Below are positions 1-46,701 of a stretch of 46,701 bases of DNA, one piece after another (within the stretch, counting starts at the first letter, position 1; every line of letters starts with the position of its first letter). The translations under genes and the position numbers were made by a program. This stretch comes from Rhodobacter sp. NTK016B (GTDB lineage: Bacteria; Pseudomonadota; Alphaproteobacteria; Rhodobacterales; Rhodobacteraceae), in contig NZ_JAFKOK010000023.1 in NCBI RefSeq assembly GCF_017303295.1, positions 1 through 46,701 of the forward strand, given 5' to 3'. Under the pieces are notes generated by a model that did no database searches, had not been told where the DNA came from, and was given only the letters and a program-made list of their open reading frames with translations.

Positions 1-72
1 CTTCAGAGCCAGACAGTTTCAATGTCGATCCGATCCACCAGTTGCCGGGACTGAATACCCAGGACATTTGGG

Positions 73-119
73 GATTAAAGATGCGTGGTTAACGAAGCGC
101 TAACGCCCTATCTTTAATC
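73..119. repeat. Inverted repeat holding a CtrA-like site
   Basis: Ten-base arms GATTAAAGAT (73-82) and ATCTTTAATC (110-119) are exact reverse complements around a 27-base centre. The centre holds TTAA-N7-CTAAC at 89-104, one mismatch from the alphaproteobacterial CtrA consensus TTAA-N7-TTAAC. It may be an operator or a hairpin belonging to a gene left of the window. Function is inferred only. Confidence 0.35.
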
Positions 120-157
120 TATAAATATCCTCGGGGGTGAATTTTCCGACAGGCAAA

Positions 158-178
158 GAGGGGGCAGACAGCCCCCTC
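158..178 (-). terminator. Hairpin downstream of the LLM oxidoreductase gene
   Basis: GAGGGGGC (158-165) and GCCCCCTC (171-178) form a perfect 8-bp stem with a 5-base loop. On the minus strand it lies 30 bases past the stop at 208 and is followed by a short TTT. This fits a weak intrinsic terminator for the leftward gene. Confidence 0.5.
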
Positions 179-207
179 CCTGCGGTCGATGCGGGCGCGG
201 CGCGGGC

Positions 208-1236
208 TCAGCTTGCCAGCATGTCCTTTACCATCGGAATGACCTCTTCGCCGTAAAGCTTCAGGCCTTCCATGTTCTGCTCGTGCGGCACGGGGCCGGT
301 GGTGTATTTCAGATCGAAGCGCTGCACGCCCAGCCCCTTGACCGCGCGGGCGATCTTGCGGGCGACGGTTTCGGGCGAACCCACGACCAGCGCCCCATGC
401 GCGACTTCGGCGAGGTACTTGTCCTTGCTCATCGGGCCCCAGCCGCGTTCGCGGCCGATGCGGCCGAAATTGGCGGCGTAATGCGGCCAGAGGCGTTCGC
501 GCGCTTCCTCGTCGGTTTTCGCCACGAGGCCCGGCGAATGGATGCCGATCGGGCGGGCGGTCATGCCCAGCTGGTCGACCGCGCGGTGGTAGAGATCGAC
601 ATAGGGTTTGAAGCGCAGCGGGTCGCCGCCGATGATCGCGAGCATCAGCTGCAGGTCGTGGCGCACGACGCGGACGACCGAATCCGGGCTTCCGCCCACG
701 CCCACCCACGTGGTCATCGGCTGGCCCAGCGGCGGGTAGACCTTGGCCTTGTGCAGCGGCGCGCGGGTCTGGCCCTGCCAGGTGACCTCGTCCTCGCGCA
801 GGAGGCGGGCGAAGATGTCGAGCTTTTCTTCGAACAGCTCGTTATAAAGGTTCATGTCAAAGCCGAAGAGCGGGTAGCCTTCGGTAAAGGACCCGCGCCC
901 GAGGATCGGCTCGGCCCGGCCATTCGAGACCGCGTTGAGGGTCGAGAAGCGCTGGAACACACGCACCGGATCGTCGGTCGACAGGATCGTCACCGCTGTG
1001 CCCAGCTTGATGCGCTTGGTACGCCCGGCAATGGTGCCGAGCACGATTTCGGGGGCCGAGATGGCAAAATCGTCGCGGTGGTGTTCGCCCAGACCGATGA
1101 AATCGATGCCGAGTTCATCGGCATAGGTCGCTTCTTCGACCACGTCGCGCAGAACCTGGTCCATGGGTTTGAGCTGGCCGTCGGCGCCCATGCTGATATC
1201 GCCGAAAGTGTCGAGGCCGAGGGAAATCTCGCTCAT
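208..1236 (-). CDS. LLM class flavin-dependent oxidoreductase
   Basis: A 342-residue luciferase-like monooxygenase. The N-terminus runs ISLGLDTFGDIS, then a GLGEHHRDDFA segment near residue 50 and GTAVTILSTDDPVRVFQ near 80, all typical of the bacterial-luciferase TIM barrel that uses reduced FMN or F420. The later VGVGGSPDSVVR stretch is also characteristic. The length matches the family's 330-350 residues. An AGGAGA ribosome site sits just upstream of the ATG. The gene diverges from the SDR gene across about 154 bases and ends before a hairpin. The substrate cannot be read from the sequence; relatives act on alkanes, sulfonates or aldehydes. Confidence 0.85.
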   Translation of the reverse strand: MSEISLGLDTFGDISMGADGQLKPMDQVLRDVVEEATYADELGIDFIGLGEHHRDDFAISAPEIVLGTIAGRTKRIKLGTAVTILSTDDPVRVFQRFSTLNAVSNGRAEPILGRGSFTEGYPLFGFDMNLYNELFEEKLDIFARLLREDEVTWQGQTRAPLHKAKVYPPLGQPMTTWVGVGGSPDSVVRVVRHDLQLMLAIIGGDPLRFKPYVDLYHRAVDQLGMTARPIGIHSPGLVAKTDEEARERLWPHYAANFGRIGRERGWGPMSKDKYLAEVAHGALVVGSPETVARKIARAVKGLGVQRFDLKYTTGPVPHEQNMEGLKLYGEEVIPMVKDMLAS

Positions 1237-1390
1237 GATCGTCTCCTGTTTAAGCGAGAGATAAGGGTTCCGGTCGCGCGGTCAAAGGCGCGTGCGCGCA
1301 AGGGGGATGTGCAGGGATGCACCGGCGGACGTGAATTTCGCTTGCCCTGTGCGGTTCTCGCCGCCAGTTTTCAGGCAGGGAGGACGGATC

Positions 1391-2131
1391 ATGCGACTGG
1401 CAGGAAAGACGGCAATCGTGACCGGAGCGGCGTCGGGGTTCGGGGCCGGGATCGCGCGGCGTTTTGCCGAGGAAGGTGCGCGGGTGATGGTGGCGGATAT
1501 CAACGGCGCAGGGGCCGGGGCCATTGCCGCCGAGATCGGGGGCTTGGCGCATCAGGTCGATGTCGCGCAGGATGAGAGCGTCGCAGAGATGGTCTCGGCG
1601 GCACGGGTGGCTTTCGGGCGGATCGACATTCTGGTCAACAACGCGGGCGTCACGCACAAGCCCGCCGCGCTGGAGGATGTGACCGAGGCCGAGTTCGACC
1701 GCGTGCTGGGGGTGAACGCGAAATCGGTCTATCTGACCGCGCGCCACATCGTGCCGCTGATGAAAGAGCAGGGCTCGGGGGCCATTCTGAACATCGCCTC
1801 GACCGCCGGGGTCAGCCCGCGGCCCCGGCTGAACTGGTACAATGCGTCGAAGGGCTGGATGATCACCGCGACCAAGGCGATGGCCGTCGAACTGGCGCCG
1901 TTCGGGGTGCGGGTGAACGCCCTGAACCCCGTCGCGGGCGAAACGCCGCTGCTGCCGTCCTTTCTGGGTGAGGACACGCCCGAACAGCGCGCGAAATTCC
2001 TGTCGACGATCCCGATGGGGCGGTTTTCCACCCCCACCGATCTGGCCAATGCCGCGCTGTTCCTGTGTTCGGACGAGGCCGCGCTGATCACCGGCGTGGG
2101 GCTTGAGGTCGATGGCGGGCGCTGTATCTAG
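1391..2131 (+). CDS. SDR family oxidoreductase
   Basis: A 246-residue short-chain dehydrogenase/reductase of classical type. It has the TGAASGFGAG cofactor loop (residues 11-20), the NNAGV motif (83-87), catalytic Ser137 in NIASTAG, and the YNASK motif with Tyr150 and Lys154. The VDGG ending is typical of FabG-like and glucose-dehydrogenase-like members. NADINGA after strand two suggests an Asp that favours NAD(H), which is inference. The ATG was chosen because GGAGG lies 7 bases upstream (1379-1383) and the Rossmann fold begins at once. The gene converges on panE with a 4-base overlap of the 3' ends. The substrate is unknown. Confidence 0.85.
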   Translation: MRLAGKTAIVTGAASGFGAGIARRFAEEGARVMVADINGAGAGAIAAEIGGLAHQVDVAQDESVAEMVSAARVAFGRIDILVNNAGVTHKPAALEDVTEAEFDRVLGVNAKSVYLTARHIVPLMKEQGSGAILNIASTAGVSPRPRLNWYNASKGWMITATKAMAVELAPFGVRVNALNPVAGETPLLPSFLGEDTPEQRAKFLSTIPMGRFSTPTDLANAALFLCSDEAALITGVGLEVDGGRCI

Positions 2132-3015
2132 CGCGGCTCGATCAGCCCCACCATCATCGCCAGCGCCCGGTTGAGCGGCGTGTCGATCCCCAGAGCCGCG
2201 CCCCGGCGCGCGATTTCGCCGTTGAGCATGGCGATTTCCGTGGGCTTGCCCGCGATCACGTCCTGCGCGGTTGACGAGAGCTGCCCGGCCATCGAGCGGG
2301 TGATGCCCATGACCTGGTTGAGCATGTCGTCGGGCAGGGCGATACCGCTGGCCTGCGCCACCGCGCGGCATTCCGCAACAAGGGTGGCGAAGGTCGCTTC
2401 GGCCTCGGGGCGCCGGGCGATCACGCCGTAGGGCTGGCGCGTCAGGGCCGAGATCGCGTTGACCGCGCAATTGAGCGTCAGCTTGGTCCAGAGCGCAGTT
2501 TCGGCCTGATCCGAGACCTCGGTCGGGATCTTCGCGGCGCTGAGCCGTGTCGCGGCGGCATCCGTGCCGGGGCCTTCGCCCAGCACCAGCTCGCCACGAC
2601 CCTTGTGCTGGACATGGCCCGGACCGGCCATGCCGACAGCAACATAGACCACGGCGGGGATTACCTTGCGGTCCAGCTCGGCGCTCAGCAGGTCCGCATT
2701 GCCGATGCCGTTCTGCAGGCTGAGCACGGTGGCATCGGCGGAAAGATGCGGTTTCATCGCCTGCGCCGCCGCCTGCGTGTCAGGGGATTTCACGCAGACC
2801 AGCACCAGATCGGCCCCCGCGATGGCGGCGGGATCAGTGCTCGCACGGACCGCGACCTGCTCGATCCGGCCATCCTTTTCCAGCTGCAGGCCGCGAAAGC
2901 TCATCGCGTCCACAAGCGTCTGGCGCCCGATCAGGACGACATCCTCGCCCGCCTGCGCCAGCAGCGCACCGAAATAGCAGCCCACGGCGCCCGCGCCGAA
3001 AACGGCAATGGTCAT
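2128..3015 (-). CDS. panE: 2-dehydropantoate 2-reductase (ketopantoate reductase)
   Basis: A 295-residue cytosolic NADPH-dependent enzyme of the ApbA/PanE family, which reduces ketopantoate to pantoate for coenzyme A synthesis. The N-terminus [15 protein letters not shown] carries the GxGxxG dinucleotide motif at residues 7-12. [10 protein letters not shown] (about residue 93) has the conserved Lys, and [14 protein letters not shown] the helical-domain Asn. Its ATG overlaps the gcvP stop (ATGA), so it is the last, translationally coupled gene of the gcv operon. Paralogues of this family often reduce other 2-oxoacids. With gcvP next door, the true substrate could differ from ketopantoate. Confidence 0.8.
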
Positions 3016-5852
3016 TCGGCGGCCTCCTGATAATCGGAGAGCGGCGGGCAGACGCAGAACAGGTTGCGGTCGCCGTAGACGTTATCGACGCGGCCCACCG
3101 GCGGCCAGTATTTGTCGACGCGGAAGCTGCCCGGCGGGAAGCACCCCTGTTCGCGCGAATAGGCGCGGTCCCAGTCGGCGACGAGGTCTTCGACCGTGTG
3201 GGGCGCGTGCCTGAGAGGGCTGTCCTCGGCCGTGATCTCGCCGGCCTCGACGGCCTTGATCTCGTCACGGATCGCAAGCAGGGCGTTCACGAAGCGGTCG
3301 ATCTCGGCCTTGGTTTCGGATTCCGTCGGTTCGACCATCAGCGTGCCCGCCACCGGCCAGCTCATCGTGGGCGCGTGGAAACCGTTGTCGATCAGGCGCT
3401 TGGCGATGTCCTCGACCGTGACGCCTGCTTCGGCGAAGGGGCGGGTGTCGAGGATGCATTCATGCGCCACGCGGCCCTTGTTGCCCATGAACAGCACGTT
3501 ATAGGCGCCGTGCAGCCGGGCGGCGATGTAATTGGCGTTCAGGATCGCCACGCGCGTCGCCTGCGTCAGGCCCGGCCCGCCCATCATCAGGCAATAGGCC
3601 CATGAGATCAGCAGAATGGACGCGCTGCCATAAGGGGCTGCGGAAACCGGGCCCTCGGCACCTCCGGTTTCGGGGTGGCCGGGCAGATGCGGGGCCAGAT
3701 GCGCCTTCACGCCGATCGGGCCCATGCCGGGACCGCCGCCGCCATGGGGAATGGCGAAGGTCTTGTGCAGGTTCAGGTGGCTGACATCGCCGCCGATCTC
3801 ACCCGGTTTCACAAGGCCCACCATGGCGTTCATGTTGGCGCCGTCGATATAGACCTGCCCGCCATGGTCATGGGTGATCTTGCAGACCTCGCGCACGGTT
3901 TCCTCGAACACGCCGTGGGTCGAGGGATAGGTGATCATGCAGGCGGCCAGCCGGTCCCCGGCGGCCGCCGCCTTGTCTCGGAAATCCTCGGTGTCGATAT
4001 CGCCGTTGGGGGCGGATTTGACCACCACCACCTGCATTCCCGCCATCTGGGCCGAAGCCGGGTTCGTGCCATGCGCCGACATCGGGATCAGGCAGATGTC
4101 GCGCTCGGGCTGGCCATTGGCGCGGTGATAGGCCTGTATCGTCAGCAGACCCGCATATTCCCCCTGCGCGCCGGAATTGGGCTGCATGGACATCGCATCA
4201 TAGCCGGTGATCTCACACAACTTGGCGCTGAGATCCTCGATCACCTCGGCATAGCCCGCCGCCTGATCGGGCGGGCAGAACGGGTGCAGGGCTGCGAAAT
4301 CGGGCCAGCTGATCGGCATCATCTCGGCTGCGGCGTTCAGCTTCATCGTGCACGACCCCAGCGGGATCATCGCCCGGTCCAGCGCAAGATCGCGGTCCGA
4401 CAGACGGCGCATGTAGCGCATCATCTCGCTTTCAGCGCGGTTCATATGGAAGATCGGGTGGGTAAGATAATCGCTCTCGCGCGCCATCGCGGCAGGAAAG
4501 CCCAGCTTGGCGCGGTGCGGCGGCACGCCGTCGATGCCGAAGGCCTTCAGCACGCGGTAAAGGACGTTTTCATCCGTGGTCTCATCCAGCGCGATACCGA
4601 CATGGCGGGTGCCGATCTTGCGGAAGTTGAGCCCCTCTTGACGCGCGGCCGCAAGGATCCCGGCCTGACCTACGCCGACCTCGACGGTGATCGTGTCGAA
4701 GAAGGCCTCGGGCTCGACCTCGGCGCCGGCGGCTTTCAGCGCGCGGGCCAGCCGTTCGGTCATGAAATGCACCCGCTCGGCGATGGCGCGCAGGCCAGTG
4801 GGGCCGTGGAAGACCGCGTACATCGACGCCATGACCGCCAGCAGCGCCTGCGCGGTGCAGACGTTCGAGGTGGCCTTCTCGCGCCGGATATGCTGTTCGC
4901 GGGTTTGCAGGGCCAGACGGTAGGCCTTGTTGCCCCGCGCATCGACCGACACGCCGACCAGACGCCCGGGCATCTGCCGCTTATGGGCGTCCGCGCAGGA
5001 CAGGAACGCGGCATGGGGCCCGCCATAGCCCAGCGGCACGCCAAAGCGTTGGGCAGAACCGACGGCGATATCGGCCCCCATCGCGCCGGGCTCCTTGATC
5101 ATGCACAAGGCCAGCAGGTCGGTGGCGACGATGGCGATGGCCTTGTGGGCGTGCAGCGCGGCGATGTCATCGGTGAAATCGCGCACATGGCCATAGGTGC
5201 CGGGATACTGGAACAGCGCACCGAAGACGACGGCAGGTTCGAGCGTTTCAGGCTCGCCCACGATGACCGAGATGCCCAGCGGCGCCGCGCGGGTCTTGAT
5301 GACGGCGACGGTCTGCGGGTGGCAATTGGCATCGACGAAAAAGCCCTTGGCCTTCGACTTGGCGACCCGCTGGGCCATGACCATCGCTTCGGCTGCCGCC
5401 GTTGCTTCGTCTAGAAGCGAGGCATTGGCGACGGGCAGGCCGGTCAGGTCGGCGACCATGGTCTGGAAATTCAGCAGCGCCTCCAGACGGCCCTGCGCGA
5501 TTTCCGGCTGGTAGGGGGTATAGGCGGTGTACCATGCGGGGTTCTCAAGGATATTCCGCTGGATCGCCGGGGGCGTGATGGTGCCGTAATAGCCCTGCCC
5601 GATGAGCGAGGTCAGAACCGTGTTCTTCGCCCCCACCGCGCGCATCCGCGCCAGCAGCCCACCTTCGGACAACGGCGCCCAGTCCAGCGGCTTGTCCTGC
5701 CGGATCGAGGGCGGGATCGTCTCGTCGATCAGCGCGTCGAGGCTCGGCGCGCCGACGGCTTTGAGCATCGCGTCCATCTCGGCGGGCGAAGGGCCGATAT
5801 GGCGGCGATTGGCGAAATCATACGGATCGTAGGCGGATTCGGTGAAGCTCAT
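3012..5852 (-). CDS. gcvP: Glycine dehydrogenase (decarboxylating), P protein
   Basis: The 946-residue PLP-dependent P protein of the glycine cleavage system decarboxylates glycine and passes the aminomethyl group to the lipoyl arm of GcvH. It is the fused single-chain form: both the N-terminal half ([18 protein letters not shown]) and the C-terminal half are present. The PLP lysine lies in [17 protein letters not shown] near residue 697, and the glycine-rich loop follows it. The ATG at 5852 ([13 protein letters not shown]) is preferred over the in-frame GTG 12 bases upstream because it matches family N-termini. It is fourth in the gcvT-gcvH-VOC-gcvP-panE operon. Confidence 0.96.
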
Positions 5853-5961
5853 GGCGGGTCTCACTGTGCTTGCGCAAGGCGGGCGAGGTCGGCAGGCGAC
5901 GAGGCCAGCGCGCGCTCAGGGTTGTCTGGGAGGACGCCGGACGGGGCCGGGCGGAACGGCG

Positions 5962-6312
5962 TCACTCATGGGTCACCACGTTGACCAGATTGCCCTCGGG
6001 GTCGCGCAGGTAGAAGCGCCGCACGCCCCAGGGTTCGGTGATCGGGCCGTAAACCGGCTGCCGGCCCATGGTCTTCAGCCGCTCCAACGTCGCGTCGAGA
6101 TCGTCGACGCCGATGGAGATGGCCGGCAGATCGGTCCCCGAGCCGCCTTCGGCCGCAAGTTGCAGCCGCGTGCCGGTCACGCCGGGGATGCCGAGAAAGG
6201 CGATCCAGCCCATGTCGAAATCGACCTTCAGGTCGAAGACCGCCTCGTAGAAGCGCGCCAGCGCCAGCGGATCGCGAGCGGCTAGGTTGGGGGCAAGGCT
6301 GGTGACGGCCAT
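5962..6312 (-). CDS. VOC (glyoxalase-like) family protein
   Basis: A 116-residue vicinal-oxygen-chelate protein with one glyoxalase/bleomycin-resistance module. It shows ARDPLALARFYEAVFDLKVDFD at the start, an I-x-V-DDLDATLERLK helix in the middle, and the ending YGPITEPWGVRRFYLRDPEGNLVNVV that is diagnostic of the fold. It sits inside the gcv operon between gcvH and gcvP, 18 bases after gcvH and about 110 bases before gcvP. It should therefore be under the same glycine riboswitch. The reaction is unknown; a role in glyoxylate, methylglyoxal or folate-adduct handling is speculation. Confidence 0.8.
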   Translation of the reverse strand: MAVTSLAPNLAARDPLALARFYEAVFDLKVDFDMGWIAFLGIPGVTGTRLQLAAEGGSGTDLPAISIGVDDLDATLERLKTMGRQPVYGPITEPWGVRRFYLRDPEGNLVNVVTHE

Positions 6313-6330
6313 GGCGTTTCCGATCCGGGC

Positions 6331-6690
6331 TTAGCCGATGAAGTCCTTGTAGGCGTCCTCGTCCATGTAGCTGTCGAGTTCGGCCATATCCGCGATCTTC
6401 ATCTTGAAGAACCACGCGTCGCCGGTCGGGTCTTCGTTGACCAGCGCGGGGTTGTCGATCAGCGCCTCGTTCGTCTCGACGATCTCGCCATCGAGCGGCG
6501 CAAGGATGTCCGAGGCGGCCTTGACCGACTCGATCACGCAGATCTCGTCGCCCTTGGCGACCTGCGTTTCCAGTTCGGGCAGTTCGACGAAGACGACATC
6601 GCCCAGTTGCTCGGCCGCGTGTTCGGTGATGCCGACGACGACCAGATCGCCTTCGACGCGGAGCCATTCGTGTTCTTCGGTGTATTTCAT
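6331..6690 (-). CDS. gcvH: Glycine cleavage system H protein
   Basis: A 119-residue lipoyl carrier that shuttles the aminomethyl group between the P, T and L proteins. The N-terminus [13 protein letters not shown] and the lipoylation motif ESVKAASD (Lys57) are both intact. The length is slightly below the usual 125-130. It lies 10 bases after gcvT in the riboswitch-controlled operon. The L protein (lpd) is not encoded in the window and must come from elsewhere, as is usual. Confidence 0.97.
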
Positions 6691-6700
6691 CGCGTCAGCC

Positions 6701-7789
6701 TCATTTGCGATAGGTGGAAGGGCGGAAGGGAAGGGACACGACGCGCGCAGGCAGGCGTTTGCCGCGCAGCTCGGCCCAGACGACGGTTTCGGGTTTGGTC
6801 AGATCCACCGGCAGGTATCCCATGGCGATGGGCGCCTGCAGCGAGGGGCCGAAGCCGCCCGAAGTGATGGCGCCAACCGGCTCTGCGCTGTCCTCGGCGG
6901 CGAAAAGCTTGGTCCCCTCGCGCATCGGTGCGCGGCCTTCGGGTCTGAGACCCACGCGCAGGCGGTCGGGGCCGTCGGACAATTCGCGCTGGATACGGTC
7001 GGCGCCGGGAAAGCCCCCTTCGGCGCGGCGGCGTTTCTGGATGGCCCAAGTCAGGCCCGCCTCGACGGGCGAGGTGGTGGTGTCGATGTCATGGCCGTAA
7101 AGGCACAGCCCCGCTTCCAGCCTGAGCGAATCGCGCGCGCCAAGGCCGATCGGCGCGACCTCGTCCATGGCCAGCAGGGCGCGGGCGAAAGCCTCGGCCC
7201 GGGGTTCCGGCAGCGAGATTTCGAACCCGTCCTCGCCGGTATAGCCCGAGCGCGAGATCCAAAGCCCGGTTCCGTCCCAGTCGAGGCTGCGCACATCCAT
7301 GAAGCGCATCTCGGTCACGCCCGGCACCAGCCGCGCAAGGGCTTTTTCCGCCATCGGCCCCTGCAGGGCCAGAAGCGCGCGGTCGGTGATCGGCTCGACC
7401 CCGTCCAGATGGGCGCGCAGATGGGCGATGTCGGCGTCCTTGCACGCGGCATTGACCACCAGAAACAGGTGGTCGCCCCGGTTCGCGACCATCAGATCAT
7501 CAAGGATGCCGCCGCTATCATCGGTGAAAAACGCATAGCGCTGGCGCCCCTCGGCCAGACCGGCGATATCCATGGGCACCAGAGCCTCGAGCGCCTCCGC
7601 CGGGGCGCGCAGGATCACCTGCCCCATATGCGAGACATCGAACAGCCCGGCCTGCGCGCGGGTATGCTGATGCTCGCCCATCACGCCCATCGGGTATTGC
7701 ACCGGCATCTCGTAGCCCGCGAAGGGCACCATGCGGGCGCCCAGTTCGACATGCAGGTCATGAAGACATGTGCGTTGCAGATCGGTCAT
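6701..7789 (-). CDS. gcvT: Aminomethyltransferase (T protein)
   Basis: The 362-residue tetrahydrofolate-dependent T protein releases ammonia from the H-bound intermediate and makes methylenetetrahydrofolate. The GcvT fold begins [21 protein letters not shown], with the conserved [10 protein letters not shown] (near residue 50), [10 protein letters not shown] and the [17 protein letters not shown] segment. The ATG at 7789 has a good GGAAGG ribosome site 5 bases upstream. An in-frame upstream start would run into the riboswitch expression platform. It is the first gene of the gcv operon. Confidence 0.96.
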
Positions 7790-7803
7790 TCCGTCCTTCC
7801 CCT

Positions 7804-7853
7804 CCGGTCGGATGACCGGCACCAGATCGGGCGCTGACCGCGCCCATGGTGCC
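7804..7853 (-). promoter_or_regulatory. Putative riboswitch expression platform hairpins
   Basis: Between aptamer II and gcvT are two overlapping foldbacks. One pairs GGCACC (7818-7823) with GGTGCC (7848-7853) and encloses GGGCGC/GCGCCC (7829-7834/7840-7845). The other pairs CCGGTC (7804-7809) with GACCGG (7814-7819). They share bases 7818-7819, so they may be mutually exclusive. The second lies just 5' of the gcvT ribosome site. No U-tract is seen, which suggests translational control. Confidence 0.45.
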
Positions 7854-8015
7854 CCCTCTGTCCGTGCCCGTCCGGGCGCCTGAGATCGTTATCCCTTCGG
7901 CGGGCGCGTTTGCGCCACTCTCCAGAGTTCCAGTGCGATCACGGTCCTTGGCGCCTGAGAGTTTACCGGGGCGGTTGCTCCTTCGGCACCGGCCCGGGGG
8001 CCGGATTCTCCCGTC
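7851..8015 (-). ncRNA. Tandem glycine riboswitch (gcvT motif, two aptamers)
   Basis: On the minus strand, aptamer I (about 8015-7932) contains GGGAGAA, GTGCCGAAGGAGCAA, CTCTCAGGCGC and AAGGACCG. Aptamer II (about 7930-7851) contains CTGGAGAG, CGCCGAAGGGATAA, TCTCAGGCGCC, GGACGGGCA and ACAGAGGGG. These are the conserved blocks of the gcvT RNA family. The two modules are separated by only a few bases and precede gcvT. Cooperative glycine binding that switches the operon on is established for the class. Confidence 0.92.
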
Positions 8016-8027
8016 ATCACCCCCTGT

Positions 8028-8056
8028 CGATAGCAAGCCGGATGCGCCGCTGGCAA
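8028..8056 (-). promoter_or_regulatory. Candidate promoter of the gcv operon
   Basis: On the minus strand, TTGCCA (8056-8051) and CTATCG (8033-8028) are separated by exactly 17 bases. The predicted start is near 8021, a few bases before aptamer I. Position and spacing support it; the -10 is only partial. Confidence 0.5.
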
Positions 8057-8165
8057 GTCCCATCGCGCGATGCCGGTCGCGGGCCTTGCGCCCCGGGGCC
8101 CGAGCGGGCATCCCTTGGGGGATCCGTCGCGCGACACTCCGTCCCCTGTAACAAAAGGCCGCCCT

Positions 8166-8726
8166 TTGTCCGAACCTTTCTTCTTTGGCTATGGCTCGCT
8201 GGTGAACCGGCAGACGCATATCTACACCCCGGCCTATCGCGCCCGGCTGAGCGGCTGGCGCCGCGCGTGGAAGCACACGCAGGGGCGGGTGACGCCCTTC
8301 CTGACCGGCGTTCGCGACGAAGGATCGACCATCGACGGGCTGGTCGCGCATGTGCCCGGCGGCGACTGGGCGGCGCTTGATCTGCGCGAAGAGGGCTATG
8401 ATCGCCACGCGATCCCCTCGGGGCTGGTGGTCGAGGGCGACGCGCCCGTGGCGGCGCAGGTCTATGCGGTGCCGGTTGTGACGATGGTGGTGCAGGACGA
8501 TCCCGCACCCATCCTGCTCAGCTATCTCGACGTCGTGGTGCAGGGCTATCTGCGCGAATTCGGCGAGGCCGGCGCGCATGAATTCTTTGCCACGACCGAC
8601 GGCTGGGACACGCCGGTTCTGGATGACCGCGCCGCGCCCCGATACCCGCGCGCGCAGGTGCTGACCGGGGCGGAAACCGCCTTCGTCGATGCGCGGATGT
8701 CGGAATACGGTGTGCGGGTGATCTGA
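8166..8726 (+). CDS. Gamma-glutamylcyclotransferase-like protein
   Basis: A 186-residue GGCT/AIG2-fold protein. The signature FFFGYGSLVN lies at residues 4-13 and is followed by the RLSGWRRAWKH strand typical of the fold. Family enzymes form 5-oxoproline from gamma-glutamyl compounds. The start is taken as TTG because the GYGSL strand must be at the very N-terminus, AAAAGG lies 7 bases upstream, and the only upstream in-frame ATG (8070) would add 32 unrelated residues. The gene diverges from the gcv operon. Its stop overlaps the next start (TGATG), so the two are coupled. The substrate is unknown. Confidence 0.75.
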   Translation: MSEPFFFGYGSLVNRQTHIYTPAYRARLSGWRRAWKHTQGRVTPFLTGVRDEGSTIDGLVAHVPGGDWAALDLREEGYDRHAIPSGLVVEGDAPVAAQVYAVPVVTMVVQDDPAPILLSYLDVVVQGYLREFGEAGAHEFFATTDGWDTPVLDDRAAPRYPRAQVLTGAETAFVDARMSEYGVRVI

Positions 8727-9523
8727 TGCGGCTCGTCTGCCTCAACGCCTGGGGCGGCACGCTGCACGACGCCCTGATCCCGTGGCTGCGGGCCGAGACG
8801 GCGGATATCTTCTGCCTGCAAGAGGTCATTCACACGCCCGGGGCCGCGCAGGACTGGCTGGAATACCGCGACGGCGCGCATGTCCTGCCACAGCGCGCGC
8901 GGATGCTCGATGAGCTTCGCGCGGCCCTGCCCGGGCATGGTGCCACCTTCTGCCCGGCGGCAACCGGGGTGCTGTGGGACGGCGATCAGACGGTGCCGTC
9001 GCATTGGGGGCTGGCCAGCTTCACCCGCGACACGGTGCCGGTGGTCGGACAGGTGCAGGGCTTCGTGCACAAGGGCTATTCGGCACAGGGCTTTGGCGAT
9101 CATCCCCGCTCACGCCCGGCGCATGTGTTCCGGGTCTGGGCCGACAGAAGACCCGTCGTCGTCGCGCAGATACACGGGCTGCGCGATCCCTCGGCGGGCA
9201 AGGCCGACACACCAGAGCGCGCGGCGCAGGTCGCGCGGCTGCTCGGCCTGATCGAGGCGCTGCGCGACCCCGGCGACGGGCTTGTCGTCTGTGGCGATTT
9301 CAACGTCGAGCCGGAGAGCGAAACCCTGACACGGCTCAAAGCGCTGGGCCTGCGCGAGTTGGTCACCGAGGGCGGCTATCCCGGCACGCGAACCGCGCGC
9401 TACACGAAGCCCGGTCGCTTCGCGGATTACCTGCTGGTCAGCGACGAGATCCGGGTCCGCCGTTTCGACGTCCTCTACCAGCCCGAAATCAGCGACCATT
9501 GCCCGCTGATCCTGGAATTCTGA
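8726..9523 (+). CDS. Endonuclease/exonuclease/phosphatase family protein
   Basis: A 265-residue EEP-fold (DNase I-like) metal-dependent hydrolase. The first strand RLVCLNAWGG is followed by IFCLQEV, whose Glu is a metal ligand. GDFNVEPES near residue 190 supplies the catalytic Asp/Asn, and SDHCPLIL at the C-terminus the Asp-His pair. No signal peptide is seen, so it is probably cytoplasmic. It overlaps the GGCT-like gene by one base and shares its transcript. Family members cleave DNA, phosphodiesters or sphingolipid headgroups; the target here is unknown. Confidence 0.8.
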   Translation: MRLVCLNAWGGTLHDALIPWLRAETADIFCLQEVIHTPGAAQDWLEYRDGAHVLPQRARMLDELRAALPGHGATFCPAATGVLWDGDQTVPSHWGLASFTRDTVPVVGQVQGFVHKGYSAQGFGDHPRSRPAHVFRVWADRRPVVVAQIHGLRDPSAGKADTPERAAQVARLLGLIEALRDPGDGLVVCGDFNVEPESETLTRLKALGLRELVTEGGYPGTRTARYTKPGRFADYLLVSDEIRVRRFDVLYQPEISDHCPLILEF

Positions 9524-9537
9524 CGCGGTCGTAGCAA

Positions 9538-9565
9538 AGAAAAAACCGGGCGCGAACGCCCGGTT
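9538..9565 (-). terminator. Intrinsic terminator of the degP-like gene
   Basis: On the minus strand AACCGGGCG, TTCG, CGCCCGGTT forms a perfect 9-bp stem (9565-9544) closed by a TTCG loop and followed by TTTTTTCTTT. It lies 33 bases past the protease stop. It may also slow rightward transcripts from the convergent gene. Confidence 0.85.
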
Positions 9566-9597
9566 CAAGGTTACGAGGGATCGCCTCTGACGGGCTG

Positions 9598-11091
9598 TTA
9601 TTCGATCGACAGCGCCACGAAGCGCGGGTCGCCGCCCGAACGGACCATCAACAGCAGTGACCGGCGTCCGGCATCGCGTGCCCCTTCCAGCGCCGTGCGC
9701 AGATCATCGGCCGATGAGACGGGCGCCTGCCCGGCTTCGGTGATGACGTCGCCTGCGCGCAGGCCCTTGGCTTCGGCATCCGAACCCGGTTCGACCGCGC
9801 GGACGACCAGACCGTTGACGCCCGCGTCGAGGCCCATGTCGTTGCGCATCTCGGGGGTCAGCGCCACCACGTCGAGACCCAGGATCTGGCTGCCCGCATC
9901 GGGCTGTTCGCTCTGGTTGCTGCCCGAAGCCGGAACCAGACGCTCTTCATCGCGCAGGCCCAGCGTGACCTGCAGCGTCTCCTGCTCGCCGTCACGGAAG
10001 ACGATCACGTCGACTTCCCGGCCGACGCCCGCATCCGCTACGCGGCGTACCAGATCGCGGGTATCCGAGACTTCGCCGCCATCGAAGCTGACGATCACGT
10101 CACCCGATTCGACGCCCGCCGCCCGCGACGGTCCGTCCATGACCTCGGTCACAAGCGCGCCTTCGACGGCCGGAAGACCCAGCGCCTCGGCGACGTCGGC
10201 GGTGACGTCCTGAATGCGCACGCCCAGCCAGCCACGGCGCGTCTCGCCGTATTCACGAAGCTGGTAGACCACGCGCTCCACGACATGCGAGGACATCGCG
10301 AAACCGATACCGATCGAACCGCCATTGGGCGACAGGATCGCGGTGTTCACGCCGATCACCTCGCCGCCCATATTGAACAGCGGCCCGCCCGAGTTGCCGC
10401 GGTTGATAGCGGCATCGGTCTGGATGAAGTCGTCGTAATTGCCCTGCAGCGCGCGGCCCCGGGCCGAGATGATCCCGGCCGAAACCGAGAAGCCCTGACC
10501 CAGCGGGTTGCCCACGGCCAGCACCCAGTCGCCCACACGGGCGGCTTCGGAATCACCGAACGGCACGAAGGGCAGGTCATGGTCGCCTTCGACTTTCAGA
10601 AGCGCGATGTCGGTGGCGGAATCGGTGCCCACCAGTTCGGCATCGAGCCGCGTTCCGTCGAAGAACTCGACCTCGATCTCGTCGGCGCCTTCGATCACAT
10701 GGTTATTGGTGACGATGAAGCCGTCGGCCGAGATCACGAAACCCGACCCCAGAGCCTGGCTCTGACGCGGGCGCGGCTGGCTGCGGCCGCCGTCTCGGTT
10801 GAAGAAGTCGTTGAAGAAATCCTCGAAGGGTGCGCCTTCGGGGAGCTGCGGCATGGTCTGGTCGAGATTGGTGCTCACGGTCGTCGACGTGGTGATGTTC
10901 ACCACGGCCGGGCTGACCTGGTCGGCGAGGTCCGCAAAGCTGACCGGACGGTCCTGGGCCTGCAACGGCAGGGCCATCGCAAGCACAAGCGCCACCAGAC
11001 CCAGGAAGTTCAGCCATTGCAGCGCGACCCAGCCGGGTGCGGTGCGCGCAAGGGCCGCCGCGCGCGCGGTGCTCTCCTGGAGATGCGTCAT
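9598..11091 (-). CDS. DegP/HtrA-type periplasmic serine protease
   Basis: A 497-residue Do-family protease and chaperone of the envelope. An N-terminal hydrophobic segment (residues 24-45, ending PLQAQ) is a signal peptide or anchor. The trypsin-like domain has His131 (TNNHVIEG), Asp161 (DSATDIALLK) and Ser234 (RGNSGGPLF). Two PDZ domains follow (about 290-380 and 400-490). An acidic, Gln/Arg-rich stretch around 85-112 matches the flexible LA loop. The ATG at 11091 has AAGGGGAAA upstream; in-frame upstream starts would extend before the signal peptide. It is monocistronic with its own terminator. Confidence 0.92.
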   Translation of the reverse strand: MTHLQESTARAAALARTAPGWVALQWLNFLGLVALVLAMALPLQAQDRPVSFADLADQVSPAVVNITTSTTVSTNLDQTMPQLPEGAPFEDFFNDFFNRDGGRSQPRPRQSQALGSGFVISADGFIVTNNHVIEGADEIEVEFFDGTRLDAELVGTDSATDIALLKVEGDHDLPFVPFGDSEAARVGDWVLAVGNPLGQGFSVSAGIISARGRALQGNYDDFIQTDAAINRGNSGGPLFNMGGEVIGVNTAILSPNGGSIGIGFAMSSHVVERVVYQLREYGETRRGWLGVRIQDVTADVAEALGLPAVEGALVTEVMDGPSRAAGVESGDVIVSFDGGEVSDTRDLVRRVADAGVGREVDVIVFRDGEQETLQVTLGLRDEERLVPASGSNQSEQPDAGSQILGLDVVALTPEMRNDMGLDAGVNGLVVRAVEPGSDAEAKGLRAGDVITEAGQAPVSSADDLRTALEGARDAGRRSLLLMVRSGGDPRFVALSIE

Positions 11092-11438
11092 GTTGGTTTC
11101 CCCTTGATGATGTGGCTCCCGGAGCCTCTCACCCCGGAGCATGCCCGAACTTATGACCATTGGCGCGCCGTGCAAACATAGTCCGAGCATTTTCAAGCGA
11201 AGGTGAATATCGCGTTAATTTCTCGTGCGCAGACCCGTGTAAAAGACCGCCCCCGCCCGGCTCTCGTCTTTCGGGCCGAAGGACGGCCCTGTCCGGGCAG
11301 CCACACCGGCGCGCGCAGGCGGTCAGACCGCCGCGACATGCCCGCCATTCCATACTCCGCGCGGTGCATCCCGCTTCGGACCTTTTCGGGCGGATTTCCT
11401 CTTGTACCCGCCCCGCATTCCCGGTTATTGCCGCAGGC
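11092..11438. other. Gene-free stretch between protease gene and tRNA
   Basis: No coding sequence is recognisable here. It should hold the leftward protease promoter and leader and the rightward tRNA promoter. I could not assign hexamers with confidence. Confidence 0.5.
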
Positions 11439-11528
11439 GGAGACGTGGCCGAGTGGTCGAAGGCACACCCCTGCTAAGGGTGCAGACGGGAAACCGTCTC
11501 GAGGGTTCGAATCCCTTCGTCTCCGCCA
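11439..11528 (+). tRNA. tRNA-Ser (anticodon GCT)
   Basis: A 90-base class II tRNA. The acceptor GGAGACG (11439-11445) pairs with CGTCTCC (11518-11524), followed by G and an encoded CCA. The anticodon stem CACCC/GGGTG encloses CTGCTAA, with GCT at 11473-11475. The long variable arm is GACGG-GAAA-CCGTC, and the T arm contains GGTTCGAATCC. It reads AGC/AGU codons. Confidence 0.97.
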
Positions 11529-11992
11529 CTATCACCCTTTCGAACCCGTTCAGGCCGTCCGCCCGCGGCGGAATTTCCTCTGTTTCCAAAGCGGTTTGCC
11601 GAATGGGTGCGAACCGCTGAGATGCAAGAGCACGGCGATTTCCGGCTCTGGTCGGGCGAACCGAGCCGGTTCCGGTTCGGTCGAAAATTTCCTCGCCTTT
11701 CCAATGGCCTGACTCGCAGCCCCGCCAAAATTGCGTGCCCTGTTTCCATCGCCATCGAGCGGAACGGAGATCGAACGCGCAGAATGCTGCGGGCGACGAC
11801 CTCGGGCTGACGCTCCAGACGGGCTTCGTGAGCAAGGCGCTGGTGGGGCTGTTCGGCTCACGGCACGCGCCGTCCTGCGCCCGCTTCGGACGCACCTCGC
11901 TGACTTCCTCTTGCGTCGGCGCTGACAGTCCACTGGACTGTCGCCTCCTGCCTCCTCACCGACAACTTCGTTTGCAGGCTCAAGACCCTCAG
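11529..11992. other. Gene-free chromosomal stretch between tRNA and prophage
   Basis: No recognisable gene. Several open frames cross it on both strands, but none has a ribosome site or a familiar sequence. It contains a 19-base palindrome at 11924-11942. It may be remnant DNA downstream of the tRNA, a common integration hotspot, or the flank of a gene disrupted by the phage. Confidence 0.4.
11924..11942. repeat. 19-base perfect palindrome
   Basis: GACAGTCCA and TGGACTGTC are exact reverse complements around a single C. It could be a regulator site or a recombination remnant. No gene abuts it. Confidence 0.5.
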
Positions 11993-12004
11993 TGTTAGGT
12001 GACA

Positions 12005-12024
12005 GGAATACTTGCAGGAAAACG
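12005..12024 (+). repeat. Candidate transposase site L1 at prophage left end
   Basis: GGAAT-ACTTGCAGG-AAAACG resembles the site at 12113-12132 in about 17 of 20 positions with one indel. It begins 5 bases after a TG dinucleotide (12000-12001). Mu-family ends start with TG and carry L1 within about 6 bases. Confidence 0.4.
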
Positions 12025-12112
12025 GAAGAGCCCGGGGGATGCCGGAAGATGCCGGATAACCTCGCAGGATCAGGGGTTTAGATGGGCAAGAGCGCGGGCG
12101 AAGGCTCCGGGC

Positions 12113-12132
12113 GGAATGTCTTGCAGAAAGCG
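12113..12132 (+). repeat. Candidate transposase site L2
   Basis: GGAATGTCTTGCAG-AAAGCG is a second copy of the L1-like sequence, 108 bases further in. In Mu the L1-L2 distance is about 105 bases. No convincing third copy was seen. Confidence 0.4.
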
Positions 12133-12397
12133 TTGAAACGGGCCTTCAACGCGGTGTTGATCCAAAGAGCGGCGGCGACGGCCTAGGCATCAACACAGGC
12201 AAACACCTAAGGAGTACAAAGGCATAGCCTCTCGAAAGCTTCGCCCGGATCGAATGCGCGCCAATCCGAACGTGCAAATGGAGCCGCAAGTTGTCGAGGC
12301 AATTGCATGTTGGCTGTAAGCCACTGAAAAGTGGTAATTTCGGCTCTGCCGCGCGAACCTAAGAGAGCAGAGGAACATGCAACTGATTTCGGGGCGT
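12133..12397. other. Non-coding left-end region of the prophage
   Basis: No convincing gene. It holds TGCAAAT at 12273-12279, the core of the operator sites at 13655-13754. It also holds small foldbacks TGGCT-GTA-AGCCA (12311-12323) and CCACT-GAAA-AGTGG (12321-12334), which overlap and could alternate. Confidence 0.4.
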
Positions 12398-12928
12398 TCA
12401 GCCGGTACCGCCGCCCGCATTCTGAGGGACAAGCGTCACGGCAGTACCCGAGGCCACCAGGAACAGCATGCTTTTTCCGCTTCCACTAATCTCGGAGTAG
12501 TCCAGGTCAATGCCGACCACCGCGTCAGCTCCCAGCGCGAGCGCTTCCGAGCGTAGTTCGTTGAGGGCCGTTTTTCGAGCGTCCCTGAGGCCGTCTTGCA
12601 TGCCCTTGCTCCGGCCGCCGAAGGTGTCCCTGAACGCGCTGGCGATGTCCTTGAAGAGGTGCATGCCGATCACGACTTCCGCCGAGACGATGTCCAGCCG
12701 CTCCGCAACGGGGAGGTTATGCGCCGTCTCAGTTGTGAGAACAATCGCGTCCAATGCCGCCTGCGCCCGCGCGGCGTTTTCATCTGAAGCCCTTTGCCTC
12801 TCGTCGCGCACCGCGCGTGACGCTTCCGCCGCACGGTCAGCGTGGCATTGCATACAGGTCCCATCAGCCGCGACGGATACGCCTAGACGGCGTTGCCCAC
12901 AAACGGAACACGTGGCCGTAAAGTTCAT
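12398..12928 (-). CDS. YbjQ/UPF0145-family (heavy-metal-binding fold) protein
   Basis: A 176-residue protein. A zinc-ribbon-like N-terminus (Cys-x2-Cys in CSVCGQ and again in CMQCHAD, residues 6-33) is followed by an Ala/Arg-rich helix. The C-terminal YbjQ domain begins [26 protein letters not shown] and continues [31 protein letters not shown] lies just before the ATG. It is leftward, 37 bases downstream of the repressor, so it is probably transcribed in the lysogen. YbjQ proteins form pentameric rings of unknown role. As a prophage cargo gene it may affect host physiology or superinfection, which is inference. Confidence 0.8.
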
Positions 12929-12965
12929 CTTCTCACCTCTTCTCAGAACAGGCACCTGTGCAAGC

Positions 12966-13652
12966 CTATTCGCTATTTGTGTGCCCCCACCACATCACCC
13001 GACCTATCACCGAGATCGATGCAATGGGTCGGAACTCAGGCGCGAAGGCTGGGTTGTCGGAAAGCAGCACAAGGCTGTCGCCCGGGGCCAATTCGATGCG
13101 CTTCACGCGCGCCGCTCCATCATCGAGGAACGCAAATATCTGTGCACGCCTGGCGTCCTTTGGGTCGCGCTGCCTCGTCGGCAGCTCTGAACGCGATCGA
13201 TCGATCAAAAGCATGTCACCGTCATGAATGGTTGGCGCCATACTCTCCCCGTCCGCCCGTGCCAGCACCGCGACAGATGCAGATACTCCGATTCGGCGCA
13301 GCCAAGTTCGCTTGAACGCGAGGTGCCCCGCCGGGTCCTCGCTACCGTTCATGAAGCCTCCGCCCGCCGCCAAAGACGCATCGTGGACCGGGATCTGCGC
13401 GAACTCATCGGCGCGTGCTGCGGCTAACTCTGCGTCCAGACTTTCGCGTGGAGGCCCGAAGTAGAACTCCCAGCCGACCGCGCCGCAAAGAGCCGCGAGC
13501 TTCTCGACGGACGGAGACGACCCCCTCCGCAGCGCCTGGAAGGCGGCGTTATCTGGTTTCCCAAACGCCCGTGCCCCAACCTCAGCCTGGGACAGGCCTA
13601 GTTCTAGTCGACGAGCTTCTAGGGCCTGAAAGATCTGGATCGGGCTTTGCAT
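12966..13652 (-). CDS. Phage repressor, HTH plus S24/LexA-type peptidase
   Basis: A 228-residue lysogeny repressor. An N-terminal XRE-like helix-turn-helix (residues 5-62, [27 protein letters not shown]) precedes a LexA/CI-type self-cleavage domain. The likely cleavage bond is Ala96-Gly97, with nucleophile Ser137 ([13 protein letters not shown]) and Lys184 (ARVKRIE). This implies RecA-stimulated autocleavage and SOS induction. The ATG at 13652 was chosen because the only upstream in-frame start (GTG 13685) has no ribosome site. The start codon is preceded directly by a perfect palindrome instead of a Shine-Dalgarno sequence. Divergent from the early operon. Confidence 0.92.
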
Positions 13653-13668
13653 GGTGCAAATTTGCACC
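13653..13668. promoter_or_regulatory. Operator O1: perfect 16-bp palindrome at repressor start
   Basis: GGTGCAAA/TTTGCACC is perfectly symmetric and touches the repressor ATG. It lies in the divergent control region and is the best candidate site for autoregulation. Confidence 0.7.
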
Positions 13669-13692
13669 CAAAAAGTGGAATCCACAAGTCAA

Positions 13693-13770
13693 TGTGAATT
13701 CACACAGTCTGTTTCCTGTTTGGTGCAAATAAGTATTGCCAAAGCAATGCAAATCTGCATTATAGGGAGC
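13693..13770 (+). promoter_or_regulatory. Early promoter/operator region
   Basis: Contains TGTGAATTCACA (13693-13704, perfect palindrome), a TGCAAAT core at 13724-13730, and near-palindrome ATGCAAATCTGCAT (13747-13760). The latter two share the O1 core. A possible promoter is TTGCCA (13736-13741), 16 bases, CATTAT (13758-13763), overlapped by the last operator. GGGAG precedes the ATG at 13771. Confidence 0.55.
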
Positions 13771-14019
13771 ATGCAGTACACACACCTCCTCACCCTCGCC
13801 ACCCTTCTTGGGAGCCACGTCGGCCGGTCTGACATGACGGTTGCGAAGTGGTGCGGCGTTCACGCGCGCCTCTTCAACCGTCTCCGCGCGGGCGAGGGAT
13901 GTCGTGTCGACACATTCAACAAGGCGTTGAAGGCTTTCTCGGACATCTGGCCCGAAGACCTGGAGTGGCCGCGCGAGATCGCCCGCCCCGCCAAAAGCAC
14001 GAAGGAGAAGGCGGCATGA
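13771..14019 (+). CDS. Small early HTH regulator (Cro/Ner-like position)
   Basis: An 82-residue basic protein and the first gene rightward from the operator region, where Mu encodes Ner. A probable helix-turn-helix spans residues 17-45 (SDMTVAKWCGVHARLFNRLRAG), followed by a WPREIARPAKS tail. Starting here places GGGAGC immediately upstream; longer readings would cross the operators. Its stop overlaps the next start (ATGA). The role as the lytic-side antagonist of the repressor is inferred from position and fold. Confidence 0.65.
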   Translation: MQYTHLLTLATLLGSHVGRSDMTVAKWCGVHARLFNRLRAGEGCRVDTFNKALKAFSDIWPEDLEWPREIARPAKSTKEKAA

Positions 14020-14216
14020 GCAGATCGGGTGGAACCAGAACTGTTTCTTCGCTTCGTCCTATAGGCCGTTCCGACGGCAGGTCGAGGTCGCTCATGGGCC
14101 GTGTACTTAGAGCGCTCCGCGCGCTCGACGATCACTGGCTCGGGGATCTGATCGGCGCTTTTTGTATCTTCGCCGGACTTTGGTTGGCCCTCGTCGCCGG
14201 GGCGGTGTTGCAATGA
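14016..14216 (+). CDS. Small membrane protein
   Basis: A 66-residue protein not recognised by family. The first half is Arg/Ser-rich. The second half has one hydrophobic helix (about residues 43-64, LIGAFCIFAGLWLALVAGAV), probably with the N-terminus in the cytoplasm by the positive-inside rule. The starts and stops overlap both neighbours by 4 bases, which supports its being real. Confidence 0.5.
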   Translation: MSRSGGTRTVSSLRPIGRSDGRSRSLMGRVLRALRALDDHWLGDLIGAFCIFAGLWLALVAGAVLQ

Positions 14217-14551
14217 AGGATTGGAACCTCCCCGCCCCTCGCTTTGCGCGTTTCCGCGTAGAGGTCCTGCCGGGCAAAGGCCACATTGTTTACGATCCTG
14301 AGGGCTTGGCAGTTACCCAACCCGATACAGCCGAGAACGCAGAGATCGCTCGCGCGACGCTGCAAGATGCCTGGAACGAGACACACAAGATCGGCGAACG
14401 ACCCTGCATGTGCTGCGGACGGTTGTTCGAGAGCGAAGGGATCCACAACCGGCTGTGCTCTTCGTGCCGGGGCCGGAGCGATGCGCCTTCCTCCTACGGC
14501 TACGCCGGTTCGTCCAGCGGCCGAAAGCCGCGCAGGTCGTCGGGAGCCTGA
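14213..14551 (+). CDS. Hypothetical protein with zinc-ribbon motif
   Basis: A 112-residue protein of unknown family. A CMCCGRLF...CSSC motif (about residues 65-90) should bind zinc in a treble-clef or ribbon. The tail is Ser/Arg/Gly-rich. Coupled to both neighbours by ATGA and TGATG overlaps. Possibly a DNA-binding early protein. Confidence 0.6.
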   Translation: MKDWNLPAPRFARFRVEVLPGKGHIVYDPEGLAVTQPDTAENAEIARATLQDAWNETHKIGERPCMCCGRLFESEGIHNRLCSSCRGRSDAPSSYGYAGSSSGRKPRRSSGA

Positions 14552-14781
14552 TGATGCACGCGGCCTCGCTCACGTCCCCACGCCTGACGCGCGTGCTCGC
14601 GGTGCTTGCCGACGGGCGGCCGCACACCACGCGCGAGATCGTGCGGAAGGCCGGGGTCATGGCGGTCAATGCATGCGTCTCCGAGCCGCGCCACCACGGC
14701 GCGCTCATCGAGTGCCGCTCCGAGATCATCGGAGGGCACAGACGGTTTTTCTACACGATGACTAAGGGGCCTCTCCAGTGA
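14551..14781 (+). CDS. Small winged-helix-like protein
   Basis: A 76-residue protein. LTSPRLTRVLAVLADGRPHTTREIVRKAGVMAVNACVSE has the helix-turn-helix pattern of a small winged-helix domain, followed by a beta wing (ECRSEIIGGHRRFFYTM). Two ATGs in tandem make the exact start uncertain by one codon. Overlaps the ParB-like gene by 4 bases. Function unknown. Confidence 0.6.
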   Translation: MMHAASLTSPRLTRVLAVLADGRPHTTREIVRKAGVMAVNACVSEPRHHGALIECRSEIIGGHRRFFYTMTKGPLQ

Positions 14782-15602
14782 TCACCTTTCACCCCGCCAC
14801 CAAAGAAATGCTGATCGAAGAGATCGCTCTTACGGAGCGCTTGCGCCCGGTGGCCGAGGACCGGGTAGCGGCGCTGATCGAGCTGATCGACGCATACGGG
14901 TTCACGACACCGATCGTGGTTCGGAAGACCCGGACAGCTTTCACGCTCATCGACGGTGCCCACCGTATTGAGGCGATGCGTCGGCTGGGCCACAACTCGA
15001 TCCCGGTCGTTGCCTGCAGCTGCACCGACGATGAAGCGGCGCTAATGGAGGCCGGGCAGAACCTGCCGGGTGGTATGAACGCGCTGGACGATGCGGTGTT
15101 CATGGTGGCGTGGCGGCGGGCGTATCTTCGCCTGCATCCCGAAACGGCCGGAGGCGTCGCGGGCGCTTTGGCAAAGCATGGCGTGCAAGTGGAAAAAATT
15201 CCATTTGCAGAAATCGCTGCGCAGCGACGCGGCGTCACTAAGGCTGCCATCTACAAGACTATCGCGGCTGTCGAGAGCCTCCAGCCTTCAGAGATTGATA
15301 TCCTCCGCGAGGCTCCAAGGGTCGCGGTGAGCGACCTCCGCGAGATTGGAAAGATCAGCGCTCCTGATGAGCGCGCACAGGTTGTTCAAAAGCTCGCCAA
15401 TGGTGAGGCGAAGAACGCTGCCACCGCTAGACGCCAGTACCGCGCTGAGAGGGGTGATGCGGCGCCGGTCGTCAAGGACGCCGTCGATCAACAGTATCTG
15501 GCGCTAATGAAAGCCTGGAAGCGCTCGGGCGCCGCCGCGCGCCGCCGTTTTCTCGACGAAATCCGTGGTGAAAGCCTCGGCCCGGAGGTCGCGGCCGAAT
15601 GA
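14778..15602 (+). CDS. ParB-like nuclease-domain protein
   Basis: A 274-residue protein with an N-terminal ParB/Srx domain (residues 1-95). TPIVVRKTRTAFTLIDGAHRIEAMRRLG matches ParB boxes, including the GAHR loop that in ParB binds CTP. A central helical region (about 115-170) resembles the ParB HTH. No partner ParA is present, and the gene is translated just ahead of the transposase with a 4-base overlap. A role in organising phage DNA, or as a regulator of transposition, is inferred. Confidence 0.75.
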   Translation: MITFHPATKEMLIEEIALTERLRPVAEDRVAALIELIDAYGFTTPIVVRKTRTAFTLIDGAHRIEAMRRLGHNSIPVVACSCTDDEAALMEAGQNLPGGMNALDDAVFMVAWRRAYLRLHPETAGGVAGALAKHGVQVEKIPFAEIAAQRRGVTKAAIYKTIAAVESLQPSEIDILREAPRVAVSDLREIGKISAPDERAQVVQKLANGEAKNAATARRQYRAERGDAAPVVKDAVDQQYLALMKAWKRSGAAARRRFLDEIRGESLGPEVAAE

Positions 15603-17716
15603 GCAACTCCGATCACTTCCGGACATGGTGGACCGCGCGCGAGCTGGCGGGATCCGGCCTGCCGGACGTCCCCGCAACACGACAAGGCGTAGAAGCCTTG
15701 GCAGGACGGCTCGACTGGCGCGCGGACCCTTCGCTAGCGCGTCGCCGCGCCGCGCGCGGCGGCGGCTGGGAATACAATTGGCGGCTGCTTCCAGTGCGCG
15801 CGCAGACCGCGTTGCTCAAGGGCTCTCGGCCTGAGGCCGACACGGCGGTGACCATGGAGCGCGGCGACGCGTGGCAATGGTTCGACGGGCTTCCGGATCG
15901 GGTGAAGGCCAAGGCGCGCGAGCGTCTCGAAGTGATCCAGAAGGTGGAAGCGCTGGAAGCGCCAATGGGCAAGAACCTCGCGGTCGAGACGGTCGCGGCG
16001 CAATGCGGTGTCTCCGCGCGGTCCATCTGGAACTGGCTCGGGATGATCGAAGGCCAAGACGTATCTGACCGCCTTGCTTATCTCGCGCCTCGGCATCGCG
16101 CCGCTTCTCCCAAGCGCGAGCGCGCCGTGTGCAGCCAGGAGTTCCTGGACCGCATGCGCGCCGATTACTTGCGTCTTGCCGGCCCGAGCCTGCGTTCGGT
16201 CCACCGCCGCGTCGTCAATTGGTGCCAGCAACACGATCTCGCCTATCTCGAATACCGAACCACCCTTCGTTGGTTTGACGAGAACGTGCCACGCGTCGTT
16301 CTGGTCCACGCCCGAGAAGGCGAACGCGGACTTGCCCGGTGCTTCCCGCCCCAGATCCGCGATCGGTCTACGCTCGCCGCGATGGAGGGGGTCGTTGCCG
16401 ACTGTCACAAGCTCGACGTGTTCGTGCAATGGCCCGAGATCGAGAAGCCGGTCAGGGTTCAGATTGTGGCCTTCACTGATCTCTATTCGAACAAGGTTCT
16501 GTCGTGGAAGATCGACCTTGATCCCAACAAGGTGGCGGTGGCGTCAGCCCTCGGCGAGCTGGTCGAGACCTGGGGCATCCCGAAGCACTGCCTCTTCGAC
16601 AACGGACGCGAATTCGCCAACAAGTGGTTGACGGGGGGCGTTCCCACGCGGTTCCGCTTCAAGGTGCGCGACGACGATGTCCTCGGCATCCTTCCTCAGA
16701 TGGGAATAAAGGTCCATTGGGCGACCCCCGGGCACGGGCAGGCAAAACCGATCGAGCGTAGCTTCCGCGATTTCGCCGACGACATAGCCCGCCACCCTGC
16801 TTTCTCTGGCGCCTATGTCGGCAATCGACCGGATGCAAAACCCGAGGACTACGGCAGCCGCGCCATTCCCCTCGCGGACCTGCTCGACGTGGTCGATCTC
16901 TGCGTCAAAGAGCACAACGCCCGTCAAGGGCGCCTCACCCCCACGGCCAAAGGCCGCAGCTTCGACGACACGTTCGCGGAAAGCTATGCGCGTGGACAGG
17001 TTCGCAAGGCAACCGCCGAGCAGCATCGTCTTTGGCTGATGGGTCAGGAAGAGCGCAAGCTGCACAAGCATCACGGGGCCTTCCAGCTGTTCGAAAACAG
17101 CTATTGGGCCGACTGGATGAACGAGCATGTAGGCGAGGAAGTCGTCGCCCGCTTTGACCCCGAGAACCTGCACGCGGGCCTCTTCATCTACGCCCGTTCC
17201 GGTGAGTTCATGGGCTTCGCGGAGTGCCGCGAGAAGGTCGGTTTCTTCGATTTGGTCGGTGCCAAGAATGCCGCCCGCCTCAAGCGTCAGCAACGCGCGG
17301 CGGTCAAGAAGGTGCTCGACATGCACCGGCCTGTTTCCGTCGATCAATGGGCGGAGGAACTCAAGGAGGCGCAACGCGCCGAAGCACCGCTCGTCGAGGC
17401 GAAGGTTGTCGAACTCGACGCCCGCCATCGCCGGAAACCGCTTCTGGAGCGCCCTCTGCCGGTGCCTGACACCTCCGACGAGGAGCGGCTCAACGTCTTT
17501 AACGCGCCCTTTAACAGGTCGCAGCCCGAACCCGCGAAACCGGAGCACGACCCGGTCGCGCAGTTTTGGCGCGCGCTCGATATCGAGCGCCGCTCGGAAG
17601 CCGGCGAGCCGGTTTCCGAAGAGGACGCCGCTTTCTGGGCGCGCATGCAGCGCCTGCCCGAGTACCGCGCCCGCCGGCTCATGTTCGAGCGGCACGGCGC
17701 CGAGGCGATCCTGTGA
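15599..17716 (+). CDS. Mu-type DDE transposase (MuA-like)
   Basis: A 705-residue transposase for integration and replicative transposition. The N-terminal MuA-like DNA-binding region starts WWTARELAGSGLPDVPATRQGVEALA (about residues 7-32). A middle HTH follows (VSARSIWNWL near 135). The RNase H catalytic core has Asp268 (VADCHKLDVF), Asp334 (FDNGREF) and Glu386 (GQAKPIERSF), with spacing very close to Mu D269/D336/E392. The C-terminal part (560-705) is Glu/Arg-rich and would contact the B protein. The length is near that of MuA (663). The catalytic triad is complete. Confidence 0.95.
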   Translation: MSNSDHFRTWWTARELAGSGLPDVPATRQGVEALAGRLDWRADPSLARRRAARGGGWEYNWRLLPVRAQTALLKGSRPEADTAVTMERGDAWQWFDGLPDRVKAKARERLEVIQKVEALEAPMGKNLAVETVAAQCGVSARSIWNWLGMIEGQDVSDRLAYLAPRHRAASPKRERAVCSQEFLDRMRADYLRLAGPSLRSVHRRVVNWCQQHDLAYLEYRTTLRWFDENVPRVVLVHAREGERGLARCFPPQIRDRSTLAAMEGVVADCHKLDVFVQWPEIEKPVRVQIVAFTDLYSNKVLSWKIDLDPNKVAVASALGELVETWGIPKHCLFDNGREFANKWLTGGVPTRFRFKVRDDDVLGILPQMGIKVHWATPGHGQAKPIERSFRDFADDIARHPAFSGAYVGNRPDAKPEDYGSRAIPLADLLDVVDLCVKEHNARQGRLTPTAKGRSFDDTFAESYARGQVRKATAEQHRLWLMGQEERKLHKHHGAFQLFENSYWADWMNEHVGEEVVARFDPENLHAGLFIYARSGEFMGFAECREKVGFFDLVGAKNAARLKRQQRAAVKKVLDMHRPVSVDQWAEELKEAQRAEAPLVEAKVVELDARHRRKPLLERPLPVPDTSDEERLNVFNAPFNRSQPEPAKPEHDPVAQFWRALDIERRSEAGEPVSEEDAAFWARMQRLPEYRARRLMFERHGAEAIL

Positions 17717-17770
17717 CAAGCCGCGCGGGCGCTGCGGCGCCCGACGGCATGACGAATTAAGGAGTGAGGA

Positions 17771-18517
17771 ATGGACGGAGCAGCAAACACCCATGCGGTC
17801 GGCAACGTCGCGCCCCTGCGCAACGTCATGCTTCTGAACGCCCTGATCAACAGGGTGCAGAACCGCGATTACGATCTTCCCGGGCTCGCCTGTTTTTTCG
17901 GGCCGTCAGGCTATGGGAAAACCAAGGCGGCGGTTTGGAACGCGCAGGAAACGCGCGCCTATTGGGTCGAGGTGAAATCGACCTGGTCGCGCAAGAAGTT
18001 CGCGGAGATGATCCTGCGCTCGATGGGCATCGCGCCGGCGCGGACCATCGGCGACATGGTCGAGCAGATCGGCGACCAGCTCAGCCGCTCCGAGCGGCCG
18101 CTGCTGATCGACGAGGCGGACCTTGTCGCAAAAGACGGCATGATCGGCGTCATCCGGGATATCTACGAGAGTTCTCAGGGCACAGTGATCCTGATCGGCG
18201 AAGAGAACCTGCCGCAAACACTGCGCAAGTGGGAGCGGGTGCACAACCGGATGCTGGATTGGGTCGCGGCCCAGCCCGCCGACATCCGCGAGGTCGGTCT
18301 GCTCGCTCGCATGAAATGCCCGGGCATCGAGATCGAACCGGATGTTCAGCAGCTGGTGTTGCAGAAGTCGCAGGCGCGCGCGCGCCGCATCGTCGTGAAC
18401 CTGCGCCAAATTGCGGAATATTCGCTGTCCACTGGCGCAAAACGGATCACCTTGGCCGAAGCCAAGAAGATCACGTTTTTCAGCGGTGAGGCCCCGACCC
18501 CCCGGAGGATGCTGTGA
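17771..18517 (+). CDS. Transposition ATPase (MuB-like AAA+)
   Basis: A 248-residue AAA+ ATPase that binds target DNA and activates the transposase. Walker A is GPSGYGKT (residues 44-51) and Walker B is PLLIDEAD (about 110-117). A sensor-like segment and a basic C-terminal region (SQARARRIVVNLRQIAEYS) follow. It lies 54 bases after the transposase with GGAGTGAGG just upstream. It is shorter than MuB (312) because the N-terminal HTH is reduced, as in other non-Mu relatives. Confidence 0.92.
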   Translation: MDGAANTHAVGNVAPLRNVMLLNALINRVQNRDYDLPGLACFFGPSGYGKTKAAVWNAQETRAYWVEVKSTWSRKKFAEMILRSMGIAPARTIGDMVEQIGDQLSRSERPLLIDEADLVAKDGMIGVIRDIYESSQGTVILIGEENLPQTLRKWERVHNRMLDWVAAQPADIREVGLLARMKCPGIEIEPDVQQLVLQKSQARARRIVVNLRQIAEYSLSTGAKRITLAEAKKITFFSGEAPTPRRML

Positions 18518-19089
18518 TGGCGCGCCAACGTGTTGACCGCGCCGCTCCCGGCCGCGAGGTGATCTGGTCCACGATCCGCGCGCAGGCAGGCCGTGCCTTC
18601 GCCGTCAGCGAGATCGCTCTTGCGGCTAAGGCCAATGACAAGACCGTGCGCGATTACTGCAAGGGTTTGGAGGCCGCAGGATATCTTTCGCGGCTTCCTG
18701 ACGAAGAGGGCGTTCCCGTCCGCTGGACGCTCACCCGCGACGTTGGTCACGAGGCGCCCCGCGTCCGTCCCGACGGCACGGCTGTCAGGCAGGGCTCCAC
18801 GACGGAGCAGCTCTGGCGCGGCATGTACATGCTGAAGGATTTTACCTTCAGGGACCTTATCGAGACGGCGTCGATCCAGATCTCGGAGGACACCGCGAGG
18901 GCCTATTGCAAGATGCTGCTTTCGACGGGGTACCTGAGGGTGCTGCAGAAAGCGGATCCGGTTAAGGGCCGCATCGCCCGGTACCGGCTCCTTCGCAACA
19001 ACGGTCCGAAGCCGCCGCAAATCCAGCGCGTAAAACAGGTCTTTGACCCCAACACCCGCGAGATCTTCGTGCCGGGGGGGCGTAAATGA
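18517..19089 (+). CDS. Tandem winged-helix protein
   Basis: A 190-residue protein with two similar winged-helix-like units: AFAVSEIALAAKANDKTVRDYCKGLEAAGYL (residues 26-56) and DFTFRDLIETASIQISEDTARAYCKMLLSTGYL (about 107-140). Both end in the same A-x-x-YC-K-x-L-x-x-x-GYL pattern. It probably binds DNA as a regulator. The ATG at 18517 overlaps the MuB stop by one base and has GGAGGA 8 bases upstream; a GTG one codon earlier is possible. The family is often seen beside MuB in Mu-like phages. Confidence 0.7.
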   Translation: MARQRVDRAAPGREVIWSTIRAQAGRAFAVSEIALAAKANDKTVRDYCKGLEAAGYLSRLPDEEGVPVRWTLTRDVGHEAPRVRPDGTAVRQGSTTEQLWRGMYMLKDFTFRDLIETASIQISEDTARAYCKMLLSTGYLRVLQKADPVKGRIARYRLLRNNGPKPPQIQRVKQVFDPNTREIFVPGGRK

Positions 19090-19454
19090 GCGACCCCGTT
19101 GCAACCGCCCGCGCCAGTTGGGGGGCCGAAGCCCCGGATTGGGTGCTCCGTCTGGCGGAAGAGTGCGCCTTGAGCAGTCAGAGCAAGGTCGCCACCAAGC
19201 TCGGCCGCTCGGCCGCGCTCGTCTCGAATGTCTTGCGCAAGAAGTATCCGGGCGACATGGGCGCGGTCGAGGATCTGGTTCGCGGCACGTATATGCGCGC
19301 TACGACGCTGTGCCCGGCCCTGGGCGAGATTTCCGTCGCCGAATGCCGCCGCTGGATCCAGTCCGCGCGTGCCTACACGAATGAGAACAGCGAGCGTGTC
19401 CGGATGTACCGGGCGTGCCGCCGCTGCCCGCGCGGCATGGGGAACAAGGCATGA
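19086..19454 (+). CDS. HTH phage protein with C-terminal Cys motif
   Basis: A 122-residue protein. An HTH near residues 20-55 (SSQSKVATKLGRSAALVSNVLRKKY) is followed by a CPALGEISVAECRRW segment and a C-terminal RVRMYRACRRCP. This architecture is common among prophage proteins of unknown function and may bind zinc. Coupled to both neighbours by 4-base overlaps. Confidence 0.65.
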   Translation: MSDPVATARASWGAEAPDWVLRLAEECALSSQSKVATKLGRSAALVSNVLRKKYPGDMGAVEDLVRGTYMRATTLCPALGEISVAECRRWIQSARAYTNENSERVRMYRACRRCPRGMGNKA

Positions 19455-19657
19455 AAACGCCCTGTCGGTGGACCCAAGCCGAGATGCTGCAGCTCGCGTC
19501 CAGCGCGGTCCACAAGGTCGACCTTCTGGGCGAACGCGGCGCCACGCTCGTTACCTGCGACGAGGTTTGCGCCCTAACGGCCCTGGTCGCGCTGCACGTG
19601 CCGCTCGCGAACATCAACCACATCTCTGAAACCCTGAAAGGAAACACCGATGTCTGA
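19451..19657 (+). CDS. Hypothetical early protein
   Basis: A 68-residue protein with no recognised family. It is mostly helical, with three cysteines and a hydrophobic centre (EVCALTALVALHVPLANI). It overlaps the next gene by 8 bases. Retained because it fills the operon exactly and is coupled on both sides. Confidence 0.5.
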   Translation: MKTPCRWTQAEMLQLASSAVHKVDLLGERGATLVTCDEVCALTALVALHVPLANINHISETLKGNTDV

Positions 19658-20300
19658 GCATCGTCCCCTTCCCATTCCCGATGGCCGCGTCTCGGTCGCG
19701 GGCAAGGATTACATGCCCGACGCCAAGGGCAAGCTGGTCCCGGTCGAGCTGATCGAGGCCGCCGCCCTTCTCGAAGACGAGACGGTGCGCAAGATCGCGG
19801 GCTATGGCGTGGCGCTGTCCGAGCAGGTCGCGCGCTTCAAGGGCAACACCTTCGCTGATCTCGGCGACTTCGAGGCCGTGCTGGCTCAGGAATACGGCGC
19901 GACCAAGGGCGGCGCGAAGGGCAACAAGACCTTCCTCTCTTTCGACGGGCTCTGGAAGGTGACGGTGCAGGTCGCCGATCATATCGACTTCGGTCCGCAG
20001 CTGCAGATCGCCAAGGAACTGGTCGACGAGTGCCTGAACGAATGGGCGGCCGAGGCCCGGGCCGAGATCCGCGCCATCGTCACGCGGGCCTTCAACACCG
20101 ACAAGGCGGGCCAGATCAACCGCTCGGAGATCTTCATGCTGCTGCGGCTCGAGATCGAGGACGCGCGCTGGAAAGAGGCGATGCGCGCGATCCGGGACGC
20201 GATGCGGGTGGTCGGCTCGAAGACCTATGTCCGCCTCTACCGCCGCGAGACGCCCGAGGCCCCGTGGCAGGCCGTCACCATCGACCTGGCGAAGGCCTGA
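19650..20300 (+). CDS. DUF3164 family protein (Mu-like early gene)
   Basis: A 216-residue protein of the DUF3164 family, a conserved early protein of Mu-like phages (recognised by sequence style). Marker segments are FKGNTFADLGDFEAVLAQEYG, KTFLSFDGLWKVTVQVADHIDFGPQLQIAKELVDECL, and a C-terminal KTYVRLYRRE. No catalytic motif is evident. GGAAACACCG precedes the ATG. The function of the family is unknown. Confidence 0.85.
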   Translation: MSEHRPLPIPDGRVSVAGKDYMPDAKGKLVPVELIEAAALLEDETVRKIAGYGVALSEQVARFKGNTFADLGDFEAVLAQEYGATKGGAKGNKTFLSFDGLWKVTVQVADHIDFGPQLQIAKELVDECLNEWAAEARAEIRAIVTRAFNTDKAGQINRSEIFMLLRLEIEDARWKEAMRAIRDAMRVVGSKTYVRLYRRETPEAPWQAVTIDLAKA

Positions 20301-20304
20301 TCCC

Positions 20305-20502
20305 ATGGCGCGCCAGACGGAACGCTTAACGATTTCTGTCGATGAAGGCACTGCCGTGCTTGCCGCCGAGATCCTCCGCCAAGAACGCAACACTCAGACA
20401 CTCGATTTGGACAGCGCCTGGCGCGCCATCACGAACGCCCTGAGGCATTTGACCGACCAGACCAAGGAGCAAAGCAATGTCCCGCCCGATCGCCATGCTT
20501 GA
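20305..20502 (+). CDS. Small hypothetical protein
   Basis: A 65-residue protein beginning ARQTERLTISVDEGTAVLAAEIL. The beta strand then helix resembles a ribbon-helix-helix start, but the core is not convincing. It overlaps the next frame by 26 bases. Unknown function. Confidence 0.45.
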   Translation: MARQTERLTISVDEGTAVLAAEILRQERNTQTLDLDSAWRAITNALRHLTDQTKEQSNVPPDRHA

Positions 20503-20896
20503 AGCCCCCCTCGTCGAGATGACGGGCAAGCCCGGCCCTCGAATTCTGCACGACTTCACGCAGTTTCAGATCATCGGGCGCCCCTGCCGAGTTCGGACCT
20601 CTGCCGGCGGTGAGGCAATGGTCCTCTCGGTGGACGGGCGAGACTTCATGTTGTCGATCGTGGAACTGGCCGCCCACGCGGCTGTGGCGATCGAGGGGAA
20701 ACTCAAAAGCGAAATGCGCTCGCGCATTCTCGCCGATCACGGCGCCCCGCCAATCACTCCGCTCACCGAAGTCCCTGTCGCCGGCGCCGTCGAGGCAGAT
20801 GGCTTCGTCACGATGTTCGCATCCTCCGGCCGAGGGTGCGTTCAACGAACCACCGAGCTTAGACCTCTGACGCAAAAACCGAAGCCCAAAGGCTGA
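20477..20896 (+). CDS. Hypothetical protein
   Basis: A 139-residue protein not recognised. The N-terminal half is beta-rich (HDFTQFQIIGRPCRVRTSAGGEAMVLSVDGRDFML), followed by a helix (VELAAHAAVAIEGKLKSEMRSRIL). The tail is rich in Lys/Pro. AAGGAGC lies 9 bases before the ATG. Probably an early accessory protein. Confidence 0.55.
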   Translation: MSRPIAMLEAPLVEMTGKPGPRILHDFTQFQIIGRPCRVRTSAGGEAMVLSVDGRDFMLSIVELAAHAAVAIEGKLKSEMRSRILADHGAPPITPLTEVPVAGAVEADGFVTMFASSGRGCVQRTTELRPLTQKPKPKG

Positions 20897-20952
20897 CACG
20901 CGGAAACTGGCACTACTCGGCGGACATCCCCCCAACCCTGAAAGGAAGACCT

Positions 20953-21225
20953 ATGTCCAAGATCTACGGAAAGACCGACCTCGTCGCAGACATCGCGGCC
21001 CGGACGGAACTCTCGCGCGCCAGCGTCGAGGCGGTGCTCCAGGAGCTCGCGAATGCCGTCCACACCGAAACCGAGGCAGGCCGCACGGTCGTTCTGCCCG
21101 GCGTGGGCCGCTTCACGCAGAAGATGCGGGCCGCGCGGGCCGGACGCAATCCTCGCACCGGAGCGCCCGTCGATATCCCCGCAAAGGCGGTCCTCGGCTT
21201 CAAGCCGTCCAAGGCAACATCCTGA
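20953..21225 (+). CDS. HU-family DNA-binding protein
   Basis: A 90-residue histone-like protein: KTDLVADIAARTELSRASVEAVLQELANAV, then GRTVVLPGVGRFTQKMRAARAGRNPRTGAPVDIPAKAVLGFKPSK. The arm motif GRNPRTG and full HU/IHF length are present. AAAGGAAG precedes the ATG. Mu transposition needs host HU and IHF to bend DNA in the transpososome; this phage supplies its own homologue, which may serve that purpose or compact phage DNA. Confidence 0.92.
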   Translation: MSKIYGKTDLVADIAARTELSRASVEAVLQELANAVHTETEAGRTVVLPGVGRFTQKMRAARAGRNPRTGAPVDIPAKAVLGFKPSKATS

Positions 21226-21308
21226 TGCGAAACCCGCGAGCCCTCAACCGGGCTCGCGCGGTCGGCCGGGCGTGGTGGCGCGGTCCTGATGAGCAGCCGG
21301 AGGATGTT

Positions 21309-22022
21309 ATGAGCGAGTCGATCAGGAGAAAGATCGCAGCCCTTTTGAATATGACGGTGTCCGCCGGATGCAGCGAAGGGGAGGCCCTTGCAGCTGCAGC
21401 GAAGGCGGCGGAACTGATGCGCGAGCACGGGCTTTCCGAAAGCGACATTGTCATTGGTGAGGCCACCACGCGGCACACCTCGAAAGGTCGTGGGGCACGG
21501 GACGCCCTGTGGCGCATCGTCGCCTATTGCACCAACACCGCGCTGATCGTCACCCACCGGAAAGGCTGCGCCGGCTCCGATCTGGTCTTCGTTGGACGAG
21601 AACCCGGTCCTGAGATCGCGGCCTATCTGACCACCGTGCTCAACCGCGCGATGGACACCGAAATTGCTGCGTTCAAGGAAGAGGCCTTCTATCGGCGCCG
21701 CCGGAACGTGACAACGCGCCGCGCGGCGGTGCGCGATTTTACGGACGGCATGGTTGGCCGGCTCGCGCGGCGGCTTGTCGAGTTGTTTCGGCCTTCCCTC
21801 GATGCCGAAGCGCGGGCTGTCGCAGTCGCGGCGCTCGATGATCGCTTTCCTGAGGCGAAAACCGTCAAAGAGTACAGCGTTAAGGCCGCTCGCTTTCATC
21901 AAGCTTCCCTCTACGGCTGGACGGCAGGCGGGCGGGTCAATCTTGCCCATGGCGTCAACGGCGGTCACGACAATCCAAAGGCGCTGCCCGGTCGCCACCC
22001 CGCCACCAATATCGGGGAGTGA
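21309..22022 (+). CDS. DUF2786 domain protein
   Basis: A 237-residue protein. The N-terminal DUF2786 region is SIRRKIAALLNMTVSAGCSEGEALAAAAKAAELMREHGLSESDI, followed by a longer C-terminal part (NTALIVTHRKG, then FTDGMVGRLARRLVELF). The ATG at 21309 was chosen for its perfect GGAGG at 5 bases. An ATG at 21225 that overlaps the HU stop (TGATG) would add 28 residues and is a real alternative. The function is unknown; the domain is common in phage early regions. Confidence 0.75.
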   Translation: MSESIRRKIAALLNMTVSAGCSEGEALAAAAKAAELMREHGLSESDIVIGEATTRHTSKGRGARDALWRIVAYCTNTALIVTHRKGCAGSDLVFVGREPGPEIAAYLTTVLNRAMDTEIAAFKEEAFYRRRRNVTTRRAAVRDFTDGMVGRLARRLVELFRPSLDAEARAVAVAALDDRFPEAKTVKEYSVKAARFHQASLYGWTAGGRVNLAHGVNGGHDNPKALPGRHPATNIGE

Positions 22023-22026
22023 GCCA

Positions 22027-22239
22027 ATGCCGCTTTCGTCGGAAATGACCGCGATGCAGCGCGTTCTACTCATCGAGGAGGCTTTGGAGCGCGTTCTCGA
22101 TCGAGGGCCTGAGATGTCCGTAGAACCGGGGGGCGAACCGGGCACCCTTTTCGTTTGGGTGATCGCACGCCCCTACGCCGAGACCCGCACGGGCCACAGC
22201 CTTCACGACCTCGCGCGCGAGCTGGAGGCCCTTCTATGA
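22027..22239 (+). CDS. Small hypothetical protein
   Basis: A 70-residue acidic protein, unrecognised. It is helix-rich at the start (MTAMQRVLLIEEALERVLD) and has a beta segment (GTLFVWVIARPY). Its stop overlaps the gemA start (ATGA) and it lies 4 bases after the DUF2786 gene. Confidence 0.5.
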   Translation: MPLSSEMTAMQRVLLIEEALERVLDRGPEMSVEPGGEPGTLFVWVIARPYAETRTGHSLHDLARELEALL

Positions 22240-22676
22240 GCGGCGCCGGTTCCTTGATGAAGCAGATCCATGTTGCCTGCCGCCAGTTGGGCCTCGACAC
22301 CGAAACCCGCCGCGACCTGCAGCTGCGCGCCGTGGGCAAGGCCAGCATGTCCGACATGAGCAAGCCGGAGCTTGAACGGCTGCTTGAAGAGTTGAAGAAG
22401 CGGGGTTTCAAACCGAGCACATCGCTCCGGCACACGCCGGCGCCGCGCGCGGACCTGCGATACGTCCACGTGCTCTGGCGGCTTCTCGGAAAGGCGGGTG
22501 TTCTTGACCGGCCGGGCCGTGACGGCCTCAACGCCTTCATTCGGGCGCGGTTCGAAGCGCATTGGGCCTCCGTTCCGATCGACGTGGATGCATTGCGCGA
22601 TGCGGGCCAAATCAACGACCTGACCCGCGCTCTGCAGGGGATGTGTCGTCGCCACGGCGTGCAGGTGGAACGGTGA
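22236..22676 (+). CDS. gemA: GemA-family regulatory protein
   Basis: A 146-residue protein of the GemA/DUF1018 family. Markers are KQIHVACRQLGLDTETRRDLQLRAVGKASMSDMSKPELERLLEELKKRGF and the C-terminal INDLTRALQGMCRRHG. In Mu, GemA affects host gene expression and DNA supercoiling and lies just before mor, as here. GGAGG is present 7 bases before the ATG. Confidence 0.88.
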   Translation: MSGAGSLMKQIHVACRQLGLDTETRRDLQLRAVGKASMSDMSKPELERLLEELKKRGFKPSTSLRHTPAPRADLRYVHVLWRLLGKAGVLDRPGRDGLNAFIRARFEAHWASVPIDVDALRDAGQINDLTRALQGMCRRHGVQVER

Positions 22677-22700
22677 GCACGAGGACTGCCTCCAGCCGGC

Positions 22701-22715
22701 GCCCCGCAACGGGGC
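22701..22715 (+). other. GC hairpin in the gemA-activator gap
   Basis: GCCCCG-CAA-CGGGGC forms a perfect 6-bp stem in the 73-base gap between gemA and the activator gene. It may modulate read-through or mark a middle promoter leader. No T-tract follows. Confidence 0.4.
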
Positions 22716-22749
22716 CTGGGCGGTGCCGGGCTGAAGCCGGGGCCGACGC

Positions 22750-23148
22750 ATGACGGCCTGGATCGACGAACTCGAACGAGATCTGGGGCAAGCCGCGCGG
22801 CTTCGGGTGATCGCGAACGCGGGCGGTCAGCGGCGGGACATCCCGCGCCCCGAACATGCCGAGCTCTCGGTTCTTGCAGCCGAAATCGGCGCTGACGCGG
22901 TGCGCTGGCTCGCGCAACGCTTCGCCGGCACCAAGATCGATTTCCCGTCGCATCGCGGGAACGAAACTCAGCGCCGCGCGAGCCTGCTTCGCGCCGCGAT
23001 CCTCGACGCGGGATTGACGCAACCGAGCCGCTCCGCCAATGATATCGCTCGCGAGTTCGGGGTCACGTCCATGTGGGTCCGCAAGCTGCGCGCCGAGATG
23101 CGCTCGGATATGTCGGGCCTTCAGCCAGAGCTGCCGCTCTTCGACTAA
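22750..23148 (+). CDS. Mor/C-type late transcription activator
   Basis: A 132-residue activator. The Mor/C core is visible: LAAEIGADAVRWLAQRFAGTKIDFPS (dimerisation region with the GTKI-FP strand) and a C-terminal HTH, SANDIAREFGVTSMWVRKLRAEM (residues about 96-118). Mu C sits immediately before its target promoter Plys. Here the stop is 3 bases before the first late-promoter element, which makes this protein the likely activator of both copies. Only one such gene is visible, so it may serve both Mor and C roles. Confidence 0.8.
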   Translation: MTAWIDELERDLGQAARLRVIANAGGQRRDIPRPEHAELSVLAAEIGADAVRWLAQRFAGTKIDFPSHRGNETQRRASLLRAAILDAGLTQPSRSANDIAREFGVTSMWVRKLRAEMRSDMSGLQPELPLFD

Positions 23149-23150
23149 TA

Positions 23151-23200
23151 CCCCCCGAAACTACTTCCCACGGCCGCGCCCGCTTGACGTGTGGCAATCC
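23151..23200 (+). promoter_or_regulatory. Late promoter copy 1 (lysis/packaging operon)
   Basis: CCCCCCGAAAC-t-AC-t-TCCCACGGCC (23151-23175) is followed after 16 bases by TGGCAATCC. The same blocks with the same 16-base gap occur at 30480-30530. It corresponds in position to Mu Plys. The -10 is probably CAATCC with an upstream TG. Confidence 0.75.
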
Positions 23201-23232
23201 CGCTTTGACGACTTGTCAGATCGGAGCCAGAC

Positions 23233-24135
23233 ATGCGCACGAGCGAGCGGGGAATTGCGTTCAACGAGCGGTTCGAGGGCGTGGTGCTGCGCGCGTACCG
23301 GGACCCGGTGGGGATCTGGACGATCGGCGCCGGGCTGACGGCTGCCTCGGGCGTGGTGGATCCCGGGCCGGGCATGGTGATCACCGCCGAGGAGGCCTCG
23401 CGGCTCATGGCCGAGGCGCTCCGCACGCGCTACGAGCCTGCGGTCAACCGGGCCATGCCCGGCGCCAAGCAGCACGAGTTCGACGGCGCGATCTCGTTTC
23501 ACTGGAACACTGGGGCCATTGAGCGCGCGAGCTGGGTGCCGGCCTGGGCGAGCGGCAACATGGCCGCGATGCGGGAACGGCTGGCGCGGTGGAACAAGGG
23601 CGGGGGCAAGGTGCTGCCGGGCCTCGTGCGGCGCCGCAAGGCCGAGGCCGATCTCATCCAGTACCGCGACTATGGTGTGCCCTTGCGGGCTAAGGCCCCG
23701 CGCGGGCTGGCCCGCGTGACGCTCGATCTGTCGCGCGACGAGGTGAGGGCCGCCCGCGATGCCCTGAAGGCGCGGGACTACGCGGTCGGCGAGGACACGC
23801 GCGGCATCGCCGTTGATGCGGTCCGCGCGTTCCAGACCGATCACGACCTGACCGTGGACGGCATCCTCGGGCGCGCGACGCTGTCCACGCTGCAGCGCTC
23901 GATCGACGCGCGGGGCAAGTCGCTGGTGGGCGGCGGGCTCGTCGCCGGCGGTGGCGCAGAAACCGCCACCAACGTGCTGCCCCCTGATCTGCCGCTCGCC
24001 TGGACCGGCCCCGTGGCGCTCGTGCTCGGGGGGCTTCTCGTTGCCTATCTCGCCTGGACCTACCGCGACATCCTCGCGGCCAAGCTTCAGGCCCGCCTGC
24101 CGCGCGTCGCGGCCTTCCTCAGGAGTATCAAATGA
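23233..24135 (+). CDS. Endolysin: GH24-type lysozyme with peptidoglycan-binding domain and C-terminal membrane helix
   Basis: A 300-residue muramidase. The T4-lysozyme triad is present with exact spacing: Glu15, Asp24, Thr30 in FEGVVLRAYRDPVGIWTIGAG. A PG_binding_1-like repeat spans about residues 175-230 (VRAARDALKARDYAV...VRAFQTDHDLTVDGILGRATLSTLQR). A hydrophobic helix (about 262-282, GPVALVLGGLLVAYLAWTY) and a basic end follow. There is no N-terminal signal, so release should depend on the holin, yet the C-terminal helix could tether it to the membrane. GGAG lies 7 bases upstream of the ATG. First gene after the late promoter. Confidence 0.88.
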   Translation: MRTSERGIAFNERFEGVVLRAYRDPVGIWTIGAGLTAASGVVDPGPGMVITAEEASRLMAEALRTRYEPAVNRAMPGAKQHEFDGAISFHWNTGAIERASWVPAWASGNMAAMRERLARWNKGGGKVLPGLVRRRKAEADLIQYRDYGVPLRAKAPRGLARVTLDLSRDEVRAARDALKARDYAVGEDTRGIAVDAVRAFQTDHDLTVDGILGRATLSTLQRSIDARGKSLVGGGLVAGGGAETATNVLPPDLPLAWTGPVALVLGGLLVAYLAWTYRDILAAKLQARLPRVAAFLRSIK

Positions 24136-24647
24136 GCAGCAGCCTGACGGCCCTTGCCCTGCAGATCGGCGTCCCGCTCGTCGGCCGGGTTCTCTCGCAA
24201 CGCCTCGGCTCGGGCAATGCCCGGCTGATCACCGAAGTGATCGACGCCGTCGCCCGCAGGCTGGGCGTCTCGCCCGCCGAGGCCGAGGTGCTGGCCCAGA
24301 CCGATGAGGGCCGCGTCATCGACGCGCTGCGCGAGACCGAAGCCGACATGCCCGAGCTGATCGCGCTCCATGCCTCGGCGCTTGAAGCGCAGACCGCGCT
24401 CCTGATGGCCGAGCAGCGCGGCCCGTGGTGGGGCTGGGCGTGGCGGCCGGCCTTCATGTGGCTGCTCGCCTTCCTGTGGCTGTGGAACGTGGTGCTGTTG
24501 CATATTGCGAACGCGGTCTGGCGCATCGCTCTGCCGCCGATCGATCCGGGCGTGCTGCTCTCTGTCACCGGGATCTATGCCGCCCTCTATATGGGCGGGC
24601 ACACCGTCAAGGACTGGGTGCGCATCAGCCGGGGCGGAACTGCGTGA
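24132..24647 (+). CDS. Putative holin (3TM-type)
   Basis: A 171-residue membrane protein that overlaps the endolysin gene by 4 bases. After a soluble helical half (LTALALQIGVPLVGRVLSQRL... ALRETEADMPELIALHASALEAQT), two strong hydrophobic helices follow (WAWRPAFMWLLAFLWLWNVVLLHIA and GVLLSVTGIYAALYMGG). The GPWWGWAWRP-x-F motif is typical of the 3TM holin family of Mu-like and other phages. It should open the inner membrane for lysis. Confidence 0.75.
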   Translation: MSSSLTALALQIGVPLVGRVLSQRLGSGNARLITEVIDAVARRLGVSPAEAEVLAQTDEGRVIDALRETEADMPELIALHASALEAQTALLMAEQRGPWWGWAWRPAFMWLLAFLWLWNVVLLHIANAVWRIALPPIDPGVLLSVTGIYAALYMGGHTVKDWVRISRGGTA

Positions 24648-24973
24648 CGTTTGACGATGTAATAGTCTGGGCGGCCGGTCTCGCCACACTGATCTCGTTG
24701 GCGACGACGATCTGGAACTTTGTGGCGTCCGGTTCGCGGGCCAACGCGAAGCGGATCGAAGACCAGGATCAGCGCCTCAACCGTCACGAGGCCCGGCTGA
24801 GCTCCGTCGAGCAGGATATCCGCAACCTTCCGGCGCAGGGCGATCTGCATCAGGTCCAGCTGGCGCTGGAGCGCATGCACGGGGACCTCAAGGAAATGCG
24901 GGCGATCATGGGGCGCATGGAAAGCATCGTGTCGCGGCACGAGGAACATCTGTTGGACGGAAGCAAACGATGA
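24644..24973 (+). CDS. DUF2730 family protein (Mu gp25-like)
   Basis: A 109-residue protein with an N-terminal membrane helix (VIVWAAGLATLISLATTIWNFV) and a long coiled coil (KRIEDQDQRLNRHEARLSSVEQDIRNLP...). It starts at GTG inside GTGA, coupled to the holin stop. This matches the DUF2730/Mu gp25 type between lysis and terminase genes. The function is unknown; it may act in lysis as a spanin-like or antiholin-like partner, which is inference. Confidence 0.75.
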   Translation: MTFDDVIVWAAGLATLISLATTIWNFVASGSRANAKRIEDQDQRLNRHEARLSSVEQDIRNLPAQGDLHQVQLALERMHGDLKEMRAIMGRMESIVSRHEEHLLDGSKR

Positions 24974-25278
24974 CCGACTATTCCGAAACCCTGCGCCGGC
25001 ACCGCCGTCTGGCTATCCTGCGCCATCTCGCGGCATGCGCCGAGTACACCTCCAACGCGTCCATCCTGGCGGATGTCCTGCGCGGCGTCGGCGTGACGTC
25101 GACCCGGTCGCAGGTGGTCACAGAGCTCACCTGGCTGGCAGAGCAAGGCTTCGTCCACAACGATGATCGCGGGGATTTCGTCATTACCATGGCGACCGAT
25201 CGCGGCGTCGAGATTGCAGCCGGTCAAGCCACGCATCCCGAGATCCAGCGCCCGCGTCCGCGCCGCAACGGAGCGTGA
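24970..25278 (+). CDS. Mu gp26-like winged-helix protein
   Basis: A 102-residue protein of the type found between gp25- and gp27-like genes in Mu relatives. It is a winged-helix pattern: RLAILRHLAACAEYTSNASILADVLRGVGVTSTRSQVVTELTWLAEQGFV, then a wing (DDRGDFVITMATDRGVEIA). The second half of the recognition helix is Ser/Thr/Arg-rich. Function unknown. Confidence 0.7.
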   Translation: MTDYSETLRRHRRLAILRHLAACAEYTSNASILADVLRGVGVTSTRSQVVTELTWLAEQGFVHNDDRGDFVITMATDRGVEIAAGQATHPEIQRPRPRRNGA

Positions 25279-25279
25279 C

Positions 25280-25819
25280 ATGCCGCCGCCTCGCAAGATC
25301 GATCTTCTGCCGGCAGAACTGCGCGGGTGGCTCCAGGAAGAGCTGCGCGCACGAGGTTTCGGTCAATACGAAGACCTCGCCGAAGCTCTGAACTTCCGGC
25401 TTGAGGAAGCCGGGCTGGACCTGCGCATTCGGAAATCAGCGCTGCATTCATGGGGCTCCGAATACCAGGAGTTTGTCCGTCTGCAGGAGCAGGCGAGTGA
25501 TTGGGCGCAGGAGTGGCTCGGCGAAATGGGCATGGACGATCAGGCGCGTCGCCAGAGCGTCCTTTTCCAAATGCTGACCACGCTGGCCTTCAAGGTAATG
25601 CGGGCAGAAGTCGAGAAAGAAGGCGACGAGATCAGCCCGCAAAGCCTGCATTTCCTCGCGCGGATGATGAAGGACGTCATGTCGTCGTCGGGCATCGTCC
25701 AAGCGATGCGTGAGAAGGACCGCAAGGAACAAGGCGCGAAACTCGATGCGGCCGTGGCCTCGGGCGACATCGATGCCGAAGCCGCCGCCAAGGCGCGCAA
25801 GATCATGGGGTTCGCATGA
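25280..25819 (+). CDS. Terminase small subunit (DUF3486, Mu gp27-like)
   Basis: A 179-residue protein. The N-terminal KIDLLPAELRGWLQEELRARGFGQYEDLAEALNFRLEEAGLDLRIRKSALHSWG is the HTH of DUF3486 proteins, which bind DNA for head-full packaging. A long helical C-terminus follows. The ATG at 25280 lies one base past the previous stop, with GGAGCG upstream. Followed by a small gene and the large subunit. Confidence 0.85.
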   Translation: MPPPRKIDLLPAELRGWLQEELRARGFGQYEDLAEALNFRLEEAGLDLRIRKSALHSWGSEYQEFVRLQEQASDWAQEWLGEMGMDDQARRQSVLFQMLTTLAFKVMRAEVEKEGDEISPQSLHFLARMMKDVMSSSGIVQAMREKDRKEQGAKLDAAVASGDIDAEAAAKARKIMGFA

Positions 25820-26004
25820 AAAACGAAGCTGCAGCGATGCTGATCCTTGTCTCCAACGAGCACTTCAAGCTCGCGCGCTGGTGGACACTCGCGGCCGCGT
25901 GGGTCTTCGGCCGGCATCGGATCGTCCACCATCTCGGCCGGGAAGCCCGTGTCGCCTTCTGGCGGGGCACGCCCTATCTGCTCACGTTCCGAGAGGTGAC
26001 GTGA
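25816..26004 (+). CDS. Small hypothetical protein between terminase genes
   Basis: A 62-residue basic, aromatic protein (FKLARWWTLAAAWVFGRHRIVHHLGREARVAFWRG). It overlaps its neighbours by 4 and 1 bases. One amphipathic or hydrophobic helix is possible. No family recognised. Confidence 0.5.
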   Translation: MKNEAAAMLILVSNEHFKLARWWTLAAAWVFGRHRIVHHLGREARVAFWRGTPYLLTFREVT

Positions 26005-27422
26005 TGCCAACGCCGGCGCGCCCGGTCATCAATTTCCTTCCCTATCAGCGAGCGTGGATTGCTGACGAAAGCCGCTTCAAGATCGGCATGTTCGCGCGGC
26101 AGACCGGCAAGACCTTCTCTACCGGAGGGGAATGCGCCGATGACTGTTTCAAAGCGTGGATAGAAGATCGGCGGGTACGCTGGGTGATCTTGTCGCGCGG
26201 CGAGCGTCAGGCCGCCGAAATGATGACCGAGGTTATTCAGCCGTTCACGAAGGCCTTTTATGAGGTCTACAATACCCTGTTGAAGGGCGCCGAACCGAAC
26301 TTCTGGCAAGATGAGTTCCGCGCCCCGCAACCGAACGGACCGGATGCCGTCTACAAGTCGCTCGAATGCGGTTTTCCCAACGGAAGCCGGATCACCGCGC
26401 TGCCGGCCAATCCTGACACGGCCAGGGGTTTTTCCGCCAACGTCATTCTTGACGAGTTCGCCTTCCACGCGAAGTCGCGGGCAATCTGGGCTGCGCTGTT
26501 CCCGGTCATCTCGAAGGGCAAGCAGAAGCTGCGCGTGATTTCGACGCCAAACGGCAAGGGCAACAAGTTCTACGAGTTGATGACGGCCGAGGGATCGGTC
26601 TGGTCGCGGCACGTCGTCGACATCTACGAGGCCGTGCGCCAGGGCCTCGATCGTGACGTTGACATGCTGCGTCAGGGCATGGCCGACGAGGATGCGTGGG
26701 CGCAGGAATACGAGCTCCAATGGCTCGACGAGGCGAGCGCCTGGCTCGACTACGACCTGATCTCGGCTTGTGAATCGAACTCGGCCGGCAACCCCGAACT
26801 CTACATGGGCGGGCTCTGCTTCGTGGGCGTCGATATCGCGGCGCGCACCGACCTCTTCGTCATCGTGGTGGTCGAGCTCGTGGGCGACGTCCTCGTCACC
26901 CGCGAGATCATAGCGAAGCGGCGGATATCCTTCGCGGAGCAAGACATGCTTCTGGACGAGGTCATGATGCGGTACCGCGTCGTGCGCGTTCGTATGGACC
27001 AGACCGGCATGGGCGAAAAGCCGGTCGAAGACGCCAAGAGACGTCACGGCTCGGAGCGCGTCGAGGGCATTCTCTTCAGCGCTGCCGCGAAGCTCGACAT
27101 GGCAACCTCGCTGAAAGAGTCGATGCAGGATCGCAAAACGCGGCTGCCGGCCGGCGACCCGGTTCTGCGCGCGGACCTGCACTCGATCAAATCGCAGGTG
27201 GGGATCTCCGGCACGCGCCGCCTGGTAGCGGACGGTGACAGCGACGGGCACGCTGACAGGTTCTGGGCGCTGGCCCTCGCAGTGTCGGCCGCCGAGATGG
27301 ATGTCGAGGCCTACGACTACAGCAGCGTACCCGGGTTGCGGTCCCGGTTTGCCGATCGTGACCAGGACGACGAAGACGATGTCTCGGCCGAACGCTGGGG
27401 ACAACACCAAGGAGCGTGGTAA
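26004..27422 (+). CDS. Terminase large subunit (Mu gp28-like)
   Basis: A 472-residue packaging motor. The ATPase N-domain has a Walker A-like ARQTGKT (residues 31-37) and Walker B VILDEF with Asp150-Glu151. A coupling segment KLRVISTPNGKGN follows. The RNase H-like nuclease domain begins GVDIAARTDLFVIVVVE (Asp277), with MDQTGMGEKPVED and a C-terminal SDGHADRFWALALA acidic motif. It starts at ATG overlapping the previous stop (TGATG) and ends at TAATG shared with the portal gene. Confidence 0.92.
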   Translation: MPTPARPVINFLPYQRAWIADESRFKIGMFARQTGKTFSTGGECADDCFKAWIEDRRVRWVILSRGERQAAEMMTEVIQPFTKAFYEVYNTLLKGAEPNFWQDEFRAPQPNGPDAVYKSLECGFPNGSRITALPANPDTARGFSANVILDEFAFHAKSRAIWAALFPVISKGKQKLRVISTPNGKGNKFYELMTAEGSVWSRHVVDIYEAVRQGLDRDVDMLRQGMADEDAWAQEYELQWLDEASAWLDYDLISACESNSAGNPELYMGGLCFVGVDIAARTDLFVIVVVELVGDVLVTREIIAKRRISFAEQDMLLDEVMMRYRVVRVRMDQTGMGEKPVEDAKRRHGSERVEGILFSAAAKLDMATSLKESMQDRKTRLPAGDPVLRADLHSIKSQVGISGTRRLVADGDSDGHADRFWALALAVSAAEMDVEAYDYSSVPGLRSRFADRDQDDEDDVSAERWGQHQGAW

Positions 27423-29014
27423 TGCTGGTCGATCAGTTTGGCCGCCCCATCAAAAGGGCATCCACATCCGAGATGCTCGAGCGCCAATCGGTTCCGGGCC
27501 TCGGTTCGGTTCGCCAAATCCAGTCCGGTCACCCGGCGGATGGGCTGACACCGCCGCGTCTTGCCGCCGTCCTGAGGGAGGCCGAGACGGGGGATGCTAC
27601 CGCCTATCTCGAACTCGCCGAACAGATGGAGGAGAAGGACCTGCACTACGCGGCCGTGCTTGGGGTACGAAAGCGCGCCATCCGATCGCTAGAGCTCCAG
27701 GTGGACGCCGGGGACGATAGCAATGCTGCGAAGGAAGCCGCGGAGATCGTTCGCAAGTCGCTCGACACGGCCGCAGTCCGGACCTCCCTGATCGACGTCA
27801 TGGATGCCTTGGGCAAAGGGTTCTCTGTCTCCGAGATCCTTTGGGAAAGGGACGGCAACCGGCTGAAGCTCTGCGGGATCGAACTGGTCGACCCGCGTTG
27901 GTTCGAGTTCGATCAGGAAAACGGCCAGCACATCTATCTGCGTGACAATGCCGGTCCTCAGATCCTCCGACCGGACAGCTATCTGATCCATGTCGCCAAG
28001 GCGAAATCGGGCCTTGCCATCCGGGGCGGCCTGGCGCGCCTCGCGGCCTGGGCGTGGCTGTTCAAGAATTACAGCCTGAAGGACTGGGCCATTTTCCTTG
28101 AAGCCTACGGGCACCCTCTGCGCCTCGGCCGGTATGGGCAGCATGCAAAGCCGGAGGAAAAGCAGATCCTGCTCCGCGCCGCGCGCCAGATCGGCGTCGA
28201 TATGGCGGCGATCATCCCGAAGGAGATGGACCTCGAAGTGATTTCGGCCGCGAGCTCCGGCAGCGAAAAGCTCTATGAGGGCAACGCGCGATACTGGGAT
28301 CAGCAGCTGTCCAAAGGGGTGCTTGGCCAGGTTGCCACCACTGACGCCATTGCGGGCGGGCATGCCGTGGGTAAGATCCACGAAGAGGTCCGCAGCGATA
28401 TTCGCGACGCGGATGCCGAGCAGCTGGCCGCGAGTTTGCAGCGCGACGTGGCCGGCGCCCTGGTCCGTCTGAATTTCGCGGACCGGCACCGGGTGCCGCT
28501 GCCGATCATCAGCTTCGTTTCGCCGGAACGGGCCGATCCGAAGCTGATGATGGAGTTGATGGAGAAAGGCCCGAAGGCCGGCCTCAAGATCCCGGTCAGC
28601 CAGATCCGGGAGGTTTTTGCGTTGCGAGAACCCGAAGAGGGGGAAGCCATTCTCGAACCGCCCATGCCGCCGGCAATCCGCCCTGAGGTCCCCGCGCCGA
28701 CGTCCGATCAGATGGCCGCCGGAAACCCCAGCCGCCAGACCGCCGCACGCCAGGAAACGGATCGGCCGAGGGACAGCATCGATGCGTTGGTGGACGATCT
28801 GATCGCAGGCGGCGGGATGCAGCGCGTCATGGACGCGGAGTTCGGTGCGCTGCTCGAAGCGTTGCGCAAAGCTGAAACTGTGGAAGACGTCCAGGACATC
28901 CTCGTGGCATTCGACGCCGAAGACCTCGGGGCTGTGCGCGAGCTCATCGCCAGATCGACCTTTGCCGCACGAATGGCCGGGGAAGCCGGGGCCTCGATCC
29001 AGGACGGATCATGA
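27422..29014 (+). CDS. Portal protein (DUF935, Mu gp29-like)
   Basis: A 530-residue portal of the DUF935 family. Markers are MLVDQFGRPIKR, LRFAAVLREAETGD-like DLHYAAVLGVRKRAI, SEILWERDGNRLKL, FLEAYGHPLRLGRYG and a long C-terminal variable part (AILEPPMPPAIRPE onward). It forms the dodecameric vertex for DNA entry. The ATG overlaps the terminase stop. The last 130 residues are Pro/Glu-rich and helical, typical of the barrel and crown. Confidence 0.92.
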   Translation: MLVDQFGRPIKRASTSEMLERQSVPGLGSVRQIQSGHPADGLTPPRLAAVLREAETGDATAYLELAEQMEEKDLHYAAVLGVRKRAIRSLELQVDAGDDSNAAKEAAEIVRKSLDTAAVRTSLIDVMDALGKGFSVSEILWERDGNRLKLCGIELVDPRWFEFDQENGQHIYLRDNAGPQILRPDSYLIHVAKAKSGLAIRGGLARLAAWAWLFKNYSLKDWAIFLEAYGHPLRLGRYGQHAKPEEKQILLRAARQIGVDMAAIIPKEMDLEVISAASSGSEKLYEGNARYWDQQLSKGVLGQVATTDAIAGGHAVGKIHEEVRSDIRDADAEQLAASLQRDVAGALVRLNFADRHRVPLPIISFVSPERADPKLMMELMEKGPKAGLKIPVSQIREVFALREPEEGEAILEPPMPPAIRPEVPAPTSDQMAAGNPSRQTAARQETDRPRDSIDALVDDLIAGGGMQRVMDAEFGALLEALRKAETVEDVQDILVAFDAEDLGAVRELIARSTFAARMAGEAGASIQDGS

Positions 29015-30312
29015 CGGCAATCGAACTGCTCCCGCTCCCGCATCGGGAAGCCATCGCCTATCTGCGCTCGAAAGGCTTCGCGCCCCCTGAGCAACGCTTT
29101 GACTATCGGGATGTCTGGCTCGAAGAGCACGCCCGGAGCTGGGTCGTGGCGAAAGCGATGCGTGACGACGTCACGCGCGAGATCCGCGATGCCGTCACCC
29201 GCGTCCTCGAAGAGGGCGGAACCGTCCGGGCCGCGATGAATGACCTCGCTCCCAAATTGCAGCGGCTGGGTTGGTGGGGCCGAAGCACGATGCTTGATCC
29301 AGTGACGGGCGAGATGCGGGACGTTCAGCTCGGCTCGATGCGCCGGCTGCGGGTGATCTTCGACACGAATTTGCGCACCGCTCACGCGGCGGGGCACTGG
29401 GCGGCGATCGAGCGGACCAAACGTGGTTTCCCCTATCTGCAGTACATCCAGATAGATCGCCCCACAAAGCGGCACGATCACCGGCGGTTTCACGACAAGA
29501 TCTGGCGTGTTGATGATCCGATCTGGAAGCGGATCTATCCGCCGAATGGCTATTTCTGTGGCTGCCACGTGATCCAACGCACCGAAGGGTGGATGCGCCG
29601 CAACAACCGCACGGTTGATGCGCCGGCCGAGCTTGATGAACGTCCGTGGTCGAATGAGCGGACGGGCGAGATCACCGCCGTACCGCGCGGGGTTGATCCC
29701 GGCTTCGATTCGAACCCGGGGGCGGCCTGGCTTGATATCCGCGAAGCCGTCGATCGCGTCATGCCGGAAGCAGGCATTGAGCAACGCGCCACCGCGCAAG
29801 GTATTCTGAGCGGGCTGCGCGCCCAGACCCTCGCGAGGGGTGCTGAAGGCTTGGCGATCGTGGACGCCGCCGGCCGTCCCACCATGGCCGCATTCGGAAC
29901 CCGGGAGGCACCCACGGCCCTCTCCGTCGAATGGTCGCGGTTGGCGCCAGGCGCCGCCTCTTTTCGGAGCTATGCTGACGAACTCGCCTTTGGCGAAGAC
30001 CTCAGCACCGCATTCGACGTCGGCCTGCGGTCCGTCACCGCGATCACGCCCAGCGGCGCGCTCTGGAGTGCGGAGAACCGTGAAGCGGGCAACACCGCCG
30101 CCCTTTACCAAGCCTTTGAGCGCCAAGCCGCCCGGTATCGTGCAGAGCTCGCCGCGCTGGCAGAGGGCCGTCTCGTCTACACTCACGCCCGGGCGCTTTG
30201 GCTTGAGAAACAGGGCGCCTTGACCTATCGTTACGCCTTGTCGGAGCGTGTTCGGCAAGCTCTGGCGCGTAACGCGGATCTGGTGCGGAGATTGGTCGAG
30301 GCCGCAGAATAG
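29011..30312 (+). CDS. Head morphogenesis protein (Mu gp30/MuF-like) with extra C-terminal domain
   Basis: A 433-residue minor head protein. The MuF core covers about residues 50-205 (MRRLRVIFDTNLRTAHAAGHW, then RHDHRRFHDKIWRVDDPIWKRIYPPNGYFCGCHVI, with the conserved Cys pair). About 190 further residues (245-433) are not part of the core. They begin GLAIVDAAGRPTMAAFG and contain FGEDLSTAFDVGLRSVTAITPSGALW, reminiscent of MuF-fused JAB- or toxin-like domains but without the expected His residues. The extension is unassigned. MuF proteins are packaged and may be ejected with DNA. Confidence 0.85.
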   Translation: MTAIELLPLPHREAIAYLRSKGFAPPEQRFDYRDVWLEEHARSWVVAKAMRDDVTREIRDAVTRVLEEGGTVRAAMNDLAPKLQRLGWWGRSTMLDPVTGEMRDVQLGSMRRLRVIFDTNLRTAHAAGHWAAIERTKRGFPYLQYIQIDRPTKRHDHRRFHDKIWRVDDPIWKRIYPPNGYFCGCHVIQRTEGWMRRNNRTVDAPAELDERPWSNERTGEITAVPRGVDPGFDSNPGAAWLDIREAVDRVMPEAGIEQRATAQGILSGLRAQTLARGAEGLAIVDAAGRPTMAAFGTREAPTALSVEWSRLAPGAASFRSYADELAFGEDLSTAFDVGLRSVTAITPSGALWSAENREAGNTAALYQAFERQAARYRAELAALAEGRLVYTHARALWLEKQGALTYRYALSERVRQALARNADLVRRLVEAAE

Positions 30313-30479
30313 CCCGCACAGGTCAAGCACCGGCAGAAACGCCCTGAGAGGCCGCACGATGCCTTCCGCGCGCCGTTGGCCGCGAACGAACCTCTCGGCC
30401 GGTTTTGAAGGCCCTCAGGCGGTTTTAAACGGTATCTGACACGCCCGCCGCACTCGCCTTCCGTCCCGCGACCCTGAAG

Positions 30480-30530
30480 CCCCCCGAAACAACATCCCAC
30501 GGCCCTGCCTCGGGCGGCTCTGGCATATCC
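30480..30530 (+). promoter_or_regulatory. Late promoter copy 2 (head operon)
   Basis: Matches copy 1 at 23151: CCCCCCGAAAC-a-AC-a-TCCCACGGCC, then 16 bases, then TGGCATATCC. It corresponds in position to Mu PI, upstream of gene I. The predicted -10 CATATC (30524-30529) puts the start at about 30536, the A of the protease ATG. The surrounding gap (30313-30535) holds no gene. Confidence 0.75.
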
Positions 30531-30535
30531 GGGGC

Positions 30536-31552
30536 ATGGAAAAGACCGTTCGCAATATCTGTGCCGTGGCAACGGCTCTGCCCGCCGAGCCCCCCGCCCG
30601 GATTGAGCTGATCCCGGTTGGAGCCTTCAAGACGGCCGACCGCCGCCCGCAGTTCCGGATCGATGATGCAGCGGCCGTGATCGCCGCGAGCCTTGAGCAG
30701 GCCCCGGGCGGGGTTCTTCCGATCGATTTCGACCACCGCTCTTTCGCGTCGAGCGGCACGGCCGACAGCCGCGCGGCGGGCTGGATCACCGGGCTGGAGG
30801 TCGAAGGCGACCGCGTCATGGCCTCGGTCGAATGGACGGAAGACGGCCAAAAGGCTGTCTCGGGGCGGGTCTACCGCTTCATATCACCCGTGTTCAAGAA
30901 CCTGCCCGACGGTCAGGTGGTGCTGATCGAAGGCGCCGGCCTCGTCAACACGCCCGCTCTCCCCCAGCTTCGTCAACTTGCTTCCAAGGAAAATTCGATG
31001 GACCCGATCGAAGAGATCGCGGGCCTGCTCGGCCTTGCCGCCGACAAGCCCGCTGACATCGTGACGCGCGTGACCTCGCTCGTCGCAGCCGAGACGCAGC
31101 TCGCGTCGATCACCAAGGCCGCCAAAGTGGACGGACCCGAGGCCGTGACCCAGATCTGCGCCCGGCTCACCAAGCCGGTTGCCGATCCTGGCGAGTTCGT
31201 GCCGAAAGCCTCGTTCGACGAGCTGCAGACGCAATTCGCCGCGCTTCAGACGACCGTCAAGAACGGCGCGGTGGAAGCCGCGCTCGATCGTGCGCGGGAA
31301 GCCGGCAAGCTCACCCCCGATCTCGAACCGTGGGCCACGCAGCTCGCCGCGAAGGACCTCTCCGAATTCGAGGCCTGGGCCGCCGTGGCGCCGGTGCGTG
31401 TGAACGTCTCGGGGCAGCGCCAGCTCGCGGGCCGTCCGGCTCCGGTGAAAACCGACGCGCTGGACGAGACCGAGCGCCAGGTCGCCTCGCTGATGGGGAT
31501 TGCCGAGGCCGATTTCCTCGCCACCCGCAACGCCGCCGTGAAGGAGCACTGA
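30536..31552 (+). CDS. Prohead protease/scaffold precursor (Mu I-like)
   Basis: A 338-residue protein. The N-terminal half (1-150) is the Mu I-type prohead protease: PARIELIPVGAFKTADRR, VLPIDFDHRSF, AAGWITGLEVEGDRVMASVEWTEDGQKAV, YRFISPVF and GAGLVNTPAL. The C-terminal half (155-338) is the helical scaffold. The start matches family N-termini but has no real Shine-Dalgarno sequence and sits at the predicted transcription start, suggesting a leaderless message. An internal start yields the scaffold alone. Confidence 0.9.
   Translation: MEKTVRNICAVATALPAEPPARIELIPVGAFKTADRRPQFRIDDAAAVIAASLEQAPGGVLPIDFDHRSFASSGTADSRAAGWITGLEVEGDRVMASVEWTEDGQKAVSGRVYRFISPVFKNLPDGQVVLIEGAGLVNTPALPQLRQLASKENSMDPIEEIAGLLGLAADKPADIVTRVTSLVAAETQLASITKAAKVDGPEAVTQICARLTKPVADPGEFVPKASFDELQTQFAALQTTVKNGAVEAALDRAREAGKLTPDLEPWATQLAAKDLSEFEAWAAVAPVRVNVSGQRQLAGRPAPVKTDALDETERQVASLMGIAEADFLATRNAAVKEH
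30998..31552 (+). CDS. Nested scaffold protein (Mu Z-like), internal start
   Basis: An in-frame ATG at codon 155 of the protease gene (MDPIEEIAGLLGL) has AAGGA 7 bases upstream (30986-30990). It would give a 184-residue helical scaffold, equal to the C-terminal half of the precursor. This copies the nested I/Z and lambda C/Nu3 designs. Confidence 0.65.
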   Translation: MDPIEEIAGLLGLAADKPADIVTRVTSLVAAETQLASITKAAKVDGPEAVTQICARLTKPVADPGEFVPKASFDELQTQFAALQTTVKNGAVEAALDRAREAGKLTPDLEPWATQLAAKDLSEFEAWAAVAPVRVNVSGQRQLAGRPAPVKTDALDETERQVASLMGIAEADFLATRNAAVKEH

Positions 31553-31553
31553 C

Positions 31554-31955
31554 ATGACCGCACTGGCCAAGAATACGCCCCGGACCCGCGTTGGCGAAGG
31601 CCGGCGCTTCCAGGATCCGGTTGCCGCCTCGGTCCGGATCTTCAAGGGCGCGATGGTGGCGCTCAATGCCACGGGCTTCGCGCTGCCCGCCGTCACCACC
31701 GCCACCCGGGTTCGGGGAGTCGCCCTGACCGAGGCCGACAACACCGACGGCGCGGCGGGTGACACGAGCGTCGATATCGAGCGCGGCCCGTTCCTGTTCG
31801 CCAACGCCGGGACCAATCCGGTCACCCGCGCCCATATCGGCACCAACGTCTACGTCGTGGACGACAACACCGTCACCTCGTCCGCGACCGACACGATCGT
31901 CGCCGGCAAGTGCCTCGATGTCCTCCCCGAGGGCGTCGTGGTCGAGATCCTCTGA
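31554..31955 (+). CDS. Capsid decoration/cement-like protein
   Basis: A 133-residue beta-rich protein, one base after the protease stop. Features include TPRTRVGEGRRFQDPVAASVRIFKGAMVALNATGFALPAV, RVRGVALTEADNTDGAAGDTSVDIERGPF and a final VVVEIL. The pattern is that of DUF2190-like capsid cement proteins, which occupy this position before the major head gene. Abundant structural role inferred. Confidence 0.75.
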   Translation: MTALAKNTPRTRVGEGRRFQDPVAASVRIFKGAMVALNATGFALPAVTTATRVRGVALTEADNTDGAAGDTSVDIERGPFLFANAGTNPVTRAHIGTNVYVVDDNTVTSSATDTIVAGKCLDVLPEGVVVEIL

Positions 31956-31965
31956 GGAGCATATC

Positions 31966-32862
31966 ATGGACCTGACCCGCGCCGCCCTCGCCGCGTTGAA
32001 CACGGCCTTTTCCACCACCTTCAATACCCGCCTGACCGGCGCGGAAACGACCTACGGGCGCGTTGCGATGACCGTCCGCTCGACCACGCGTACCCAAGCC
32101 TATCCGAAGCTCTCCGAGCTCGGCCCGATGCGCGAATGGGTGGGCGAGCGCTTCGTCGAGCGTCTGGAGACCGACGGGTTCGTCATCACGAACCGCAAGT
32201 TCGAGAAGACGGTCGCCGTCCCGGTCGACGATATCTCGGACGATCAGATCGGCATCTACACGCCGGTCATCTCCGATATGGGTCAGACAGCCGCCGAATT
32301 GCCCGACGATCTGGTCTGGGAACAGCTGGAGAAAGGTTTTTCCACCGAGCACTACGACGGCCAGAATTTCTTCGACACCGACCATCCGGTGCTCGACGAT
32401 GCCGGCGCGGAGATCTCGGTGTCGAACTTTCAGGGCGGCTCGGGCGCGGCTTGGTACCTGATCGACGACAGCCGGCCCATCAGGCCGATCATCTTCCAGG
32501 ACCGCGAAGCCGCCAAGATCACCCCGAAGACCAGCCTGACCGACGAGAACGTCTTCAACCACGACGAATACGTCTGGGGTGCGAAACGGCGCTGCGCTGC
32601 CGGCTTCGGGGCCTGGCAACTCGCCTATGCCTCGCGCCAGACGCTGAACGCCGCGAACTATGCCGCTGCGCGCGCCGCGATGATCGCCATGCGCGGTCAC
32701 CGTGGGCGCAAGCTGAACCTGAAGCCCAAGCTGCTCGTGGTGTCCGCCGCGAACGAAGGGGCCGCGCGCGAACTGCTGATGGCTGAGCGTGACGCCGGCG
32801 GCGCCACCAATGTCTGGCGCAACAGCGCCGAGCTTCACGTCGAAAGTCGCCTGACCATCTGA
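31966..32862 (+). CDS. Major head subunit (Mu gpT-like)
   Basis: A 298-residue capsid protein. Mu T markers are LNTAFSTTFNTRL, TYPKLSELGPMREWVGERF-like SELGPMREWVGERFVERLETDGFVITNRKFEKTVAVP, DDISDDQIGIYTPVI, NFFDTDHPV and RPIIFQDREAAKI. It forms the icosahedral shell. GAGGAGC lies 5 bases before the ATG. A strong hairpin follows at 32891. Confidence 0.94.
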   Translation: MDLTRAALAALNTAFSTTFNTRLTGAETTYGRVAMTVRSTTRTQAYPKLSELGPMREWVGERFVERLETDGFVITNRKFEKTVAVPVDDISDDQIGIYTPVISDMGQTAAELPDDLVWEQLEKGFSTEHYDGQNFFDTDHPVLDDAGAEISVSNFQGGSGAAWYLIDDSRPIRPIIFQDREAAKITPKTSLTDENVFNHDEYVWGAKRRCAAGFGAWQLAYASRQTLNAANYAAARAAMIAMRGHRGRKLNLKPKLLVVSAANEGAARELLMAERDAGGATNVWRNSAELHVESRLTI

Positions 32863-32890
32863 TCGGCCGCACGGCCGGTCGGTTTCCCGA

Positions 32891-32911
32891 GGGGCGGGAC
32901 AATCCCGCCCC
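32891..32911 (+). other. Strong hairpin after the major head gene
   Basis: GGGGCGGGA (32891-32899) and TCCCGCCCC (32903-32911) form a perfect 9-bp stem with a 3-base loop. No T-run follows, so it is probably a partial terminator or an mRNA 3' stabiliser that favours head-protein expression over downstream genes. Confidence 0.6.
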
Positions 32912-32936
32912 GACGATAAGCCGACAGGAGGATCAC

Positions 32937-33410
32937 ATGGCCCGCAAAGCCGCACAGCCCAAGCCTGACCAGACGAAATCCGCCCCTGCGGAAGCGGCGA
33001 AGACCGTCGAGCAGCCCGACGCCAACGAGCCGCACGCCAAGGCCACCAACGGCGCCGAAAAAGACGCCGCTTCGGGGGCGAAGCCCGCGCCCGAAGCGGC
33101 GTCCGGAGAGGAAGACCAGGCACGGAATACCGAGGGCACCAATAAGGCGCGCAGCAATGCGGCCGAGGTGCCGAGCACGCCCACTGCCGAGCATGGGCAA
33201 GAGGCGGCCGGGGGCGACCAGATGCCCCCGGCCGAGACGGCTCCGATGATCGTGGTCACCGGGCCGTCCCGGGGCCGCCGCCGCATCGGGCGCAAGTTCG
33301 GCCCCGAGCCGGTTCTCATCCCGGCCGACAGCGTTTCGGCCGAGGAAATCGCCGCTCTCAAACGTGACCCGGCACTAACCGTGGTGCTTCCGCCCGAGCC
33401 GGACGCCTGA
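32937..33410 (+). CDS. FluMu/HI1506-like head-region protein with low-complexity N-terminus
   Basis: A 157-residue protein. Residues 1-100 are a disordered Ala/Glu/Lys/Pro-rich tract. The C-terminal 55 residues, GPSRGRRRIGRKFGPEPVLIPADSVSAEEIAALKRDPALTVV, resemble the small FluMu N-terminal/HI1506 domain found after the Mu head gene. AGGAGG precedes the ATG. The role is unknown; possibly a minor capsid or connector-associated protein. Confidence 0.7.
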   Translation: MARKAAQPKPDQTKSAPAEAAKTVEQPDANEPHAKATNGAEKDAASGAKPAPEAASGEEDQARNTEGTNKARSNAAEVPSTPTAEHGQEAAGGDQMPPAETAPMIVVTGPSRGRRRIGRKFGPEPVLIPADSVSAEEIAALKRDPALTVVLPPEPDA

Positions 33411-33415
33411 GTTCC

Positions 33416-33443
33416 GTGCGCCGAGGTGGCAGCTTCGGCGCAC
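33416..33443 (+). other. Hairpin between head and connector genes
   Basis: GTGCGCCGA (33416-33424) pairs perfectly with TCGGCGCAC (33435-33443) around a 10-base loop, right after the HI1506-like gene. No T-run. The 115-base gap here has no other feature that I recognise. Confidence 0.55.
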
Positions 33444-33525
33444 CATGCCCTGGTCCAGGGCCTGCCGGTGGGCGGTGAAGATCGCCCCCGGCCACCTGAT
33501 CCACCGCGCAGCCTGAGTGTGCCCG

Positions 33526-33960
33526 ATGTCCTATGCGAGCCTTGCCGAATTCAAGTCCGGGATCCCTGAACGGGATCTGGTGGCGCTGACCGATCTCGAC
33601 CTCACGGCGGAAGGGACCGTGCAGGATGATCGCATCCAGGAAGCGCTCGACGACGCCTCGGCCGAGATCGACAGCTACATCGCCAAGGTGGTGGCACTCC
33701 CGCTCGCAGCGGTCCCCCGCATCCTGAAAGTTGTCTGCCGCGATCTCGCGCTTCATCGGCTCTATGTGAACATCGGCCACGACATGCAGGCTCGCAAGAG
33801 CCTGCGCGACGAGGCCATCGGCTATCTGAAGTCGGTGAGCCGGGGCGAAGCGTCACTCGGAGACGGGGGCGCGGTGCCGGCCGAGATTGTCTCGCCGGGC
33901 GCGCCGATGATCGAAGGCCCAGAACGCCAGATGACCCGCGACGGTCTGAAGGGGTTCTGA
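33526..33960 (+). CDS. DUF1320 (gp36-like) head-tail connector protein
   Basis: A 144-residue protein: YASLAEFKSGIPERDLVALTD, then DDRIQEALDDASAEIDSYIAKVVALPL and VCRDLALHRLYVN. This is the DUF1320 pattern of Mu-like phages, related to head-completion adaptors. The ATG at 33526 was chosen over a GTG three codons upstream. It is followed by the gpG-like gene after one base. Confidence 0.85.
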   Translation: MSYASLAEFKSGIPERDLVALTDLDLTAEGTVQDDRIQEALDDASAEIDSYIAKVVALPLAAVPRILKVVCRDLALHRLYVNIGHDMQARKSLRDEAIGYLKSVSRGEASLGDGGAVPAEIVSPGAPMIEGPERQMTRDGLKGF

Positions 33961-33961
33961 G

Positions 33962-34468
33962 ATGGCCGGCGTTCAACTCACCGTCACGCTCGACGATCTT
34001 GCTGCCACCCGGGCGCTCAGTGCGCTTGCTGAGGCCAGCACCGATATGACCGAGCTGATGGATGACATCGGTCGCGCCCTCGTGAGCGGCGCCGTCGAGC
34101 GGATCGGATCGACGAACGTCTCTCCCGACGGCGCTGCGTGGCAACCCAGCCATCGCGCGACCGAAAAGGGCGGGAAAACCCTGCATGACAGCGGCGAGCT
34201 GATGCGGAGTATCAACTCTTGGGCCAGTCCCGACCAGGTCGCGGTCGGAACGAACAAGGTCTACGGCGCGGTCCACCAGTTCGGCGCAGCGACAGGCTCG
34301 CTGGGCGTCTGGGTCGGCAATGACAAGCACGGCCGCGAGAAAACCGTTCTGTCGCCTTGGGGCGATATCCCGGCGCGCCCGTATCTCGGGATCTCGGACG
34401 AAGAGGAACTGACCATCCTCGATCTGGTGGAAGCCCGCTACGGCGACATCATCGAGGCCTTCCAATGA
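33962..34468 (+). CDS. Virion morphogenesis / tail completion protein (Mu gpG-like)
   Basis: A 168-residue protein of the phage virion morphogenesis family: SALAEASTDMTELMDDIGRALVSGAVERI, PDGAAWQPSHRATEKGGKTLHDSGELMRSI and VYGAVHQFGAATG, with PARPYLGISDEEE near the end. It should act at the neck as a tail-completion factor. One base separates it from the DUF1320 gene, and it overlaps the next by 4. Confidence 0.85.
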   Translation: MAGVQLTVTLDDLAATRALSALAEASTDMTELMDDIGRALVSGAVERIGSTNVSPDGAAWQPSHRATEKGGKTLHDSGELMRSINSWASPDQVAVGTNKVYGAVHQFGAATGSLGVWVGNDKHGREKTVLSPWGDIPARPYLGISDEEELTILDLVEARYGDIIEAFQ

Positions 34469-34905
34469 CCCCGGAAATCATCAGCCGCCTAAAGATCAAG
34501 TCGTCATCCCTCAGCGGCCGTGTCTACGGGGCCGCCGCGCTCGCGGCGCTCATGAAGGACAATCAGGTCCCGAAGGTGACACCCTGTGCCCATGTACTTC
34601 CGACCGGGCTGACCGGGCGCAAGCCTGCGGACGCGGCAACGGGCGCCTTCGTCCAATCCTACGATTACGGCTTTGCCGTCGTCCTGTCGCTGCGCGCCCA
34701 CGACGCCCTGGGCGAACGTCTCGTCCTCGACGAAGTGCTGCCGCAGATCGTCGAGATTGCAAAGGCGCTCGTCGGCTGGACGCCCGACCCCGATACCGCC
34801 GGAGTGTTCGAATTCCGTCAGGCACGCCTCGCCAGCTTCGCGCGCGGCGTCGCGATTTACGAGCTCACTTTCGCCCTCCAGGACCAGCTGAGGATCATCC
34901 CATGA
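34465..34905 (+). CDS. Tail terminator-like protein (Mu gp37-like)
   Basis: A 146-residue protein: RVYGAAALAALMKDNQVPKVTPCAHVLPTGLTG, DYGFAVVLSLRAHDALGERLVLDEVLPQIVEIAKALVGWTPD and a beta-rich end. This is the pattern of gp37-like minor tail or terminator proteins of Mu relatives. It sits between connector and tail-tube genes, consistent with capping the tail tube. Confidence 0.72.
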   Translation: MTPEIISRLKIKSSSLSGRVYGAAALAALMKDNQVPKVTPCAHVLPTGLTGRKPADAATGAFVQSYDYGFAVVLSLRAHDALGERLVLDEVLPQIVEIAKALVGWTPDPDTAGVFEFRQARLASFARGVAIYELTFALQDQLRIIP

Positions 34906-35078
34906 AGACGTCCAAGACGCCCCTGCCACAGGTGGGCGGCAGCTTCATCCGAGAACCGGACGGCACGCTGCATTCGGCCAAAGACCGCACCGACGAGGCG
35001 CCGTCACGGCCTGCAAAACCCGAAACACAGGCGGAGAACTCCAGCCGCCGCGCCAAGAAGCCCGTGAAGGAAGACTGA
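34902..35078 (+). CDS. Small basic hypothetical tail-region protein
   Basis: A 58-residue Lys/Pro/Ser-rich, probably disordered protein, starting at an ATGA overlap and ending one base before the tube gene. No family is recognised. A similar tiny gene often precedes the tail tube or sheath gene in Mu-like phages. Confidence 0.55.
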   Translation: MKTSKTPLPQVGGSFIREPDGTLHSAKDRTDEAPSRPAKPETQAENSSRRAKKPVKED

Positions 35079-35079
35079 C

Positions 35080-36018
35080 ATGCCCCAGCGCTGGAAATCC
35101 AAGGTCCTGCTCGCCAAGCTCGAAACCGCCTATGGCACCGACCCGACCCCCACCGGGGCACTGAACGCGATCCTCGCCACCCAAGTGCGCCTCATGCCCA
35201 TGGAAGGCCAGGACCAGAGCCGCGACCTCGAGCTGCCCTGGCTCGGCGCCCAGGGCACGATCCCGACCGAACTCCACCGGAAGCTCTCTTTCCGCGTCGA
35301 AGCCACGCCCTCGGGCGAGGCGGGAACGCCGCCGGCCTGGGGCGTGCTCCTTCGTGCTTGCGCCGTCGCCGAAACGATCACGGCCGATACGTCGGTGGCC
35401 TACAACCCGGTGAGCGCCGGCCACGAGTCGATCACGCTTTACCAGTGGGTGGACGGCACGCTCTACAGGCTGTCGGGCGCACGCGGCACCGCAACCCTTC
35501 GCGTGACGGCGCAGGGCATCGTGTATTTCGAATTCGAATTCACCGGCCTGTGGCACGACGTCACCGACACCGCTCAGGCTGTTCCGGATCTGGCCGCCCA
35601 GATCGCCCTGACGCCGACGATCGCGACCACGGCGAACACGCCGACCTTCACGATCAACGCCGTCTCGCTCGTGATGCGCAGCTTCAGCCTGAACCTGGGC
35701 AACCAGGTCGAGCGCCGCTTCCTGATCGGCTCCGAGGCGATCATCATTCCTGACAAGTCGGAAGCGATCGAGACCACGGTCGAGGCGGTGCCCATGGCGA
35801 CGCTGAACCCCTTCGCGCTTGCGGTTGCGCAAACCCGGGTGCCGATCTCGCTGGTCCACGGCGTCACGGCCGGCTCGATCGCCACGCTCGCGATCCCGGC
35901 GGCGCAGATGCAACGGCCGCAGGGCCTCGAAAACCAGCAGAACATCGTCGAATGGCCGCTCCGGATGGTCCCTCTGCCCGAGACCGGCAACGACCAGTGG
36001 GTCCTCACGCTGACCTGA
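35080..36018 (+). CDS. Tail tube protein (siphovirus type)
   Basis: A 312-residue major tail protein: QRWKSKVLLAKLETAYGTDPTPTGALNAILATQVRLMP, QDQSRDLELPWLG, FRVEATPSGEAGTPPAWGVLLRACA and LYRLSGARGTATLRVTAQGIVYFEFEFTG. This is a lambda V/SPP1-like tube fold. No sheath gene precedes it, so the tail is non-contractile. It is followed directly by the chaperone pair and tape measure, the usual siphovirus order. Confidence 0.85.
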   Translation: MPQRWKSKVLLAKLETAYGTDPTPTGALNAILATQVRLMPMEGQDQSRDLELPWLGAQGTIPTELHRKLSFRVEATPSGEAGTPPAWGVLLRACAVAETITADTSVAYNPVSAGHESITLYQWVDGTLYRLSGARGTATLRVTAQGIVYFEFEFTGLWHDVTDTAQAVPDLAAQIALTPTIATTANTPTFTINAVSLVMRSFSLNLGNQVERRFLIGSEAIIIPDKSEAIETTVEAVPMATLNPFALAVAQTRVPISLVHGVTAGSIATLAIPAAQMQRPQGLENQQNIVEWPLRMVPLPETGNDQWVLTLT

Positions 36019-36058
36019 CACCTTCCTTTCCCCGCATCTCTCCAGCCAAAGGCACACC

Positions 36059-36391
36059 ATGTTGAAGATCATCAAGAACCCCGAATTCACCGCGAAAGTG
36101 AAAGTCCGCATGCCCGTCGAGGGCGGTGCGCAGGACACTCAGTTCACGGCCCGTTTCAAAGGTCTGACGGTGTCTGAGACCGCCGCTTTCGACACGGTGA
36201 CGGTGGAAGGCACCAACAGCTATCTGCGCGCCATTCTCGTCGGCTGGGGCGAAGATCTGCGCGATGAGGCCGGCGAACCGATGAGCTTCAACGACGCCAA
36301 CCGCGACATGCTGATCGATATCGGGCCCATCCGTGTCGCGCTGCTCCAAGCCTACAACCTCGCGATGATGGGGGCGAAGCAGGGAAACTGA
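36059..36391 (+). CDS. Tail assembly chaperone, short form (gpG-like)
   Basis: A 110-residue protein: LKIIKNPEFTAKVKVRMPVEGGAQDTQFTARFKGLTVSETAAFD, then an acidic helical region. It lies in the G position between tube and tape measure. Its final codons CAG-GGA-AAC-TGA contain the slippery heptamer GGGAAAC one codon before the stop, allowing a fraction of ribosomes to continue in the -1 frame. Confidence 0.85.
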   Translation: MLKIIKNPEFTAKVKVRMPVEGGAQDTQFTARFKGLTVSETAAFDTVTVEGTNSYLRAILVGWGEDLRDEAGEPMSFNDANRDMLIDIGPIRVALLQAYNLAMMGAKQGN

Positions 36392-36744
36392 GGGCGGTCG
36401 GGCGCGCCTGGGCTCGCGGCGATCTCGCCGGACCAGACGCAGGCCCGGCCCCGGATGACGCCGACGAGGACGCCCGCCGATGGGGGATCACGCTGCAGCC
36501 GGACTGGGAACGCGCAGCCGGCGACATCGAGGACGGGATCTGGGCCGAGCATGTCAGCGCCTTTGAAGCCTTCCTCGCGGTCTCATCGCAATGGCGCTCA
36601 GACGGGCGCCGCTTCCTTGGTCTCGACTATTCCGCGGTGCAGTCGGGCTTCGAGCTCGCGGGCATCGACCTATCCACACGCAACTGGGCCGATCTCCGTC
36701 TGATCGAGGCGGGCGCCCGAGACGAACTGAACAGGAAACCGTAA
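36059..36744 (+). CDS. Tail assembly chaperone, -1 frameshift fusion (gpGT-like)
   Basis: After slippage at 36382-36388 the -1 frame reads LRAVGRAWARGDLAGPDAG... and stays open for 118 codons to TAA at 36742-36744. This gives a 228-residue fusion. The T-like part contains RRWGITLQPDWERAAGDIEDGIW, then SQWRSDGRRFLGLDYSAVQSGFELAGI. It has no ATG near its beginning, so frameshifting is the plausible route. Its stop overlaps the tape-measure ATG (TAATG). In lambda the G:GT ratio controls tape-measure folding. Confidence 0.85.
36382..36388 (+). other. Programmed -1 frameshift site GGGAAAC
   Basis: The heptamer fits X-XXY-YYZ in the zero frame (caG-GGA-AAC-TGA). Lambda uses GGGAAAG at the same place. 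The zero-frame stop follows at once. Confidence 0.85.
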
Positions 36745-39700
36745 TGGCCGCCGGCGATCTCACCGCCTCTATCATCCTGCGCTTCCTGGCCGAACAGGCC
36801 CGGCGGGAAATGGTCGGTGCCGGCAATGATCTGAAGGGGCTCGGCGATGCGGCGCAGGCCGCCGGCGCAAAAGCGACCGGCGCCGCTTCAGCCCTGACGG
36901 TGGCGGCCGCCGCGACCCAGTCCGCCTTGGCCCCGACCGAGGCGCTGGGGACCGCCTACGCGGCAACTCTCGGCCATTCGATCAATCTCACCGCACAGAT
37001 GGGCCGCAACGCCACAGCGATCGCCGGGGCGCAGAACGCGGTCACCGGCCTGACCCGCGACATCAACGACCAGGTCCAGGCGATGCAGGCCGAGCAGGCG
37101 GCGCTTGGCCAGTGGCGATCCGAACTCGACCAGATCCGCGCCCGCTTCAACCCGATCTTCGGGGTGACGCGCCAGTACGAGCAAGAGTTGCGCGAGATCG
37201 CGGAGGCCGAGCGTCTCGGCGCCATCACCGCCACTGAGGCCGCGAATGCACGGGACCGCGCGGCGATGGCCCTCCAGCCTGTCGCCCAAGGCATCCGGTC
37301 GGTGGGCGACACATCGCGCCTTGCGGCGGCGCATACCGCGAACCTGTCCTTCCAGCTCAACGACATCGTCATGATGACGGCCGTCGGTCAGAGCCCGTGG
37401 ATGCTCATGATGCAGCAAGGCCCGCAGGTCGTGCAGGTCATGGGGCAGATGCGAACGGCGGGGCTGTCCTTGGGAACGGCCTTGCGCAGTTCGCTTCTCG
37501 GCCTTCTGAACCCGGCGGGCCTCGCGACGATTGCGCTCATTGGGATCGGCGCCGCCGGCGTTCAGGCGCTGACGGGCCTGCGGGGCGAAACCAAGTCCTT
37601 CGACGACAGCCTTGGAGAGCTCAACGACACACTCGGGCGCATGCGCACCAATCTCGACCTTGTGCGCAACCTGCGTCTCGGCGAGACCTTCGGCGGCCTC
37701 TCCGCCGATGTCCGGGCACTTGCCCAGGGGATGCTGGAACTCGATCGTGCGAGCCAGCTGGAGCAGCTGCAGAGCGCGGTCGACACCTTCGGCGATGACC
37801 AAGTGGCAGAGGGCTGGGGCCAATGGATTGGCCGCCTTATGGCTCAGAGCCGGTCTCCCCTTGTCGCGGCGCAAGAGAGCACTCTGCGAAACGCCAACTT
37901 GGCGGATAACTATGCCGAGCTAGGCGCCGCGAACAGCTACGACGACTTCTCGGCTCGCGTCGAAGCCTTGAACCAGACCGCGCGGGCGGGCGACATCGAG
38001 GGCGTCGTCGAGCAGCTCGTTCAACTGCAACAAGCGATGTCAGGCGGCGGCGCCTTCTCCGAGATGTCGACCGAACTGCGCACGATCCTGTCCCAGCTGC
38101 AGCAAGCCGGGATCAGCATTGCGCGCGTTGAGGCCCTTTGGAACGGGTCCGCCTCGGACGAAGCGCGAGCGCGCGCCGTCGACGATATCACCCGGGGATA
38201 TACCGAGCAGACCGAGCTCGCGCGCGCTGCCGCGACCTACGGCCAGAACTCCGCCGAACTGGAGGCCGTCCGCGCGCGGCATCAACGCGAAGCCCTCCGC
38301 CTGCGCCTTCAGGAAATCGGAGCCGCAGAAGGCAGCGCCGAGGCCCTGCGCGCCCAGGCTGATCTTGAAGCCATGCTTGCGGCCGAAGCCGAGCGCTCGG
38401 CCCGCCAGCGCCAGCGCGATCAGAATGCGGTCTTCGATGACCTCCGCCGTCAGGCCGAGCTTTCTCAAGCTATTCTGGCGTACGGCGAGGACTCCGCACA
38501 GGCCGAGGCCGTGCGCGCACGCCACGCCAATGAAGTGCTGCAAGCCCGCCTGACCGAAATGGGCATGGCGCCCGCTTTGATCGCCCAGGCGCTTGAGCTT
38601 AACCGGGCCGAGCAGGCGCGCGCGCTTCTGGTTCGGGAGACGAGCGCGGCGCGCGAGCTCGGCCGAAGCCAAGCCGAACGCATCGAGCGGCTACGCCTGG
38701 AACAAAGTCTGCTCGGCCAGTCCGAGGCCACACGCCGCCGCATCATCGCCCTCTGGGAGGTCGAGCGCGACCTGCAGCGCGACCACATCAACGCGTCGAG
38801 CGCTCGCGCGGCCGAGTTGCGCAGCGCAGCTGTCCTGGAAGCCAACCTTGCAATCGAGGTCGAGCGCCAGACGGCGGCGTGGCAAAGCGTCCAGTCCTCG
38901 GCCGAAACCGCGATCGAAAGCATCGTGGACAAGCTCACCTCCGGCGACATCGAGGGCGCGCTCGAAGCCCTCGCGGATCAGATCCTTGGCACGTTCAACG
39001 AGCTGGCGATCGTCAACCCGCTGCAGAACGCCCTTCTGGGAACAAACCACGCCACGCTGCAGGACGCCGGCGGCCTGCGCGGCATCTTCGAGCGCCTGAC
39101 CGGGCGCAACATCGCGGGCGCCCAACCCGGTCTGCAGCCCGTCGCCACCTCGACCATGAGCGTGACGGCATCCAGTGTCTCGATCAACGGCGCCCCGCTG
39201 GGACTCCTTTCAGCGACCCCCGCCGGCGCGCTGTCAGCCAACACCGGCCAGTCGCCCGAAGCCACGGCATTGCTACAGGGCGTGGCGCAGATGGGAGCGG
39301 CCCGGCCGGACGGTATCACGGGCCTGTCGGCGGCATTGGCGGATCCGCTCGCTGCGATGATCGCGGAAGCGCAAACGCTTTTCGGCCAGGACGCCGTCTC
39401 CATCTATTCCGGATACCGCTCTAACGAGGTCCAGGCGCGGCTATGGGAAGACGCCCTGCAGCGCTATGGCAGCCCCGAGGCCGCGCGCCGCTGGGTCGCG
39501 CCTCCCGGCAACTCGCGGCACAATTACGGGCTCGCGGCGGATCTTCGCTATGGATCGCCCGAAGTGCAAAGCTGGATGCACCAGAACGCCGGGCGCTTCG
39601 GCCTCGACTACCGGATGGATCACGAGCCGTGGCACATCGAGCCCGCGAATGCCGGCGCGATAATCAACGGCCAGCAACAGGCCACCGCCGCATTGACGCG

Positions 39701-40319
39701 GTTCACCGCCGCCACGACAGACGCCGGCACTGACCTCGGTACCCTCGGCCAAGGGTTCGACGTGTTCGGGAACGCGCTCGCATCGGGGCTACAGGGTCTT
39801 GCAAGCGGCGGTACGCAAGGCGGGATCACGGGCCTCCTCCAGTCGCTCGCCTTCGGAATTGCGGGCGCCCTCGGCATCCCCGGTTTCCGCTCCGGCGGGT
39901 GGACAGGCCCGGGGGCGGCATCGGATGTGGCCGGCGTTGTGCATGCCGGCGAGTACGTCTTTGACGCCGCAGCGACCCAACGGATCGGCGTCGACGCTCT
40001 CGAAGCTATCCGGACCGGCGCCATGCCGGGTTTCGAGGCCGGCGGCTACGTGCCCGGTCCTCCGCCGCGCATTTCCGACTTCGGATCGAGCGATGCCGCC
40101 CCCTCGGTCGTGCAGCTGCAGCCGGTGCTCGTCAACAATACCGGGCGCCCGATGCAGCTGGAGACCGAGGAAAGCACGGATGCGCGCGGGCAGCGCCAGA
40201 TGAAATACGTCCTGTCCGACATGGTCGGCGAGGGCCTCGCTACGCCCGGTGGTCGGGGCGCGCGAACGCTCGAACAGGGCTTCGGCGTTCGGCGCAACAG
40301 CCGGAGGCGCCAGCTATGA
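36744..40319 (+). CDS. Tail tape-measure protein with embedded M15 peptidase
   Basis: A 1191-residue protein that sets tail length. The N-terminal TMP region (AAGDLTASIILRFLAEQARREMVGAGNDLKGLG) is followed by coiled coils. A hydrophobic segment lies near 245-285 (SLGTALRSSLLGLLNPAGLATIALIGIGAAG). A repeated helical unit lies near 490-610. About residues 865-975 form an M15 (VanY/DD-carboxypeptidase) domain with complete zinc motifs: SRHNYGLAAD (His926, Asp933) and EPWH (Glu961, His964). It should cut peptidoglycan during DNA entry. The C-terminus has the Gly-rich GFRSGGWTGPG loop common in these proteins. Confidence 0.92.
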   Translation: MAAGDLTASIILRFLAEQARREMVGAGNDLKGLGDAAQAAGAKATGAASALTVAAAATQSALAPTEALGTAYAATLGHSINLTAQMGRNATAIAGAQNAVTGLTRDINDQVQAMQAEQAALGQWRSELDQIRARFNPIFGVTRQYEQELREIAEAERLGAITATEAANARDRAAMALQPVAQGIRSVGDTSRLAAAHTANLSFQLNDIVMMTAVGQSPWMLMMQQGPQVVQVMGQMRTAGLSLGTALRSSLLGLLNPAGLATIALIGIGAAGVQALTGLRGETKSFDDSLGELNDTLGRMRTNLDLVRNLRLGETFGGLSADVRALAQGMLELDRASQLEQLQSAVDTFGDDQVAEGWGQWIGRLMAQSRSPLVAAQESTLRNANLADNYAELGAANSYDDFSARVEALNQTARAGDIEGVVEQLVQLQQAMSGGGAFSEMSTELRTILSQLQQAGISIARVEALWNGSASDEARARAVDDITRGYTEQTELARAAATYGQNSAELEAVRARHQREALRLRLQEIGAAEGSAEALRAQADLEAMLAAEAERSARQRQRDQNAVFDDLRRQAELSQAILAYGEDSAQAEAVRARHANEVLQARLTEMGMAPALIAQALELNRAEQARALLVRETSAARELGRSQAERIERLRLEQSLLGQSEATRRRIIALWEVERDLQRDHINASSARAAELRSAAVLEANLAIEVERQTAAWQSVQSSAETAIESIVDKLTSGDIEGALEALADQILGTFNELAIVNPLQNALLGTNHATLQDAGGLRGIFERLTGRNIAGAQPGLQPVATSTMSVTASSVSINGAPLGLLSATPAGALSANTGQSPEATALLQGVAQMGAARPDGITGLSAALADPLAAMIAEAQTLFGQDAVSIYSGYRSNEVQARLWEDALQRYGSPEAARRWVAPPGNSRHNYGLAADLRYGSPEVQSWMHQNAGRFGLDYRMDHEPWHIEPANAGAIINGQQQATAALTRFTAATTDAGTDLGTLGQGFDVFGNALASGLQGLASGGTQGGITGLLQSLAFGIAGALGIPGFRSGGWTGPGAASDVAGVVHAGEYVFDAAATQRIGVDALEAIRTGAMPGFEAGGYVPGPPPRISDFGSSDAAPSVVQLQPVLVNNTGRPMQLETEESTDARGQRQMKYVLSDMVGEGLATPGGRGARTLEQGFGVRRNSRRRQL

Positions 40320-40735
40320 CCGAGGTATGGCCTGCAACCTTGCCGCGCCCTGAACGTGATACCTGGCAAGCCCAGCCCCAGGAGGCCCGTCGCAAGCGCC
40401 AGCCCGACAACGGCCCGCCCGCCTACCGCCGGCGCTTTTCCTCCGTGGCGCGGATGGTGTCGCTTTCGGTGCTGCTGACCCGCGACGAGAAGGCGGTGTT
40501 CGACCACTTCTATCACTCGGTCTGCGCGGAGGGCGCGGCGCAATTCTATCTGCCTGATCCCACCACCGACGGCTGGGAACTCCTCAGCTCGGACGGCGAA
40601 ACCCTGCTGACGCGCTGGGACAATCCCGTTCGCCTTTCGGCGCGCTGGCTTTGCCTGTGGGGCGACACGCCACCTGCCGAAACCCTGCTCGGCATCGAGT
40701 TCCGGAAATCCTTCAGCGTGGTGGTAATGCCATGA
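40316..40735 (+). CDS. Minor tail protein (distal tail, M-like position)
   Basis: A 139-residue protein: EVWPATLPRPERDTWQAQPQE, then RRRFSSVARMVSLSVLLTRDEKAVFDHFYHSVCAEGAAQFYLPDPTTDG. A beta-rich C-terminus ends ESFSVVVMP-like. It sits right after the tape measure, where lambda has M and many siphophages the distal tail protein. Similar proteins occur in D3112/B3-like phages. Overlaps its neighbours by 4 bases. Confidence 0.65.
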   Translation: MTEVWPATLPRPERDTWQAQPQEARRKRQPDNGPPAYRRRFSSVARMVSLSVLLTRDEKAVFDHFYHSVCAEGAAQFYLPDPTTDGWELLSSDGETLLTRWDNPVRLSARWLCLWGDTPPAETLLGIEFRKSFSVVVMP

Positions 40736-41256
40736 GACGCCTCTCGCTCAATGCCCGGCTCGCACTGGACGCCCCGGTCTCGGACCAGATCGAGGTCGCG
40801 CTCTTTCTCATCGAACACCCGGATCTCGCCGCACCGATCCGCCTTTCGACCGACAACACCGAGCGGCTCAGCGAAGACCCCGTCACCTACGGTACGCGGT
40901 CGACCTGGGCCGGGTCGAACCCGATTACCGAACCTTTCCTGTGGATCGTCGCCTCGGCCGTGCTCCCCGGCGACGAGGACGACGCGCCGGCGAATGCGCG
41001 CATCGCGATTGCGAACCTGTCGTCGAGCATGGTGGCCCTCCTGCGCTCGTTCACAGATCCGGCCGACATCCGCCTCGCCGTCGTGATGGCCGACACGCCC
41101 GATCTGGTCGAGGAGGAATGGTCCGGGCTCCGTCTGGTCTCGGCCGACATGGACGCGGGCGAGATCGTCCTGTCGCTGAGCCGCGACGAGATCGAGCTTG
41201 AACCGTTCCCGCCGGGGCGGATGACCCGGCTCAACAACCCGGGGCTACACCCATGA
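40732..41256 (+). CDS. DUF1833 tail tip protein (lambda L-like position)
   Basis: A 174-residue protein of DUF1833 type: VALFLIEHPDLAAPIRLSTDNTERLSEDPVTYGTRSTWAGSNPI, VNLRIAIANLSSSMVALLRSF-like and ADMDAGEIVLSLSRDEIELEPFP. It occupies the L position of the lambda tail-tip cluster. No enzymatic motif. Overlaps the peptidase gene by 4 bases. Confidence 0.82.
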   Translation: MRRLSLNARLALDAPVSDQIEVALFLIEHPDLAAPIRLSTDNTERLSEDPVTYGTRSTWAGSNPITEPFLWIVASAVLPGDEDDAPANARIAIANLSSSMVALLRSFTDPADIRLAVVMADTPDLVEEEWSGLRLVSADMDAGEIVLSLSRDEIELEPFPPGRMTRLNNPGLHP

Positions 41257-41699
41257 GCTGGTCCAATCGCTTCATCGGTATTCCTTTCGAGGATCTCGGC
41301 CGCACCCGGACGGGCTGCGATTGCTGGGGGCTTGCCTGCGTCATCTATCAGGAAGAGCTGCATATCAGCCTCCCGGATTACGTGGGTGACTATGCCTCGG
41401 CCGAGGAACATGCCGAGATCGCGTCGCTGATCTCCGGCGCCAAGTCCTCACCCCTCTGGCTGCCGGTCGACGGCCCGGCCATCGCGTTTGACATCGCGGT
41501 GTTCCGGCGCGCCCGCTACGAGACCCATCTCGGTATCGTGGTTCGCCACGGGATCATGATCCACATGGCCGGTGAAGATCAGGCCAAGCTCGCGCGGTAC
41601 GCCGACGCCCCTTGGCGCAACCGCTTCGCGGGGCATTTCCGGCACGCTTCAAGGGCCGTTGAACGCCCGGTTCAACTGATCACGGGGGCGGCGCGATGA
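41253..41699 (+). CDS. NlpC/P60-type tail peptidase (lambda K-like)
   Basis: A 148-residue C40 peptidase. Catalytic Cys24 lies in GCDCWGL, the His in the THLGIVV strand (about residue 92), and a third polar residue in the following HMAGED region. It is small and lacks the JAB domain of lambda K. It should process peptidoglycan or tail components at the tip. Followed by the tip protein with a 4-base overlap. Confidence 0.85.
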   Translation: MSWSNRFIGIPFEDLGRTRTGCDCWGLACVIYQEELHISLPDYVGDYASAEEHAEIASLISGAKSSPLWLPVDGPAIAFDIAVFRRARYETHLGIVVRHGIMIHMAGEDQAKLARYADAPWRNRFAGHFRHASRAVERPVQLITGAAR

Positions 41700-44600
41700 A
41701 TACCGTCCCGGTTCTGGCCGCGCCTGCGCTCGATCCCGGCGCCGCGCGCATCGATGTCACCCTTCCCGAAGGGCTGAACATCGCCGAAATCGTCGAGACA
41801 ACGCTGCCGTCGGCCTGCGAAGCCGATCTTGCGCACGCGCGTATCACGCTTGTCGGCCCCCGGGGCGCGCAGGTTGTCGAGCGCACGCAGTGGCACCGGG
41901 TGCGGCCGAAGCCCGGGATCCGCGTCGTCATCCGTCTCATCCCGGGCGAAGATGCCCTGCGCACGATCTTGTCGATCGTGGTCGCGGTGACCGCCGTCGC
42001 GCTGGGGACCATGTTCGGCCCTGCCGTTGGCGGTCTGCTTGGTCTGGCAGGCAAGACCGGCGCGGCCATCGGTACGGCGCTGGTTACGGCTGGCGCAAAC
42101 CTGCTGGGTGCTCTTCTGATCAACGCGCTGATACCGCCCGCCAAACCGGAAAAAGAACGGCCGAGCTACAGCCTGTCGGGCTGGCGAAACCGGCTCGATC
42201 CGGACGGCGCCATCCCAGTTCTCTTGGGCCAGATCCGCTATGCGCCGCCCTTCGGTGCGCTGACCTGGACTGAGATCGCCGGCGATACGCAATATCTGCA
42301 CGCGCTGTTCTGCTTCGGTGAAGGGCCGCTCGAGCTGACGGATTTCCGTCTCGGCGAAACTTCGATCGCGGATTTCGACGAGATCGAGCTCGAGGTGCGT
42401 CAGGGCCTGGACGACGATGATCCGATCAGCCTGTATCCACGCCAGATCCTCGAAGAGCAGATCGGCGTCGAGCTGACACGCCCGCTTCCGCGTGACGATC
42501 TGGGCGACGTTATCAAAGGCGAGCCTGCGATCGAGACCCCGGTCGTGCGCACGACGGGGACCGATGCGTCCGGCGTCTCGATCATCCTCGCCTTCCCGAC
42601 CGGCCTTGTGCGGTACAATGACGAAGGCAAGCAGCGGGTGCACAGCGTGTCCGTGAAGATCGAGCAGAGGCTCGTCACGGCCGAGGAGTGGACAGATGTC
42701 CTCACCCTCGAACTCAGCGCCAAAAAATCCGAAGGCTTCTATCGCCAGCACAACTGGAGCTTCCCCGAACGCGGGCGCTGGCAGATCCGGCTCACACTTA
42801 TGACCGACGAGATCGATCAATCGAATTTCCTGCAGCGCGTGGTCTGGGCCGGGCTGCAGACGATCCGCCCGGAATATCCGCTCAACTACCATCGCCCGCT
42901 CGCGATCGTGGGCGTGCGCGCCAAGGCCACGCATCAGCTTTCCGGGGCGCTCGATAACTTCAGCGCGCTTGCCCGCCGCGTCTGCCTTGACTGGGACCAT
43001 GAGACCGAGACCTGGATCGAACGCGCAACGTCGAACCCCGCTTCTCTGTTTCGCTTCATCCTGCAATGCCCGGCCAATCCCAAGCCCGAAGCCGACGCCG
43101 CGATCGACCTCGATCTCCTCACCGAGTGGCACGATTTCTGCCGTCTCAAAGGTCTGCACTACAACCGCGTCCTCGAAGAGGCAGGCATGACCCTGCGCGA
43201 TGCGCTGACCGAGGTCGCGGTCGCCGGCCGTGCCACGCCGCGCCATGACGGCATCAAATGGGGCGTGGTGATCGACCGGCCAAGCGAGCTGATCGTCGAT
43301 CACCTCACGCCCCGCAACAGTTGGGGGTTCTCGCTGAGGCGCAGCTACGCGGAGAAACCGCATGCCTGGCTTGCATCGTTCCGCGACGAGGACAACGACT
43401 ACAAGCCCGCCACCCGGACCATTCGCCGCCCCGGCTACGAGGGCGACATCACCCTTACCGAGCCGCTTTCGCTGCCCGGCCTGACCAATGCGGCGATCGT
43501 CTATCGCGAGGGGCTGCGGCGGTTTTTTGAGGCCGAACACCGCCCCGACACCTTCGAGGCGACACAGGACGGAGCGCTACGCGCCGCGACGCGCGGCGAC
43601 ACGATCGTCCTGAGCCACGACGTGGTGTCGGACACCCAGAAAGTGGGCCGGGCACGGGCCGTGATCGGTCAGGCCGTGCATCTCGATGAAGCGGTCACGA
43701 TGGCGGCGGGCACGTCTTACGTGATCCGCTTCCGGATGTTCGACGAGAACGACCCCGAGGACACGGTCGGGACGTCCGTCGTGCGCCCTGTGCGCACCAC
43801 GCCCGGCGCGTCGGATATGCTTCTCGTCGAAGGCGTCGGCGCCATGCCGCGCACCGGTGATTTGGTGATCTTTGGCGTGGCCGGAACGGAGAGCTTTCCC
43901 GTTGTGGTCAGCCGCATCGAGGCCACCGAGGATCAATGCACGATCCTGCGCGCGGTCGCCGCCGCGCCCGAAATCGACACGCTGACCGACGCCGCCGAGA
44001 TCCCGCCATGGTCGAGCCGCGTCGGGGCCGAGATCGACCCCAACCTGCTCGCCCCACCGAGCCCGACTTTCACGGCCGTGACGAGCGAGCGGGCCTCAGG
44101 CTCTTGGCGTATTGCCTTCCTGATCGCGCCGGGGAGCGGGACGATCGTGACCACCGGCTACCGGATCGGCTACCGCCTCGGCAGCAGTGGCGCTTGGACA
44201 GAGGTCGATATCCCGGCCGCGAACGGAGGCGGCGAGGTTGGCGCATTCAGCGCCGGCGACGCGGTCGAGATCCGGGCGAACGCACTGTCCTTCTCCGATA
44301 CCGTGTCGCCTGCCACGGCGCCGGTCAGTCTGGTGATCGGCACGGGCGACGCCGCAATCCCGGCCGCGCTCGAAGACGAAGCCGTCACGGTGACGCCGCT
44401 TCTGGGCGGTGCGCTGGTCCAGGTCGCAACCGGTGCCGATCCGGTGACGACCCGGCTGCAGCTCTACCGCTCGACGTCAGACACGCTCGACCGCGACACC
44501 GACGCCGTGGGCACGCCGCACCTCGTCGACCCGACCCAGAGCTATTCCTTTGCCCTAGGCGATACCACGCGCTCGACTTTGCTCACGAACGGGGGGCTCG

Positions 44601-45034
44601 CGAGCGAAACCGGGTGGACGCTTGGGGCGAACTGGACGATTGCGGCCGGCGTCGCGAGCCACAATGCAGGGGCGGCAGATGCGATCTCGCAAGCCCGCGC
44701 GACGACGACCGGCAAATGGTACCGGCTCGGCGTCACCATCTCCGACAGCACGGCCGGCACCGTAACGCCCCGCCTGACGGGCGGTTCCACCGTGCCCGGC
44801 GCGGCACTCGCTGCCAATGATGCGCACCGCGCTCGGCTTCAGGCCGTGACCGGGAACGACACCTTCGAGTTTCTCGCCTCGTCGGACTTCGACGGGTCGA
44901 TCGACGACGCGGTCCTCTTCCTCGAGACCGCCGCCTGCCTGAGCCAGGGCACCCATTACATCTGGGTCGAACCGCAGAACGAGGACGGCGTGCCCGGCCC
45001 CGTCGCCGGCCCGTTCCCCGTGACCATTACGTGA
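41696..45034 (+). CDS. Tail tip / host specificity protein (J-like, with I-like N-terminus)
   Basis: A 1112-residue protein. Residues 1-90 resemble the beta-grasp of lambda I. A Gly/Ala-rich hydrophobic region follows (about 90-145, VAVTAVALGTMFGPAVGGLLGL). The J-type core covers 150-780 (YSLSGWRNRLDPDGAIPVLLGQIRYAPP, WSFPERGRWQIRLTLMTD, WGFSLRRSYAEKPHAWLASF). Fibronectin III-like strands lie about 785-885, and a jelly-roll, CBM-like domain about 950-1075. The I-J fusion replaces the separate lambda I gene. The C-terminal domains probably bind host surface sugar. Confidence 0.88.
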   Translation: MNTVPVLAAPALDPGAARIDVTLPEGLNIAEIVETTLPSACEADLAHARITLVGPRGAQVVERTQWHRVRPKPGIRVVIRLIPGEDALRTILSIVVAVTAVALGTMFGPAVGGLLGLAGKTGAAIGTALVTAGANLLGALLINALIPPAKPEKERPSYSLSGWRNRLDPDGAIPVLLGQIRYAPPFGALTWTEIAGDTQYLHALFCFGEGPLELTDFRLGETSIADFDEIELEVRQGLDDDDPISLYPRQILEEQIGVELTRPLPRDDLGDVIKGEPAIETPVVRTTGTDASGVSIILAFPTGLVRYNDEGKQRVHSVSVKIEQRLVTAEEWTDVLTLELSAKKSEGFYRQHNWSFPERGRWQIRLTLMTDEIDQSNFLQRVVWAGLQTIRPEYPLNYHRPLAIVGVRAKATHQLSGALDNFSALARRVCLDWDHETETWIERATSNPASLFRFILQCPANPKPEADAAIDLDLLTEWHDFCRLKGLHYNRVLEEAGMTLRDALTEVAVAGRATPRHDGIKWGVVIDRPSELIVDHLTPRNSWGFSLRRSYAEKPHAWLASFRDEDNDYKPATRTIRRPGYEGDITLTEPLSLPGLTNAAIVYREGLRRFFEAEHRPDTFEATQDGALRAATRGDTIVLSHDVVSDTQKVGRARAVIGQAVHLDEAVTMAAGTSYVIRFRMFDENDPEDTVGTSVVRPVRTTPGASDMLLVEGVGAMPRTGDLVIFGVAGTESFPVVVSRIEATEDQCTILRAVAAAPEIDTLTDAAEIPPWSSRVGAEIDPNLLAPPSPTFTAVTSERASGSWRIAFLIAPGSGTIVTTGYRIGYRLGSSGAWTEVDIPAANGGGEVGAFSAGDAVEIRANALSFSDTVSPATAPVSLVIGTGDAAIPAALEDEAVTVTPLLGGALVQVATGADPVTTRLQLYRSTSDTLDRDTDAVGTPHLVDPTQSYSFALGDTTRSTLLTNGGLASETGWTLGANWTIAAGVASHNAGAADAISQARATTTGKWYRLGVTISDSTAGTVTPRLTGGSTVPGAALAANDAHRARLQAVTGNDTFEFLASSDFDGSIDDAVLFLETAACLSQGTHYIWVEPQNEDGVPGPVAGPFPVTIT

Positions 45035-45041
45035 GGACCCC

Positions 45042-46701
45042 ATGGTTGGAATTCGGACAACGAACCTCAACGAAAGCTCCGTCGTCGACGACCTGATCGG
45101 CAACTACAACGGCAACACCGTCCGGGTGTCTCTTCTCTGGCTTCTCGCTGCCATGACCGCTTTGTCTGGGCCGAGCTATCAAACCCGGGCGGAGCTCTAC
45201 GCGGACCTCACTTGGCCTGACGGCGCGCAGGGCTATGTGACCGACGACGGCACCAGCGCCTTCAACGGCCGGTATCGGAAGGATGGCGCCGCCGGCGCCG
45301 GCTCGTGGACCCGGATCGGAGATCTTCCTTCTGGTGGCCCCAGCGCGGCCGAGCTCGCGACAAAGGCACCGATCAACTCTCCGGACTTCTCCGGCATTCC
45401 GCTCGTCGACACCGCAGCACCAGGAACAAACAACCGGCAGGCCGCCAGCACAGCTTTTGTTCAAGCGGCGATTTCGGCGTTGATCGCGGCGGCGCCGGGC
45501 GCCCTGAATACCCTCAACGAGTTGGCGGCGGCCCTTGGCGATGACCCGAATTTCGCGGCCACGATCGCGGGCCAGATCGGTGATCTGGAAGCGGCGCGCG
45601 GGTTTGACGCCCTGATCCGCCCGGCGATCAGCGGGACAGGCGATGCGGCGGTGGCCACGGTCGCGACGGAACAGGCCGAGATCGGCATCGCCAACGGCAC
45701 GCCTTTCCTGGTCCGCTGGCCCGCCGCGAATACGGTCACCGCCCCCACGCTGACGGTCGGCGCCACCGAATACACGATCCTGAACCAGAACGGCGGCGCG
45801 CTGGCTGCCGGTGATCTCGGTTCCGCCCGCTGGTACTGGATGGTGCAGCACAGCTCGTCGCCCGCGCGGCTGAAGCTGCTCGGCGTCGTCAATGCGGCGG
45901 AGCTCGGGCTCGGGGAAGTCGACAACACGCGCGACGAGGACAAGCCGGTCAGCACCGCCCAGGCCGCCACGTTCGAGGCCGAGGCGCTGGTCGGTGCGCG
46001 GCAGAGCGGCGCGGGAAAGCTCGCGCCAGCGATGATCAAGTTCCCGGCCACGCGCAGGGACACCTACGCCTCGGGCGGTGGGTCGCGCTACCAGTGGGTT
46101 GCCGCCTGGGAAATGGGCGCTGATGACCGGATCGAGCGGATCACCGGCTACCTCAGTTCCGAGGGCGGCGCCAACACCACGGCGGAGATGCAGCTCTACC
46201 GGCAGGTCACGGCGTCGTCGGCGCAGATCGCCAGCTTGCTCACGGGCTATGAGCTTGTCGAGACGGTGCAGGTTCCGTTCACCGGCGGCGGGTTCGAGGA
46301 AATTACCTTCGCGCTTGAGCGGAGCATTCTGGCAAAGGCGGGCGAGCGCTATGCCGTGGCCTTCGGGCTGCGCGATGTGGGCGGCGATCTCGTCCCGCTG
46401 GGCTGCGGGTATTCCGTGCATTACCCGTCGCAGGAAACCGCCTATGTGAAAGGCGGCTTTGCCCCGGAAAACCGGCTCGACCTGATCCAGACCATCGGCA
46501 CGAATGCCAAGGTGTTCTGCCGGGTGGAATCGCGCGCCGCCCAGCCCGCCGCTCACAGCATCCCCGCCACGGGTCGGGCGCGGGGCAGCATGTGGGGCAG
46601 CGGCGGCGGCTCCGGCGCCTTCACGCAGGTGACGTTCTGCGAGGTGCCGTCGAATGACCTGCAGCTCAGCGCGATCGGCTTCGATATTCAGGATGTGTCG
46701 A
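45042..46701 (+). CDS. Tail fibre protein (truncated by window end)
   Basis: At least 553 residues, open to the end of the window. GAGGA precedes the ATG by 4 bases. The N-terminal part contains GPSYQTRAELYADLTWPDGAQGYVTDDGT and then the classic phage-fibre unit TKAPINSPDFSGIPLVDTAAPGTNNRQAASTAFVQAAI followed by LNTLNELAAALGDDPNFAATI. Later residues are beta-rich and Gly/Ser-rich (GGGSGAF). It should be the receptor-binding side or tip fibre. The C-terminus is not visible. Confidence 0.85.
   Translation, partial: MVGIRTTNLNESSVVDDLIGNYNGNTVRVSLLWLLAAMTALSGPSYQTRAELYADLTWPDGAQGYVTDDGTSAFNGRYRKDGAAGAGSWTRIGDLPSGGPSAAELATKAPINSPDFSGIPLVDTAAPGTNNRQAASTAFVQAAISALIAAAPGALNTLNELAAALGDDPNFAATIAGQIGDLEAARGFDALIRPAISGTGDAAVATVATEQAEIGIANGTPFLVRWPAANTVTAPTLTVGATEYTILNQNGGALAAGDLGSARWYWMVQHSSSPARLKLLGVVNAAELGLGEVDNTRDEDKPVSTAQAATFEAEALVGARQSGAGKLAPAMIKFPATRRDTYASGGGSRYQWVAAWEMGADDRIERITGYLSSEGGANTTAEMQLYRQVTASSAQIASLLTGYELVETVQVPFTGGGFEEITFALERSILAKAGERYAVAFGLRDVGGDLVPLGCGYSVHYPSQETAYVKGGFAPENRLDLIQTIGTNAKVFCRVESRAAQPAAHSIPATGRARGSMWGSGGGSGAFTQVTFCEVPSNDLQLSAIGFDIQDVS

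What the first reader, a model, noticed from the sequence alone, without database searches (positions are those of the whole stretch)
23151..30530. Two matching late-promoter elements with a fixed 16-base gap
The blocks CGAAACnACnTCCCACGG and TGGCA occur at 23156-23196 and 30485-30525 with identical spacing, and only two substitutions in the first 25 bases. One follows the Mor/C-type gene directly and precedes lysozyme. The other precedes the protease. These are the places of Mu Plys and PI. I know of no such motif description, but novelty cannot be checked here. It suggests one activator drives both late operons, and a third copy may precede genes beyond the window.
Basis: partly seen in the sequence, partly recalled or inferred. 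Interest (0 to 1): 0.72.

Follow-up and report, generated by a model that had tools for sequence, protein, structure and literature searches.

The report
Paired late promoters of Mu-like prophage
Two matching DNA signals in this bacterial virus look like the switches by which one viral protein turns on its lysis genes and its capsid genes; related viruses mostly carry the same pair, in changing spelling but fixed geometry, and the capsid message appears to begin exactly at its start codon.

Summary
A 25-base block (23151-23175; 30480-30504; 2 differences) is followed 16 bases later by TGGCA, just after the Mor/C-type gene and just before protease I. In 49 regions of 29 related loci, 38 carry the TGGCA-type site, 37 of them with gap 16; 9 of the other 11 carry a divergent block in the same register. 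The two sites of one phage match each other better than those of other phages (0 of 100,000 permutations), and site differences track the activator's recognition helix. TGGCA fits an extended -10. At protease I it lies exactly 10 nt before the ATG in 19 of 25 phages, with no ribosome-binding site in most, so I predict a leaderless capsid mRNA starting at 30536. No third site of this type was found in the window, vB_RhkS_P1, RcapMu or RC1; vB_PeaS-P1 has one block-like hit without TGGCA. Many lysis promoters carry a palindrome centred on the predicted start (14 of 26), function unproven; the window does not. All of this is sequence inference; nothing was measured. New variant of a known kind.

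The parts
22750..23148 (+). Mor/C-type late activator, 132 aa; helix-turn-helix at residues 96-122
   Evidence: PHROG 836 and Pfam Mor; AlphaFold2 model mean pLDDT 88.1, pTM 0.58, helices 96-103 and 107-122
23151..23175 (+). Activator block of the lysis promoter (Plys-like); core GAAA-N4-TTCC at 23157-23168; block = predicted -56 to -32
23192..23196 (+). TGGCA, predicted extended -10 (T-15 G-14 n C-12 A-11) of the lysis promoter; predicted transcription start about 23207
23207..23232 (+). Predicted 26-nt leader of the lysis mRNA with GGAG at 23223-23226
23233..24135 (+). Phage lysozyme/endolysin, first gene of the lysis operon
   Evidence: Pfam PF00959, PHROG 7
30403..30433 (+). Phased TTTTGAA/TTTTAAA element, probable counterpart of the right arm of Mu's strong gyrase site; a neighbour, not part of the promoter
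30480..30504 (+). Activator block of the capsid promoter (PI-like); core GAAA-N4-ATCC at 30486-30497; block = predicted -56 to -32
30521..30525 (+). TGGCA, predicted extended -10 of the capsid promoter
30536..30536 (+). Predicted transcription start = A of the protease start codon (leaderless mRNA)
   Evidence: 10-nt element-to-ATG distance in 19 of 25 phages; no Shine-Dalgarno; no in-frame upstream start here
30536..31552 (+). Mu-like protease/scaffold I, first gene of the capsid operon
   Evidence: Pfam PF10123, PHROG 328; first Met shared by 14 of 14 aligned sequences, window included, all taken from their first matching residue

Best explanation
The two elements are the late promoters of a Mu-like transposable siphophage. 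(1) The Mor/C-type product of 22750-23148 binds, as a dimer, the dyad core G(A/G)AA-N4-(A/T)TCC centred at -44.5 and recruits host RNA polymerase to an extended -10 (TGGCA = T-15, G-14, n, C-12, A-11) without a conserved -35 (inferred; about 0.9). (2) One activator thereby switches on both the lysis operon (lysozyme onward) and the capsid operon (protease I onward), and no third operon (about 0.85). (3) At the capsid promoter transcription starts at the A of the protease ATG (30536), so that mRNA is leaderless; at the lysis promoter it starts near 23207 and leaves a 26-nt leader with a ribosome-binding site (about 0.75). (4) Phage lineages differ in half-site spelling, and the activator's recognition helix changes with it (correlation shown; binding inferred).
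For:: both copies as described; 38 of 49 regions in 29 loci carry the TGGCA-type site, gap 16 in 37 of 38 (L045 lysis site 17). A free scan of both strands of 36 locus stretches (730,005 bases, 7 of them second stretches of contigs already in the set) found the site only at these two places, apart from two minus-strand hits without TGGCA; 9 of the other 11 regions have a divergent block in the same register (two weak: L036 lysis, L040). RcapMu and RC1 have their own dyads at the same two genes and nowhere else in their genomes; block identity 21.1 of 25 within a phage, 17.3 between phages, 0 of 100,000 permutations (19 phages); site distance against recognition-helix distance r 0.73 (22 phages), 0.63 after removing residues 8-92; residues 8-92 after removing the helix 0.04 (7767 of 20,000). 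A at -11 in 51 of 51 sites, TG at -15/-14 in 43 of 51; most sites were found with a matrix that includes TGGCA, but the nine placed by block register alone also have the A; element to ATG 10 nt in 19 of 25, 9-11 in 23 of 25; median anti-Shine-Dalgarno energy -2.7 kcal/mol before 23 such protease starts, -8.7 before 50 genes of L019. (passages of PMC4287176): Mu Mor dyad centred -43.5, footprint -56 to -36; of 17 distant loci with an ATG candidate, 6 have a dyad of 7 or more pairs at the predicted place (null 20 of 1003; P 6e-7; criterion set). (passages of PMC3017554): a leaderless operon is proven in Rhodobacter sphaeroides.
Against: No 5' end, footprint or expression datum. L035 has TGGCA 10 nt before its protease ATG but no recognisable block there or after its activator gene. 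RcapMu (gap set to 15 by me) and L038 have predicted protease leaders of 18 and 24 nt, so not every member is leaderless. In-frame upstream starts exist in 9 of 25. The window's own dyads are imperfect: 3 of 4 outer pairs in the lysis core, 2 of 4 in the capsid core. A minus-strand early-region hit of L020 scores 23.8, as high as the weakest accepted sites. The gap also agrees a little more within phages (5.5 against 4.5 of 16; 416 of 100,000), so relatedness is part of the signal. A first version of the co-variation test, with one site misplaced, left a residual signal in residues 8-92 (43 of 20,000), and with RcapMu and RC1 it stays at 565 of 20,000. The activator model matches no solved structure significantly, a profile finds none in the PDB, and hhalign against Mu C is not significant (E 0.28).
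Confidence: 0.85

Rival explanations
1. Same activator and sites, but TGGCA is the initiation region, not the -10: transcription starts at TGGCA, giving the protease a leader of about 12 nt and the lysis mRNA a 5' stem-loop.
For: In 14 of 26 lysis sites a palindrome begins just after TGGCA or its equivalent and would be a 5'-terminal hairpin if transcribed; four lysis gaps hold TATA-like runs (L030, L031, L043, L044).
Against: No -10 is conserved in the gap: 0.00-0.32 bits at -30 to -20 in lysis sites, 0.03-0.57 in protease sites, with 0.90 at -19 there. The dyad-to-start distance would be about 33 instead of about 44, unlike Mu Mor. It does not explain the fixed 10-nt element-to-ATG distance without a ribosome-binding site.
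Confidence: 0.12
2. The block between F and I is a topological element, the counterpart of Mu's strong gyrase site, not a promoter.
For: Mu's gyrase cut site is annotated between G and I.
Against: A better candidate lies about 130 bp upstream in 19 of 25 phages and resembles the Mu sequence beside the cut site. The block also occurs after the activator gene, which a single central site would not explain.
Confidence: 0.02
3. The blocks are transcription terminators or RNA hairpins of the preceding operons.
For: RcapMu's copies are a perfect GC-rich hairpin followed by TTTT.
Against: In the window and in the canonical relatives the core is an imperfect dyad without a T run. Co-variation with the recognition helix and fixed distance to TGGCA and ATG are not expected.
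Confidence: 0.04
4. A sigma-54 promoter, TGGCA being the -24 element.
For: TGGCAC matches the -24 consensus (recalled); the window's protease site does have GC ten bases after GG.
Against: That GC is present in 3 of 26 lysis and 8 of 25 protease sites and absent at the window's lysis site; variants GCCTA, CCGTA and AAGCA lack the GG.
Confidence: 0.01

Closest known systems
Mu late promoters Plys and PI, activated by C (and middle promoter Pm by Mor)
   Same: Mor/C-type activator gene just before the lysis gene; sites at the same two genes; dimer dyad near -44; no -35 (passages of PMC4287176).
   Different: Different dyad sequence and an extended -10; one Mor-family match in this prophage instead of Mor plus C; two sites instead of four late promoters; protease mRNA predicted leaderless.
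Rhodobacter phages RcapMu and RC1
   Same: Paired private dyads at the same two genes only; RC1 also has ATG 11 nt after TGCCA.
   Different: Other half-sites (CCGGAC/GTCCGG; CCACAA/TTGTGG); RcapMu gap 15 and an 18-nt predicted protease leader. In passages of PMC8601537 the word promoter has 0 occurrences, in PMC10783043 one, about another phage.
Rhodovulum phage vB_RhkS_P1 and Pelagibaca phage vB_PeaS-P1
   Same: Near-identical sites at both places.
   Different: Lysis gene annotated as an amidase. The word promoter has 0 occurrences in the main text of the vB_PeaS-P1 paper (PMC5488378; passages seen).
Leaderless acuR operon of Rhodobacter sphaeroides; lambda cI
   Same: mRNA 5' end at AUG, no Shine-Dalgarno (passages of PMC3017554).
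   Different: Those are regulators; here a capsid operon under an activator.
T4 gene e (lysozyme)
   Same: Late start inside an inverted repeat just before a lysis gene (passages of PMC3014915).
   Different: Hiding of the ribosome-binding site is documented in T4; here my folding test was weak, and the window lacks a clear palindrome.

Membership tests
Mor/C family of phage activators | Matches the Mor family profile | tested here: met
   Pfam Mor 25.2 bits (cut-off 24.9), PHROG 836 E 1.2e-15; only 20.6 bits in a six-frame search
Mor/C family of phage activators | Detectable similarity to Mu C or to a solved Mor structure | tested here: inconclusive
   hhalign against Mu C E 0.28; no PDB sequence match up to E 1; Foldseek best E 0.33
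Mor/C family of phage activators | C-terminal helix-turn-helix | tested here: met
   Helices 96-103 and 107-122 in the predicted model
Mu-type late promoter (C-dependent) | At lysis gene and at protease I | tested here: met
Mu-type late promoter (C-dependent) | Dyad activator site centred near -43.5, -10 without -35 | tested here: inconclusive
   Dyad centre -44.5 if the start is the ATG A; palindrome peak at -44 in 7 divergent phages; the start itself is only predicted
Mu-type late promoter (C-dependent) | Four late promoters incl. PP and Pmom | tested here: not met
   Two sites
Mu-type late promoter (C-dependent) | Activator binding and activator-dependent 5' ends | not testable with these tools
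   Needs footprint and 5' mapping
Leaderless mRNA | 5' end at AUG | not testable with these tools
   Predicted from spacing only
Leaderless mRNA | AUG start, no Shine-Dalgarno | tested here: met
   Window: ATG, -1.5 kcal/mol; 21 of 23 such sites weaker than -6
Sigma-54 promoter | GG-N10-GC | tested here: not met
   GC at -2/-1 in 11 of 51 sites, not at the window's lysis site
T4 gene e type read-through block | Upstream arm hides the ribosome-binding site | tested here: inconclusive
   Late RNA more open in 16 of 23 (P 0.02), but native upstream no better than shuffled upstream (13 of 23, P 0.13)

The most novel reading that the evidence does not exclude
Mu-like siphophages tie translation of both late operons to starting at the late promoter: the capsid message is leaderless, so read-through RNA carries no usable start, and in many of them the lysis promoter sits inside a palindrome whose left arm is missing from the late RNA, so that only late RNA opens the lysis gene. 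Alongside this, each lineage runs a private activator-site code that keeps co-resident phages from switching on each other's late genes.
Probability: 0.25. Interest if true: 0.75.

Novelty: new variant of a known kind. Interest (0 to 1): 0.6.

Why it matters
It gives a testable late-promoter rule for Mu-like siphophages of Rhodobacteraceae, for which I found no description (searches, in the open-licence library only). It offers a natural data set of activator-site co-variation for the Mor family. It predicts a leaderless capsid operon, which would be unusual, since the proven proteobacterial cases named in the paper seen are mainly regulators (passages). It also gives a quick marker for protease start codons and late operons when such prophages are annotated.

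Tried and rejected
An exact 18-mer scan of viral contigs gave 5 stretches; none has TGGCA at the right place in the printed flank, so I took them as chance.

Third late copy: two extra hits, L020 minus strand 2537 (in the reverse complement used in my scripts; record position 36332; score 23.8) and L033 minus strand 1502 (13.4), have no TGGCA and resemble each other beyond the block. I set them aside as probably an early-region operator, which is untested. RcapMu, RC1, L032, L038 and L042 were scanned with their own blocks; apart from the two sites, hits were reverse readings of the same dyads or chance-level. The other loci are held only in part.

Translation switch at the lysis leader: convincing by eye (note), weak in the folding test, so it stays in the novel case only.

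Distant loci: 27 examined, 22 counted after leaving out near-duplicates L077, L078, L082, L083, L089; 5 had no ATG candidate, 11 of the other 17 no strong dyad, DMS3 among them. The best ATG was taken where there were several, and the criterion was set after I had seen.

Rows dropped: 29 loci (window included) were kept as distinct from those fetched, judged by eye from the printed sequences, not by a threshold. Left out: near-identical copies or second stretches of the same contigs (L028, L046, L047, L050, L051, L053-L057, L059-L064, L068-L070), two contigs cut off after the activator (L037, L058), and the distant L072-L093. RcapMu was aligned with gap 15 chosen by me, so its A at -11 is no independent check. 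The nine sites placed by block register alone are both of L032, L038, L042 and RC1, and L071; in L032, L042 and L071 the protease match starts at residue 18-22, so their ATG is inferred from the frame. L045's lysis site was read one base off and; one search corrects the latter.

Full report
What is there. The window is a whole contig (C15) of its genome. From a ParB-like gene (14778-15602) and the MuA transposase gene (15599-17716) rightward it holds a Mu-like prophage: Mor/C-type activator (22750-23148), lysozyme, terminase, Mu-type portal and F proteins, Mu-like protease I (30536-31552) and a lambda-like J protein. The 25-base block and TGGCA are present as claimed, 2 differences in 25, gap 16. 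In the host genome only these two places match the 19-base core exactly. A Mor-family search of the genome finds this gene and one weaker match on another contig with a stop inside, both below the cut-off.

Relatives. The activator has relatives in phage records (3 records of two phages), viral contigs (19 loci), 6 of 394 genomes of its own unnamed family, its own included, and GTDB contigs (15 loci, nearly all titled Rhodobacteraceae genera). I kept 29 loci as distinct: 25 after-activator and 24 before-protease regions. A two-part weight matrix started from the two window sites gave 36 of 49 regions above 12 bits, 35 of them with gap 16. A free scan of both strands of 36 locus stretches found two more lysis sites farther from the activator gene (L041, L048) and, besides the known places, two minus-strand hits without TGGCA. 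That makes 38 of 49, gap 16 in 37. Of the 11 left, 9 have a divergent block in the same register (L036 lysis and L040 weak) and 2 (both of L035) none that I recognise. RcapMu and RC1 each have their own duplicated dyad at the same two genes.

One activator, two sites. In 19 phages with both sites the lysis and protease blocks agree at 21.1 of 25 positions within a phage and 17.3 between phages (0 of 100,000 permutations). The 16-base gap shows this more weakly (5.5 against 4.5 of 16; 416 of 100,000) and the next 10 bases not at all (3.1 against 3.1; 50,640 of 100,000), so relatedness explains part but not the strength at the block. Distances between sites follow distances in residues 106-114 of the activator (r 0.73, 22 phages), less residues 8-92 (0.48). 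After removing the latter the helix still explains the sites (0.63, 0 of 20,000); after removing the helix the rest does not (0.04). With RcapMu and RC1 included (24 phages) the figures are 0.75, 0.66, 0.55 and 0.32 (565 of 20,000), and residues 57-68 then correlate nearly as well as the helix. The AlphaFold2 model places helix 107-122 there. L042 carries the core in one orientation at one gene and reversed at the other, as a dimer site allows.

Promoter anatomy. If T of TGGCA is -15, TG at -15/-14 (43 of 51 sites) and A at -11 (51 of 51) read as an extended -10; most of these sites were found with TGGCA in the matrix, but nine placed by block register alone also have the A. The dyad centre is then -44.5 and the block -56 to -32, close to the Mor dimer at Mu Pm (dyad centred -43.5, footprint -56 to -36; passages of PMC4287176). 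At protease I the element is 10 nt from ATG in 19 of 25 phages, 11 in 3, 9 in 1, and 28 and 34 in RcapMu and L038. In-frame upstream starts are absent in 16 of 25, the window among them. Anti-Shine-Dalgarno pairing reaches -6 kcal/mol before 2 of 23 such ATGs, against 16 of 23 lysis genes, 41 of 50 L019 genes and 13 of 17 window genes that I picked. I therefore predict a leaderless capsid mRNA. A proven leaderless operon of R. sphaeroides translates its first gene less than those behind it (passages of PMC3017554), which would suit a protease in front of the capsid protein; that is inference.

Wider test. In distant Mu-like proteases (24-46% identity) I asked whether a dyad lies 41-47 bases upstream of the protease ATG. 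Of 22 representatives 17 had an ATG candidate; 6 had 7 or more pairs there, against 20 of 1003 other gene starts (P 6e-7); 11 did not. I set the criterion after a first look, so this is suggestive.

Lysis leader. In 14 of 26 lysis sites at least 5 of 6 base pairs form around the predicted start (34 of 780 at other positions), with 8 different left arms as printed, 6 if shifted versions are merged, so pairing rather than sequence is kept. The protease sites show it in 6 of 25 (40 of 750 elsewhere). The window does not show it. A T4 gene-e-like role (passages of PMC3014915) is possible but the folding test was weak.

Known or new. I saw no description of these sites in what I searched (listings and abstracts; passages). 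The RcapMu paper of 2011 was seen only as a reference, and the Mu late-promoter paper of 1989 is not held, so earlier description is not excluded. The mechanism is that of Mu late promoters; the sites, the single-activator pairing and the predicted leaderless capsid operon are the new variant.

Noticed in passing
21225-21302: Type II hammerhead ribozyme (RF02276, 58.4 bits against 37) inside the prophage, just behind an HU-like gene (so named by eye). Also in RcapMu (L103 11131-11201), L020 (28359-28422, minus) and L045 (8429-8504): 3 of the 9 relatives scanned. One paper search for hammerhead, prophage and Mu-like found none.
   Followed up: partly
30403-30433: Phased TTTTGAA...TTTTAAA element about 130 bp before the protease start, present in 19 of 25 phages and resembling the sequence beside Mu's annotated gyrase cut site; probable strong gyrase site right arm (passages of PMC10052514).
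   Followed up: partly
7932-8023: Glycine riboswitch on the minus strand in the host flank.
   Followed up: no
11439-11528: tRNA-Ser (GCT) in the host flank, about 4 kb before the transposase gene.
   Followed up: no
L102 19037-19163 (DMS3): The protease homology of DMS3 begins at an ATG at 19037, upstream of the annotated start 19163, so that start may be annotated too late.
   Followed up: no
L033: Record titled Enemella evansiae (an actinobacterium, recalled), but a contig of the same length belongs to a genome that the collection places in the window's own family (G002); probably a mislabelled record.
   Followed up: no
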